45,683 nt of DNA from an uncultured bacterium. GTDB lineage: Bacteria; Planctomycetota; Phycisphaerae; Phycisphaerales; SM1A02. Numbering within the stretch: position 1 is the stretch's first letter; the number at the start of each line of letters is the position of its first letter. Of the stretch, positions 1 through 45,683 are shown one piece after another. The position numbers were made by a program, and so were the translations under genes. The DNA lies in contig CAITDI010000053.1 in the NCBI GenBank assembly GCA_903891095.1, positions 1-45,683 of the forward strand. Direction: 5' to 3'. The notes under the pieces were generated by a model. It searched no databases and was not told the DNA's origin. It saw nothing but the letters and a program-made list of their open reading frames with translations.

Positions 1-18
1 CGCCGCCCGAAGGCGGCG
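1..18 (-). terminator. Probable terminator hairpin of tRNA-Ser(GCT)
   Basis: A 7 bp perfect GC stem (cgccgcc / ggcggcg) closes on a CGAA loop, which reads as UUCG on the minus strand. It lies 17 bp downstream of the tRNA-Ser 3' end. The window edge cuts off any following U tract, so the call rests on the hairpin and its position only. Confidence 0.5.
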
Positions 19-35
19 GCGTGCGGCGTTGTGAG

Positions 36-126
36 CGGACAGGGAGGGATTCGAACCCTCGGTACAGGGAATCCCCCGTACAACGGTTTAGCAAACCGTC
101 CCCTTCGGCCTCTCGGGCACCTGTCC
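36..126 (-). tRNA. tRNA-Ser(GCT)
   Basis: On the minus strand the acceptor arms GGACAGG and CCTGTCC pair, followed by a G discriminator. The anticodon stem ACGGT/ACCGT holds the loop TTGCTAA, so the anticodon is GCT, reading AGC/AGU serine codons. The long variable arm (TGTACGGGG...) is the class II hallmark of tRNA-Ser. The T arm contains GGTTCGAATCC. The 3' CCA is not encoded. It is divergent from sucC. Confidence 0.96.
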
Positions 127-139
127 AGCGGGGACGACC

Positions 140-168
140 ACTATACACGCTGTTTCAATCCGCGCGAA
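140..168 (-). promoter_or_regulatory. Candidate tRNA-Ser promoter
   Basis: The minus strand carries TATAGT (plus 140-145), a good -10 element, about 13 bp before the tRNA 5' end. The hexamer 17 bp further upstream (TTCGCG) is only a poor -35 match. The placement is right for a short tRNA leader; the -35 is weak. Confidence 0.4.
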
Positions 169-197
169 TTGGGGTTGTGATATCGTCCGCACCCCCC

Positions 198-1403
198 ATG
201 AAGATCCACGAGTACCAGGCCCGTCAACTGCTCGCTGAGGCGGGCGTCGCCGTCCCCGCCTTCGCCGTCGCTGAGGACATCGCCACCGCCGTCGCCGAGT
301 CGAAGAAGCTCTTCGACGCCGGCATCAAGGAAATCGTCATCAAGGCCCAGGTCCACGCCGGTGGCCGCGGCAAGGCGGGCTTCGTCAAGCTCGTGACGAA
401 CCTCAAGGACGCGGAGGCCGCCGCGACCTTCATGCTGACCAACAAGATGGTTTCCTATCAGACCGGCCCCGAGGGCCTGGTCGTCCGCAAGCTGCTCATC
501 GCGGCTGCGGAGGCGATCGCCAAGGAGTACTACCTCGCGATCACCATCGACCGCTCGCGCCGCACCGCGACCCTGATCGCCAGCGCCGAGGGCGGCGTCG
601 AGATCGAGGTCGTGGCCGAGACGAATCCCGCCGCGATCAAGAAGGTCCCGCTGCATCCGATCATGGGCCTCCAGGCCTATCAGGCGCGCGACCTCGCGTT
701 CGACCTCGGCTTCAAGGGCAAGCAGGTCGGCCAGGCCGTCGACATCATGATGAAGATCGCCAAGGTCTTCCGTGAGAAGGACGCGAGCCTCGTCGAGATC
801 AACCCGCTCGTCGTCACGCCGCCGGACGCGAAGAACCCCGACGGCCGCGTGCTCGCGCTCGACGCGAAGTTCCAGTTCGACGACAACGCGCTGTTCCGTC
901 ACCCCGAGGTGCAGGCGATGTTCGACCCGACCGAGGAGAACCCCGCGGAACTCCGCGCGCTCGAGTTCGGCCTCAGCTACGTCGCGCTCGACGGCAACAT
1001 CGGCTGCCTCGTCAACGGCGCGGGCCTCGCGATGTCGACGATGGACATCGTCAAGCTCCACGGCGGCGAACCCGCGAACTTCCTCGACGTCGGCGGCAGC
1101 GCCAGCGAAGAGGCGGTGACCGAGGCGTTCCGCATCATCCTGAGCGACAAGGCCGTCAAGGGCATCCTGGTCAACATCTTCGGCGGCATCATGCAGTGCG
1201 ACAAGATCGCGCGCGCGATCGTGACCAGCGCGAAGAACGTGGGCTTCAAGGTGCCGCTCGTCGTGCGCCTCGAGGGCACCAACGTCGCCGCGGCGCGCCA
1301 GATCCTGGCCGACGCGCAGGCGGAGATCCCCGCGATGCAGGCGGCGACCGACCTCACCGACGCGGCGAGCCGCATCGTGGCGGCCGTTCGCAAGGCCGGC
1401 TGA
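198..1403 (+). CDS. sucC: Succinyl-CoA ligase, ADP-forming, beta subunit
   Basis: This is the ATP-grasp beta subunit of succinyl-CoA synthetase (TCA cycle; succinyl-CoA + ADP + Pi to succinate + CoA + ATP, cytoplasmic). The protein is 401 residues, against about 390 for the family. The start was chosen at ATG 198 because the canonical N-terminus [13 protein letters not shown] begins there; no Shine-Dalgarno sequence is visible. Family motifs seen are the nucleotide-grasp [10 protein letters not shown], the metal-site VEINPLVV, the glycine-rich [16 protein letters not shown] and the C-terminal [10 protein letters not shown] and VRLEGTN. The catalytic histidine sits in the alpha subunit (SucD), which is not in this window. 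The next gene overlaps as TGATG and is a HAD hydrolase, so the usual sucCD pair is split or sucD lies elsewhere. Confidence 0.97.
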
Positions 1404-2095
1404 TGCCCAGCCGCCATCTCGTCCTCTTCGACATCGACGGCACGCTGCTCCGCACCGAGGGCGTTGGCGTGAAGGCGATGCTGCGTGCGTTCACCGCGAT
1501 CCACGGCGACCTCGGGTTCAGCTTCGAGGGGCTCGAGATCGCGGGCGCGCTCGACGGGCTGCTGTTCGCGCGGATCATGGCCAAGCACGGACTGCCCGCG
1601 CATGACGAGGCGCACGCGCACTTCCAGCGCGTCTACCGCGATGCGCTTGGCAGCTCGCTCACGCCTGACCGCGTGCGGCAGATGCCTGGCGCGGGCGAAC
1701 TCGCGCGGCGGCTCTCGGAGCGCGGCGCGGCGACGGGGCTCCTCACGGGCAACTACCGCGAGACCGCGCAGATCAAGATCCGCGCGGCGGGCTACGACGA
1801 AAGCCACTTTCCGTTTGGCGCGTTCGGTGCGGACGGCGCTTCGCGGCGGCACCTGACGCCGGTGGCGATCGAGCGCGCGACGGCGCACCACGGCCGCGCG
1901 TTCGCGCCCGAGCGGGTCACGATCATCGGCGACACGCCGCTCGACGTCGATTGCGCCAAGGCGCACGGCTGCCGCGCGATCGGCGTGGCCACGGGGCCGT
2001 ACAGCGTCGAGCAGCTCGCGACGGCGGGCGCGGACCTCGCGGTCGCCGACCTGTCGGACACCGAGGCGCTCGTGCGCTGGATCCTCGGCGACTGA
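1403..2095 (+). CDS. HAD-superfamily hydrolase (phosphoglycolate phosphatase-like)
   Basis: A 230-residue soluble hydrolase of the HAD superfamily. Motif I is FDIDGT (Asp10 nucleophile, Asp12 acid/base), motif II is the Thr in GLLTGNY, motif III is probably a Lys in AQIKIRAAGY, and motif IV is IIGDTPLDVDCA, which supplies the Mg-binding acids. An alpha-helical cap lies between motifs I and II, as in C1-type Gph/PGP-like phosphatases. The ATG overlaps the sucC stop (TGATG), so the two are translationally coupled. The substrate cannot be read from sequence; phosphoglycolate or another small phosphomonoester is typical. The superfamily is certain, the substrate open. Confidence 0.88.
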   Translation: MPSRHLVLFDIDGTLLRTEGVGVKAMLRAFTAIHGDLGFSFEGLEIAGALDGLLFARIMAKHGLPAHDEAHAHFQRVYRDALGSSLTPDRVRQMPGAGELARRLSERGAATGLLTGNYRETAQIKIRAAGYDESHFPFGAFGADGASRRHLTPVAIERATAHHGRAFAPERVTIIGDTPLDVDCAKAHGCRAIGVATGPYSVEQLATAGADLAVADLSDTEALVRWILGD

Positions 2096-2184
2096 GCGCG
2101 GCGCGTGGAAAAGGCCGCCGTTTCCGCGCGCGATCCTGCAACGAGGCTGCAACCCTCCCCGCGACTCGTCACAATGCTCGGCGC

Positions 2185-2922
2185 ATGTCGTCGTTCTCCT
2201 CGCTCTGCAGCGACTTCTACGTCAACCAGAAGCTCGGTCTCAAGCTCGATCTCCCCGAGCGGCGCGAGACCGTGCTCGATCTGTTCGACCGCGTGCGACG
2301 CACGTTTCCGCGGCTGACGACGTTCCAGCGCTACGAGGGCGAGGTCGCGCTCGAGAGCGACAGCGCCGAACGCGACTGGCAGTGGGTCGCGCTGCGGCAG
2401 ACCTCGATCCGCTCGGGCCACGTGAATCCCGCGACGCTCGCCGACGCGTACAACTTTCACAAGTCGCTGCTCGAAGTCGCGCCCTACTTCCTCTCGATCT
2501 CGCCGCTCGACGTCGACATGCTCGAGGTCGTGTTCGGCTTTGACTTCGAGACCGAGCACGACAAGGACGCGATCGTGTTCGACGCGCTGCTCGCGAACTC
2601 GCCGCTGGGCGGGCTCGTCGACGCGGGCTTCGAGAGCGTGCTCGAGGCGCAGCCGGCGCTGGCGATCTCGCTCGGAGATCGCGGCAACATGCAGGCGGTG
2701 TTCGAGGTGCGCACGCGGCCGCGCATGCCCGTCGCGGGCGATCGAGGCGGCGATCCGATCTCGGTGTTCCTCACGGTGCGGCGCCACGGACCGCTGGCGT
2801 CGCTCGATGAACTCAAGAGCGCGTTCGGCACGATCGTCGGCCATGCCGAGCTGCTCGCCGAACAGCGCGTCATCCCCAATCTCGTCGCCCCGATCCACGA
2901 GGTTCTTCAATCGCGCGGGTAA
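2185..2922 (+). CDS. Conserved hypothetical protein
   Basis: A 245-residue soluble protein with no signal peptide or membrane segment. The start was taken at ATG 2185 (MSSFSSLCSDFYVNQK), where high-quality coding sequence begins; the in-frame sequence upstream is Arg-rich and antisense-like. It contains alternating hydrophobic strands and acidic helices (for example VAPYFLSISPLDVDMLEVVFGFDF) and a C-terminal helix. I do not recognise the family. It lies 89 bp after the HAD gene and 48 bp before the next gene on the same strand, so co-transcription is possible. Confidence 0.75.
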   Translation: MSSFSSLCSDFYVNQKLGLKLDLPERRETVLDLFDRVRRTFPRLTTFQRYEGEVALESDSAERDWQWVALRQTSIRSGHVNPATLADAYNFHKSLLEVAPYFLSISPLDVDMLEVVFGFDFETEHDKDAIVFDALLANSPLGGLVDAGFESVLEAQPALAISLGDRGNMQAVFEVRTRPRMPVAGDRGGDPISVFLTVRRHGPLASLDELKSAFGTIVGHAELLAEQRVIPNLVAPIHEVLQSRG

Positions 2923-2970
2923 GTCGGCGCTCGCAGACACGCAGCTACCTCGCAGCTCCATGGAGTCGCA

Positions 2971-4170
2971 ATGCTCACTTCGCTTCTGAATCCCGCCCTG
3001 CTCGCCGCCGCTCTCGCTCTTCAGGTTCCGCCTGCGGTCGCGCCCGCGGTGACGCCTGCGGGACAGGCGGCCGTGCAAGCCGCGCCCAAGCCTGTCCCTG
3101 CGGGCCTGCCCGTCGACGGCAAGGCCGACGCCAAGGCGATCGCGTTCGTCACACAAGCCGCCAACGCCGCGCTCGCGAACGACATCGCGCTGATGGCGCG
3201 GCTCGACACGCCGTTCCCCAAGCCGGTCTCGTTCAAGGATGCAAACGCGTCCGACGTGCTGGAGTCCGTGCGCACGCTCGCCAAGGTCTCGGTCGAGATC
3301 GACACGCGCGCCGTCGGCGACGCAGGCGGCTGGGAGTACAAGCACGTCACCTGCGAGCCGGCGACGGCACGCGCGGCGCTCGATGCGGTGATCCGCGCGA
3401 TCTCGCCCGACTACCAGCCGTTCGTCGCGGATGTCGCGGCGGGCATCGTCGTGATCACCGACCCCTCGGGCCAGCGCACGCTGCGTGCGCGCGCGCAGTA
3501 CCCGCTCGGCGGAACGCTCGCTCGCCTCGGCGGCAAGGCGGAGGGCGATGAAACCACGCTGAGCGCCAAGGAGCAGCTCGAGCGCTTTGTCGAGCTCACG
3601 CAGCCCGATGTCTGGAGCAGCCAGGGCGGCGACCTCGGCGCGATCCAGTGGACGGGCGACGTTGCCACGATCACCGCGACGCCCTCGATGCACCACGACA
3701 TCCGCAAGCGACTCGCCGAACTCGAGGAAGTCCTGCCCGCGGCCTCGCTGCAGTGGACCGTGCGCGCCGTGGAGTTCGACGAGAAGGCGGCCAAGGACGC
3801 GATTGACGCCGCGATCGGCAGCGCCGCCGGCATCGACGCCGTGGTCAAGGATGGACTCGGCAAGTTGCTGAGTGCGCCGAGGATCATGGCGCCGACGCAG
3901 CAGCCCGCGGAGATCAAGGTCGGCGACGGCGCGAGCTCGATCGAAGTGCACATCGATCCGATCGCGGGCGACGGCGGCGCTGTGTTCGCGGTGCGCGCGA
4001 AGCAGACCGATGGCCAGCGCACGCGCGAGATCGCGATGCGCGCGGTGCCGGGCGTGCGATCGGTCGGCGTGATCGACGCAGGCGGCACGCGGCTGCTGGT
4101 CGAGGTGCTCGGCATGTCCGAATCGGCACTGAAGGCGCTCAAGCGCGCGGCTGCGCCTGCGGCGAAGTGA
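2971..4170 (+). CDS. Secreted protein with STN/secretin N-domain-like region
   Basis: A 399-residue protein with an N-terminal hydrophobic signal (LLNPALLAAALALQ) and a Pro/Ala-rich linker to about residue 50. Residues about 85-165 (VSFKDANASDVLESVRTLAK... to ...GIVVIT) have the shape of an STN (secretin/TonB short N-terminal) domain. A second region (about 190-270) again ends in a repeated 'QW..DVATITAT' strand pattern. There is no recognisable C-terminal secretin barrel. A GGAG-like sequence lies a few bases before ATG 2971. An envelope role is plausible; the precise function is unknown. A block of inverted repeats follows the stop. Confidence 0.7.
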   Translation: MLTSLLNPALLAAALALQVPPAVAPAVTPAGQAAVQAAPKPVPAGLPVDGKADAKAIAFVTQAANAALANDIALMARLDTPFPKPVSFKDANASDVLESVRTLAKVSVEIDTRAVGDAGGWEYKHVTCEPATARAALDAVIRAISPDYQPFVADVAAGIVVITDPSGQRTLRARAQYPLGGTLARLGGKAEGDETTLSAKEQLERFVELTQPDVWSSQGGDLGAIQWTGDVATITATPSMHHDIRKRLAELEEVLPAASLQWTVRAVEFDEKAAKDAIDAAIGSAAGIDAVVKDGLGKLLSAPRIMAPTQQPAEIKVGDGASSIEVHIDPIAGDGGAVFAVRAKQTDGQRTREIAMRAVPGVRSVGVIDAGGTRLLVEVLGMSESALKALKRAAAPAAK

Positions 4171-4190
4171 TGGCGGTCGCACGCAACCCG

Positions 4191-4241
4191 CGCCGCAGGC
4201 TTCCGCCTGACGGGCATTCATGGTCTGCGTGGGCTCGCGTC
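4191..4241. repeat. 51-bp direct repeat, copy 1, with left arm of inverted repeat
   Basis: This copy is identical over 51 bp to 4384-4434. Its segment ggcttccgcctgacgggcat (4198-4217) is the left arm of an inverted repeat. The matching right arm is split: gaatgcccg at 4299-4307 and ggcggaagcc at 4324-4333, separated by 16 bp. Confidence 0.85.
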
Positions 4242-4383
4242 GTCGTGGCTCGCGTCATGAGCGCTCACGTCGTCGAGGCCTCCAACCACTAGTTGCACGA
4301 ATGCCCGAGCCCTGAATACTTTGGGCGGAAGCCCGCGGAACGCAGGACGTGGGAGTCGAGAGATCGAAGGCTCACGCCTCACG

Positions 4384-4434
4384 CGCCGCAGGCTTCCGCC
4401 TGACGGGCATTCATGGTCTGCGTGGGCTCGCGTC
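4384..4434. repeat. 51-bp direct repeat, copy 2, with left arm of inverted repeat
   Basis: This is the second identical 51-bp copy. Its left arm at 4391-4412 pairs with gaatgcccgcgggcggaagc at 4464-4483, giving a long imperfect stem with a 51-base loop. Each module is followed by near-identical linkers (acgtgggagtcg ... tcgaaggctcacgcctcacg at 4345-4383 and 4498-4534). Confidence 0.85.
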
Positions 4435-4549
4435 TGCCGAAGCCGCACGACCACCAGTTGCCCGAATGCCCGCGGGCGGAAGCCCGCGGAACGTTTGACG
4501 TGGGAGTCGGATCTTCGAAGGCTCACGCCTCACGCGCCGCACACCGCCC

Positions 4550-4584
4550 AAAAACGATTGCGCCGCCCGCACAAGGCGGGCGGC
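4550..4584 (-). terminator. Rho-independent terminator of the 106-residue gene
   Basis: A perfect 9 bp stem gccgcccgc / gcgggcggc (4562-4570, 4576-4584) with a 5-base loop is followed on the minus strand by GCAATCGTTTTT. It lies about 50 bp after the minus-strand stop at 4633. Confidence 0.8.
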
Positions 4585-4632
4585 ACAGATCGGCCGAATG
4601 CGGCAGGATCGGAAACCGATCCTAAATCTGGT

Positions 4633-4953
4633 TTACTTGACCGTCTTGAACTCAAGATGATCAGCAACGCTCGCGATGTCCTTCGCGAGCTGCGGGGTCA
4701 CCTGGATCGTGAACGACTGGCCAGCGGCCACGCGCACGAGACGGGTGCAACGCGCGCGGACGAGCCACTCGCGGCCTGCACGCGGACGCCACTCATTGAG
4801 CTGCGTCATGCGCTTGTGCTGAAGCTTCTTGAGGATGCGCTGGGCGCCGCGCTCAAGGCGCATGAGGCGCTCAACAGTGCGGAAGCCGCCGTCCGTCTTG
4901 GGGACAGAGGTCAGCGTGAAGGTGACGGTGCCGGTCATTGGAATCTTGCTCAT
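4633..4953 (-). CDS. Small basic conserved-looking protein, function unknown
   Basis: A 106-residue soluble protein beginning MSKIPMTGTVTFTLTSVPKT and ending in ...DHLEFKTVK. It is rich in Arg and Lys (KKLQHKRMTQLNEWRPRAGR), which suggests binding to nucleic acid or the ribosome, but I recognise no family. It is read in isolation on the minus strand, has its own terminator 50 bp downstream and codon use like its neighbours, so it is probably a real gene. The overlapping plus-strand reading is a shadow. Confidence 0.75.
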   Translation of the reverse strand: MSKIPMTGTVTFTLTSVPKTDGGFRTVERLMRLERGAQRILKKLQHKRMTQLNEWRPRAGREWLVRARCTRLVRVAAGQSFTIQVTPQLAKDIASVADHLEFKTVK

Positions 4954-5044
4954 TCGAAGCTCGCTTTGGAGAGTCGCGCACCTTACCCGAACCTTCGACG
5001 GTCGGCAAGATGCTCGGCAGGAAGGCCTTCCGTTTATCGGGCGC

Positions 5045-5092
5045 GGTCAACCACACGATCAACCACGCGATCAACCATGCGATCAACCATGC
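5045..5092. repeat. Four tandem 12-bp units over a stop codon
   Basis: Units GATCAACCAYGC at 5081-5092, 5069-5080 and 5057-5068, plus ggtcaaccacac at 5045-5056. On the minus strand each unit contains TGA in the same frame as the dehydrogenase gene, whose real stop is in the first unit (5083-5085). The gene end has therefore been multiplied into four in-frame stops at 12-base spacing. Confidence 0.9.
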
Positions 5093-5967
5093 GCCTCGCG
5101 ATACAGCAGGAAGAGCCCCTGCGTACCCCTCCGCCCATGCCCCGCAGCGACGAGCCGCTCGTACTGCGCGAGGCAAAGCTCGATGATCGGCAGTGAAAGC
5201 CCGAGTTCCGCCGCCTCGGCCTTGGCGATGCGCAGGTCCTTGACCATGTGCTCGACGAAGAATCCCGGATCGAAGTCGCCCTTCAGAACGCGCGGTGCGA
5301 GCACGGAAACCGACCAGCTGGCCGCCGCGCCGCCGCCGACCGCGGCGAGGACCTTCTCGGGGTCCAGACCCGCCTTGGTCGCGAAATACACCGATTCGCA
5401 CATGCTCAGCGTGTTGCCCGCGACGAGCACCTGGTTCACGATCTTGGTCCGCTGGCCGGCGCCCGCTTCGCCCTCGAGGACGATGGTCTTGCCGAGCTTC
5501 TCGAAGATCGGCTTGGCGCGCTCGAATGCCTCGGCGGGGCCGCCGACCATGATCGCAAGCGCCGCGTTGCGCGCGCCGACATCGCCGCCCGAAACGGGTG
5601 CATCGAGCGCCCATGCGCCCTTGGCGCGCGCGGCTTCGGCGATGCGCCGAGCCAGCGACGGCGGCGAGGTGCTGAAGTCGATCAGGATCTGCCCCGCCCG
5701 CAGCGACGCGAGCACGCCGTTGGCGCCAAAGTAAACGTCCTCGACCTCGTGCGGCAGCCCGACATTCGTGCAGACGATGTCCGCACCCGCGGCGGCTTCG
5801 GCGGCGTGCGCGGCCCAGGTCGCGCCCGCGTCGAGGAGATGCTGCGCCTTGGCGCGGGTGCGGCTGTGGACGACGACCGGATGACCCGCGCGGAGCAGGT
5901 GCCCCGCCATCGAGTTGCCCATGATTCCCGTGCCGATCCAGCCAATGCGCGCGTGATTTCCAGACAT
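5083..5967 (-). CDS. 3-hydroxyisobutyrate dehydrogenase-like NAD(P)-dependent oxidoreductase
   Basis: A 294-residue beta-hydroxyacid dehydrogenase. The Rossmann motif IGWIGTGIMGNSMAGHLL is at the N-terminus, the substrate loop is DAPVSGGDVGARN, and the catalytic-lysine segment is GQRTKIVNQVL; the all-helical C-terminal domain is complete. Members oxidise 3-hydroxyisobutyrate, tartronate semialdehyde, gamma-hydroxybutyrate or related acids, and the specific substrate is not readable. The start was taken at ATG 5967 (MSGNHARIGW), with AGGA 8-9 bases upstream (GTCAGGAAACCGC). It is divergent from the MoxR operon. The stop lies inside a 12-bp tandem repeat. Confidence 0.9.
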   Translation of the reverse strand: MSGNHARIGWIGTGIMGNSMAGHLLRAGHPVVVHSRTRAKAQHLLDAGATWAAHAAEAAAGADIVCTNVGLPHEVEDVYFGANGVLASLRAGQILIDFSTSPPSLARRIAEAARAKGAWALDAPVSGGDVGARNAALAIMVGGPAEAFERAKPIFEKLGKTIVLEGEAGAGQRTKIVNQVLVAGNTLSMCESVYFATKAGLDPEKVLAAVGGGAAASWSVSVLAPRVLKGDFDPGFFVEHMVKDLRIAKAEAAELGLSLPIIELCLAQYERLVAAGHGRRGTQGLFLLYREAHG

Positions 5968-6150
5968 GCGGTTTCCTGACCTGAGGAGTGCGAAGACGCG
6001 GCCGCTTGGACGGATCCGCCCCGCGCGGTGCATCCATCGCGCGCGACGCGGTATACCACGCCCCGCGAACGGCTGCCCCCACCGCGACGCGCGGCTTCCC
6101 GTACCCTTCCCGTTTCGATTCCGCATCGCACCCAAACTCAGTTCACAGCT

Positions 6151-7149
<999 letters not shown>

Positions 7150-7170
7150 TCCCGAGCGCGAGCTGAACGC

Positions 7171-8064
7171 ATGCTTTCGCCCGAGATCCGCAAGAAGATC
7201 CGATCGATCGAGATCCGCACCAGTCGCCTTGTCAGCGACGTGCTCGCGGGCCAGTATCGCTCTGCCTTCAAGGGCCGCGGCATGGAGTTCGAGGAAGTGC
7301 GCCCGTACCTGATCGGCGACGATGTGCGCTCGATCGACTGGAATGTCAGCGCGCGCGTGGGCGAACCGCACGTCAAGGTGTTCCGCGAGGAGCGCGAGCT
7401 CACGGTGATCATCGCCGTCGATCTCTCGGGGTCGCTCTCGTTCGGCACGCGCGCGGAACTCAAGCGCGAGCTCGTGGCCGAGGTCGCGGCGACGCTCGCC
7501 TTCAGCGCGATCCGGTCGAACGACCGCGTCGGCATGCTGCTCTTCACCGACCGCACCGAGGCGTTCGTGCCGCCCAAGAAGGGCGCGCGACACGCGCTGC
7601 GCATCGTGCGCGACCTGCTCGCGTTCAAGCCGACCGGCCGCGGCACCGACATCGCGCGCGCGCTCGATGAACTCGCGTCGAGCCTGTCCAAGCGCTCGGT
7701 CGTGTGCGTTGCGAGCGACTTCCTCTCGCCTGCGGGCGCGAAGCCCTGGGACGGCGCGCTCACGCGCCTGCGCCGCAAGCACGATGTGATCCCGATCACC
7801 GTCGGCGACGCGCGCGAACGCGAGCTGCCCGATGTCGGCATCATCGAACTCGAGGACCTCGAGACGGGAGCGCTGCGCGCGTTCGACACCTCGTCGCGCT
7901 GGGTGCGCGAGGGCTGGGCCGAAGCCGCAGAAGAACGCATGCAGACGCGCGACAAGTTGTTCCGCAAGGCCAAGGCCGAGCCGCTCTCGCTCGAGACGGG
8001 CGCGGACTTTGTCGCTCCGCTGCGCGCGTACTTTGGCAAGCGCGAGTCGCGGAGGGGACGATGA
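7171..8064 (+). CDS. DUF58 (VWA-like) protein of the MoxR/Bat operon
   Basis: A 297-residue DUF58 protein. The family signature FKGRGMEFEEVRPYLIGDD...IDWNVSAR lies at residues 33-62, followed by a vWA-like fold with a MIDAS-type DLSGS at 84-88 (IIAVDLSGSLSFGT). There is no membrane segment. DUF58 genes almost always follow moxR and are the presumed MoxR client. It sits 21 bp after moxR and overlaps the next gene as ATGA. Confidence 0.93.
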   Translation: MLSPEIRKKIRSIEIRTSRLVSDVLAGQYRSAFKGRGMEFEEVRPYLIGDDVRSIDWNVSARVGEPHVKVFREERELTVIIAVDLSGSLSFGTRAELKRELVAEVAATLAFSAIRSNDRVGMLLFTDRTEAFVPPKKGARHALRIVRDLLAFKPTGRGTDIARALDELASSLSKRSVVCVASDFLSPAGAKPWDGALTRLRRKHDVIPITVGDARERELPDVGIIELEDLETGALRAFDTSSRWVREGWAEAAEERMQTRDKLFRKAKAEPLSLETGADFVAPLRAYFGKRESRRGR

Positions 8065-9056
8065 GATTCGCCCGTGCCGCGCTGGTCGCGCTCGTCATCG
8101 CTGCGTCGCACTCCGCGCTTGCCGAGCCGCCCGCGCCATCTGCAAGCGCTGCGGCCGCGAATCTCGCGACCGAACCCGTCAGCAAGCGCACCGAACTCGG
8201 CGGCGTGACCGCGACCGTGCGCTTTGCGCGCTCGGACTTCGAGGTCGGCGAGCCGATCGCCTGCACGATCGCGTTCGAAGGCGCGGACGCCGCGACGATC
8301 GCCGTCGATCCCGCGCAGACGCTCGGTGATTTCGACATCGTCGCCATCGCGCCCGCGCGGCGCACTCCCGCGGGCACGACCGAACTCGATGTCACGCTCA
8401 TGACCTTCGACTCCGGCACGCTCACGCCGGCGGAGCTCGCCGTGAGCTGGCGCCACGGCAGCGAGGGCAACGACGGCAAGGTCGCGTTCCCCGCGCTCTC
8501 GATCAAGAGCTTGCTTGGCGAGAAGGTCGATCCGTCGCAGTTCCGCGACATCGCAGGCGAGGTCGCGATCGCATCGCCGCTCGACTGGTGGCCGTGGGCC
8601 GCTGGCGCAGGCGCGCTGCTCGTGCTCGGCGTGATCGCGTGGGTGATGCTCCGCAAGCGCCCCGCCGTGCCCGTCGCGCCCGATGTGTGGGCGCTCGGCG
8701 AGTTCACGCGGCTCGAGTCCGCCGCGCTGCCCGCGAAGAATGAATTCGGCCAGTACTACGACGAGCTCACGCGCATCGTCCGCACGTACGTCGCGCGGCG
8801 GTACGCGATCCCCGCGGATCGCCAGACCTCGCGCGAGTTCATCGCGGCCACGCAGGCGCACTCGGAGTTCCCGTCCGCCGAGACCGAACGCCTGCGCGCG
8901 CTGCTGCGCCTCGCGGATCTCGTCAAGTTCGCCAAGGCCGAGCCTTCGCGCGACGAGTGCGACCGAAACCTCGCTGAAGCCCGCGGATTCGTCGAGTCGA
9001 CGCGCCCGACGGAGAAGCCGCAGACAGAAGAGCGGGCGACGGAGGCCGCCCGATGA
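8061..9056 (+). CDS. Membrane protein of the Bat operon (DUF4381-like)
   Basis: A 331-residue protein with a signal peptide (MRFARAALVALVIAASHSALA), an extracytoplasmic beta-rich domain (about 40-170), one membrane helix (178-198, WAAGAGALLVLGVIAWVML) and a cytoplasmic helical domain (FGQYYDELTRIVRTYVARRY and onwards). This layout and its place between DUF58 and the vWA genes match DUF4381-type Bat operon proteins. ATG 8061 overlaps the DUF58 stop as ATGA, with GGAGGGG upstream. The biochemical role is unknown; scaffold for vWA partners is an inference. Confidence 0.82.
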   Translation: MRFARAALVALVIAASHSALAEPPAPSASAAAANLATEPVSKRTELGGVTATVRFARSDFEVGEPIACTIAFEGADAATIAVDPAQTLGDFDIVAIAPARRTPAGTTELDVTLMTFDSGTLTPAELAVSWRHGSEGNDGKVAFPALSIKSLLGEKVDPSQFRDIAGEVAIASPLDWWPWAAGAGALLVLGVIAWVMLRKRPAVPVAPDVWALGEFTRLESAALPAKNEFGQYYDELTRIVRTYVARRYAIPADRQTSREFIAATQAHSEFPSAETERLRALLRLADLVKFAKAEPSRDECDRNLAEARGFVESTRPTEKPQTEERATEAAR

Positions 9057-10150
9057 TGTTCCACCCGTCATCGATCTGGCTGCTTCTGCTGTTGCCGCTT
9101 GCGCTGCTGCCGTACCTGCGCCATCGGCGCCGTTCGCGGCTTGCGGTGCGATTCAGCTCGCTCGAAGCGGTCGCGCATTCGCCGCGCGGGCGCATGGTTC
9201 GGCTGCTTCCGCTGCTGCCTGCGATGCGCGCGGCGGCGATCGCGTGCATCGTGATCGCGATCGCGCGCCCTGTGATTCCCAACGAAACCGCGCGCACGCT
9301 CGTCGAAGGCGTCGCCATCGAGATGGTCGTCGACCGCAGCGACTCGATGCGCGCGCTGGACTTTGCCAAGGAAGGCAAGCAGACCAACCGCCTCGACGCG
9401 CTCAAGGAAGTCGGCACGCGCTTCGTGCGCGGCGGCGACGGATTCGCAGGGCGCCCGAACGACCTCATCGGCGTCGTCTGCTTCGCGGGAAAGGCGGACA
9501 GCCTGGTTCCGCTCACGCTCGACCATGACGTCGCGATCGAGGCGCTGGACCAGATCGACTTTCCCACGCAGCAAGGCGAGATGGGCACGGCGATCGGCGA
9601 CGCGGTCGCGCTCGGCGTCGACAAGCTCAAGGACGCGTCCGACCGCGCGAACCGCGACGGCAAGATGCGCATCAAGTCGCGCGTGCTGCTGCTGCTCACC
9701 GACGGCGAGTCCAACGCAGGCGAGCTCTCCCCCGCCGACGCCACCGCGCTCGCCAAGTCGACCGACATCAGGATCTACGCGATCGGCCTCGGAACCAAGG
9801 GCTTCGCCAATGTTCCCGTGCAGACGCCGTTCGGTACGCGCATGCAGCGCGTGCCCGTCTCGATCGACGAGAAGACGCTCACCGAGATGGCGACCGCGAC
9901 CGGCGGCCGCTACTTCCGCGCGACCGACGCCGACAGCCTGCGCGACATCTACGAGACCATCGACAAGCTCGAGAAGAGCAGCATCGAGGAGACCAAGCAG
10001 GTGCGCTACCGCGAGCTCGCGGTCGATGGATTCACCGTCGACCTGCGCGTGCTGCCGCCGTTCCGGCTTCCGTCGCTGCTGGCGATCGCGCTGATCCTGC
10101 TCGCGATCGACACCATCGTCACCACCACGCGACTGAGGACGCTCGCATGA
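9053..10150 (+). CDS. BatA-like von Willebrand factor A membrane protein
   Basis: A 365-residue inner-membrane vWA protein. There are two N-terminal helices (about 7-23, 57-75), a vWA domain with the MIDAS DRSDS (94-98) and a later TDGESN metal-site loop, then a C-terminal helix (LPSLLAIALILLAIDTIV). BatA/BatB pairs form a periplasm-facing complex linked to MoxR in aerotolerance and envelope-stress operons. The start ATG 9053 overlaps the previous stop; ATG 9056 is an alternative. GGAGG lies upstream. The MIDAS has Asp in the fourth position (DxSDS), a mild variant of DxSxS. Confidence 0.92.
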   Translation: MMFHPSSIWLLLLLPLALLPYLRHRRRSRLAVRFSSLEAVAHSPRGRMVRLLPLLPAMRAAAIACIVIAIARPVIPNETARTLVEGVAIEMVVDRSDSMRALDFAKEGKQTNRLDALKEVGTRFVRGGDGFAGRPNDLIGVVCFAGKADSLVPLTLDHDVAIEALDQIDFPTQQGEMGTAIGDAVALGVDKLKDASDRANRDGKMRIKSRVLLLLTDGESNAGELSPADATALAKSTDIRIYAIGLGTKGFANVPVQTPFGTRMQRVPVSIDEKTLTEMATATGGRYFRATDADSLRDIYETIDKLEKSSIEETKQVRYRELAVDGFTVDLRVLPPFRLPSLLAIALILLAIDTIVTTTRLRTLA

Positions 10151-11187
10151 TCCTCGCTGCAGACGGCTTTCAGTTCGCGCATCCCGAGGGGGCCATGTGG
10201 TTCGTCGCGGCCGTCGGCTGCGCGCTGCTGCTCGCGTGGCTCGTGGTGTGGCGCAAGCGCGCGCGCACGCGGCTCGCCGACGAACGGATGCTCGCCCGCA
10301 TCGCGCCGGGCATCGCTTCGTCGCGCAGCACGATTCGCGCGGTGCTCGTCGCGCTCGCGATGTTCGCGATCGTGCCCGCGCTCATGGATCCGCGCGCGGG
10401 CGTGACCGTCGAGACCGTCGAGCAGCGCGGCATCGATGTCGTCGTCGTCGTCGATGTCTCGCGCAGCATGCTCGCCGAAGACGCCTCGCCTTCGCGGCTC
10501 GCGCGCGCCAAGCAGTTCGCGTCGGACCTCGTCGAGGCGCTCGGCAGCGACCGCGTCGGGCTCGTTGAATTCGCAGGCGTTCCGTCGCTGCGCTGCCCGC
10601 TCACCTTCAACCACCGCACGTTCCGCACGACGCTCGAGAGCCTGTCGCCGCAGGCCACGATCCGCGGCGGCTCGCTCCTCGGCGACGCGATCCGCCTCGC
10701 GACCACGAGCCTCGGCGCCGACGGCAACGGCAAGGCGATCGTCGTGCTTTCCGACGGCGAGGACATGGAGAGCGAGCCCGTCGAGGCCGCGGGCGCCGCA
10801 GCCAAGGAACGCGGCATTCGCGTCGTGACCATCGGCATCGGCGATTCGAACGACGGCGCGCGCATTCCCGTCGAGGTGCGCGGCGAGCGCAAGTACCTCG
10901 TGCACGAAGGCCAGGAAGTCTGGACCAAGATGGATCCGACGCTCCTCAAGAAGGTCGCCGACGCGGGCCAGGGCTTTTTCGTCGAGGCCGGCACCGGCCA
11001 GGCGGACATGGTGCAGCTCGCACAGCTCCTCGCGAGCGGGCTCGAGACCTCGACGCGCGAGCGCAGCGATGTCTCGAGCAAGCGGCCGCTGTTCCAGCTG
11101 TTCGCGGCGGTCGCCCTGTTGCTTCTTGTCGCGGAGTGCCTGATGCTTCCGCCTGCCCGCGCCGCGAAGGATGAGGCCACCGCATGA
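10147..11187 (+). CDS. BatB-like von Willebrand factor A membrane protein
   Basis: A 346-residue paralogue of the preceding gene with two N-terminal membrane helices (about 16-36, 62-80), a vWA domain with a full MIDAS DVSRS (103-107) and SDGED loop, and a C-terminal helix (LFAAVALLLLVAECLML). It presumably pairs with the BatA-like protein. ATG 10147 overlaps the previous stop (ATGA), and GAGGA lies just upstream. Confidence 0.92.
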   Translation: MILAADGFQFAHPEGAMWFVAAVGCALLLAWLVVWRKRARTRLADERMLARIAPGIASSRSTIRAVLVALAMFAIVPALMDPRAGVTVETVEQRGIDVVVVVDVSRSMLAEDASPSRLARAKQFASDLVEALGSDRVGLVEFAGVPSLRCPLTFNHRTFRTTLESLSPQATIRGGSLLGDAIRLATTSLGADGNGKAIVVLSDGEDMESEPVEAAGAAAKERGIRVVTIGIGDSNDGARIPVEVRGERKYLVHEGQEVWTKMDPTLLKKVADAGQGFFVEAGTGQADMVQLAQLLASGLETSTRERSDVSSKRPLFQLFAAVALLLLVAECLMLPPARAAKDEATA

Positions 11188-12206
11188 AGTCCGCACGAAA
11201 CGCCATGTTCCTGCGCATCGCCTTCGCATCCACCGCGATCATCGCCGGCGCACACGCGTCCGCGCAGACGACGCAGCCGCCCGCCGATACGCAGGCGATC
11301 GTCGCGCAGGCACGCGAAGCCGCGGAGCAGCTCCTCGCCAAGCCCGACGCGCGGCCCGAGCGCCTCTACAACGCAGGCGTCGCGATGTACCGCGCGGGCG
11401 AACTCGGACTCGCACGCGATCTCTTTGAAGCCGCCGCCGGCCGCGGTCGCGCCGACCTTGCGTCGCGCTCGATGTACAACCGCGGAACCACGCGCTACGC
11501 CGAGAGCCTCAAGGAAATGCAGGCCGCGCAGCAGCCCGGCCAGGCCTCGGCGCCCGACAGTCCGCAGGACACGCAGCAGCAAGTGATGGAAACCCTCGAG
11601 CGCGCCGTGCGCGAGCTCAAGGACGCCGTCCGCGCCGACCCCACCAACGAAAACGCCCGCGCCAACGCCGAGCTCGCCCACCGCGTCCTCAAGGAACTCA
11701 AGCAGCAGCAAGACAAGCAACAGAAGCAGCAGAAAGACGACCAGAAGAAGGACGACCAGCAGAAGCAGGATCAGCAGAAGCAGGATCAGCAGAAGCAAGA
11801 TCAGCAGAAGCAAGATCAGCAGAAGCAGGATCAGCAGAAGCAGGACCAGCAGAAGCAGGATCAGCAGAAGCAGGATCAGCAGAAGCAGGACCAGCAGAAG
11901 CAAGACCAGCAGAAGCAGGACCAGCAGAAGCAGGACCAGCAGAAGCAGGATCAGCAGAAGCAAGACCAGCAGAAGCAGGATCAGCAGAAGCAAGACCAGC
12001 AGAAGCAGGATCAGCAGAAGCAGGATCAGCAGAAGCAGGATCAGCAGCAACAACAGCAGGCCGACGGCAAGCAGGAGCGCAAGCCGATGACCAAGCAGGA
12101 AGTCGAGCGACTGCTGCAGAAGATCCGCGACAAGGAGAAGGCTCGCATGCAGGAGCAGCTCGAGCGTCAACGCGTCCGCACCCAACCCGCGCCGAAGGAC
12201 TGGTGA
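11184..12206 (+). CDS. BatC-like TPR protein with 19 QKQDQ repeats
   Basis: A 340-residue secreted or periplasmic protein: a signal peptide (to about residue 27, AHASAQ), TPR-like helices (about 40-175, with YNAGVAMYRAGELGLARDLF), a charged low-complexity tract, then nineteen perfect QKQDQ pentapeptides (residues 193-287) and a basic tail. Position and TPR content match BatC. The Gln/Lys/Asp repeat is probably an extended or coiled hydrophilic spacer. ATG 11184 overlaps the previous stop. The opposite strand reads as a long Leu/Ile ORF purely because of this repeat. Confidence 0.85.
   Translation: MKSARNAMFLRIAFASTAIIAGAHASAQTTQPPADTQAIVAQAREAAEQLLAKPDARPERLYNAGVAMYRAGELGLARDLFEAAAGRGRADLASRSMYNRGTTRYAESLKEMQAAQQPGQASAPDSPQDTQQQVMETLERAVRELKDAVRADPTNENARANAELAHRVLKELKQQQDKQQKQQKDDQKKDDQQKQDQQKQDQQKQDQQKQDQQKQDQQKQDQQKQDQQKQDQQKQDQQKQDQQKQDQQKQDQQKQDQQKQDQQKQDQQKQDQQKQDQQKQDQQKQDQQQQQQADGKQERKPMTKQEVERLLQKIRDKEKARMQEQLERQRVRTQPAPKDW
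11761..12045 (+). repeat. 19 x 15-bp coding minisatellite (QKQDQ)
   Basis: Nineteen contiguous copies of agaagcaRgaYcagc. Units differ only at two positions, CAG/CAA (5 units carry CAA) and GAT/GAC (7 units carry GAC). Both are synonymous, so every unit encodes the same pentapeptide. Confidence 0.97.
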
Positions 12207-12207
12207 G

Positions 12208-14007
12208 ATGTCGTTGCGCTACCTGAGCATCCTGGTTGCGGCGGTCGCGGCGCTCTGCACGCAAGCGGCCTCGTTCGCGCAAACGATCACCGCGCAGCTC
12301 TCGTCGTCCGACGGGTTCGTCGACGAGCCGATGCGCGTGGTGGTCAACGTGATCAACTTCGACGATTTCGACGGGCCGTTCTTCGATGAAGTGCCGGGGC
12401 TCCAGATCACGCGGCTGCCCGGCGAGCAGACCCAGACCAGCATCCAGATCGCCAACGGACGCCGCGTGCAGACGCGCACCGTGGGGATCTCGTACGAGGT
12501 GATTCCGCACAAGGCGGGCACCTTCGTGATCCCCGCGTTCATGGTGCAGTCGGGCGGACAGAAGTACACGACCAACCCGACGCAGATCACGGTCGCAGCG
12601 TCGGACGCAGGCGAGCTGATGATCGTGCGCGTCGTGGGCGAGCCGCACGACCTCTATCTCGGGCAGGAAGGCGGGCTCAATCTCGAGCTCGCGGTCAAGG
12701 CGTTCAAGGATCGCGCGCTGGGCATCTCGCTCGACGAGCAGTCGATGTGGTCGCTGATCGACCTCGAGCGCTCGTCGTGGGGCATCTTCGGTCCCGCGCT
12801 GCAGAAGATGCTCTCGGAGAACCGCCGCCCGCGCGGCGAGATGCGCGTGATCGCCGGCACCGAGTACATCGTCTACACGATCTCGAAGTCGTTCGACCCG
12901 ATCGCCACGGGAACGCCGTCGGTCGGCGAAGTCCGCGTGCGCATGGAGTACCCGACTCGGCTGCAGCGCGGCAACGACTTCTTCAATCAGAGTCGGCTCA
13001 CGCTCGGCGGTTCGCGCGCGATCAGCATCACTCCGAGCGCCGTCGATGCGACCGTGATCCCGGTGCCCGACGGTCCCAGGCCCGCGTCGTGGAACGGCGC
13101 GGTCGGTCGGTTCGGCCTGCAGGTGATCGCCAAGCCGCTGGAGGTTTCTGTCGGCGATCCGATCACGCTCACGATGCGCATCACCGATCAGTCGGGCATC
13201 GCTGGGCTCGCGGGGCTTCAGGCGCCCGTGCTTGCGGATCAGCCGGCGTTTGCCAGCGGTTTCCGCGTGCCGCGCGAGTCCGCGTCGGGCACGGTCGAAG
13301 GCCGCACGAAGGTCTTCACGCAGTCGATCCGCGCGCTCGGCGACAATGTGCGCGAGATCCCGCCGGTGGAGCTCGCGTTCTTCGATCCCGGCACGGGTTC
13401 GTACGAGATCGTGCGGAGCGCGGCGATTCCGATCAAGGTCAAGCCGAGCACGGTTGCGCGCGTCGATGTCGAGACGCCGCAGGCTGCGCGCGAAGGCAAG
13501 TCGGAACTCACCAAGGTCGACGGCGGAATCCTCGCCAACGCGTCGCTCGATCAAGCGATGGGTTCGCTCCCGAACGAGACGATGCTGCCCGCGCTCGCGC
13601 TGGTCGCACCGGCGTGCTTTGCGGTTGCGACGGCGATCCGCCTGCGCAGCGATGCGCAGGAGCGCAATCCGCTGGCGCGTCGCCGACGCGGCGCGCGCGG
13701 CTCGTTTGAGCGAAGGCTCGCCGAACCTGCTGCGGACGGCGGCGCATCCGCCGACGCCATCGGCGCCGCGGTGCTCGCGTACATCGCCGACCGCGTCGGC
13801 GCACCCGAGGGCTCGCTCGCAGGCCGCGAGGCGGTCGAGGCGCTTGCGGCGGCCAAGCTCGACAAGCAGCTGATCGACGAGGCCGACGATTTCCTTCGAC
13901 GATGCGACCGCGCGCGGTACGCAGGCGCGTCGATCGACGCCGCCGAGGCGCGCGCGCTTGTCGCGCGACTCGACGCCGCCGCCTGGCGTGAAGGAGGCGC
14001 GCGATGA
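12208..14007 (+). CDS. batD: BatD-family protein
   Basis: A 599-residue membrane-anchored protein with a signal peptide (ILVAAVAALCTQAASFAQT). A tandem beta-sandwich region follows; the typical BatD opening ITAQLSSSDGFVDEPMRVVV is at about 28-47. A membrane helix lies around 455-475 (MLPALALVAPACFAVATAI), with a cytoplasmic helical tail after it. BatD is the large periplasmic partner of BatA/B. It starts 1 bp after the BatC-like stop and ends in a 4-base overlap with the next gene. Conserved spacing and domain order make the family call solid; the molecular function of BatD is not established. Confidence 0.9.
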   Translation: MSLRYLSILVAAVAALCTQAASFAQTITAQLSSSDGFVDEPMRVVVNVINFDDFDGPFFDEVPGLQITRLPGEQTQTSIQIANGRRVQTRTVGISYEVIPHKAGTFVIPAFMVQSGGQKYTTNPTQITVAASDAGELMIVRVVGEPHDLYLGQEGGLNLELAVKAFKDRALGISLDEQSMWSLIDLERSSWGIFGPALQKMLSENRRPRGEMRVIAGTEYIVYTISKSFDPIATGTPSVGEVRVRMEYPTRLQRGNDFFNQSRLTLGGSRAISITPSAVDATVIPVPDGPRPASWNGAVGRFGLQVIAKPLEVSVGDPITLTMRITDQSGIAGLAGLQAPVLADQPAFASGFRVPRESASGTVEGRTKVFTQSIRALGDNVREIPPVELAFFDPGTGSYEIVRSAAIPIKVKPSTVARVDVETPQAAREGKSELTKVDGGILANASLDQAMGSLPNETMLPALALVAPACFAVATAIRLRSDAQERNPLARRRRGARGSFERRLAEPAADGGASADAIGAAVLAYIADRVGAPEGSLAGREAVEALAAAKLDKQLIDEADDFLRRCDRARYAGASIDAAEARALVARLDAAAWREGGAR

Positions 14008-14864
14008 ACTCCCGTGCGATCACCAAGTTCGTGCTTGCCGCGCTGTGCGTCGTGCTTCCCGCGGTGTGGTTTGCGGGCGCGTCGGTCGTCGACCGCGGTC
14101 CGATCCGCGAGCGCGTACGCGCCGCCGATGCGGAATACGAGCGCGGCGTCGCGCAGTCCGCCGACGCGAAGTCCGACCTGGACGCCTCTCGCGAGTCGTT
14201 CCGTGCCGCAGCACGCGCGTACGAGGCCGCGCAATCCGAGTCGCATCTCGATTCCGCAGCGCTCGCCTACAACCTCGGCAACGCGCGGCTCCGCGCGGGC
14301 GAGCTGCCTGGCGCGATCGCGGCCTATCGCCGCGCGCTCGTGCTCGATCCGTCCGACGCGCGCGCGCTCCACAACCTCGAGCAAGCGCGGCGTCAAGTGC
14401 AGCAGCGCGTGGCGCCGCCCGCGCCTTCGCGCGCGGAGATCCTGCGCGACGGATGGTTCGTGCTCGGCGCCTCGACGCGCATGGCGCTCACACTCACGCT
14501 CTGGTCTCTCGGCTTTGCGCTGCTCACGCTCGCGGTGCTCGGAACCCAAGCGGAGCTCGCATGGCGCAAGCCCGCAAGTCTTCGGCGCGCCGGCCTCGCG
14601 CTGATCGCACTCGCAGTCATCGTCGGCGCAACCGTGGTCGGCGACACGCTCGCGGTGAGCGGCACGGACCTCGCGGTGATCTCGCAGCAGTCCACGCTCC
14701 GCAAGGGCAACGGCGATGGCTTCGAGCCCGCCGTCGCGGAGCCCCTGCCGCTCGGCACCGAGTGCCGCGTCGGCGAATCGCGCCCAGGCTGGACTGAAGT
14801 CGAACTCGGCGACCGCACGCGCGGCTGGATCAAGGACGATGCCGTGATCCGCGTTGCGCGGTGA
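14004..14864 (+). CDS. BatE-like TPR and SH3-domain membrane protein
   Basis: A 286-residue protein with an N-terminal membrane helix (VLAALCVVLPAVWFAGASVV). TPR repeats follow at about 60-135 (LAYNLGNARLRAGELPGAIA, then a second repeat), then two helices (TLTLWSLGFALLTLAVLG; AGLALIALAVIVGATVV). The C-terminal domain is SH3b-like (about 225-286, LPLGTECRVGESRPGWTEVE). TPR plus SH3 is the usual BatE architecture. GAAGGAGG precedes ATG 14004. It is the last gene of the operon; an 11-bp tandem repeat and a hairpin follow. Confidence 0.87.
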   Translation: MNSRAITKFVLAALCVVLPAVWFAGASVVDRGPIRERVRAADAEYERGVAQSADAKSDLDASRESFRAAARAYEAAQSESHLDSAALAYNLGNARLRAGELPGAIAAYRRALVLDPSDARALHNLEQARRQVQQRVAPPAPSRAEILRDGWFVLGASTRMALTLTLWSLGFALLTLAVLGTQAELAWRKPASLRRAGLALIALAVIVGATVVGDTLAVSGTDLAVISQQSTLRKGNGDGFEPAVAEPLPLGTECRVGESRPGWTEVELGDRTRGWIKDDAVIRVAR

Positions 14865-14883
14865 TCCCACGCAGCGATGTCGA

Positions 14884-14911
14884 TACAAGGTCTCTACAAG
14901 GCCTCTACAAG
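14884..14911. repeat. 11-bp tandem repeat, 2.5 copies
   Basis: tacaaggtctc, tacaaggcctc, tacaag: a short array 20 bp after the stop of the BatE-like gene and just before the terminator hairpin. Confidence 0.75.
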
Positions 14912-14914
14912 CAA

Positions 14915-14949
14915 ACAGCCCGTGCTCGCTCTCGGCGCGCACGGGCTGT
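14915..14949. terminator. Hairpin between the Bat operon and tRNA-Ser, possibly bidirectional terminator
   Basis: A perfect 11 bp stem acagcccgtgc / gcacgggctgt with a 13-base loop. On the minus strand it is followed by TTGCTTGT, moderately U-rich, 8 bp after the tRNA-Ser(CGA) 3' end. On the plus strand the tract after it is not U-rich. Confidence 0.6.
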
Positions 14950-14957
14950 CTTGGAAG

Positions 14958-15044
14958 CGGAGAGGGTGAGATTCGAACTCACGAGTAGGCGAACCCACTA
15001 CTAGTTTTCGAGACTAGCTCCTTCAACCGCTCGGACACCTCTCC
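14958..15044 (-). tRNA. tRNA-Ser(CGA)
   Basis: Minus-strand acceptor GGAGAGG pairs with CCTCTCC, followed by a G discriminator. Anticodon stem CTAGT/ACTAG with loop CTCGAAA gives anticodon CGA (UCG codons). The long variable arm and GAGTTCGAATCTC T arm fit class II tRNA-Ser. CCA is not encoded. Confidence 0.96.
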
Positions 15045-15088
15045 GTGTGCACAGGCTCGCGACGCTGTCGCTGCTGAGCGGGGTGGGA

Positions 15089-15117
15089 AGTATCGCCCAA
15101 ATCCTTGGACTTGTCCA
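15089..15117 (-). promoter_or_regulatory. Sigma70-type promoter of tRNA-Ser(CGA)
   Basis: On the minus strand TGGACA (15112-15117), 17 bp, GATACT (15089-15094): 5/6 and 4/6 matches to the consensus with ideal spacing. It sits about 45 bp before the tRNA 5' end. Confidence 0.6.
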
Positions 15118-15195
15118 CCGATTCCATGCGAGTTCGAGGCGCGTTTGATGCGCGGCGCCCGACCTCTGCTGCGTCCGCGGTTATCGCGTCCTGCA

Positions 15196-15237
15196 CCCCC
15201 AAAAACGGCAATCGCCGGCTCCGATGGGAGCCGGCGA
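15196..15237 (-). terminator. Rho-independent terminator of the 274-residue secreted protein
   Basis: A perfect 11 bp stem tcgccggctcc / ggagccggcga (15212-15222, 15227-15237) with a GATG loop is followed on the minus strand by TTGCCGTTTTTGGGGG. It lies about 30 bp after the stop. Confidence 0.88.
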
Positions 15238-15265
15238 CGCGCGTGTTCAGTTGACTCGACCCACC

Positions 15266-16090
15266 TTAGCGCGGGCAGTTGCCCCAGGCGCTGAGGAGCG
15301 AGGCGACATCGAGAGCGTTGACCGTTCCGTCACCCGTGATGTCCGCGTCGCCGGTACCCCAGGAGCTGAGGAGCGCCGCGATGTCCTGCGCCGCAACCAT
15401 GCCGTCGTGGGTCAGGTCCGCGGGGCACGGCGGCACCGGGACGGTGCCTTCCTCGGTGAGCGTGAAGCGACCGTGGCCGACGAACTCATCGTGGCCGCCG
15501 ACCTGGATGTAGTAGACGGTTCCGGCGGTGATCGCCCATTCGACCTTGGCGTAACCGCCGCAGCCGGCCATCTCGTCGTTGCAGCTGAGCGAATCGCCAT
15601 TGCCGTCACGCACGATGATGGTCGGATCGAACTCGCTGTAGTTGCCCGAGTCCATGTTCGGGCAGCTGCTGACCGAAGCAAGACCGTTGCGGGTGGCGAC
15701 CAGGCGGTACCACACGTCGTTGACGATCTGGTCGCCGAAGATTCCAGCGCAACCGGCGGGCATCTGGGTGTCGACGCTGTTGGTCGAGCCGATGGTGCTG
15801 ACGTTGAACGGACCCGCGACGACGGTGATCGCACCCGACTGCTCGTCATTGAGCGCGTGCGGCGGATTGCAGGCCGCGACAGCGTTCTGGCGGCAGATGT
15901 AGTCCCATTCGACGTCGCAGCAGAAGCCGTCCTGCGCGCAGATGTTTCCGCAGCAGGTGGTGTCGGAGCAGCCCGGCGTGGTGCGCACGTCGAAGCAGCT
16001 TCGGGTCTGCGGGCCGCCGCAAGAGTCCTGGGCGAATGCGAGACCGCCGACGAAGGCGGAGGCGATGGCAACGATGAGCTTGGTGTACAT
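15266..16090 (-). CDS. Secreted Cys-rich protein with C-terminal dockerin-like domain
   Basis: A 274-residue exported protein. The signal peptide MYTKLIVAIASAFVGGLAFA is clear, preceded by GGGAGAAGAAG a few bases before ATG 16090. A Cys cluster (CSDTTCCGNICAQDGFCC...WDYIC) resembles a motif common in planctomycete and myxobacterial secreted proteins. A central beta-sandwich (about 85-205) follows, with VWYRLVATRNG and FDPTIIVRDGNG. The C-terminus carries two dockerin/EF-hand-like units (DLTHDGMVAAQDIAALLSSW; DITGDGTVNALDVASLLSAW). Such tails occur widely in Phycisphaerae surface proteins and may mediate attachment or sorting. It has its own terminator. Exact function unknown. Confidence 0.88.
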   Translation of the reverse strand: MYTKLIVAIASAFVGGLAFAQDSCGGPQTRSCFDVRTTPGCSDTTCCGNICAQDGFCCDVEWDYICRQNAVAACNPPHALNDEQSGAITVVAGPFNVSTIGSTNSVDTQMPAGCAGIFGDQIVNDVWYRLVATRNGLASVSSCPNMDSGNYSEFDPTIIVRDGNGDSLSCNDEMAGCGGYAKVEWAITAGTVYYIQVGGHDEFVGHGRFTLTEEGTVPVPPCPADLTHDGMVAAQDIAALLSSWGTGDADITGDGTVNALDVASLLSAWGNCPR

Positions 16091-16112
16091 ATCTTCTTCT
16101 CCCGTGATTCTT

Positions 16113-16135
16113 CCAACTGGTTCGTCCAACTGGTT
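16113..16135. repeat. Direct repeat in 5' region of the 274-residue gene
   Basis: CCAACTGGTT at 16113-16122 and 16126-16135, a 13-bp period. It lies 23-45 bp upstream of ATG 16090, between the start and any promoter. It could be an operator or part of the leader, but no more can be read. Confidence 0.55.
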
Positions 16136-16292
16136 GTGCCACCTCACCCTGCTTGAACATGCCACGGGCGCCCGACCCTGCAAGCACGCGAGGCGCTGCG
16201 AAGCTCAAGTGAACCTTCGCGAGTTCGCTTTACGCCGAACGTTCCAGAGATGCAGGCGCGCACCGTGCGAGCACCGTCGCGCCATGCAGAAA

Positions 16293-16313
16293 CACGCGCG
16301 GTTACCGCGCGTG
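16293..16313 (-). terminator. Terminator hairpin of the 529-residue secreted protein
   Basis: A perfect 9 bp stem cacgcgcgg / ccgcgcgtg with a 3-base loop is followed on the minus strand by TTTCTGC. It lies about 50 bp after the stop at 16362. Confidence 0.7.
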
Positions 16314-16361
16314 CCTGCGTAGATCGAAGTGAGTGCGCCTGCGCTCAGGCGGCTGGAACGC

Positions 16362-17951
16362 TCAGCCCCACGCGTTGAGCAGGATCGCGATGTCCTGCGC
16401 GCCCACCACGTTGTCGTGGTTGAGGTCGGCGGGTCCGCTGCCGGGCCCCCATGCGTTGAGCATGATGGTGATGTCCTGCGCGTTCACATGGCCATCGTGG
16501 TTGAGGTCGGCGGGATTGCCGTTCTCGCACGCATCGGCGATGCCGTTGCCGTTGGCGTCGGCACAGGTGGTGCCAGGGCCCGCCCACGTCGCGCCCGCAG
16601 CGACCGCCTGGTCACGCGTGAGCTGCAGGCAGAAACCGTTCGGGAAGCACGAGGCGCCGAGCGGCTGCGGGCAAAGCCCCGCCGTGCACGCCGTGCCGTT
16701 GCCTTGGAACACGCCGCCCTGCGCGGTGCACGCGCCTGGGCTCATCGGTCCCGCGCATGAACCGTCGGGCAGACAGCACGCGCCCTGCGGGAAGCACACA
16801 TATCCCGTGCACGACTGGCCCGTGGGACCCGCGATACCGCCCGCGGCCTGGCACGCTGTCGGAGAAAGCGTGACGCAGCCGCCGGTCGCGGTAAAGCAGC
16901 ACGGGCAGATGTTCTGCGTGCAGCTGCTGGCGTTGCAGGTCGTGCCTTCGCCGCCAAACACGCCGCCCTGCGCGGCGCACAGGCTGTTGGCCAGGACCTG
17001 GCAGGTGCCGTTGGGGAGGCAGCATGCGCCGGGAACCTCGCACTGCTGCGGCGTCCAGCTCACGCGCATGACCCAGTCGCCGCTCGGGCGGCACACCGCG
17101 GGAAGCTGCGCGAAACTGCGCCAACCGCCAGGGCAACCCAGCGCGCCGCAATCGACGGCGTAGAGCCAGTTGTTGGTCGAGGACGAAAGTCCGCCGACGT
17201 CGGTCGTCGGGAATGCGTTGGCGTTGCTCGGCGGCGCGACAAGGCAGGGATTCTGCGTCTGGCTGTTGTGGTGGTCGATGCGGTAGCCCACGCTAAACGT
17301 GTGCGAACCGTTGTCGACGATCACCATCTGCTCAGGATCGCCTGGATCGATGCTGAACTGCACATTGGTGCCGTTCGTGCCCGGCGACATCACGAGATGC
17401 GGCAGATCGACGCCGTTCGAAGAGTAGGTGTACACGAGCGTGCCCGTCGCGGGCGTGCCCTGCCACACCATCACCGACCATGCGGTCGTGGTCTGGACCG
17501 TCGCGTTGCTGGTGGCGAAGATCATCTCGATCAGGTCGATTTTCAGCGGAAAATCGCCTGCTGCGACGGTGTACGAGCACGCCGCGGCTTCTTGCTCGGC
17601 AAAGCCCGCCTGCACGACGTACTGCCCGCCATCGAAGCTCGCGTTGGTGTAGGTCGAGGTCACTTGCTGGCACGCGCCCGCAACGCCTCCGTCGCCGTTG
17701 CCGGTGCCGTTCGCGCCTGGCTTGAACGCCGGCGTGAAGTGCACGACCGGCGTGCTCTTCGTGCCGATCGGATCGTCGACGATGCGTCCGACGGGACGGG
17801 TGTTGCCGTTGCCGGCAGTTCCACCGCTGCCGCCCCCGCCCGCCTTGCCGCCACCAGCGCCAGCGGCAGCGAGTGCCGACGAACCACAAGCGAGCGCAAG
17901 CGCCACAGCGAACGTGCTGGCGCGCGAAAGGAACTGCGTACGGATCTGCAT
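16362..17951 (-). CDS. Large secreted Cys-repeat protein with C-terminal dockerin-like domain
   Basis: A 529-residue exported protein with a signal peptide (STFAVALALACGSSALAAA) and a Gly-rich linker (about 30-55). A beta-rich domain follows at about 85-300. Four Cys-rich repeats of about 41 residues lie at 308-475, of the type GACCLPNGTC...LCAAQGGVFGGEGTTC; the fourth is degenerate. Two dockerin-like units (DLNHDGHVNAQDITIMLNAW; DLNHDNVVGAQDIAILLNAW) form the extreme C-terminus. AGGGAAC precedes ATG 17951. It lies in tandem with the 274-residue protein but has a separate terminator. Presumed cell-surface or extracellular; partner and function unknown. Confidence 0.87.
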   Translation of the reverse strand: MQIRTQFLSRASTFAVALALACGSSALAAAGAGGGKAGGGGSGGTAGNGNTRPVGRIVDDPIGTKSTPVVHFTPAFKPGANGTGNGDGGVAGACQQVTSTYTNASFDGGQYVVQAGFAEQEAAACSYTVAAGDFPLKIDLIEMIFATSNATVQTTTAWSVMVWQGTPATGTLVYTYSSNGVDLPHLVMSPGTNGTNVQFSIDPGDPEQMVIVDNGSHTFSVGYRIDHHNSQTQNPCLVAPPSNANAFPTTDVGGLSSSTNNWLYAVDCGALGCPGGWRSFAQLPAVCRPSGDWVMRVSWTPQQCEVPGACCLPNGTCQVLANSLCAAQGGVFGGEGTTCNASSCTQNICPCCFTATGGCVTLSPTACQAAGGIAGPTGQSCTGYVCFPQGACCLPDGSCAGPMSPGACTAQGGVFQGNGTACTAGLCPQPLGASCFPNGFCLQLTRDQAVAAGATWAGPGTTCADANGNGIADACENGNPADLNHDGHVNAQDITIMLNAWGPGSGPADLNHDNVVGAQDIAILLNAWG

Positions 17952-18174
17952 GGTTGTTCCCTCGAACTGGTGCCCCGAGACGGGACTGGCGCGGACCTAC
18001 AGCGTGCGCGCCGCAACAACATCGGACAAGCGCATCCAACCGGAGGAAACCTAGCACCGCTTTCCCGCACCCAAAGAGGTTCTCGGCGCAAAGCATGCAT
18101 TCGGACACATGGGCGGCGGCGCAGACCGAAGTGGGACCGCTGCGCCAACCTCGGTCGGTTGGATCGGGCTGCGA

Positions 18175-18774
18175 TCAACCCCGCGCGAGGGCCGACACCA
18201 ACGCGTCGACCAGATCGTCGGCCTCGGGCAGACGGCCGGGACCAACCGCACGACAGGCCTGCCAGCCCGAAGCGGGGTCAAGCACAAGGAATCCGTCGGC
18301 GCGAAGCGTCGCGAGATTGCGCTGCGTGGCGGGCTGGCGCCACATGGCCTCGTTCATGCTCGGCGCGATGAGCACCTTGGTGCGCGCGCGATCGATCGAA
18401 GCTGCGAGGAGCGAGACCATGTCGTCGCAACGACCGGTCGCGAGGCGCGCGAGCATGTCCATCGTGCACGGTGCGATCAGGTAGGCGTCGAGCGCCGTCG
18501 CCGCACGGATGTGCTGCGGATCCGCGGGCGAGGCGGAATCCCACGGCGACGTGAGCACAGGACGGCCCGCGAGCGACTGAAACACCAACGGAGCGACGAA
18601 CTTCTGCGCGTCGTTGGTCATGGCGACGGTGACTTCGGCCCCCGCTTGCGCGAGGGTGCTGACAACGCCGCAGACCTTGTAGGACGCGATGCCAGCGCAA
18701 ACACCCACCGCAATCCGACGACCACCGATGGCGGCCTTGAGGGCGACGAGGTTGGCGGGGTCACCGCGATACAT
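18175..18774 (-). CDS. coaC: Phosphopantothenoylcysteine decarboxylase domain protein (stand-alone CoaC)
   Basis: A 199-residue flavoprotein of the HFCD family, which decarboxylates 4'-phosphopantothenoylcysteine to 4'-phosphopantetheine in CoA synthesis. Visible are the FMN-binding N-terminus (IAVGVCAGIASYKV), the catalytic His88 (PQHIRAA), the substrate motif PSMNEAMW (138-145) and the flap cysteine in GWQACRAVGPGRLPE (Cys174). The CoaB (ligase) half present in the usual fused CoaBC of about 400 residues is absent, and the gene ends cleanly. It follows rpoZ on the same strand, as coaBC does in many bacteria, which supports both calls. No clear Shine-Dalgarno sequence before ATG 18774. Confidence 0.9.
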   Translation of the reverse strand: MYRGDPANLVALKAAIGGRRIAVGVCAGIASYKVCGVVSTLAQAGAEVTVAMTNDAQKFVAPLVFQSLAGRPVLTSPWDSASPADPQHIRAATALDAYLIAPCTMDMLARLATGRCDDMVSLLAASIDRARTKVLIAPSMNEAMWRQPATQRNLATLRADGFLVLDPASGWQACRAVGPGRLPEADDLVDALVSALARG

Positions 18775-18811
18775 GATGGTTCAACCGAGCAAGGAGGTTC
18801 TGCGCGAGCCA

Positions 18812-18827
18812 CCGCGGATATCCGCGG
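18812..18827. repeat. 16-bp perfect palindrome in the rpoZ-coaC gap
   Basis: CCGCGGATATCCGCGG reads the same on both strands. It sits 38 bp upstream of the coaC start. It could be a protein-binding site or simple chance in GC-rich DNA. Confidence 0.5.
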
Positions 18828-18854
18828 AACTCAACGCGATCAACGCAAGATCAG

Positions 18855-18912
18855 CGCTTCGTACTCACCGCTTCGTACTCACCGCTTCGTGGCTTACCGC
18901 TTCGTGGCCTAT
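18855..18912. repeat. Four tandem 14/15-bp units carrying three in-frame stops
   Basis: Units cgcttcgtactcac (18855-18868, 18869-18882), cgcttcgtggcttac (18883-18897) and cgcttcgtggcctat (18898-18912). On the minus strand the last one holds the rpoZ stop TAG (18909-18911). Reading on in frame, the next two units give TAA (18894-18896) and TGA (18879-18881), each after the codons ACG AAG CGG. The array is a multiplied copy of the gene's own C-terminal Lys-Arg-stop end. Confidence 0.9.
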
Positions 18913-19148
18913 CGCTTTTTGGAAGGCGTACCCTTCATCTTCTCGATGAGGGCGGGGTCCATCTCAAGCGTGATCTTCTCCTGCATGATCTCGTCGATCA
19001 CGACCTCGAGGTCGGAACGGCCGTTGCGGTCGACCAGCGGACGTGCGCCGTCGATGATCTCGCCGAGCCGGCGCTGGATCAGCGCGGTCAGTTTGAATCG
19101 TCCGCCAAGCTTTTCGACGATCTCATCGCTCTTCAATGCTTCGATCAT
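18909..19148 (-). CDS. rpoZ: RNA polymerase omega subunit
   Basis: A 79-residue protein matching omega: the segment GGRFKLTALIQRRLGEIIDG followed by ARPLVDRNGRSDLEVVIDEI and QEKI corresponds to the conserved NRFxLVxxAxxRARQL...GxxPLV...ExxxGKI core. Omega helps assemble beta-prime into RNA polymerase. The rpoZ-coaBC neighbourhood is common across bacteria and supports the call. ATG 19148 was chosen as the omega N-terminus; sequence upstream is not coding-like. A -10-like TATACT and a hairpin lie in its leader. Confidence 0.85.
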   Translation of the reverse strand: MIEALKSDEIVEKLGGRFKLTALIQRRLGEIIDGARPLVDRNGRSDLEVVIDEIMQEKITLEMDPALIEKMKGTPSKKR

Positions 19149-19159
19149 GGGTTCCCTGT

Positions 19160-19199
19160 GCTCGGGGGGGCTGACCCCCGAGCGAAGAGGGTTAGTATA
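19160..19199 (-). promoter_or_regulatory. rpoZ: rpoZ leader: -10 element and 5' UTR hairpin
   Basis: On the minus strand TATACT (plus 19194-19199) is a good -10. It is followed by a perfect 9 bp stem gctcggggg / cccccgagc (19160-19168, 19175-19183) only 11 bp before ATG 19148. No convincing -35 is visible. A hairpin this close to the start could limit translation initiation. Confidence 0.45.
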
Positions 19200-19280
19200 G
19201 CGCCCCCCGCGCATTCTGCGCGATGCTTGATCGATCTCCCGCGATGGTCGCCCCACCGAGCGCCCGCCGCACCCGTTCCG

Positions 19281-21167
19281 ATGCCGTCCGACACTTCCCA
19301 CGACCCCGCCTCCGAGATGCCGTCCGCCCCCCAGTCGGCGGGTAAGTCGTCTGCTTCGGCGCGGATGCAGCGGGTTTCGCGCGCGCTCAACCGAGGGCTG
19401 TCGCGGATCGGGCTGAACAAGGAGCGCCGGGTCCTGCTGTGGGCGGCGTTCACGGGAGTGGCGCTGGCGCTGATCGCCCTCGCGTTTATCCGCCCCATCC
19501 AGGCCATCGAGCACTTTGAGATCGAGTGGCTCAAGGAACACCCCGAGCGAGCCGCGGTCGCGATCGCGATCGTCCCCGTGCTCGGAGCCCTCGCCTGCGG
19601 CGCCATCCTCCGAGCGCTGCCCGTCAAGATTCGCGCGCACGGCGTGTCGAGCGTCCTCTACGCGATCCATCGGCGGCGCTCGCAGCTGCCCGCGACGCTG
19701 GCCGCGCGCACCTGGATCGGCGCGACGCTGACGATCTCGAGCGGCGGCTCGGCCGGACCCGAGGGACCGATCGTCACCATCGGCGCCACGCTCGGCTCGA
19801 CGATCGCGCGCTTCCTCCGCGTCGATCCGCAGACGGCGACGACCCTCGTCGGCTGTGGCGCGGCGGCAGGCCTCGCCGCGGTGTTCAACGCGCCGATCAC
19901 GGGGATCTTCTTCGTGCTCGAGGTGCTGCTGCGCGACTTCTCGCTGCGCACGTTCACGCCGATCGTGATCGCGAGCGTGTTCGCGGCAGCCACGGTGCAG
20001 ACGATGATCGGCACGCAGGAGCCGCTGTTCGGCGTGAGCGGCAGCATGCTCGCGATGCAGGGCGAAGGCATGTCGATCGCGACGACGCCCGCGTTTCTCC
20101 TGCTCGGCGTCGCGTGCGGCATCGCCAGCGTGTTCTTCGTGCGCACGGTGCAGTCGTGCGAGATCGCGTTCGGACGCCTGCCGATCCCGAGGTGGCTGTC
20201 GCCCGCGACGGGCGCGGCGATCCTCGCGGCGCTCGGCGTGCTGCACTTCGTGTTCGCGGCCAAGCTGCTTGATTTCGGGCAAGGCGCGCTGCCGCCGTTC
20301 TACGGCAACGGCTATCCGCTCGCGCACACGGTGCTCGATCCGAACTTCTACCACCACTCGACGGCGCTGGTCGCTGCGGCGCTGCTGGTCGGGCTCGCGG
20401 TCGTCAAGTGCGTCGCGACCGGACTCACGCTCGGGTCCGGCGGCGTCGGCGGCATGTTCGCGCCGTCGCTCCTCGTTGGCGCGCTCGTCGGCGGAGCGTT
20501 CGGAAGCATGGGCGAGCTCGTGCCCTTCGTGAACGACGCAGGTCCCGCGCGCCTCGCGCTGGCGGGAATGGCCGGCGTGGTCGCAGGCACGACGCATGCC
20601 CCGCTCGCGGGCGCGATGCTCGTGTATGAACTCTCGCGCGAACCGTCGATCCTGCTGCCCGTCGTGCTGGTCGCGGCGCTCTCGACGATCGTGGCGCGCC
20701 TGCTCGAGCGGCACAGCCTGTACACGGCGGAACTCGCCGCGCTCGGCGTGCGCCTCGGCTCGACGTCGGACATGTCCGCGCTGCGACGGCTGCGCGTCCG
20801 TGACGTTTCGCTCAAGGAGCCCGTCGTCGTGCGCGGTTCCGCGCCGGCGAACTCGTTGATCGCGCTCGCGGAGAACAACGACGACTTCGTCGTCCTCGAC
20901 GATGGCGGCGCGTTCGAAGGCATCGTCGGCGCGCGCGACCTGCGCATCGCGCTCGTGAACCGCGAGGCGATGCCGCTGCTGCAGGTTCGCGACATCGCGC
21001 GCACGGGCATCCGGCCGTTCGACGTCGACATGCCGCTCGACCATGCGCTCGACCTGCTCGAGCGCGGCCCGATGCCAGTGCGCAGCGAGAACGGCGAGAT
21101 CATCGGCGTCCTCTCGCGCTCGGCGCTGATGCGCACGTGGCGCAGGCGCCTGGAGCGCGAGTCGTGA
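19281..21167 (+). CDS. ClC-family chloride channel/transporter with CBS domains
   Basis: A 628-residue membrane protein of the ClC family with about ten or more hydrophobic helices. The selectivity motif SSGGSAGPEGP (153-163) carries the gating glutamate Glu161, and the second pore motif is GSGGVGGMFAP (385-395). Two CBS domains occupy about 510-628 (VRDVSLKEPVVV..., VRDIARTGIRPFDV...), which bind adenine nucleotides in other members. The arginine or lysine usual before the GxEGP glutamate is proline here. ATG 19281 was chosen; a GTG further upstream would add poorly coding sequence. The stop overlaps rnpA as GTGA. Confidence 0.93.
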   Translation: MPSDTSHDPASEMPSAPQSAGKSSASARMQRVSRALNRGLSRIGLNKERRVLLWAAFTGVALALIALAFIRPIQAIEHFEIEWLKEHPERAAVAIAIVPVLGALACGAILRALPVKIRAHGVSSVLYAIHRRRSQLPATLAARTWIGATLTISSGGSAGPEGPIVTIGATLGSTIARFLRVDPQTATTLVGCGAAAGLAAVFNAPITGIFFVLEVLLRDFSLRTFTPIVIASVFAAATVQTMIGTQEPLFGVSGSMLAMQGEGMSIATTPAFLLLGVACGIASVFFVRTVQSCEIAFGRLPIPRWLSPATGAAILAALGVLHFVFAAKLLDFGQGALPPFYGNGYPLAHTVLDPNFYHHSTALVAAALLVGLAVVKCVATGLTLGSGGVGGMFAPSLLVGALVGGAFGSMGELVPFVNDAGPARLALAGMAGVVAGTTHAPLAGAMLVYELSREPSILLPVVLVAALSTIVARLLERHSLYTAELAALGVRLGSTSDMSALRRLRVRDVSLKEPVVVRGSAPANSLIALAENNDDFVVLDDGGAFEGIVGARDLRIALVNREAMPLLQVRDIARTGIRPFDVDMPLDHALDLLERGPMPVRSENGEIIGVLSRSALMRTWRRRLERES

Positions 21168-21613
21168 GCGACGAGCCGAGGTTCACCTTCGGACGCGGAC
21201 AGAAACTGCGCGGCCGCGGCGCCTTCAAGCCCGTGATCGATGCGCGCGCCTGCTCCGATGGCGGCGCGATCGCCGTGCACGGATGCCCGAACAACGGCTC
21301 GGCGAACCGCATCGGGATTTCCATCGGTCGCCGCGCCGGCACGGCCGCACGCCGCAACCGGATCAAGCGCATGATCCGCGAGGCGTACCGCCTTTCGCAG
21401 CACGAACTCCCGCACACCGCGCCGGGGCCGTACGACCTCGTGGTCATCGTCCGCGCGCACGAGCCGCTCGGGCTCGACGAATACCGCACCCGCCTCGCCG
21501 ACGCGATGCGCCACATCCACGCAACATGGCAGAAGCGAACGAACAGACGCAACGCGACCGAAGCGAAACCACGAACGGCTCCGACCGACCTGGAATCGCC
21601 GCCCGGGGTCTGA
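21164..21613 (+). CDS. rnpA: Ribonuclease P protein component
   Basis: A 149-residue basic protein. RNase P protein aids the P RNA in maturing tRNA 5' ends. The signature RRNRIKRMIREAYR (63-76) is the classic RNR motif, and the GRRAGTAARR approach and the C-terminal YDLVVIVRA strand fit the family. The GTG start at 21164 overlaps the ClC stop (GTGA). The C-terminus extends about 30 residues beyond the usual length of about 115-120, and that extension lies over the start of yidD. rpmH, usually just upstream, is missing. Confidence 0.94.
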   Translation: MSDEPRFTFGRGQKLRGRGAFKPVIDARACSDGGAIAVHGCPNNGSANRIGISIGRRAGTAARRNRIKRMIREAYRLSQHELPHTAPGPYDLVVIVRAHEPLGLDEYRTRLADAMRHIHATWQKRTNRRNATEAKPRTAPTDLESPPGV

Positions 21614-21822
21614 TCACCCGGGGGCTGATCCTGTGCGTGCGCGGCTACCAGGTGGTGCTCGGCCCCCTGCTCGGCGGTCACTGCCGCTTCACGCCCAGCT
21701 GCTCGTACTACTCGATCGAGGCGTACCGCAAGCACGGCGCCTGGCGCGGCACGCGGCTCACGCTGCGCCGCCTGCTCCGCTGCCAACCGTGGGGCGGCTG
21801 CGGACACGATCCAGTTCCCTGA
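21526..21822 (+). CDS. yidD: Membrane protein insertion efficiency factor YidD
   Basis: A 98-residue protein with the YidD core LILCVRGYQVVLGPLLG, CRFTPSCSYYSIEAYRKHG and a C-terminal CQPWGGCGHDPVP. YidD assists YidC/Sec membrane insertion. ATG 21526 gives an 88-bp overlap with rnpA in another frame. The first 25-30 residues are variable, so a later start is possible. yidC, often next, is not downstream here. Confidence 0.93.
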   Translation: MAEANEQTQRDRSETTNGSDRPGIAARGLITRGLILCVRGYQVVLGPLLGGHCRFTPSCSYYSIEAYRKHGAWRGTRLTLRRLLRCQPWGGCGHDPVP

Positions 21823-22168
21823 TCCCGTGCCGTGAAGCGCCTGCCCATCGCACTCGCGCAACCGCGCGTTGCATGAACGCACCACCGTGCCGCGAACCAA
21901 TCCAGATCATTCGTCCGCGATTCCCACGCCGAATGCGCCGTGAACTCGGGATGTGCACGCACGACTCGTAACGGACTGCGCAACCCGCGCACCTCGGCGG
22001 GCGCGCATGTCGCGCGGGGCGAATCGACTGCTTCTCTCACAGATTGTCCCTCGCGTCGTCAGGCGCGGTCGTCGCTGCGTCGATCAATGAACTCAGCCAC
22101 GGGCAAGGCTCTCGCCCCAGCCCGTCGGCGAGCAGCGCCACCGTCGTCGTTCCGTCCGTGTTGTTCCG
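21823..22168. other. 346-bp gap before the electron-conduit operon
   Basis: No convincing gene, RNA or strong hairpin is seen. Small GC-rich inverted pairs (gcaac/gttgc near 21870) exist but are weak. It presumably holds the promoter of the 22169 operon, but no sigma70 hexamer pair stands out. Confidence 0.5.
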
Positions 22169-24481
22169 ATGCCGCACCCCGACTCGCCGATCATCCTGAG
22201 CGTCGCGATTGCAGCGCTCATTGCGCTGGGGCTCGCGATCGTGCTGCTGCTGCTCTGGCGCAGACGCGAGGAGATGCGCCGTTACGAGCGCAGCCACCGC
22301 GAGCGCACGGAAGCCAAGGAACGCGGTTCCTACAAGGCCCGCCTCATCCATCCCGACATCGACCTGACCAAGTGCATCGGCTGCGGTTCGTGCGTGCACG
22401 CGTGCCCCGAGGACGGCGTGCTCGACCTCCTGCACGGCCAGGCCGTCGTCGTGCACGGCGCGCGCTGCGTCGGCCACGGCCGCTGTGCCGAAGTCTGCCC
22501 GACCGGCGCGATCGCGCTCACCTTCGCGGACCTCAACGAGCGCACGGACCTTCCCGCGGTCACCGAGGAGTTCGAGGCGGTCGATGTGCCGGGGCTGTTT
22601 CTCGCTGGCGAACTCACTGGGTTCTCGCTCGTGCGCACCGCGGTCGGCCACGGAACGACCGTCGCGAACACCGTGCAGCGCCGTCTCAAGTCCGCGGGCG
22701 CGAGCAGCGACGCGGGCGTCGTCGATCTGCTCATCGTCGGCGTCGGACCCGCGGGAATGTCGTGCGCGCTGCGCGCGAAGGAACTCGGGCTGAACTTCGA
22801 CATGATCGAGCAGTCGGAGATGATCGGCGGAACCGTCGCCGCGTATCCGCGCAAGAAGCTCGTGATGACGCAGCCGATGGTGCTGCCGCTGCATGGCCCG
22901 CTCAAGCAGCTCGAGTATCTCAAGGAAGAGCTCGTCGACCTCTGGAACGACCTCGCCAAGCGGCACGCGCTGCCGATCCGCTCGGGCGTGCGCCTCAAGG
23001 ACGTCAAGCGTGGCGATGACGGAGTCTTTACCGCCGACACGAGCGCGGGGCCCGTGCGCGCGCGCAACGTGTGCCTCTGCCTCGGCCGCCGCGGAACGCC
23101 GCGCAAGCTCGGCGTCCCTGGCGAGAACCTGCCCAAGGTCCTCTACAACCTGCTCGACGCGGAGTCGTACAAGGGCCGCCATGTGCTCGTGGTCGGCGGT
23201 GGCGACAGCGCCATCGAGGCCGCGATCGCGCTCGCGGAGCAAGAGGGAAACACGGTCACGCTGAGCGTGCGTGGCCGCGACCTCTCGCGCGTCAAGTCAA
23301 AGAACCAGACGCGCCTGCAGCACTCGATCCTCGAGAAGGGCCTCAAGCTGGTGATGGACAGCGCCGTCGAGCGCCTCGACGCCGACTCCGCCACCATCGC
23401 CGTGACGGTCGACGGCAAGCAGGAGATGCTCGTCATCCCCAACGAGGATATCTTCGTGTGCATCGGCGGCGATCCGCCGTTTGACCTGCTCAAGCGTGCA
23501 GGCGTGTCGTTCGATCCGGCGCGGCGTCCCAAGCCCGCGGCGATGGCCGACAACACGACTCCGCTGATCTGGGCGGTCTCCCTGCTGCTGCTCGTTGCGA
23601 TCGGCATCCTGCTGTGGGCGTCGATCAACCACAGCTACTACGGCGCGAACGCCGCCGCGCGCACGCTCGTGGACGACCATCGCTGGCTGCGGCCGGGCGG
23701 CCAGTTCGGCCTCGGCATGGCGCTCGTCGCGATGTGGCTCTTCGTGTGGAACCTCGCGTACCTCGCGCGCAAGAACCAGTTCCTGGCGCGCTTCCTGCCG
23801 GGATCGCTGCGCTTCTGGATGGGCTCGCACATCTTCACGGGCATCGGCAGCTTCCTCTGCGTGATCCTGCACGCGGGCTTTAGCTACCGCATGACGCTGG
23901 GCGGGTTCGCGTTCGTGACGCTCGGCATCGTGCTGATCGCGGGCCTGGTCGGACGGTACTTCTACGCCATCGTTCCGCGCGCGGCGAACGGCCGCGAGAT
24001 GGACCTCGACGAGCTGCGCACGCGCGTCGCGAACATCGCCAGCGAGTGGGACAAGTCGAGCCGCGGCCTCGGCTCGGTGGTGCGCGACCGCGTCGAGACG
24101 CTGGTGCGCGAGGAGCGCTGGCGCGCGTCGTTCTTTGCGCGCGCGGCTGGGCTCTTCTGGTCGCACATCCGCATCCGCCGCACGCTGCGCGAGCTGCGCA
24201 TGGACCCGCGCTTCGAGAGCGTTCCGGAAGCCGAGCGCGACGAGCTGATGATGCTCGCCAAGCGCTCGCTCAAGCTCACGCTGCAGATCGCGCACTACGA
24301 GGAGTTGCGCGCGATCCTCGGATCCTGGCGCTTCATCCACCGCTGGCTCGCGCTGCTGATGCTGCTGTTCGTGATCGCGCACCTCGTTGTCGCGGTCCGC
24401 TTTGCCAAGCTCGATTGGCCGCTGCCCGCGTGGATCGTCACGCCGGCGACGGCGACGACGACGACGGAGGCCGCGCCGTGA
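22169..24481 (+). CDS. Membrane NAD(P)H/FAD oxidoreductase fused to ferredoxin and diheme-b-like membrane domain
   Basis: A 770-residue fusion. Residues 9-30 form an N-terminal membrane helix. A ferredoxin-type domain follows: CIGCGSCVHACP (69-80) is a full 4Fe-4S motif, while CVGHGRCAEVCP (100-111) has His103 in place of the second Cys. Residues about 185-455 form a thioredoxin-reductase-like flavoprotein (GVGPAG 191-196 for FAD, VVGGGDSAIEAA 341-352 for NAD(P)H). The C-terminal part has membrane helices at about 464-486, 513-533, 554-575, 578-600 and 724-746. His554/His568 and His724/His738 are paired 14 residues apart on two helices, the spacing of diheme cytochrome b. The stop overlaps the next cytochrome gene as GTGA. 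It is probably the inner-membrane entry point of the conduit. No known named family fits the whole architecture. Confidence 0.87.
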   Translation: MPHPDSPIILSVAIAALIALGLAIVLLLLWRRREEMRRYERSHRERTEAKERGSYKARLIHPDIDLTKCIGCGSCVHACPEDGVLDLLHGQAVVVHGARCVGHGRCAEVCPTGAIALTFADLNERTDLPAVTEEFEAVDVPGLFLAGELTGFSLVRTAVGHGTTVANTVQRRLKSAGASSDAGVVDLLIVGVGPAGMSCALRAKELGLNFDMIEQSEMIGGTVAAYPRKKLVMTQPMVLPLHGPLKQLEYLKEELVDLWNDLAKRHALPIRSGVRLKDVKRGDDGVFTADTSAGPVRARNVCLCLGRRGTPRKLGVPGENLPKVLYNLLDAESYKGRHVLVVGGGDSAIEAAIALAEQEGNTVTLSVRGRDLSRVKSKNQTRLQHSILEKGLKLVMDSAVERLDADSATIAVTVDGKQEMLVIPNEDIFVCIGGDPPFDLLKRAGVSFDPARRPKPAAMADNTTPLIWAVSLLLLVAIGILLWASINHSYYGANAAARTLVDDHRWLRPGGQFGLGMALVAMWLFVWNLAYLARKNQFLARFLPGSLRFWMGSHIFTGIGSFLCVILHAGFSYRMTLGGFAFVTLGIVLIAGLVGRYFYAIVPRAANGREMDLDELRTRVANIASEWDKSSRGLGSVVRDRVETLVREERWRASFFARAAGLFWSHIRIRRTLRELRMDPRFESVPEAERDELMMLAKRSLKLTLQIAHYEELRAILGSWRFIHRWLALLMLLFVIAHLVVAVRFAKLDWPLPAWIVTPATATTTTEAAP

Positions 24482-26538
24482 AGCTCCGGTCGCTGTCCAA
24501 GGTCCTCGTGTACCTCTGCCTCTTCGTGGTGGTGGCGGTCGCTTGGTGGGGCTTTGACCAGCGCTCGAGCCCGGGTCCGCTGCACGCATCGCACGCGAGC
24601 GTCGCGGCGCTGCAAGGCAACGCGGGCTGCGTCGCGTGCCACGAGGGCAGCGACTTCACCGCGGGAGTGTCGATGGCGGCGGCCTGCAACAAGTGCCACC
24701 TGCCAATCGCCGAGCAGATGGACAAGCGCCGCGGCATCCACGGCGTGCTCAAGCCCGAGACCGCGAACGACTGCACGCACTGCCACCACGAGCACATCGG
24801 CGACACGCTGGGGCTCGTGACCGTCGCCGCGTTCCAGCGTGCGGGCGTCGGTGCGCCCGAGCTGTTCGACCACGCGCAGGTCGGCGGGCTCAAGCTCACC
24901 GGCAAGCACGAGGAGCTGCAATGCATCGGCTGCCACGTGAACGCCAAGAACACTGCGCTTGCCGAGGGCCACAAGCGCTTCCTCGGGCTCACGCAGGACT
25001 GCACGGGCTGTCACAACGACGCACACAAGGGCGAGCTCGGACCGGACTGCGCCAAGTGCCACGGCCAGCTGCAGGCGTTCAAGGACGCGCCGCTGTTCGC
25101 GCACCCGAAGACCTTCCCGCTCGTCGACGGCCACTCGAAGCGCACGTGCAGCGAGTGCCACACCAACCCCGCCGACAACTTCAAGGGTCTCAAGCTCGAC
25201 TGCGCGTCGTGCCACATGGACGACTTCGACAAGACCACCAAGCCCGCGCACAAGCTCGCGGGCCTCGGCACCGACTGCGCGAAGTGCCACAGCGCGGCCA
25301 ACTGGACCACGACGACCTTTGTGCACGACGCGCGCTTTGCGCTCGAGGGCGCGCACAAGTCGACCGCCTGCGCGACCTGCCACACCGCGGGCGCGCCGCA
25401 GGAATCCGTGCTCGCGCACGGCAAGAACGCCAGCTGCGTCGTGTGCCACGCGTCGCCGCACGATGCGAAGCTCATCGAGGCCGCCGAGCATGTGCGCGGC
25501 GCGGCGAAGGACGCCTGCGTCGTCTGCCACCTCCCCACCGCGACCACCTGGCGCGCGGGCAGCGAGAAGATGACCGTCGCGCTGCACGCTGCGACCGGCT
25601 TCGCGCTCGTCAAGCCGCACGACAAGCAGAAGTGCTCGGAATGCCACGCAGGCCTCGGCCGCGAGCCCGTCGCCACCCGTCGCAGCACGGTCGAGTGGAA
25701 GAGCGATTTCCCGGGCCGCAAGCCCGACGCCTGCGAGGAATGCCACAAGGACCCGCACGCGGGACAGTTCGCCAAGTCCGCGACCGGCGGCGCCTGCCTC
25801 GCGTGCCACACGCGCGTCGTGTGGACGCCGACCAAGTTCGACGCGGCGATGCACGCGAAGTGCGCGTTCCCGATCGACGGCAGCCACCGCGCGGTCGCGT
25901 GCTCCGCGTGCCACAAGATCCCCGATGGGGTCGTCGGCGGCGTGCGGCAGTTCGTCGGCACCAAGTCCGCCTGCGTCTCGTGCCACGAGGACATCCACAA
26001 GGGATCGTTCGACCGCGAGGGCCTGCCCGCGAAGGTCAACGGCAAGTCCGACTGCGCGCGCTGCCATACGACGGCGTCGTTCAAGGAGATCACCTGGACG
26101 GCCGCCGAGCACCTGACCTGGACCGGCGAGGCGCTGACGGGCAAGCATGCCACGGCGTCGTGCAACGACTGCCACCGCCGCGAGCCGCCGGTCGGCCGAA
26201 AGCCGGTCGCGTTCAAGCCCGCGCCGCGCGAATGCGCCGCGTGCCACGAGGACGTGCACCTCGGCCAGTTCAATCCGCTGCAACCCGCCGGCGCGATCGC
26301 GGACTGCGCGCGCTGCCACAAGAGCAACGACTCGTTCGCCATCGTGGCCTTCGACCATCAGAAGGACTCTCGCTTCGCGCTCGACGACGACCACCGCAAG
26401 CTCGCGTGCATCGCGTGCCACAAGCGGTTCGACATCGAGGGTCGCGAGGTCATCCGCTACAAGCCACTGGGCGTGAAGTGCGCAGACTGCCACGACTCGC
26501 GCCCCGACATCCCGAAACCAGGAGGGTCATCGCCGTGA
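24478..26538 (+). CDS. 23-haem cytochrome c, periplasmic
   Basis: A 686-residue protein with an N-terminal hydrophobic segment (VLVYLCLFVVVAVAWWGF) that could act as a signal or as a membrane anchor. I count 23 CxxCH motifs (first CVACH, last CADCH), and many extra His residues that could be distal ligands. The motifs recur about every 25-30 residues, often in pairs such as GLGTDCAKCH, as in cytochrome c3/c7-like families. The start is GTG 24478, overlapping the previous stop by 4 bases. It sits between the membrane oxidoreductase and the barrel, so a periplasmic relay is the natural reading. Haem attachment is presumed to use the Ccs system encoded just downstream. Confidence 0.92.
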   Translation: MKLRSLSKVLVYLCLFVVVAVAWWGFDQRSSPGPLHASHASVAALQGNAGCVACHEGSDFTAGVSMAAACNKCHLPIAEQMDKRRGIHGVLKPETANDCTHCHHEHIGDTLGLVTVAAFQRAGVGAPELFDHAQVGGLKLTGKHEELQCIGCHVNAKNTALAEGHKRFLGLTQDCTGCHNDAHKGELGPDCAKCHGQLQAFKDAPLFAHPKTFPLVDGHSKRTCSECHTNPADNFKGLKLDCASCHMDDFDKTTKPAHKLAGLGTDCAKCHSAANWTTTTFVHDARFALEGAHKSTACATCHTAGAPQESVLAHGKNASCVVCHASPHDAKLIEAAEHVRGAAKDACVVCHLPTATTWRAGSEKMTVALHAATGFALVKPHDKQKCSECHAGLGREPVATRRSTVEWKSDFPGRKPDACEECHKDPHAGQFAKSATGGACLACHTRVVWTPTKFDAAMHAKCAFPIDGSHRAVACSACHKIPDGVVGGVRQFVGTKSACVSCHEDIHKGSFDREGLPAKVNGKSDCARCHTTASFKEITWTAAEHLTWTGEALTGKHATASCNDCHRREPPVGRKPVAFKPAPRECAACHEDVHLGQFNPLQPAGAIADCARCHKSNDSFAIVAFDHQKDSRFALDDDHRKLACIACHKRFDIEGREVIRYKPLGVKCADCHDSRPDIPKPGGSSP

Positions 26539-28181
26539 CACGGCTTCTGATCGTCTGCCTCACGCTGCTGTGGATCCACGGAATCGCAGCGGCACAGTCG
26601 GCCCTCGACGCGACTGTGGTGACGGTCTCCGGAAGAAGCGTATACATCAGCGCAGGCCGCGATGCAGGTGTCATCGCAGGCGCCCGCGTCGTGTTCCGTC
26701 TCCGGACGGGCGAAGTGGTGACCGCGACGATCGTCGATGTGTCGGCCACCAACGCGCGCGCCGAGCTTCCTGAAGAAGCGACGATGCCCGAGCCGCAGGA
26801 CAAGGCAGCGGTGGAAATCACCGATGTTCCGCCCGACGACTCCACCACGACAGGCACCAAGCCCGCAGCGCCGCGCCCCGTGCCTGCGCACCCGCTCTGG
26901 CAGCAGCCCGTCGGCGCGCGCGATCCGAACGCCCCGCTGCTCTCGCCCGCGTTCTCCGCGCGCCCGCAGGACCAGCCGACGACGATCAGGGGCCGCAGCT
27001 ACTCGACCATCCGCGTCATCCGCGACATGCGCAACGACAACGACTACCTGTACGCGCGCAGCGGACTTTGGCTCGAAGTCCGCAATCCGCTCGGCGACGG
27101 CGGACTGATCCGATTCCAGGGCGACGCGCAGTACCGCAGCACCAGCGGCCAGTGGACGAACTCAAACGAATCCGACACGCGCATCCAGCGCTTCAGCTAC
27201 GCGTGGGGCACCGACAAGAACGCGCCGTTCCGCGGCGAAGTCGGACGGTTCTTCTCGGTGTGGCTGCCTGAGCTCGGCATCATCGACGGCGCCGAAGGCG
27301 CGCTGCGGCTCGAGAACGGCCTCAGCATCGGCGCGGGCCTCGGCTACTACCCGAGCACGCCGCAGGGCCTGTACTCGAGCGATGCCTACGGCTTCCATGT
27401 CTTTGCCGACTACCAGCCCGACGACGCGAAGCACACGTTCGAGGCGACCGTCGGCTACCAGCAGACCTACTGGGACCACAACACCGACCGCTCGCTGGTC
27501 GTCGCGCGCGTCACCGCGAACCCCACCGAGGACATCCGCCTGTTCACCATGGCGATGGTCGACCTCTACGGCTCCGAGGACACGCTCAAGCAGAACTCGG
27601 CGGACCTCACGCAGCTGATCTCGCAGGCAAGTTTCCGCTTTACGCCGACGACCGGCGCGACGGCGTCGATCATCCACACCACCTGGCCCGAGCTGCAGCG
27701 CACCGACATGGCGATGCCGCCCGAGCTCGTGGCCGACGGCTACGTCGACCGCCTCTCGGGCACGTTCTGGACCAAGCTCGACGAGAACTGGCGCCTCAGC
27801 CTCCGCTCGCAGGTCTGGCGCGACCAGTCGCGCGAAGGCTACGGCGGCGAAGCAAGCCTCGACTGGACGCTCAACACCGAGACGCCGAGCTCGATCTACG
27901 GCGCGGTGTACTACGAGGATTCTGCCTACACCACCGGCACCGGCGTGCGCCTGCAGGCGCAGACGCAACTTGGAGCATTCCGCCTCTTCGCAGGATACGA
28001 CGGCTTCTACTACACCACGGACACGGTGACTCCCGGCGGCAACGACTACCTCCGTCACACCCTGCGCGCCGACGTGAGTTGGGGCGAAGGATCGTGGTAT
28101 TGGGACATCGACACCTCGTACACCTTCGGCGACGACGAGGAATCCATTAGCATCGGCGTGTCGCTGCAGCACAGGTTCTAA
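26535..28181 (+). CDS. Predicted outer-membrane beta-barrel protein (porin-like)
   Basis: A 548-residue exported protein: GTG start at 26535 overlapping the cytochrome stop, with AGGAGGG upstream, and a signal peptide (LLIVCLTLLWIHGIAAAQS). A small SH3-like beta domain lies at about 28-95 (ATVVTVSGRSVYISAGRDAG) and a Pro-rich linker to about 140. The rest is alternating aromatic beta strands (for example LYARSGLWLEVRN, FRLFAGYDGFYYTTDT) ending in phenylalanine (QHRF), the C-terminal signature of outer-membrane barrels. Sitting between two multiheme cytochromes, it resembles the porin of porin-cytochrome complexes, though I see no direct MtrB motif such as an N-terminal CxxC. Confidence 0.78.
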   Translation: MTRLLIVCLTLLWIHGIAAAQSALDATVVTVSGRSVYISAGRDAGVIAGARVVFRLRTGEVVTATIVDVSATNARAELPEEATMPEPQDKAAVEITDVPPDDSTTTGTKPAAPRPVPAHPLWQQPVGARDPNAPLLSPAFSARPQDQPTTIRGRSYSTIRVIRDMRNDNDYLYARSGLWLEVRNPLGDGGLIRFQGDAQYRSTSGQWTNSNESDTRIQRFSYAWGTDKNAPFRGEVGRFFSVWLPELGIIDGAEGALRLENGLSIGAGLGYYPSTPQGLYSSDAYGFHVFADYQPDDAKHTFEATVGYQQTYWDHNTDRSLVVARVTANPTEDIRLFTMAMVDLYGSEDTLKQNSADLTQLISQASFRFTPTTGATASIIHTTWPELQRTDMAMPPELVADGYVDRLSGTFWTKLDENWRLSLRSQVWRDQSREGYGGEASLDWTLNTETPSSIYGAVYYEDSAYTTGTGVRLQAQTQLGAFRLFAGYDGFYYTTDTVTPGGNDYLRHTLRADVSWGEGSWYWDIDTSYTFGDDEESISIGVSLQHRF

Positions 28182-28195
28182 GCGCGGAGCATCAC

Positions 28196-30112
28196 ATGAG
28201 ACAGTCTCACAAGATCATCCTCGCGTCGCTCGTGCTCGGCTGCGTCGTCGCCTGCGCGAACCTCGTTCCGCGCAAGGGCTGGAGCCCCGACCAGGGCCCC
28301 GTCGTACCGCACGACACCTTCCCCGCCGATTGCTCGCTCTGCCACGAGAGCGGCTCGTGGAACAAGATCAAGGCCGACTTCTCGTTCGACCATGAGAAGG
28401 AGACGGGCGTCAAGCTCAACGGCGCGCACGACACCGCGCAGTGCCTGCTGTGCCACAACGACCGAGGACCGGTCAAGCAGTTCGCCGAGAAGGGTTGCCG
28501 CGGCTGCCACGAGGACGTCCACCGCGGCCAGCTTGGCGCGCTGTGCCAGCAGTGCCACAACGAGGACACCTGGCGTCCGCTGCAGTCGATCGCGGAGCAT
28601 GCGCGCACGCGCTTCCCGCTGATCGGCGGTCACGCGGCCGTCGACTGCACCAGCTGCCACCCGAATGCGTCCGACGGCGTGTTTGTGAACGCGAGCATCG
28701 AGTGCGAGGCGTGCCACGCGAAGGACGTCACGCGTTCGCCCAGCGTCGATCACATCGCGCTCGGACTCACGCAGGGCTGCAACCGGTGCCATACGCCGGT
28801 GTCGTGGACTCCTGCTTCGTTCGTGCATCCTGCGAGCTTCCCGCTCACGGCGGGCCACGGCGGCGTCAACTGCAACTCGTGCCACACGACGCCGGGTGTG
28901 TTCACCGGCCTCTCGACCGACTGCGTGAGCTGCCACTTGCCCAACTTCCAGGCGACGACCAATCCGAACCACGTCGCGGCGGGCTTCTCGACCAACTGCA
29001 AGACGTGCCACAACACCGCGGGCTGGCAAGGCGCGAACTTCATCCACCCGGCGAGCTTCCCGCTCACCAACGGGCACTCGGCACAGGCTTGCAACGCGTG
29101 CCACACCACGCCTGGCGTGTACTCGGGTCTTTCGACGTCGTGCGTGAGCTGCCACCTGCCGCAGTACCAGGCGACGACCAACCCGAACCACGCGAGCGCG
29201 GGCTTCTCCACCGATTGCCAGACGTGCCATAGCACGGTGGCGTGGCCGAACGCGACGTTCAACCATCCCGCGAGCTTCCCGCTGAGCAACGGTCACTCGG
29301 GTCGCACGTGCGTGTCGTGCCACACGACGCCGGGCGTGTGGACGGGACTGTCGACGTCGTGCGTGAGTTGCCACTTGCCGCAGTACCAGGCGACGACGGC
29401 GCCCAACCACGCGGCGTCGGGCTTCTCGACGGACTGCACGACATGCCACACCACATCCACGTGGCTCGGGGCGTCGTTCAACCACCCCGCGACATTCCCG
29501 CTGAGCAACGGTCACGCGGGGCGAGCCTGCAACGCATGCCACACGACGCCTGGCGTGTACACAGGGTTGTCGACAACCTGCGTGAGCTGTCACTTGCCGG
29601 AGTATCAAGCGACCACCAACCCGAATCACGCCGCAGCGGGACTCTCGACGGACTGCAAGACATGCCACAACACCACGGCGTGGCCGGGCGCGAACTTCAA
29701 CCACCCGGCGAGCTTCCCGCTGACGCAGGCGCACGCAGGTCGAACATGCAGCCAGTGCCACACGACGCCCGGCGTGTACACGGGGCTCTCGACATCGTGC
29801 GTGAGCTGCCACTTGGCCAAGTACCAGGCGACGACGAACCCGAACCACACGGCCGCGGGATTCCCGACGTCCTGCCAGACCTGCCACACGCCGACGCTGT
29901 GGACCAACGGCACGTTCAACCACCCGTCGACGTTCCCGCTGACCAACGCGCACGCCGTGCCGCCGTGCAGCAGGTGTCACACGACGCCAAACGTGTTCAC
30001 GGGCCTCACGCCCACATGCCTCAACTGCCACCGCGATGACTTCCAGCGCGGGCACAACAGCCAAGGCAATTCCAACTGCAAGGCGTGCCACAACACGCGA
30101 ACTTGGAACTAA
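28196..30112 (+). CDS. 25-haem lipoprotein cytochrome c with six triheme repeats
   Basis: A 638-residue protein with a lipoprotein-type signal (IILASLVLGCVVAC; Cys16 or Cys20 as the lipid site) and 25 CxxCH motifs. The first seven lie in an irregular N-terminal part (to about residue 205). The rest form six tandem repeats of 73 residues (219 bp period, first repeat cysteine codon at 28871). Each has three CxxCH sites in the order CNSCHTTPGV, CVSCHLP, CKTCH, and the repeats share ATTNPNH and HPASFPLTNGH; the sixth is degenerate and ends the protein. It starts 15 bp after the barrel gene. A surface-exposed terminal cytochrome is the likely role. Confidence 0.92.
   Translation: MRQSHKIILASLVLGCVVACANLVPRKGWSPDQGPVVPHDTFPADCSLCHESGSWNKIKADFSFDHEKETGVKLNGAHDTAQCLLCHNDRGPVKQFAEKGCRGCHEDVHRGQLGALCQQCHNEDTWRPLQSIAEHARTRFPLIGGHAAVDCTSCHPNASDGVFVNASIECEACHAKDVTRSPSVDHIALGLTQGCNRCHTPVSWTPASFVHPASFPLTAGHGGVNCNSCHTTPGVFTGLSTDCVSCHLPNFQATTNPNHVAAGFSTNCKTCHNTAGWQGANFIHPASFPLTNGHSAQACNACHTTPGVYSGLSTSCVSCHLPQYQATTNPNHASAGFSTDCQTCHSTVAWPNATFNHPASFPLSNGHSGRTCVSCHTTPGVWTGLSTSCVSCHLPQYQATTAPNHAASGFSTDCTTCHTTSTWLGASFNHPATFPLSNGHAGRACNACHTTPGVYTGLSTTCVSCHLPEYQATTNPNHAAAGLSTDCKTCHNTTAWPGANFNHPASFPLTQAHAGRTCSQCHTTPGVYTGLSTSCVSCHLAKYQATTNPNHTAAGFPTSCQTCHTPTLWTNGTFNHPSTFPLTNAHAVPPCSRCHTTPNVFTGLTPTCLNCHRDDFQRGHNSQGNSNCKACHNTRTWN
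28871..30090 (+). repeat. Six 219-bp coding repeats (triheme modules)
   Basis: Repeat starts fall at about 28871, 29090, 29309, 29528, 29747 and 29966, an exact 219-bp period at protein level (73 residues). Nucleotide identity between central copies is visibly high. The array suggests recent tandem duplication. Confidence 0.88.
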
Positions 30113-30147
30113 CCGCGGCGGGACGCTGCTCTAGGCTGTTGCGCGGT

Positions 30148-31854
30148 TCAGCTGGCCGCCGCAAGGCTGCGCCAACGCGCCGTCGGAACCAGCGCGCAGG
30201 CGACCAGCGCGAGCTGCACCAGGCAGAACGTGACCAGCGCGAACACCGCCGAGTCCATGAACCCGTACGAGTGCAGTCCGACGCCAAGCATGTTGGTGCC
30301 GAACCACGACCACGAGGTGACGATGTTGCCGGCGATCGCGAGCGCCGCGACGCCGCGGTCGCGGATCATGCCGCCCCAGCGCGCGTGAAGGATCAGCAGG
30401 TTCCAGACGACGATCAGCGCCGCGCCGTTTTCCTTGGGATCCCAGCCCCAGAAGCGGCCCCACGACTGGTCGGCCCAGATGCCGCCGAGCACCGTGCCGA
30501 CGAAGCTCGCGAACGCCGCGAAGCAGATCACGCCGTAGACCATCTTGGGCAGCGCCTTCATGGCCTCGCCGCGGAGCAGCTTGGTGAACACCCCGCCGAC
30601 GACGTAGAAGACCGCGATGAAGCCCGCGAGGTACGTCGCCGAGTAGCCGATCGTGACCACGACGACGTGCGTCGCGAGCCAGAAGTTCGAGTCGAGGACG
30701 GCCTGCATCATCTCCATCGTGTCGCCCGACGCCGACAGGTTGTGCGCCACGACGAGCGTCGCGAAACCGATCAGCGACGCGGCCATCGACAGCACGCCGA
30801 TGCGAGAGAACCACTCGCCGACCAGGGCGAGCGGAACGCACGCCCAGCCGATGAACACCGCGGAGCTGTAGAGGTTGGTGACCGGCGGACGGCCCTGCAG
30901 GTAGATGCGCGAGGCGAGGCCAAACGTCTGGATCGCGAACGCGACCGCGATCAGCACGAGCGCGCTGCGGAGCAGGCTCGGCTTCCAGCGGTCGGGCGAC
31001 ATCGGCGACACGAGCATCGCCACGCAGCCGAGGAGGAACGCCACGAGATACAGGATCGATGCGTTGTAGAACGGCTCGCAGCGGCTCATCACGACTTCGA
31101 ACGCGCTGGCAGCGCCGGCGCTCGGAAGCTTCGCGTCGAGCACCGCGTGGTACTCCGCCACGCGACGCGTGCAATCGGCGGCGTCGCCCAAGGCGTAGCT
31201 CGCGAGAATCCCGCGCAGCGCGAGCGCCGACTCGGTGTCGAGCGGCTTCGCGTGCGGATCGGTGCCGAGCAGCGGCGCCCACTCCTCGCCCGCGGCGAGC
31301 GGCGCGACGGTGTACGGCTCGCGCAGGTTCTGGACCTGCACGTATTCAGACAGCTTGCCGTAGAGATCGGTGATCTGCTTCTGGAAGGGATCCTGCTTCT
31401 TGCGCGAGATCTCGGAGGCGAGCTGCGCCTGACGGAAGATCTCCTCGAGCTTGGGCGCGATCTCGCTCCAGCTAAAGCGCGTGCGCGTCGCATCGGTCAG
31501 CGCGAGCAGCGAGCGGACATCGGGGTGGTCGATGCGGAAGACGCGGCGCTCGGCCGCGGCCTCGGGCTTGGTCCAAAGCTCGAGCAGCCATTCGATCGCG
31601 GGACGGCTGCCGCCGTCGCCCTCGTAGGTCTGCTTGCCGCTCATGCGCAGCAGCTCGTTGCGTGCGTAGGTGTCGAGCGGCTTGGTGCGGCCGCCGGCGG
31701 AAACGGGAATGCGCGCGAGGCCCTCGAGCGGCATCGCTCCTGAGCTGCCTCCACCGAGATCACCCGCGCCAATGCCGCGCGCGAAGATCGAGACGACGAA
31801 CGCCACCACGCAGATCAGGACGATCGCGGGAAACCAACGCGGGAGATTCTTCAC
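30148..31854 (-). CDS. ccsA: Cytochrome c biogenesis protein CcsA/ResC-like
   Basis: A 568-residue membrane protein of system II cytochrome c maturation. The C-terminal half carries the haem-handling WWD domain (WGRFWGWDPKENGAAL, from residue 465) with many membrane helices and His residues in helices and loops (VAHNLSASG, ATHVVVV, ILHARWGG, GLHSYGF). An N-terminal helix and a soluble periplasmic insert of about 200 residues (30-260) precede the core, longer than simple CcsA. The GTG start at 31854 overlaps the ResB stop as GTGA. It lies convergent to the multiheme cytochromes, 35 bp from the last one. ResB and CcsA together form the haem lyase. Confidence 0.92.
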   Translation of the reverse strand: MKNLPRWFPAIVLICVVAFVVSIFARGIGAGDLGGGSSGAMPLEGLARIPVSAGGRTKPLDTYARNELLRMSGKQTYEGDGGSRPAIEWLLELWTKPEAAAERRVFRIDHPDVRSLLALTDATRTRFSWSEIAPKLEEIFRQAQLASEISRKKQDPFQKQITDLYGKLSEYVQVQNLREPYTVAPLAAGEEWAPLLGTDPHAKPLDTESALALRGILASYALGDAADCTRRVAEYHAVLDAKLPSAGAASAFEVVMSRCEPFYNASILYLVAFLLGCVAMLVSPMSPDRWKPSLLRSALVLIAVAFAIQTFGLASRIYLQGRPPVTNLYSSAVFIGWACVPLALVGEWFSRIGVLSMAASLIGFATLVVAHNLSASGDTMEMMQAVLDSNFWLATHVVVVTIGYSATYLAGFIAVFYVVGGVFTKLLRGEAMKALPKMVYGVICFAAFASFVGTVLGGIWADQSWGRFWGWDPKENGAALIVVWNLLILHARWGGMIRDRGVAALAIAGNIVTSWSWFGTNMLGVGLHSYGFMDSAVFALVTFCLVQLALVACALVPTARWRSLAAAS

Positions 31855-33035
31855 GAGACCTTCCTCCGCACCGAGCTGATGAGCCGTGAGCCGAAGTGGA
31901 CGAGGAGACCGAGCGCGACCAGCGCGCACGAGACATACGGGAGCAGCCAGCCGGGATTGCGCACGACCTGCAGCACGGTGCCGCTGTCATCGGGCGCGAA
32001 CGACGCCTGGTAGAACGTCTCGCCCGCGTAGCGCAGCGGGTTGTTCATCGAGATCAGCACCTCGCGGTCGACGCGCTCCGACGGATCGGTCAGCCGCACG
32101 AGGCTCGAGAAGTTGCGCGCCGTCTCGGTGCCGACGAAGCGGTCGTGCTTGAAGTCGATCAGCTTGACGGTGTACGGGCGGTAGCCGCGCTCGAAGCGCA
32201 GCGCGATCTCGTAGCGCTTGCCGCCGACATCGACCGTCTGCGGCACGTTGATCCGCGGCGTGACGAGGTAGGTTCCGAGCGACGCGTCGCCGCGCTTGAG
32301 CTCGACGTATGCAGCGGGAATGTCGATGTCCGCGCCGTCGACGCCAGTCGCGACCGCGACGGGCGCCGCAGCGACCTGCGTGCCGACGCCTGCCGTCGCC
32401 TTGGCGAGCTGGCCCTTCGAGGCCTGCATCGGTCCGAGCATGCGCGAGTTGGGCATCCACTCGACCACGCGCACCGAGAACGGCAGCATGCCGTTGGTGA
32501 TCGCATCGCCACCCGCCTGGCCGAGCATGCGCGCAGGCACGACGACGACGAGGTCATCGCCAGGATCCGACGTGTCGATCACCGCGAGCTCGCAGCTGCG
32601 CGTGTCCTCGATGTAGTTGGCCGACTCGCCCTCGGCGATCGTCATGTTGCCTTCCTTGGCGAAGGCGCCGGTGACGAACTCGCCGACGAGCAGCAGCAGC
32701 ACGCCCGCGTGCGTCGCGATCATGCCGGCGCGCTTCCACGAAAGCGTGAAGCGCACGGCGTGCGCGGCGAGGAGGTTCACGAACAGCAGCACGCCCAGCG
32801 TGAGTCCGCCCGGGAACGGGAACACGCCGGGGATCCGCACGATCTTGGTGGGCACGAAGAGCTGGAACGGGATCGCCACGTACAGCGAGCGGAAGTAGCG
32901 CTCGACGACCATCCACACGCCCTGCTCGGTCTGCGCGAGCGTGCCCGCGAGGATGAGCACCATCGAAAGCGCGAGCAGCACGACGGTGAGCCGCAGCGAC
33001 GAGAGGCTCTTGAGAATCGAGTTGAGCTTGTTCAT
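31851..33035 (-). CDS. resB: ResB/Ccs1-like cytochrome c biogenesis protein
   Basis: A 394-residue membrane protein. Three N-terminal helices (LTVVLLALSMVLILAGTLAQ; LTLGVLLFVNLLAAHAVRFT; IATHAGVLLLLVGEFV), a large extracytoplasmic beta domain and a C-terminal helix (LPYVSCALVALGLLVHFGSR) match ResB. Histidines in LAAHAV, ATHAG and LVHFG are candidate haem ligands. ResB and CcsA form the system II synthetase that moves haem outward and attaches it to CxxCH. Both ends overlap neighbours by 4 bases, so the three genes are one operon. Confidence 0.85.
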   Translation of the reverse strand: MNKLNSILKSLSSLRLTVVLLALSMVLILAGTLAQTEQGVWMVVERYFRSLYVAIPFQLFVPTKIVRIPGVFPFPGGLTLGVLLFVNLLAAHAVRFTLSWKRAGMIATHAGVLLLLVGEFVTGAFAKEGNMTIAEGESANYIEDTRSCELAVIDTSDPGDDLVVVVPARMLGQAGGDAITNGMLPFSVRVVEWMPNSRMLGPMQASKGQLAKATAGVGTQVAAAPVAVATGVDGADIDIPAAYVELKRGDASLGTYLVTPRINVPQTVDVGGKRYEIALRFERGYRPYTVKLIDFKHDRFVGTETARNFSSLVRLTDPSERVDREVLISMNNPLRYAGETFYQASFAPDDSGTVLQVVRNPGWLLPYVSCALVALGLLVHFGSRLISSVRRKVS

Positions 33036-34183
33036 TGAGCAGCTCCCATGGCGACGGTGCGCACGAAGGCGGCGAAGTGCTCGCGTTCGGCTTCGACGCC
33101 CGCGACGCTGCCGCGCAGCTTGAAGAACCACGTCGAGCGGTCGACGGTCACGAAGGCCGCGATCATGCGGTCGGTGCCTGCAGGATTGGCGAGATCGACG
33201 ACCTTTACACCGGGCACGAGGTCGGCGAACTGAACCTGCGAGAGCGCGGGCACGTCGGCCAGGCCGAGTTGTCCGCGCCAACGGTTGATGTTCGCGAGGT
33301 CGCCGCCGCCATCGTTGGCGAGCGAGGTCGCGGTGATGCGCGCGCCGCCCGCCGCGTTGGTCGCGGTGAAGGCCGCGGCGACGATGCCGCCGGTCTGCGC
33401 TTCGGACGCCCAGTTGGTCGGCGCGGCGTAGTGCGCGAGGCGGCCTTCGATGGGGTTCATGCCTTGCTGCGCGGCGGCTTGCTGCGTCGGGGCTTGTTGC
33501 AAAGGCGTCGCCTGCGCGGGAACGCTCGCAAGCGGCGCAGAAGCCTGTGCTCCCGCACCCTCCACGCGGAACGTCTTCGCAAATGCATCGAACGTCGGCC
33601 GCAACGCTGCGGCGGCAGTTGCGTCGGTGGTCGACTTCACGAACCAAGTCTTGCCGTCGCCTGGGGTGATGATCGCGCCGAGCATGACCTGCCCTTGGCC
33701 GCCGGTCATCGCGAGCGTGGAGACCTCGGTGCTGTTCACGCGCGTGGTGGTCAGGAGCGATGCGAGTTCGGCCTCGCCGATTTCGCCGATGCCGATCTGC
33801 CCGCGCCAGCGATTGACGTTCGCGAGCGTTCCTCCAGCGGGACCGGGGAACGCGGTCACGGTGACCTCAGCGCCCGACGCGTCGTAGGTCGCGATGCGCA
33901 TCGGCTGGTTCGACTGGACGGTCTTCCACGCGGGCGGCACATCCCACACGACGGTCGCGGAGGACGACGACGGCGCGAGATCCTGGCCAGCGGCTCCGTT
34001 TCGAGCGGGGAGCTCGGGGTTCATGCCGCCCATGCCGCCACCCGCCATGCGCGGAGCAGGCGCCGACTTGGGGACGCGATACGAGTGGATCTCCTCGCGG
34101 TCGCACGCGGCGCCAAACACCGCGACTCCGACCAGCGCGAAAGCGGTCAGGGTCCCGAGCTGCGGGCGAGTCATCCGTGTCAT
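33032..34183 (-). CDS. Lipoprotein-like protein with duplicated domain, in the ccs operon
   Basis: A 383-residue exported protein. A hydrophobic signal ends at GAAC (Cys27), a possible lipid site. Two related domains follow at about residues 70-205 and 245-380. Each opens with W..P..W (VVWDVPPAWK; APTNWASEAQT) and contains an N-x-NRWRGQ element (NVNRWRGQIG, NINRWRGQLG), then a KTWFVK / STWFFK strand. The Gln/Pro/Ala linker between them is low complexity. No thioredoxin CxxC is present, so it is not a CcsX/ResA-type reductant. It overlaps resB by 4 bases. The first ATG of the signal (34183) was chosen over an upstream GTG. Function unknown. Confidence 0.78.
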   Translation of the reverse strand: MTRMTRPQLGTLTAFALVGVAVFGAACDREEIHSYRVPKSAPAPRMAGGGMGGMNPELPARNGAAGQDLAPSSSSATVVWDVPPAWKTVQSNQPMRIATYDASGAEVTVTAFPGPAGGTLANVNRWRGQIGIGEIGEAELASLLTTTRVNSTEVSTLAMTGGQGQVMLGAIITPGDGKTWFVKSTTDATAAAALRPTFDAFAKTFRVEGAGAQASAPLASVPAQATPLQQAPTQQAAAQQGMNPIEGRLAHYAAPTNWASEAQTGGIVAAAFTATNAAGGARITATSLANDGGGDLANINRWRGQLGLADVPALSQVQFADLVPGVKVVDLANPAGTDRMIAAFVTVDRSTWFFKLRGSVAGVEAEREHFAAFVRTVAMGAAQ

Positions 34184-34358
34184 GGTTGGTTCGATTCCAC
34201 GCTGCACAGGAACTCCTTCTAGCGGGGTGGGGCGCAGGTCTGCAGTCTTCTGGAACGAGACATCCGCGGGCCCGTCGGCCGCGTGCTCCGCTATCGACCG
34301 ATAGCAAACCGCTCCCGCAGAACTTCGGCGGGGAACGAGGGCTTTCAGCGATCGCAGC

Positions 34359-34410
34359 TGCTGAGGCGAGGCACCGAGGCAAGGCCCCGAAGTTAGGCCC
34401 CGAGGTTAGG
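34359..34410. repeat. Four tandem 13-bp units over a stop codon
   Basis: Units tgctgaggcgagg (34359), caccgaggcaagg (34372), ccccgaagttagg (34385) and ccccgaggttagg (34398-34410). The last contains, on the minus strand, the TAA stop of the fumarylacetoacetase-family gene (34406-34408). The copies extend downstream of the gene. Confidence 0.85.
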
Positions 34411-35062
34411 TCTCGCGAACCTTGTTCACCAAGTGCCCGACCTTGGCAATCTTGACTTCGATCGTGTCGCCGTCCTTGAGGTACAGCGGCGGCGTGCGCC
34501 CCGCGCCAACGCCAGCGGGCGTGCCGGTGAGCACGATCGTGCCCGCGAGCAGCGTCATCCCGCGGGAAAGCTCCGCGACGAGGAACTTGACCGAGAAGAC
34601 CATCAGCTTGGTGTTGGCCTTCTGCACGGTCTGGCCGTTGAGGATCGTCTCGATGTCGAGGTTCTGCGGATCGCCCACCGCGCCCGCAGGAACGAGGTCG
34701 GTCAGCGGGCAGAACGTGTCGAAGCTCTTGCCGCGGCAGAACTGGCCGCCCGAGCCCGTCTTCTGCCACCAGCGCGCGCTCACGTCGTTGGCGACGCGGT
34801 AGCCGGCGATCACGGAGAGCGCCTCGCTCTCGGGCACATCGCGGCAGTCGCGCGCGATCTCAAAGGCGAGCTCGCCCTCGAAGTCGACCTGCGGGCCGCC
34901 TTCCTTGCAGACGGTGGGAATCACGATCGTGTCGTGGTTGCGACAGACGCTCGCGGGGTTCTTCATGAACACCATCGGGCGCTCGTCGGTCTTGCCGCCC
35001 ATCTCGGCGGCGTGGTCTGCGTAGTTGCGTCCAATGGCGATGATGGCGGGAGGAATGCGCAT
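34406..35062 (-). CDS. Fumarylacetoacetate hydrolase family protein
   Basis: A 218-residue FAH-fold enzyme (acylpyruvase, oxaloacetate decarboxylase or C-C hydrolase activity in relatives). Seen are the N-terminal IGRNYADHAAEM, metal ligands Glu62 and Glu64 in VDFEGELAFE, Asp93 in ANDVSAR, the active-site Lys in RGKSFDTFCPL and the C-terminal GTPAGVG. The length fits the small single-domain members. It lies 150 bp after the end of the preceding minus-strand gene. The exact substrate is not readable. Confidence 0.93.
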   Translation of the reverse strand: MRIPPAIIAIGRNYADHAAEMGGKTDERPMVFMKNPASVCRNHDTIVIPTVCKEGGPQVDFEGELAFEIARDCRDVPESEALSVIAGYRVANDVSARWWQKTGSGGQFCRGKSFDTFCPLTDLVPAGAVGDPQNLDIETILNGQTVQKANTKLMVFSVKFLVAELSRGMTLLAGTIVLTGTPAGVGAGRTPPLYLKDGDTIEVKIAKVGHLVNKVRET

Positions 35063-35148
35063 CGGCGCACTCTACCGCTCGTGCCGTTTGCGCGCGAGGC
35101 GCAGGACGCGGAGCGAAGATCGACCAGCGATGACCGGCCCCAAGGACG

Positions 35149-35213
35149 GACACCGCGGACGGACACCGCGCACTGACACCGCGCACTGACACCGCGGACC
35201 GACACCGCCCCGC
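35149..35213. repeat. Five tandem 13-bp units abutting a stop codon
   Basis: gacaccgcggacg, gacaccgcgcact (twice), gacaccgcggacc and gacaccgccccgc. The last unit ends on the first plus-strand base of the stop trinucleotide (TAG on the minus strand, 35213-35215) of the 652-residue gene, and the array runs downstream of it. Confidence 0.88.
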
Positions 35214-37171
35214 TACTTGCGCTGCGCCTCGGACCGTGCCGCTTCCTCGCGCTCCTCGGCCTTGCGCTTGGCCTTGTCGGCCTGCGCCTGGCGAACAGCC
35301 GCGAGATCCGGCGGCTCGGGCGCGAGCTTGCTGAACTCGAGCCCGCCCGCCGAAAGGCGACCGCGCGCGAATTCCTGCTCGAGCTGCGGCGCCACGCGGT
35401 CCCACACCAGCGCGCGAACATCGTCGGGCGCCTTGCGGAAGATGATCATGCGGTCGAGCAGCGGCTGCGATGTATCGAGCAGCACCTTGGTGAGCACCGC
35501 GGGAATCGAATCGTCGAGCTCGCCGAGCAGGTCCTTCATGCGGCCTTCGCCGAACTTGTTCACGAAGTCGTTGTAGCGCGCCTCGCGGAAGTAGCGGGTC
35601 AGGTCGCGCGCGTACTTGAGCGCGTCCTCGAGCACCTTGGTGTTGTCGAGCAGCAGGCCCTCGCGGAAACCACGCTCGAGCACCGAGTACACGTCGCTGC
35701 GCGCGACCTCGGGCTGCATCTCGTACTCGGCGTAGGTGATGCCCTGCACGAACTGGTCGAGCGGCACGTGGTAGGTCGAGTTCTCGTTGAACGAGCCGCG
35801 GCCGTACAGCTTGTCGAGCTTGTCGAGGATCGCCTGCGCGCCCGCGATGTCGCCGACGCGGTAGAGCTCGCGCACGGCGCCCTTCATGAAGTTCTCGTGG
35901 AAGTTGGTGAACGTGTCGCCGCCGGCGCCGCGCACGTCGTAGTACTTGGTGTAGAGCTTCTCGAAGTACGCGTCGATCGGCTTGATCCAGCGGGGATCGT
36001 TGAGGCGCGTGACGTTGTCGCCGCTGAACGGATCGAACTGCACGAGGCCCGAGCGCGCGAGCGCCTGCATGGCCTGGATCTCGGTGCGGTCGTTGTTGAT
36101 CTTCTTGAAGACGTCGGCGTCGTCGTTCACGCGGTCCGCGCCGAACTCGTTGCCGCGGCGCGACCAGTAGAGCGCGTGCGCCGCAGGATGGCGCCAGTCG
36201 ATCGGACCGGTCTCGGCCGTGTACTTCGACATCAGCGCGGGGTCCATGTTGTACTCGTCGAGGAGCACGCGCTTGCGCATGACCGCGAGCACCGACTCCG
36301 CCTCCTTGCGGCGCTTGGCGTCGCCGAAGGTCGACTCGAACACGCCCACCAGCGCGGCGGCGTCCTTGTTCATGGCCTTGAGCCCGAGCAGGCGCGCGTA
36401 CGGCGACTGCGCGCGCGCAGCCCACTCGCCGTAGAGCAGGAGGAAGCGCTTGTCGGTCCCGAACGCGTAGCGCGTGCCGAGCGGCTCGAGCTTCTTCTCG
36501 AGGTCGGCGACGAACTCGCGCGTGCCGGGGACCTTTGCATAGAGCGCGTCCAGAGAATCGGGCGCGTCGGCGATGTGCTGGATCCACGCCTTGCGGAGCT
36601 CGTAGTCTCCCGGCGGAACGCCGAGGATGTACTGCCACTCGCGCGCGAACTGCCGCTTGTAGGTGAGGTGCGCGTCGTCGGCGACGCCGTCGATCTTGTG
36701 CGCGAACCAGAACGCGAGGTCCTTGCACAGCGCGAGGCTGTTCGGGTTGTAGCGAATGCCCCTGTCGCGCACGAGCGAGATGCCCGCGTTGACCCACGCC
36801 CAGCGCTCCTCGGGCGTGTTGGTCATGACCGACACGTTGTAGGCCATGTTGTGGCCGTGGAAGCTCCACACCTCGGGAAAGCGCGGCTGCAGCTTGGTGA
36901 TCAGGTCGGAGTCGGCCATCACTTCGTAGAGCAGGCCCTTCTCCTTCTGGAGCGTGACCTTGATCCACAGGTAGTCGACGATCAGGCCGCGCAGCGCGCC
37001 GATCGCGGTGCCGATCGCGACGATCGGCGGAGCGCCGTCGACGGAGATGTCGGTGTAGCGCAGCTGGTCGCGGTCGGCGATCGTGACCAGCTTGGGCTGC
37101 AGCAAACCCGCGCCCGCGATGCCGAGCATGCAGCAGATGACGGCCAGGAACTGGATCGTGCGGTCCTTCAC
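35213..37171 (-). CDS. Membrane-anchored helical protein of unknown function, end of SPFH/ABC cluster
   Basis: A 652-residue protein with one N-terminal membrane helix (IQFLAVICCMLGIAGAGLLQ); the remainder is soluble, alpha-helical and probably extracytoplasmic. The conserved-looking start GALRGLIVDYLWIKV...LQPRFPEVWSFHGHNMAYNV resembles helical-repeat (TPR-like) membrane proteins. The C-terminus is charged (KAKRKAEEREEAAR). The GTG start at 37171 is 1 bp after the permease stop, so it is surely co-transcribed with the ABC genes. It could be the extracytoplasmic partner of the transporter. I do not recognise a named family. Confidence 0.8.
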   Translation of the reverse strand: MKDRTIQFLAVICCMLGIAGAGLLQPKLVTIADRDQLRYTDISVDGAPPIVAIGTAIGALRGLIVDYLWIKVTLQKEKGLLYEVMADSDLITKLQPRFPEVWSFHGHNMAYNVSVMTNTPEERWAWVNAGISLVRDRGIRYNPNSLALCKDLAFWFAHKIDGVADDAHLTYKRQFAREWQYILGVPPGDYELRKAWIQHIADAPDSLDALYAKVPGTREFVADLEKKLEPLGTRYAFGTDKRFLLLYGEWAARAQSPYARLLGLKAMNKDAAALVGVFESTFGDAKRRKEAESVLAVMRKRVLLDEYNMDPALMSKYTAETGPIDWRHPAAHALYWSRRGNEFGADRVNDDADVFKKINNDRTEIQAMQALARSGLVQFDPFSGDNVTRLNDPRWIKPIDAYFEKLYTKYYDVRGAGGDTFTNFHENFMKGAVRELYRVGDIAGAQAILDKLDKLYGRGSFNENSTYHVPLDQFVQGITYAEYEMQPEVARSDVYSVLERGFREGLLLDNTKVLEDALKYARDLTRYFREARYNDFVNKFGEGRMKDLLGELDDSIPAVLTKVLLDTSQPLLDRMIIFRKAPDDVRALVWDRVAPQLEQEFARGRLSAGGLEFSKLAPEPPDLAAVRQAQADKAKRKAEEREEAARSEAQRK

Positions 37172-37172
37172 G

Positions 37173-39230
37173 TCAGCCTCCCTGTCCGCTGTAGATGGCG
37201 AGTTCCTTGCGGCGGAACGCAGCAAAGCCCAGGGCGAGCACGATGCCCGACCACGCGAAGCCGATCAGGATCAGCGTGCGGCCGACGACAAACCACGAGA
37301 CCAACCGCCCCTCGACGAGCGGGCTGTTGGCCTGCGCGTCGGCAAACGCGCGCACCGAGAACTCGGTCGCGCCTGCGATGGTCCTGACGATCCACTCGAA
37401 CGCCTTGAGCGCCGAGGAGTCGGTGCGGATGCGGTACTCGGAAACGCTGGTCGCGAGGAACGGCCCGATGGATCCGGCGCTGAACACCGTGAACACGACG
37501 AGGATCGCCACCGGGAAGCTCAGGATCGACGCGCACACCACAGAGAGCATGCCGAGGAACGACAGCTTGGTGAGGTTCACGATCTGACCGCGCACCAGGT
37601 TGTCGGTAAAGCCACCGACGCGATAGAGCAGCTCGATGCCGTCGGGATCGAAGGCGATCGTGCCGCGACCGGGAAGGAACTGCGGTTCGCCTTCCTTCGC
37701 GCGCGGGTTGAAGGCCGCGTTGACGATGCGGAGCTCGAGCGAGCCGTCGCTGGCCACGCAGGACGCGGGGACGGTGACGACGTTCGACTGCGCGGGAACG
37801 AAGTTGCGGTCGATCCAGGTCTGCGCGTCGCCCGTGCCGAACACGAACACGACGGGATACGCCTCGTTGGGGTCGCTTTCGCCTGCGTAGAACTTGTAGC
37901 GCAGCGAGAGGTTCGACTTCGACTCCCGCGCGTAGCCGAGGCCGGAGAACTTGTAGACGCGCTCCTGGTTCGGTCCCACGGAGCGCTGCTGCTTGAGGTA
38001 CTCCTCCGCGATGGCGCGCGCGAGCGTCTTCTTGACCTCGATCTCGGTGCGCGTGCCTTCGCGGATGTCGGCCTGCGCGTTGGGGTCGGCCTTGATGGCC
38101 TCCTCGACGGCGGACTGGAGTTCGTTCGGCGGCAGCATCGTGTACGCGGGCAGGCCGCCGACGCGCGCGACGAGCACCTCGTCCTCGACGGCGAGCGCGT
38201 CGAGCAGGTCCTCGGCGGGACGCGAGCGGATCTGCACGAGGAACGCGTACATCGCGACCGTGCACGTCAGCAGGATCGCCGCGTTGAGCGCGACGAGCCC
38301 GAGCCACTTGCCCGCGAGCCACGACAGGCGCGACACCGGCTTGGTGAGCGTGGTCCACGCCTGACGGTCGCGGATCTCGAATGCGACCGTCGCGCAACCG
38401 AGGAACACGGTAAGGAACGCGCACACGAGGTACATCGTGTCGAGCGAGCGGGCGAGGTAGGTCTGCACCTGGTAGCGGAGCGGCGAAGTCGGATCGATCC
38501 ACTGCGGGAGGAGCGGGATCACGAAGATCGCGATCGCGGCGAACGCGATGGCGATGCGCAGGCGGATCGCCTCGCGCACCACGCCCGCGGCGACGGCGAA
38601 CATCGGACTCGCGCGGCCAAGCACGACCAGCAGCAGCCGCACGACCAGCGTGAACACGAACATGAAGAACGGGATCGCCGCGAGGCTCGTGCCGAGGCTG
38701 AGCCGTCCGCCGAACGCGAGCGGCGTCCACAGCAGCGCGCACACCGCGGTCACGACGACCAGCGGCACCGCGAGACCCGAATAGCACGCAAATCCCACGA
38801 CGCAGAGCGCGAATCCACCCGCCGCGAGCGCGACGATGGGCTCCTGCGCGATCGACGCCGGCATCCACTGCGGCCGCGCGGTCCCGAGCAGGATGCTCGC
38901 GGCCTCGGCGACGCGCTCGATCTTGCCCGTGCCTTCGAACATGCGCTCCATTGCCGAGCGCAGCGCCTCGCTGCCCACGGGAACGCCGTCGACATCGATG
39001 GTGCCCTTCTCAACGAGCTGCGTGGCGACGGCATCCTTGGCCTTGAAGTCGGCGTTGCGGAGCAGTTGCGGGAGCGCGTCGGCGATGCGGTCGAGGCGCG
39101 CGGCCTCGCGATACACGAGGATCGAACCAACGGCGATCACCAGCGAGAACACCGCGGCGACCGCGATGCGGAACGCGCTGCTGCGGCCGAGATCGGACGC
39201 CTTGTTCTGGATGGCGGAGGCGAGGCTCAA
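37173..39230 (-). CDS. ABC-2 type transporter permease with large soluble insertion
   Basis: A 685-residue membrane protein. Helices appear near the N-terminus (FRIAVAAVFSLVIAVGSILV), in a cluster at about 130-350 (including the QAWTTLTKPVSRLSWLAGKW loop typical of NosY/ABC-2 permeases) and again at about 560-680. Between them, about 355-555, lies a soluble domain with strands such as GSLELRIVNAAFN and GTIAFDPDGIELLY. A second soluble stretch occupies about 45-120. Its stop and the next start are 1 bp apart, and its start overlaps the ATPase gene (ATGA). It probably exports or extracts a lipid- or envelope-linked substrate. Confidence 0.85.
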   Translation of the reverse strand: MSLASAIQNKASDLGRSSAFRIAVAAVFSLVIAVGSILVYREAARLDRIADALPQLLRNADFKAKDAVATQLVEKGTIDVDGVPVGSEALRSAMERMFEGTGKIERVAEAASILLGTARPQWMPASIAQEPIVALAAGGFALCVVGFACYSGLAVPLVVVTAVCALLWTPLAFGGRLSLGTSLAAIPFFMFVFTLVVRLLLVVLGRASPMFAVAAGVVREAIRLRIAIAFAAIAIFVIPLLPQWIDPTSPLRYQVQTYLARSLDTMYLVCAFLTVFLGCATVAFEIRDRQAWTTLTKPVSRLSWLAGKWLGLVALNAAILLTCTVAMYAFLVQIRSRPAEDLLDALAVEDEVLVARVGGLPAYTMLPPNELQSAVEEAIKADPNAQADIREGTRTEIEVKKTLARAIAEEYLKQQRSVGPNQERVYKFSGLGYARESKSNLSLRYKFYAGESDPNEAYPVVFVFGTGDAQTWIDRNFVPAQSNVVTVPASCVASDGSLELRIVNAAFNPRAKEGEPQFLPGRGTIAFDPDGIELLYRVGGFTDNLVRGQIVNLTKLSFLGMLSVVCASILSFPVAILVVFTVFSAGSIGPFLATSVSEYRIRTDSSALKAFEWIVRTIAGATEFSVRAFADAQANSPLVEGRLVSWFVVGRTLILIGFAWSGIVLALGFAAFRRKELAIYSGQGG

Positions 39231-40591
39231 GCCTGTCCCCCAGTATTCTCGTTGCCGGGGTTCTTCCCGCCGGACTTGCCCGGCGCGTTCTTGTCACCCG
39301 TCTTGCCATCGATCTTGTCATCGGTCCTGTCATGGCTGCTGCCCGAACCACCGAGCAGCGAGTCGATCACGCCCTGGTCGAGCTCCGCGGCCTTGCGGAC
39401 CTCGGGCGCGGCCGAGCGCGGCTGCGCGACGGGCTTGGATGCGGCGGCGGCGGCGGCCTTCGACGGATCGACGAGCGCGTCGAGCATCGCGGAGTCCGCG
39501 CCCTTCGGTGCTTCGGGAGCCTTCGCGACCGGAGTCGCGACGGGCGCCTCGGCCTTGGCGGACACGAGATCCTGCACGAGCGCCGCGGCCTCTGCCTCGG
39601 TGGCGCGTGCGCTGCCCTGCTGGCCCTCGCCGTCGCCCTGGAGGAACGACGCGATGCGACCGCCCGACTGCGCGCCGCTGGTGGCGACCTGCTCGGCGCG
39701 CGCCTTCTCGACGATGTCGAGGAAGAGCTCTTCAAGCGTCTGCCGCGGAGCCTGCACGCTGTCGATGCCGACGCCCTGCACGCGGTGCAGCGTCTCGTCG
39801 ACGGCCTTGATCGATGCCGCGGTCAGCTTGGGCACGCGAATGAGCGTGTGCGTGCTGTCGGAGAGAAGCTCGGTGCTGGTGCCCTGCGCGCGGATCTTTC
39901 CGCCGTAGAGGATGACCATGCGGCTGCAGACGTCCTCGACGTCGGCGAGCAGGTGCGATGTGAGCAGGATCGTCTTGCCGCGGCTGCCGAGACCGAGGAT
40001 CAGGTCCTTGACCTGCTTGGTGCCGATCGGGTCGAGTCCGGAGGTCGGCTCGTCGAGGATCAGCAGCTCGGGGTCGTTGACCAGCGCCTGCGCGAGGCCG
40101 AGGCGGCGCGCCATGCCCTTGGAGAACTCGCCCGACGGACGGTGCGCGACCTGCGTGAGGCCGACCATGTCGAGCAGTTCCTCGGTGCGGCGACGGCGCG
40201 TGCGGCGATCGAGGCCGAAGAGCTTGCCGTAGTAATCGAGCGTCTCGGTCGGGTTGAGGAAGCGATAGAGGTACGTCTCTTCGGGCAGGTAGCCGATGCG
40301 GCGCTTGACATCGACGTCGCTCGGATCGCGGCCGAAGACCACGAGGCGGCCGCGCGTGCGGTGCAGCAGGCCGAGGATCATCTTGATCGTGGTCGACTTG
40401 CCCGAGCCGTTCGGGCCAAGCAGGCCGAAGATCTCGTGGCGGTCGATGTGGAAGTCGATGCCGTCGACCGCGCGCGCGGTGGCGCGCATCCAGAAGTCGC
40501 TGAAGGTCTTGGTCAGGCCGGCGGCGTCGACGATGCGGTCGCCGTTCTGTCCTGCTGCGTGTCCATCGGAGTGTCGGTCGGAGATCGCCAT
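39227..40591 (-). CDS. ABC transporter ATPase with long low-complexity tail
   Basis: A 454-residue protein. The first about 310 residues are an ABC-2-type ATPase: Walker A GPNGSGKST, signature FSKGMARRLGLAQAL (usual for this subfamily), Walker B LLILDEPTSGLDP and the switch His in LLTSHLL. The last 130 or so residues are Ala/Pro/Gly- and Asp/Lys-rich (ending NPGNENTGGQA) and look disordered. Start ATG 40591 is preceded by AAGGA at 5-base spacing, which is the last copy of a repeated array. It overlaps the permease gene by 4 bases. Confidence 0.93.
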   Translation of the reverse strand: MAISDRHSDGHAAGQNGDRIVDAAGLTKTFSDFWMRATARAVDGIDFHIDRHEIFGLLGPNGSGKSTTIKMILGLLHRTRGRLVVFGRDPSDVDVKRRIGYLPEETYLYRFLNPTETLDYYGKLFGLDRRTRRRRTEELLDMVGLTQVAHRPSGEFSKGMARRLGLAQALVNDPELLILDEPTSGLDPIGTKQVKDLILGLGSRGKTILLTSHLLADVEDVCSRMVILYGGKIRAQGTSTELLSDSTHTLIRVPKLTAASIKAVDETLHRVQGVGIDSVQAPRQTLEELFLDIVEKARAEQVATSGAQSGGRIASFLQGDGEGQQGSARATEAEAAALVQDLVSAKAEAPVATPVAKAPEAPKGADSAMLDALVDPSKAAAAAASKPVAQPRSAAPEVRKAAELDQGVIDSLLGGSGSSHDRTDDKIDGKTGDKNAPGKSGGKNPGNENTGGQA

Positions 40592-40680
40592 GGTTGTCCT
40601 TCTGGCCGTTCCTTCTGGCCGTTCCTCACGGGCCGTTCCTCACGGGCCGTTCCTCGCGGGCGGTCCTTCTGGTTCTGCCT
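40591..40680 (-). repeat. Tandem array that multiplies the Shine-Dalgarno sequence of the ABC ATPase
   Basis: Reading the plus strand, units of 12-15 bp (tggttgtccttc, tggccgttccttc, tggccgttcctcacg, ggccgttcctcacg, ggccgttcctcgcg, ggcggtccttct). On the minus strand each contains GAAGGA or GAGGAA. The copy nearest the start (AAGGAcaacc-ATG) is the working ribosome-binding site; at least four further copies lie at 12-15 base intervals upstream. Confidence 0.85.
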
Positions 40681-40778
40681 GCTGTCTCGGCTGCAGAACG
40701 CTCGGTTCGCCCGAAGGCGAGGCGAGGTTCTCCGATTGATTCCGAGATTTCATCGAGGCCGCGGGCTGCGCGCCTCGA

Positions 40779-42203
40779 TCACCTTCCGAGGCCGCCGCTC
40801 GCGTCGCGCTTGAGGCGACGGCCGGCCTTGTTGATCATGATCTGCTCGCTGTTGGGCGCGTAGAAGCCGCCCGCGTTGCGCACGGCTTCCTCGGCCTTCT
40901 GCCGCTGGATCTGCGCGTCGCGGCGGGCCTGCATGAGTTCCGCCGAGCTGGTGATGCGCAGGTTGAAGAGTCCGAGCAGGTTCGGCGCTGCGAACACCTC
41001 GGCCTGCGGGTTGTCCATCACGTCGCGCACGGCGTCGAGCCAGAGCTGCTGGACGACCGCCTTGCTCGAACCGCGGAAGCTCGCGGCCAGGCCATCGATG
41101 CGCTCGGCCTCGCGCTCGAGACGCGCGCGCTGCGACGCCTCGGAAGCACGCGCCTTCGACACGAGCTTGGCGACCTCGCCGCCGATGTCGGGCGACTCCA
41201 TGCGGGCGCCGAGACGCACGAGGATCGCCTCGGCGTCGTCCTTCTTGCCCGACTCGATGGCGGTCTCGTAGTCGCGGATCATGCCGAGCAATTCGTTGTA
41301 GACCTCGCCGCCTGCGATCTGGGTGAGGATCGTGACCGCGTTCTGACGCGAGCGCTCGACCTCGCCCTTGGCGTACTCGCGCGACGTCTGCACGTCGCGG
41401 AACTTGTTCTGCACGGGCAGCGGCGCGATGCGCTCGGTCGCGCGGACGCTCGCGAGCTCGATGCCCACGCCGATCTTGTCGAGCGTGTGCTGCGCGCGCT
41501 CGCGCACCGTCGGTCCGACGATGTCGCGCGTGTCGGTGAACTCGACCAGCGTGAGCGTGCTCGCGGACTCGACCGCAGCCTGCATCAGCGCTGCCTGGAC
41601 GATGCGGTCCGCGTTCGCGGGGTCGGTCGACTTGAGGAACTTGACCGCGTCGGCGATCACATACTCCGCCTCGAACTGCGCGTGCACGAGGTCGCCGTCC
41701 TTGGTCAGCAGCGATCCGTCGGCGCCGGGCTTGAGACCCGCGCTGGGATCGGCGCTGTCGATCTGCTCCTGCAGCGTCTTCTGGCGCATGTCGCCGCGGT
41801 TGAGCGTGGCGGGCCAGAACTGGCGATCGAGGCGCAGCGTGCGGCGCTGCTCGAACACCACGAGGTCGCCGATCGGATACGGCCAGAACGGCTGGAGACC
41901 GGGCTGCAGCTGCTCCTCGCCTTCCGCTCCGGCGATGCCGCCGAAGAGCGTCTTCACGCCGGTGGAACCCTCGGGCACCGACTGGAAGCCGGAGAAGATG
42001 AACACCACCACGAGCGCGAGGATGCCCACTTGCAGCAGTCGGTACGAGAGCTTGAGCGCCTCGCCGAGCGACTGCGTCGCCGGGTCAAGCGCATCGCGCA
42101 TGCCCAGGTCGTCGCGGCCGGCCACGTCGAACCGAGCGCTCGCCGCGCGTCGCGGCGCCTCGACCTCCATCGGGAGGTTGGGGTCGTTCGGTTCGGTGCT
42201 CAT
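40779..42203 (-). CDS. SPFH-domain membrane protein (HflK-like), third of the set
   Basis: A 474-residue protein with a cytoplasmic N-terminal tail (about 50), one membrane helix (LLQVGILALVVVFIFSGF) and an SPFH/band-7 domain (about 70-280, VPEGSTGVKTLFGG; LTLVEFTDTRDIVGPTVRER). A long helical region then runs to about 400, and the protein ends in a basic tail. SPFH proteins form ring- or cage-like membrane assemblies; HflK/HflC cage FtsH. The start overlaps the HflC-like stop (ATGA). It is the third SPFH protein in a row; no FtsH is nearby. Confidence 0.86.
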   Translation of the reverse strand: MSTEPNDPNLPMEVEAPRRAASARFDVAGRDDLGMRDALDPATQSLGEALKLSYRLLQVGILALVVVFIFSGFQSVPEGSTGVKTLFGGIAGAEGEEQLQPGLQPFWPYPIGDLVVFEQRRTLRLDRQFWPATLNRGDMRQKTLQEQIDSADPSAGLKPGADGSLLTKDGDLVHAQFEAEYVIADAVKFLKSTDPANADRIVQAALMQAAVESASTLTLVEFTDTRDIVGPTVRERAQHTLDKIGVGIELASVRATERIAPLPVQNKFRDVQTSREYAKGEVERSRQNAVTILTQIAGGEVYNELLGMIRDYETAIESGKKDDAEAILVRLGARMESPDIGGEVAKLVSKARASEASQRARLEREAERIDGLAASFRGSSKAVVQQLWLDAVRDVMDNPQAEVFAAPNLLGLFNLRITSSAELMQARRDAQIQRQKAEEAVRNAGGFYAPNSEQIMINKAGRRLKRDASGGLGR

Positions 42204-43153
42204 CGCGAGTCACCGCTCTTCTCGGATGCGTTCGCCGCGGCGCCGTCCTTCGGCTGCGGGATGCCCTTCGCGTCGGTCTTGCTCGAGAGGTCGAGCAGGT
42301 GGAACGGCGCGCGCGTGGTGTCGCCGACGAAGGTCGTCGAGCCGCGCAGGCCGGACTTCATCGCGTCGATCCAGGCGAGGAAGGTCGCGAGGTCCGCGTG
42401 CTCCTTCATGCGCTCGTAGTAGACGGTGGCTTCCTCGTTGCCCTTGGCCTCGATGCGCGCGGCCCACTGGGTGGCGAACGCGCGGATCGTGTCGGCCTGG
42501 CTCGACGCCTGGCTCTTGAGCGCCTCGGCCTGCGAGGCGGCCTTCGCGCTCTCGAGCTTGGCGAGGGTGTTCTGCACTTCCGCCATGCGCGAGAGGACGC
42601 TGACGGTGGTCTTCTGCGGCAGCACGACCTGCGCGAGGCCGACCGAGATCGGCTCGACGCCGACCTTCTTGGCGCCCGCGACGCCCGAGAGGATCGCCTT
42701 CTCGGCATCGGCGAGCTTGGCGTTCGGTCCGACGAGCTCGTCGAAGGTGAATCCCGCGACGGCCTTGACCGCGCCCGAGAGCGTCTGCTCGAGATCCTTG
42801 CTGGCCTCGTCGAGCGAGCCGTTGTAGCTCACGAAGAACTTCTCGGCGTCGTCGTCGGTGTCCTTGACCTGCCAGAAGAGATACGCCTGCACCATCACCT
42901 GCAGGCCGTCGCGCGTCGAGGTCTGCACGATCGGGCTCTCGACGAACTGCTTGCGGCGGTCGATCTTCGTGACCGAGTCGACGAAGAACGGCAGCTTGAA
43001 GTGGAGCCCCGACTCGCGCTCGACGCCCGCGGGCTTGCCGAAGCGGGTGCGGATGGCGATCTCATGGAAGTTGACCGTGTAGGTCGTGCTGTAGAGCACG
43101 AGCACCGCGACGATGGCGAGTCCGAGTGCGATGGCCGATGAGCGCTTGTTCAT
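42200..43153 (-). CDS. SPFH-domain protein (HflC-like)
   Basis: A 317-residue protein: N-terminal anchor (AIALGLAIVAVLVLYSTTYT), then the SPFH domain with the HflC-type opening VNFHEIAIRTRFGKPAGV and LHFKLPFFVDSVTKID, and a long helical stretch (about 180-260, AEVQNTLAKLESAKAASQAE) that in HflC packs side by side into the cage. The C-terminus is short and polar. It is 72 bp after the preceding SPFH gene and overlaps the following one by 4 bases. HflC is the closest familiar family, but membership in an HflKC-FtsH complex is not shown. Confidence 0.88.
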   Translation of the reverse strand: MNKRSSAIALGLAIVAVLVLYSTTYTVNFHEIAIRTRFGKPAGVERESGLHFKLPFFVDSVTKIDRRKQFVESPIVQTSTRDGLQVMVQAYLFWQVKDTDDDAEKFFVSYNGSLDEASKDLEQTLSGAVKAVAGFTFDELVGPNAKLADAEKAILSGVAGAKKVGVEPISVGLAQVVLPQKTTVSVLSRMAEVQNTLAKLESAKAASQAEALKSQASSQADTIRAFATQWAARIEAKGNEEATVYYERMKEHADLATFLAWIDAMKSGLRGSTTFVGDTTRAPFHLLDLSSKTDAKGIPQPKDGAAANASEKSGDSR

Positions 43154-43225
43154 GTCTGGCTTCCGTCTGTTGCTGAGAGTGGTGTCGTTGGCGAGAAGAA
43201 TCCGTCGGCGAGCGGGCGGTCCGCG

Positions 43226-45376
43226 TCAGCCTCCGGGCTTGTCCTTCTTCTCGAGGTAGTCGGCGAGGTTGAGTCCCGAGGTCGGCTGCTGCATCTCGAT
43301 GTCGATCTGCACGTGCTTGGCGTCGGGGAGGAGCATGTACTTGACGCGCACTCCGGAGAGCGAATCGGAAAGCGCTTCCATCGTGCGGCGGCTGCGGTAG
43401 AGGTCGGGGTCGACCTTCCACGCGGGAGCCTGGCCGAGGACGTCCTGCGCGATCGCCTGCGCGTCCATGAGCGTGTTCCAGCGGAGCGCGCGTGCGCCCG
43501 AGATCACGCTCGCGGCCTGTGCGCGCGAGTCGAGCACGATCTGCTCGAGGCGGGCACGGAGCGCGTCGGCCTTCTGCCGCGCCTCCTTGCCGGCGGCGCT
43601 GTCGCCGCCGCGCTTGGCTTCCTGCTCGAGCTTGGTCAGGTCGCCGATGCCACGGAACACCTCGTCGGCGTGCGCGGGGTCGCCGACGATCAGGCTCATG
43701 GTGGTGCTGACGGTGCTCTGCGCATCCTCCACCTGACGGCGGCCGTTCTGGCGCGCGATCGAGAGTTCCTCGAACTTGCCGCCTTCCTTGCTCGGCGGGC
43801 GGAGGCGCGGAATGCTGATGCCGACGACCTCGACGCCGCACTTGGCGTCGTCGTACGCACGCTGGATCGCGCTCGCGAGCGCGTCGACCAGCGGCTTGTC
43901 GACCGGCGGCGAGAGGACCTCGTCGAGCGTGCGTGCGCTCATCGCGCGCGTGACTTCGCGGAGCGCGATCGCCTTGAGCGCGCGCTCGCGCATGTCGAGC
44001 ACGGTGCGGCGGCTCTTCACGTCGTTGGAGAAGCCGAGGAACTTGTCGAACTCGCGGTCGCGCACGCGATACTGCAGGATCACGTCGGCCTCGACCACGG
44101 CGAACTGGTCGGTCGCCTGCGGAAGGTTCGACACGCCCGTGTCGCCCTGCCCGCTGACGGATGCGCTGCGCGTGCCCGAGCCCACGAGGAACAGGTTGAT
44201 GTTGAGGTCGGGATTGGGAACATCCTCGCCCCACACGATCACGGGCTCGGTGCGCACACCTTTCACGATGCCCAGCGGGAGCGACCGCACGCGGTTGACG
44301 TCGTCGACGATCGCGCCTTCGATCGGCCACGGGAGCTTGACCATCGGCGCGCCCTGGTAGACCTCGCCGACGGGAGCGCCAAAGCGCAGGCGGATGCCCT
44401 GCTCCTGCGGCGAGACGATCACGAGCGCGGTGAGCGAGATCACGACCGCCACGCCGATCACAAGCAGCCGCACGAAGTTGCGGAGCAGGAGCTGGTAGCC
44501 CCACGAGCTGGTGATGTCGAAGCCGAACTGGTAGTTGACGGCCTCGTTGATCGAGCGCACGATCGAATCGGGCGCGGCGAGCAGGCTGAGCAGACGCGAG
44601 TCGAACGCCGGACGCGGCGTCTCGCCCGCGCGGCGCGGACGGTAGAGATTGAGGAGGAACGCGAGCAGCGTCTCCGCCGCGACCGCCATCATGAAGATGG
44701 CGACGCCGTATGCGATGCCCTCCATGATCGAGATCGACTGCTTGTCGTCGCGCAGGAGCTCGAACACCGTGCCCACGCCGACGGCGAGCGACACGAGCGC
44801 GTTGCCGACCATGACGCCCGCGCCACCGCGGAGATTGGCCCACGCCGGCTGCACCGCCATGCCCGCGAGGAACCGCGAGAAGATGAACGACAGCAGCGCC
44901 GTGCCGAACGCCACCGCGAGCTGCCAGCCAGCGGCGCTGGTGACCGCGAAGTTGCCGTAGTCCGCGTTCGGATCGGCGGTCTTGCCGAACCACCAGATCA
45001 CGCCCGCACCGAAGCCGACGAGCAGCAGCGCGTACATCACGCTGAGCGCGGGCATGAGCACCGAGTGCATCAGCCCGAGGCGCTTGCGCGCAACGCGGGC
45101 TTCGTCCTGGGTGAACAGGCGGCCGTCCTCGTCGAGGCGCGCGCCCGTGTCCATCTCGAGGCTCTCGAGACGCTCGAGCCGCTGCTGGTGGAACAGCAGG
45201 ATCAGGCCAAGCCACACGACGAGGCCGGAGAAGGCCCACGCCGAGGCGATGACCGCGGTCGAGTCGCCGGTGGACTTGCCGAACACGAGAAGCAGCAGCG
45301 CAACCGCAAGCTGTGCAAACAGACCTGCGGCGGCAACGCCCGTGGCCCGCTGATAGGCATGGTGGTCGATACGCAT
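43226..45376 (-). CDS. Large multi-helix SPFH-domain protein (HflK-like)
   Basis: A 716-residue protein. The N-terminal 300 residues contain about six membrane helices (for example VAAAGLFAQLAVALLLLVFG; SVMYALLLVGFGAGVIWWF; SISIMEGIAYGVAIFMMAVA), not found in ordinary HflK. A further helix (LLVIGVAVVISLTALVIV) then leads directly into the SPFH domain (SPQEQGIRLRFGAPVGEVYQGAPMVKLPWP) and a helical C-terminal part. The domain organisation suggests an HflK fused to a polytopic membrane module. It is the first gene of the minus-strand run of three SPFH and three transporter genes. Confidence 0.86.
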   Translation of the reverse strand: MRIDHHAYQRATGVAAAGLFAQLAVALLLLVFGKSTGDSTAVIASAWAFSGLVVWLGLILLFHQQRLERLESLEMDTGARLDEDGRLFTQDEARVARKRLGLMHSVLMPALSVMYALLLVGFGAGVIWWFGKTADPNADYGNFAVTSAAGWQLAVAFGTALLSFIFSRFLAGMAVQPAWANLRGGAGVMVGNALVSLAVGVGTVFELLRDDKQSISIMEGIAYGVAIFMMAVAAETLLAFLLNLYRPRRAGETPRPAFDSRLLSLLAAPDSIVRSINEAVNYQFGFDITSSWGYQLLLRNFVRLLVIGVAVVISLTALVIVSPQEQGIRLRFGAPVGEVYQGAPMVKLPWPIEGAIVDDVNRVRSLPLGIVKGVRTEPVIVWGEDVPNPDLNINLFLVGSGTRSASVSGQGDTGVSNLPQATDQFAVVEADVILQYRVRDREFDKFLGFSNDVKSRRTVLDMRERALKAIALREVTRAMSARTLDEVLSPPVDKPLVDALASAIQRAYDDAKCGVEVVGISIPRLRPPSKEGGKFEELSIARQNGRRQVEDAQSTVSTTMSLIVGDPAHADEVFRGIGDLTKLEQEAKRGGDSAAGKEARQKADALRARLEQIVLDSRAQAASVISGARALRWNTLMDAQAIAQDVLGQAPAWKVDPDLYRSRRTMEALSDSLSGVRVKYMLLPDAKHVQIDIEMQQPTSGLNLADYLEKKDKPGG

Positions 45377-45683
45377 CGTTTGGATTCGGATCTGAACTGG
45401 ACTGACTGCCCGAGTCGGCTGGCGGGGCGCTCTGCAAATCTGTCGGAGGAGCGCAGTCGACTGCCGTCGGACGATGGAAGAAATGATCCCGCCCGTGGTT
45501 GGGGTCCGCGGGAGGGCTTCGTACTGTAAGGTACGGAACCCGAACTTGCAGGGGCGCGAACCCCGCGATGAGGTGCGGAGTACTCCGCGGCTTCCCCGCC
45601 TGTTCGGACACTTCTCATGCTCCCCAGACCCATGCTCACCCGAGCTCGGTCCGCGGGGCGCGCGCCTCCCCGAGACGGTCGAC
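45377..45683 (-). promoter_or_regulatory. Upstream region of the SPFH operon
   Basis: 307 bp with no convincing gene. An inverted repeat cgtac-tgtaag-gtacg lies at 45520-45535, about 145 bp before the first start. Its minus-strand sequence contains TACAGT, a weak -10-like hexamer, with no good -35. A promoter or operator role is only a guess. Confidence 0.3.

Follow-up and report, generated by a model that had tools for sequence, protein, structure and literature searches.

The closest described system to the locus analysed here is PCC3, a class of porin-cytochrome conduits known from Proteobacteria (He et al. 2017, PMC5566968) and treated in a survey of Gallionellaceae (PMC10734462). According to the open text of these sources, a PCC3 cluster comprises a separate inner-membrane protein (IMP) of ~300 aa with five helices, two WX3HX13H motifs and an SGXXG motif in the fourth helix, together with an outer-membrane β-barrel, a periplasmic multihaem cytochrome (MHC) with ~21-27 haems and a many-haem extracellular MHC. 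The likeness of the IMP motif to NADPH oxidases and ferric reductases is remarked upon in the same text (PMC5566968). It also describes PCC4, in which a motif-like IMP stands beside Fe-S and other redox genes and which has some members in Planctomycetes; thus, a redox protein beside such an IMP has precedent. In the literature covered, neither an experiment on any PCC3 nor a tested function is reported, and the electron entry point has so far been a guess, the quinone pool. Among planctomycetes, a two-gene pcc cluster is listed for the anammox organism Kuenenia (Shi et al. 2014, PMC4245776), and porin-cytochrome genes are reported in Oslofjord planctomycete MAGs (PMC10732223), in the parts of these papers covered here.

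The four-gene block in the window

The window is the whole stretch of 45,683 nucleotides, contig C53 of a 3.6-Mb assembly that is 98.6% complete. Four ORFs, A to D, lie on its (+) strand. The A stop (24481) and the B start (GTG, 24478) overlap by four bases, as do the B stop (26538) and the C start (GTG, 26535), and 14 bases separate C from D. The initial annotation, which had proposed a four-gene trans-envelope electron path, was exact as to these ORFs, overlaps and gap, and also as to the CxxCH motifs, of which there are exactly 23 in B and 25 in D. The window copy is the sole full-length match to A in its own assembly. The features of the region are as follows.

22169-24481 (+): gene A, 770 aa, predicted membrane-bound NAD(P)H/FAD/Fe-S oxidoreductase joined to an inner-membrane domain of the PCC3 dihaem-b type
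22373-22498 (+): two Fe-S motifs of A, C69xxCxxCxxxCP and the three-Cys C100x5C106x3CP, by motif reading
22505-22732 (+): counterpart of the segment closing the FAD domain in TrxR/GltD, placed before GxGxxG in A (putative circular permutation)
22709-23539 (+): residues 181-457 of A, domain predicted to bind FAD and NAD(P), with a YpdA/TrxR fold
23564-24403 (+): PCC3-type inner-membrane domain of A, residues 466-745, five hydrophobic helices
24478-26538 (+): gene B, N-terminally anchored cytochrome with 23 CxxCH, predicted to be periplasmic
26535-28181 (+): gene C, predicted outer-membrane barrel, with an N-terminal β domain (residues 23-94) and 22 strands (150-547)
28196-30112 (+): gene D, lipoprotein-like cytochrome, 25 CxxCH
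28331-28792 (+): near-constant 7-haem module of D, CxxCH spacings 37,18,16,34,19,25
28871-30091 (+): extension of D, six three-haem repeats with spacing 31,17,25 (the last 31,17,20)
30148-33647 (-): ccsB and resB, convergent to the block, overlapping ORFs 30148-31929 and 31851-33647, a second cytochrome c maturation copy

Gene A starts with an N-terminal hydrophobic segment followed by ferredoxin-type motifs, and Pfam recognises a Pyr_redox_3 domain in it (E 1.7e-37). Three Cys instead of four make up the second Fe-S motif, C100-x5-C106-x3-C110 (22466-22498); in the window and its relatives, His or Val stands where a second Cys would be expected. From the first motif, too, the second Cys is missing in three Anaeromyxobacter-like fused proteins and in 20 split relatives, whose FAD/Fe-S module and IMP are separate proteins. 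In a fold search, the matches to A were filled by the FAD domain and covered only residues 181-457 well; the closest solved fold of this part was that of YpdA/TrxR (7a7b_A, Z 22.5, rmsd 4.6, 267 aligned). Using a profile of 18 relatives, the segment ahead of this domain matched GltD 406-448 (whole-sequence E 2.4e-5) and TrxR-B3 271-320 (E 0.0032); judged from these profiles, the FAD domain of A is circularly permuted. Residues R368 and R374, invariant among the aligned relatives, may bind the NADP phosphate. Against the YpdA equivalog TIGR04018, A scored 131.1 bits, below the cut-off of 339.9. This score, the membrane fusion and an NAD(P) domain in which no CxxC pair was seen by eye led us to reject A as a thioredoxin or bacillithiol reductase.

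The membrane part of A carries the motifs W550-x3-H554-x13-H568 and W720-x3-H724-x13-H738 on five predicted helices, as PCC3 IMPs do, and these six residues are invariant in 28 aligned relatives. In a profile comparison, the membrane halves of six planctomycete A proteins matched eight IMPs from betaproteobacterial PCC3-like clusters, which were recognised by their features and not by published gene names, with probability 99.4 and E 1.3e-21 over 253 columns. One betaproteobacterial IMP used as a query also found A in the planctomycetes Pla86 (two copies, E 2e-11 and 1.4e-9) and Poly30 (E 1e-10) and in the genome of locus L101 (4e-7). Ferric_reduct was absent among the 25 of 38 Pfam matches listed for A. 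The SGXXG of the PCC3 fourth helix is not matched in the window, where the sequence is AGLVG; most planctomycete relatives have TGxxG and most split relatives SGxxG. This is a conservative change, and we did not treat it as excluding PCC3 kinship. A is not a separate ~300-aa IMP: its membrane domain is fused to the FAD/Fe-S module, and the block is therefore a variant of PCC3 and not a plain member.

The 23 CxxCH motifs and N-terminal anchor of B correspond to the periplasmic MHC of PCC3, its location being predicted. D combines its 25 CxxCH with a lipoprotein-like signal and is a candidate counterpart of the many-haem extracellular MHC; its start is a hydrophobic signal with two lipobox-like sites, LVLGC and VVAC, found by eye. 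Shuffled proteins of the same composition contained on average 0.25 (B) and 0.37 (D) CxxCH motifs, with maxima of 2 and 5 in 1000 shuffles each. B scored 52 bits against the MtrA/DmsE decahaem family TIGR03508 (cut-off 192.2) and 46 bits against the MtrC/OmcA family TIGR03507 (cut-off 209.3), D not being among the matches listed, and no match of D to PDB sequences was found at E 0.01.

The AlphaFold model of C, computed from 34 sequences, is a 22-strand β-barrel (strands within residues 150-547, mean pLDDT 85.5) with a small N-terminal β domain (residues 23-94). The transmembrane barrel proposed in the initial annotation is thus recovered by structure prediction, and with it the outer-membrane β-barrel of a PCC3 cluster. 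The fold matches listed for C are outer-membrane barrels, namely TonB receptors, ushers and porins (5t3r_D, Z 20.1, rmsd 4.6, 365 aligned; 5fp2_B, Z 19.7, rmsd 4.8, 343 aligned). TonB receptors have 22 strands, and a modelled barrel fold by itself reveals no function. C has no match at E up to 1 in Pfam, which includes the MtrB_PioB family, or at E up to 0.1 in NCBIfam, and no MtrB-type entry is among the 50 fold matches listed. Four weak matches of the barrel profile to PDB sequences (best E 0.082) concern the small N-terminal domain. Planctomycete and betaproteobacterial barrels matched more weakly than the IMPs (probability 95.6, E 1.2e-8, 215 columns). In the initial annotation no homology to the specific proteins of the Mtr and Pcc conduits was recognised; this stands for the MtrA/MtrC-type families, whose cut-offs exceed the scores obtained, and for the Pfam barrel families, but it overlooked PCC3, to which the membrane half of A is homologous.

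Conservation and variation in Planctomycetota

We searched for the barrel in 392 planctomycete genomes and found it at E 1e-3 in 45, including the window's own, the weakest of which may be unrelated barrels. For synteny, the best 40 matches outside the own genome were used (E 1.1e-31 or better, 30 genomes). The order A-B-C-D on one strand was found in 33 of these 40 loci, with the 4-base overlaps recurring at A/B in 25 and at B/C in 23 of the 33; the genes are kept together, and the synteny check proposed in the initial annotation comes out in its favour. Of the seven exceptions, five (L054, L056, L065, L069 and L073) are truncated at a contig end or have an A that spans two frames, and L036 has A placed after D. 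The seventh, L045 (5236-8803), has the barrel and a 25-haem D with other genes upstream and without A and B; the same genome has a complete cluster (L066). Complete clusters in complete genomes were found in Poly30 (L080, CP036434.1) and Pla86 (L097, CP036296.1), and the matches suggest a second copy of A in each. We take Pla86 to be a cultured strain. Poly30 bears the name 'Saltatorellus ferox' in the covered part of PMC10896814. MAGs of the Oslofjord name series (OFTM74, 79, 151, 161 and 341) are among the best 80 loci of our survey described below, and such planctomycete clusters may already have been counted in PMC10732223, as far as its covered text goes.

The loci fall into two subtypes, with either a D of 10-37 haems or a 7-haem D', and eight genomes contain both. 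D' is present in 17 of the 40 loci, and 14 of the 17 also encode a ~950-aa 11-haem protein with no phmmer match to B or D. This protein (L097 15860-18817 and 13 other D' loci) reaches 28 bits with the Pfam MtrC/MtrF II-IV domain, whose cut-off is 30.

Haem spacing was compared after leaving out nine proteins touching contig ends and the B of L054. Among 56 non-redundant D proteins from planctomycetes, 46 share exactly the six spacings given above for the 7-haem module, and the remaining 10 deviate from them by no more than two residues. To this module 0 to 30 further haems are added: the window D has 7+18=25, and other D proteins mix two- and three-haem units. Haem totals of D equal 1 modulo 3 in 46 of 56, and those of B equal 2 modulo 3 in 55 of 56 planctomycete proteins (79 of 82 overall). 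As D' consists of the 7-haem module without repeats, we infer that this module plugs the barrel and that the repeats extend outward. The D proteins of planctomycetes offer natural wires of graded length, from 7 to 37 haems on one constant module, of use for relating conduction to length.

Among 16 genomes of the window's genus, two have A. In the second of these, G403, the conduit occupies the same site and A is 72-74% identical. In the record, its B and its C (L154, contig C8, 9513-13285) each run over two frames, which reflects either an assembly error or beginning decay. In G398 (L155, contig C37, 7301-7580), a decayed, frameshifted start of A lies between yidD and ccsB, and B, C and D are gone; we read this remnant, from its sequence, as a deletion scar. 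Given the conduit in G403 and the remnant in G398, the common ancestor of these two and the window genome probably had the block. Between the window and G403, dN/dS is 0.21 for A, 0.25 for B, 0.28-0.31 for C and 0.17 for D, rough values at dS ~0.9-1.3, and 0.16 for the neighbouring chloride channel; dN/dS of 0.17-0.31 indicates purifying selection on the conduit genes. Chance ORFs are ruled out by synteny and dN/dS; the four-gene block is real, it is conserved, and selection acts on it.

Of the 16 congeneric genomes, 13 have PF01578 proteins (9 of 9 of the better ones). The conduit-side ccsB copy occurs only in the window genome (G000), G403 and G398, with a similar second match in G399, so that the second ccsB/resB is limited to genomes with the conduit or its remnant, with one possible exception. 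It is perhaps a maturation system dedicated to the conduit. Of the 40 stretches with a conduit, 10 contain ccsB-like genes.

Partnership of the FAD/Fe-S module with PCC3-type membrane proteins

An alignment of A was searched against 84,980 species, one genome each, and the best 80 loci were kept (L074-L153). In 33 of these (L074-L106, 30 planctomycete by record), A is fused wherever the contig permits. The other 47 (L107-L153) include two planctomycete loci, L120 and L139, both split. Within the fetched stretch, 37 of the 47 have an IMP, separate or fused, and 37 have a protein with at least 5 CxxCH. Seven of the ten loci without an IMP are near contig ends; the remaining three (L123, L143 and L146) have ample flanks and no IMP nearby, and the genome of L146 has an IMP cluster on a different contig. 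Jointly, FAD module, IMP and multihaem protein occur among these 80 loci in at least 11 phyla as recorded, namely Planctomycetota, Acidobacteriota, Calditrichota, Fidelibacterota, Zixiibacteriota, Gemmatimonadota, Nitrospirota, Ignavibacteriota, Bacteroidota, Myxococcota and Pseudomonadota, a sample chosen through A.

The partnership was also approached from the IMP side in 200 genomes of one betaproteobacterial order, with a seed (L147) itself found via its FAD gene. An IMP was present at E 1e-30 in 10 genomes, seed included. In all ten, the FAD/Fe-S gene divergently adjoins the IMP, the IMP has two WX3HX13H motifs and SGXXG, and a 24- or 27-haem cytochrome is accompanied by at least one further multihaem protein (11-62 haems). 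A protein of 715-894 aa is at the barrel position in eight of the ten, two of these being cut by the stretch end. Beside such betaproteobacterial IMPs, L161 (12434-17497) and L162 (2473-7536) encode very large cytochromes with 62 CxxCH in 1687 aa each, and L166 (12516-19664) one with 54 CxxCH in 2382 aa.

The FAD tree comprised 93 of 95 rows, L105 and L106 being too short. Fused proteins form two separate groups in it, one a clade of planctomycetes (SH-aLRT 100), the other consisting of three Anaeromyxobacter-like rows (100). The tree counts three fusion changes; one of the three concerns L104, a gene cut by a contig end and scored as split, and we read two. By this tree, the module became fused to the IMP on two separate branches, in Planctomycetota and in Anaeromyxobacter-like bacteria.

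In the open literature covered here (including text of PMC5566968, PMC10734462, PMC12442390 and PMC8788666), neither a flavoprotein nor an NAD(P)H-using partner is described for PCC3, and no PCC3 is placed outside Proteobacteria. Our results suggest a new point, that the permuted Fe-S/FAD/NAD(P) module is a regular partner of the PCC3-type IMP. The view of the initial annotation that an NAD(P)H module is foreign to such systems agrees with these PCC3 descriptions, but not with the ten betaproteobacterial genomes, in each of which the FAD/Fe-S gene adjoins the IMP.

Proposed electron path and comparison with described systems

The components of the trans-envelope path first proposed are borne out by motifs, domains, the predicted barrel and four-gene synteny: sequence, synteny and structure prediction support the parts, their order and co-inheritance, the barrel fold and the PCC3-type homology of the membrane half. 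We read the block as a PCC3-class porin-cytochrome conduit whose IMP is fused to an electron-input module and which would serve NAD(P)H-driven, quinone-independent export, with a probability of about 0.6. NAD(P)H would reduce FAD in the permuted YpdA/TrxR-like domain of A, and electrons would pass through its Fe-S centre(s) to two b haems on the two HX13H helices, then to the membrane-anchored 23-haem B in the periplasm, and from B to the 7-haem N-terminal module of the lipoprotein D, lodged in the 22-strand barrel C. The three-haem repeats of D would deliver them to an acceptor outside the cell: humics, Fe/Mn oxide, a mediator or a second cell. Such a path would work without quinones, and its net effect would be that NAD(P)H is oxidised at the cell surface, either to keep redox balance or to respire. 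We infer the cofactor loading, the use of NADPH or NADH, the cytochrome within the barrel, surface exposure, direction and acceptor; that electrons leave the cell is suggested by the architecture.

Export fed by NAD(P)H is supported by the gene order in 33 of 40 loci, the 22-strand model, the invariant WX3HX13H pairs, the IMP profile match and the weaker barrel match, the FAD/Fe-S gene beside all ten betaproteobacterial IMPs, fusion on two branches, the constant 7-haem module and purifying selection. Counting against it are the three-Cys second Fe-S motif and the first motif without its second Cys in many split relatives, the three FAD loci without a nearby IMP, the partial barrel similarity to betaproteobacterial barrels and the retention of A in only two of 16 congeneric genomes. 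The host has two haem-copper oxidase genes; it can therefore probably respire oxygen and has no evident need for a further electron sink.

Potential and membrane voltage favour electron export from NAD(P)H. An arrangement that we consider improbable is the same conduit working inward: a donor outside the cell (Fe(II), Mn(II), a cathode or a partner cell) would feed electrons through D, C and B to the b haems and to NAD(P)+ at A, with the membrane potential paying. Against this counts that reduction of NAD(P)+ by Fe(II) is strongly uphill. PCC3 was proposed from iron oxidizers (PMC5566968), and in the covered text on Sideroxydans CL21 one PCC3 IMP gene is up with iron-oxidation ability (PMC12442390), whereas both PCC3 clusters of ES-1 are down on Fe(II) in that on ES-1 (PMC8788666); from these partial sources, the evidence on a role in iron oxidation is mixed. 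The membrane half of A could still exchange with quinones, and He et al. argue in the covered text for quinone activity from cytochrome b similarity (PMC5566968). It is slightly less probable again that the b haems of A work with the quinone pool and that the FAD/Fe-S module is accessory, regulatory or for repair: the module contains the full NAD(P)H-FAD-Fe-S set, lies beside the IMP or is fused to it in at least 11 phyla among the best 80 loci, and in the fused proteins is on one polypeptide with the haems. Least probable, and in our estimation very unlikely, is that the cytochromes store or deliver electrons within the periplasm and the barrel serves another purpose. The predicted barrel would permit this, as would a D whose surface exposure is deduced, but almost every complete locus has C along with B and D, aligned D starts have a lipoprotein-like signal, and most 7-haem D loci add the 11-haem protein.

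With a flavoprotein beside the IMP and fused to it on two branches, the entry point of PCC3 becomes testable. If NAD(P)H reduces the b haems, a quinone-free discharge of NAD(P)H to extracellular acceptors would be open to bacteria in at least 11 phyla. More tentatively, at somewhat worse than even odds, PCC3 may be a branch of a cross-phylum, quinone-independent, NOX-like class of extracellular electron transfer, in which electrons go from NAD(P)H through permuted FAD/Fe-S and dihaem b into c-haem wires whose modular build lets their length vary, rather than a quinone-linked iron-oxidation conduit; the flavoprotein would be its overlooked fifth component, and Planctomycetota would carry one transmembrane enzyme.

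Among described systems, MtrCAB, MtoAB and PioAB share the porin-cytochrome principle with the window block, but they are decahaem families with CymA as quinol donor; we rejected membership on the TIGR03508/TIGR03507 scores, the C without Pfam match and the haem counts. OmbB-OmaB-OmcB (Pcc) of Geobacter likewise combines a porin with two cytochromes, of 8 (periplasmic) and 12 (outer) haems against 23 and 25 CxxCH here, counts by which membership was rejected, and no NAD(P)H module is mentioned in the descriptions covered. In the covered text of PMC5566968, PCC4 has no MHC outside the cell but three in the periplasm, with 4, 5 and 10 haems; this sets apart the window block with its two MHCs. 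YpdA bacillithiol disulfide reductase and TrxR share the fold of the FAD/NAD(P) domain of A, but they are soluble, without Fe-S or membrane part, and not circularly permuted. NADPH oxidases and ferric reductases resemble the proposed A in that cytoplasmic NAD(P)H and FAD feed two b haems on HX13H helices; A differs in its flavoprotein fold, the added Fe-S and the delivery of electrons to c-haem wires. The likeness is greatest with PCC3, which in its covered descriptions shares with the window block the predicted barrel, the predicted periplasmic MHC, a second MHC with many haems, the five-helix IMP with two WX3HX13H motifs in A and a low ratio of residues per haem (25.6 and 29.9 in the window, 22-39 reported). 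The window block belongs to another phylum, its barrel is smaller than the betaproteobacterial proteins (548 aa against 715-894 aa), and its D is variable on a constant 7-haem module. Thus, the membrane half, barrel and cytochromes are PCC3-like, and the NAD(P)H module and its fusion to the IMP, not mentioned for PCC3 in the text covered, distinguish the window block.
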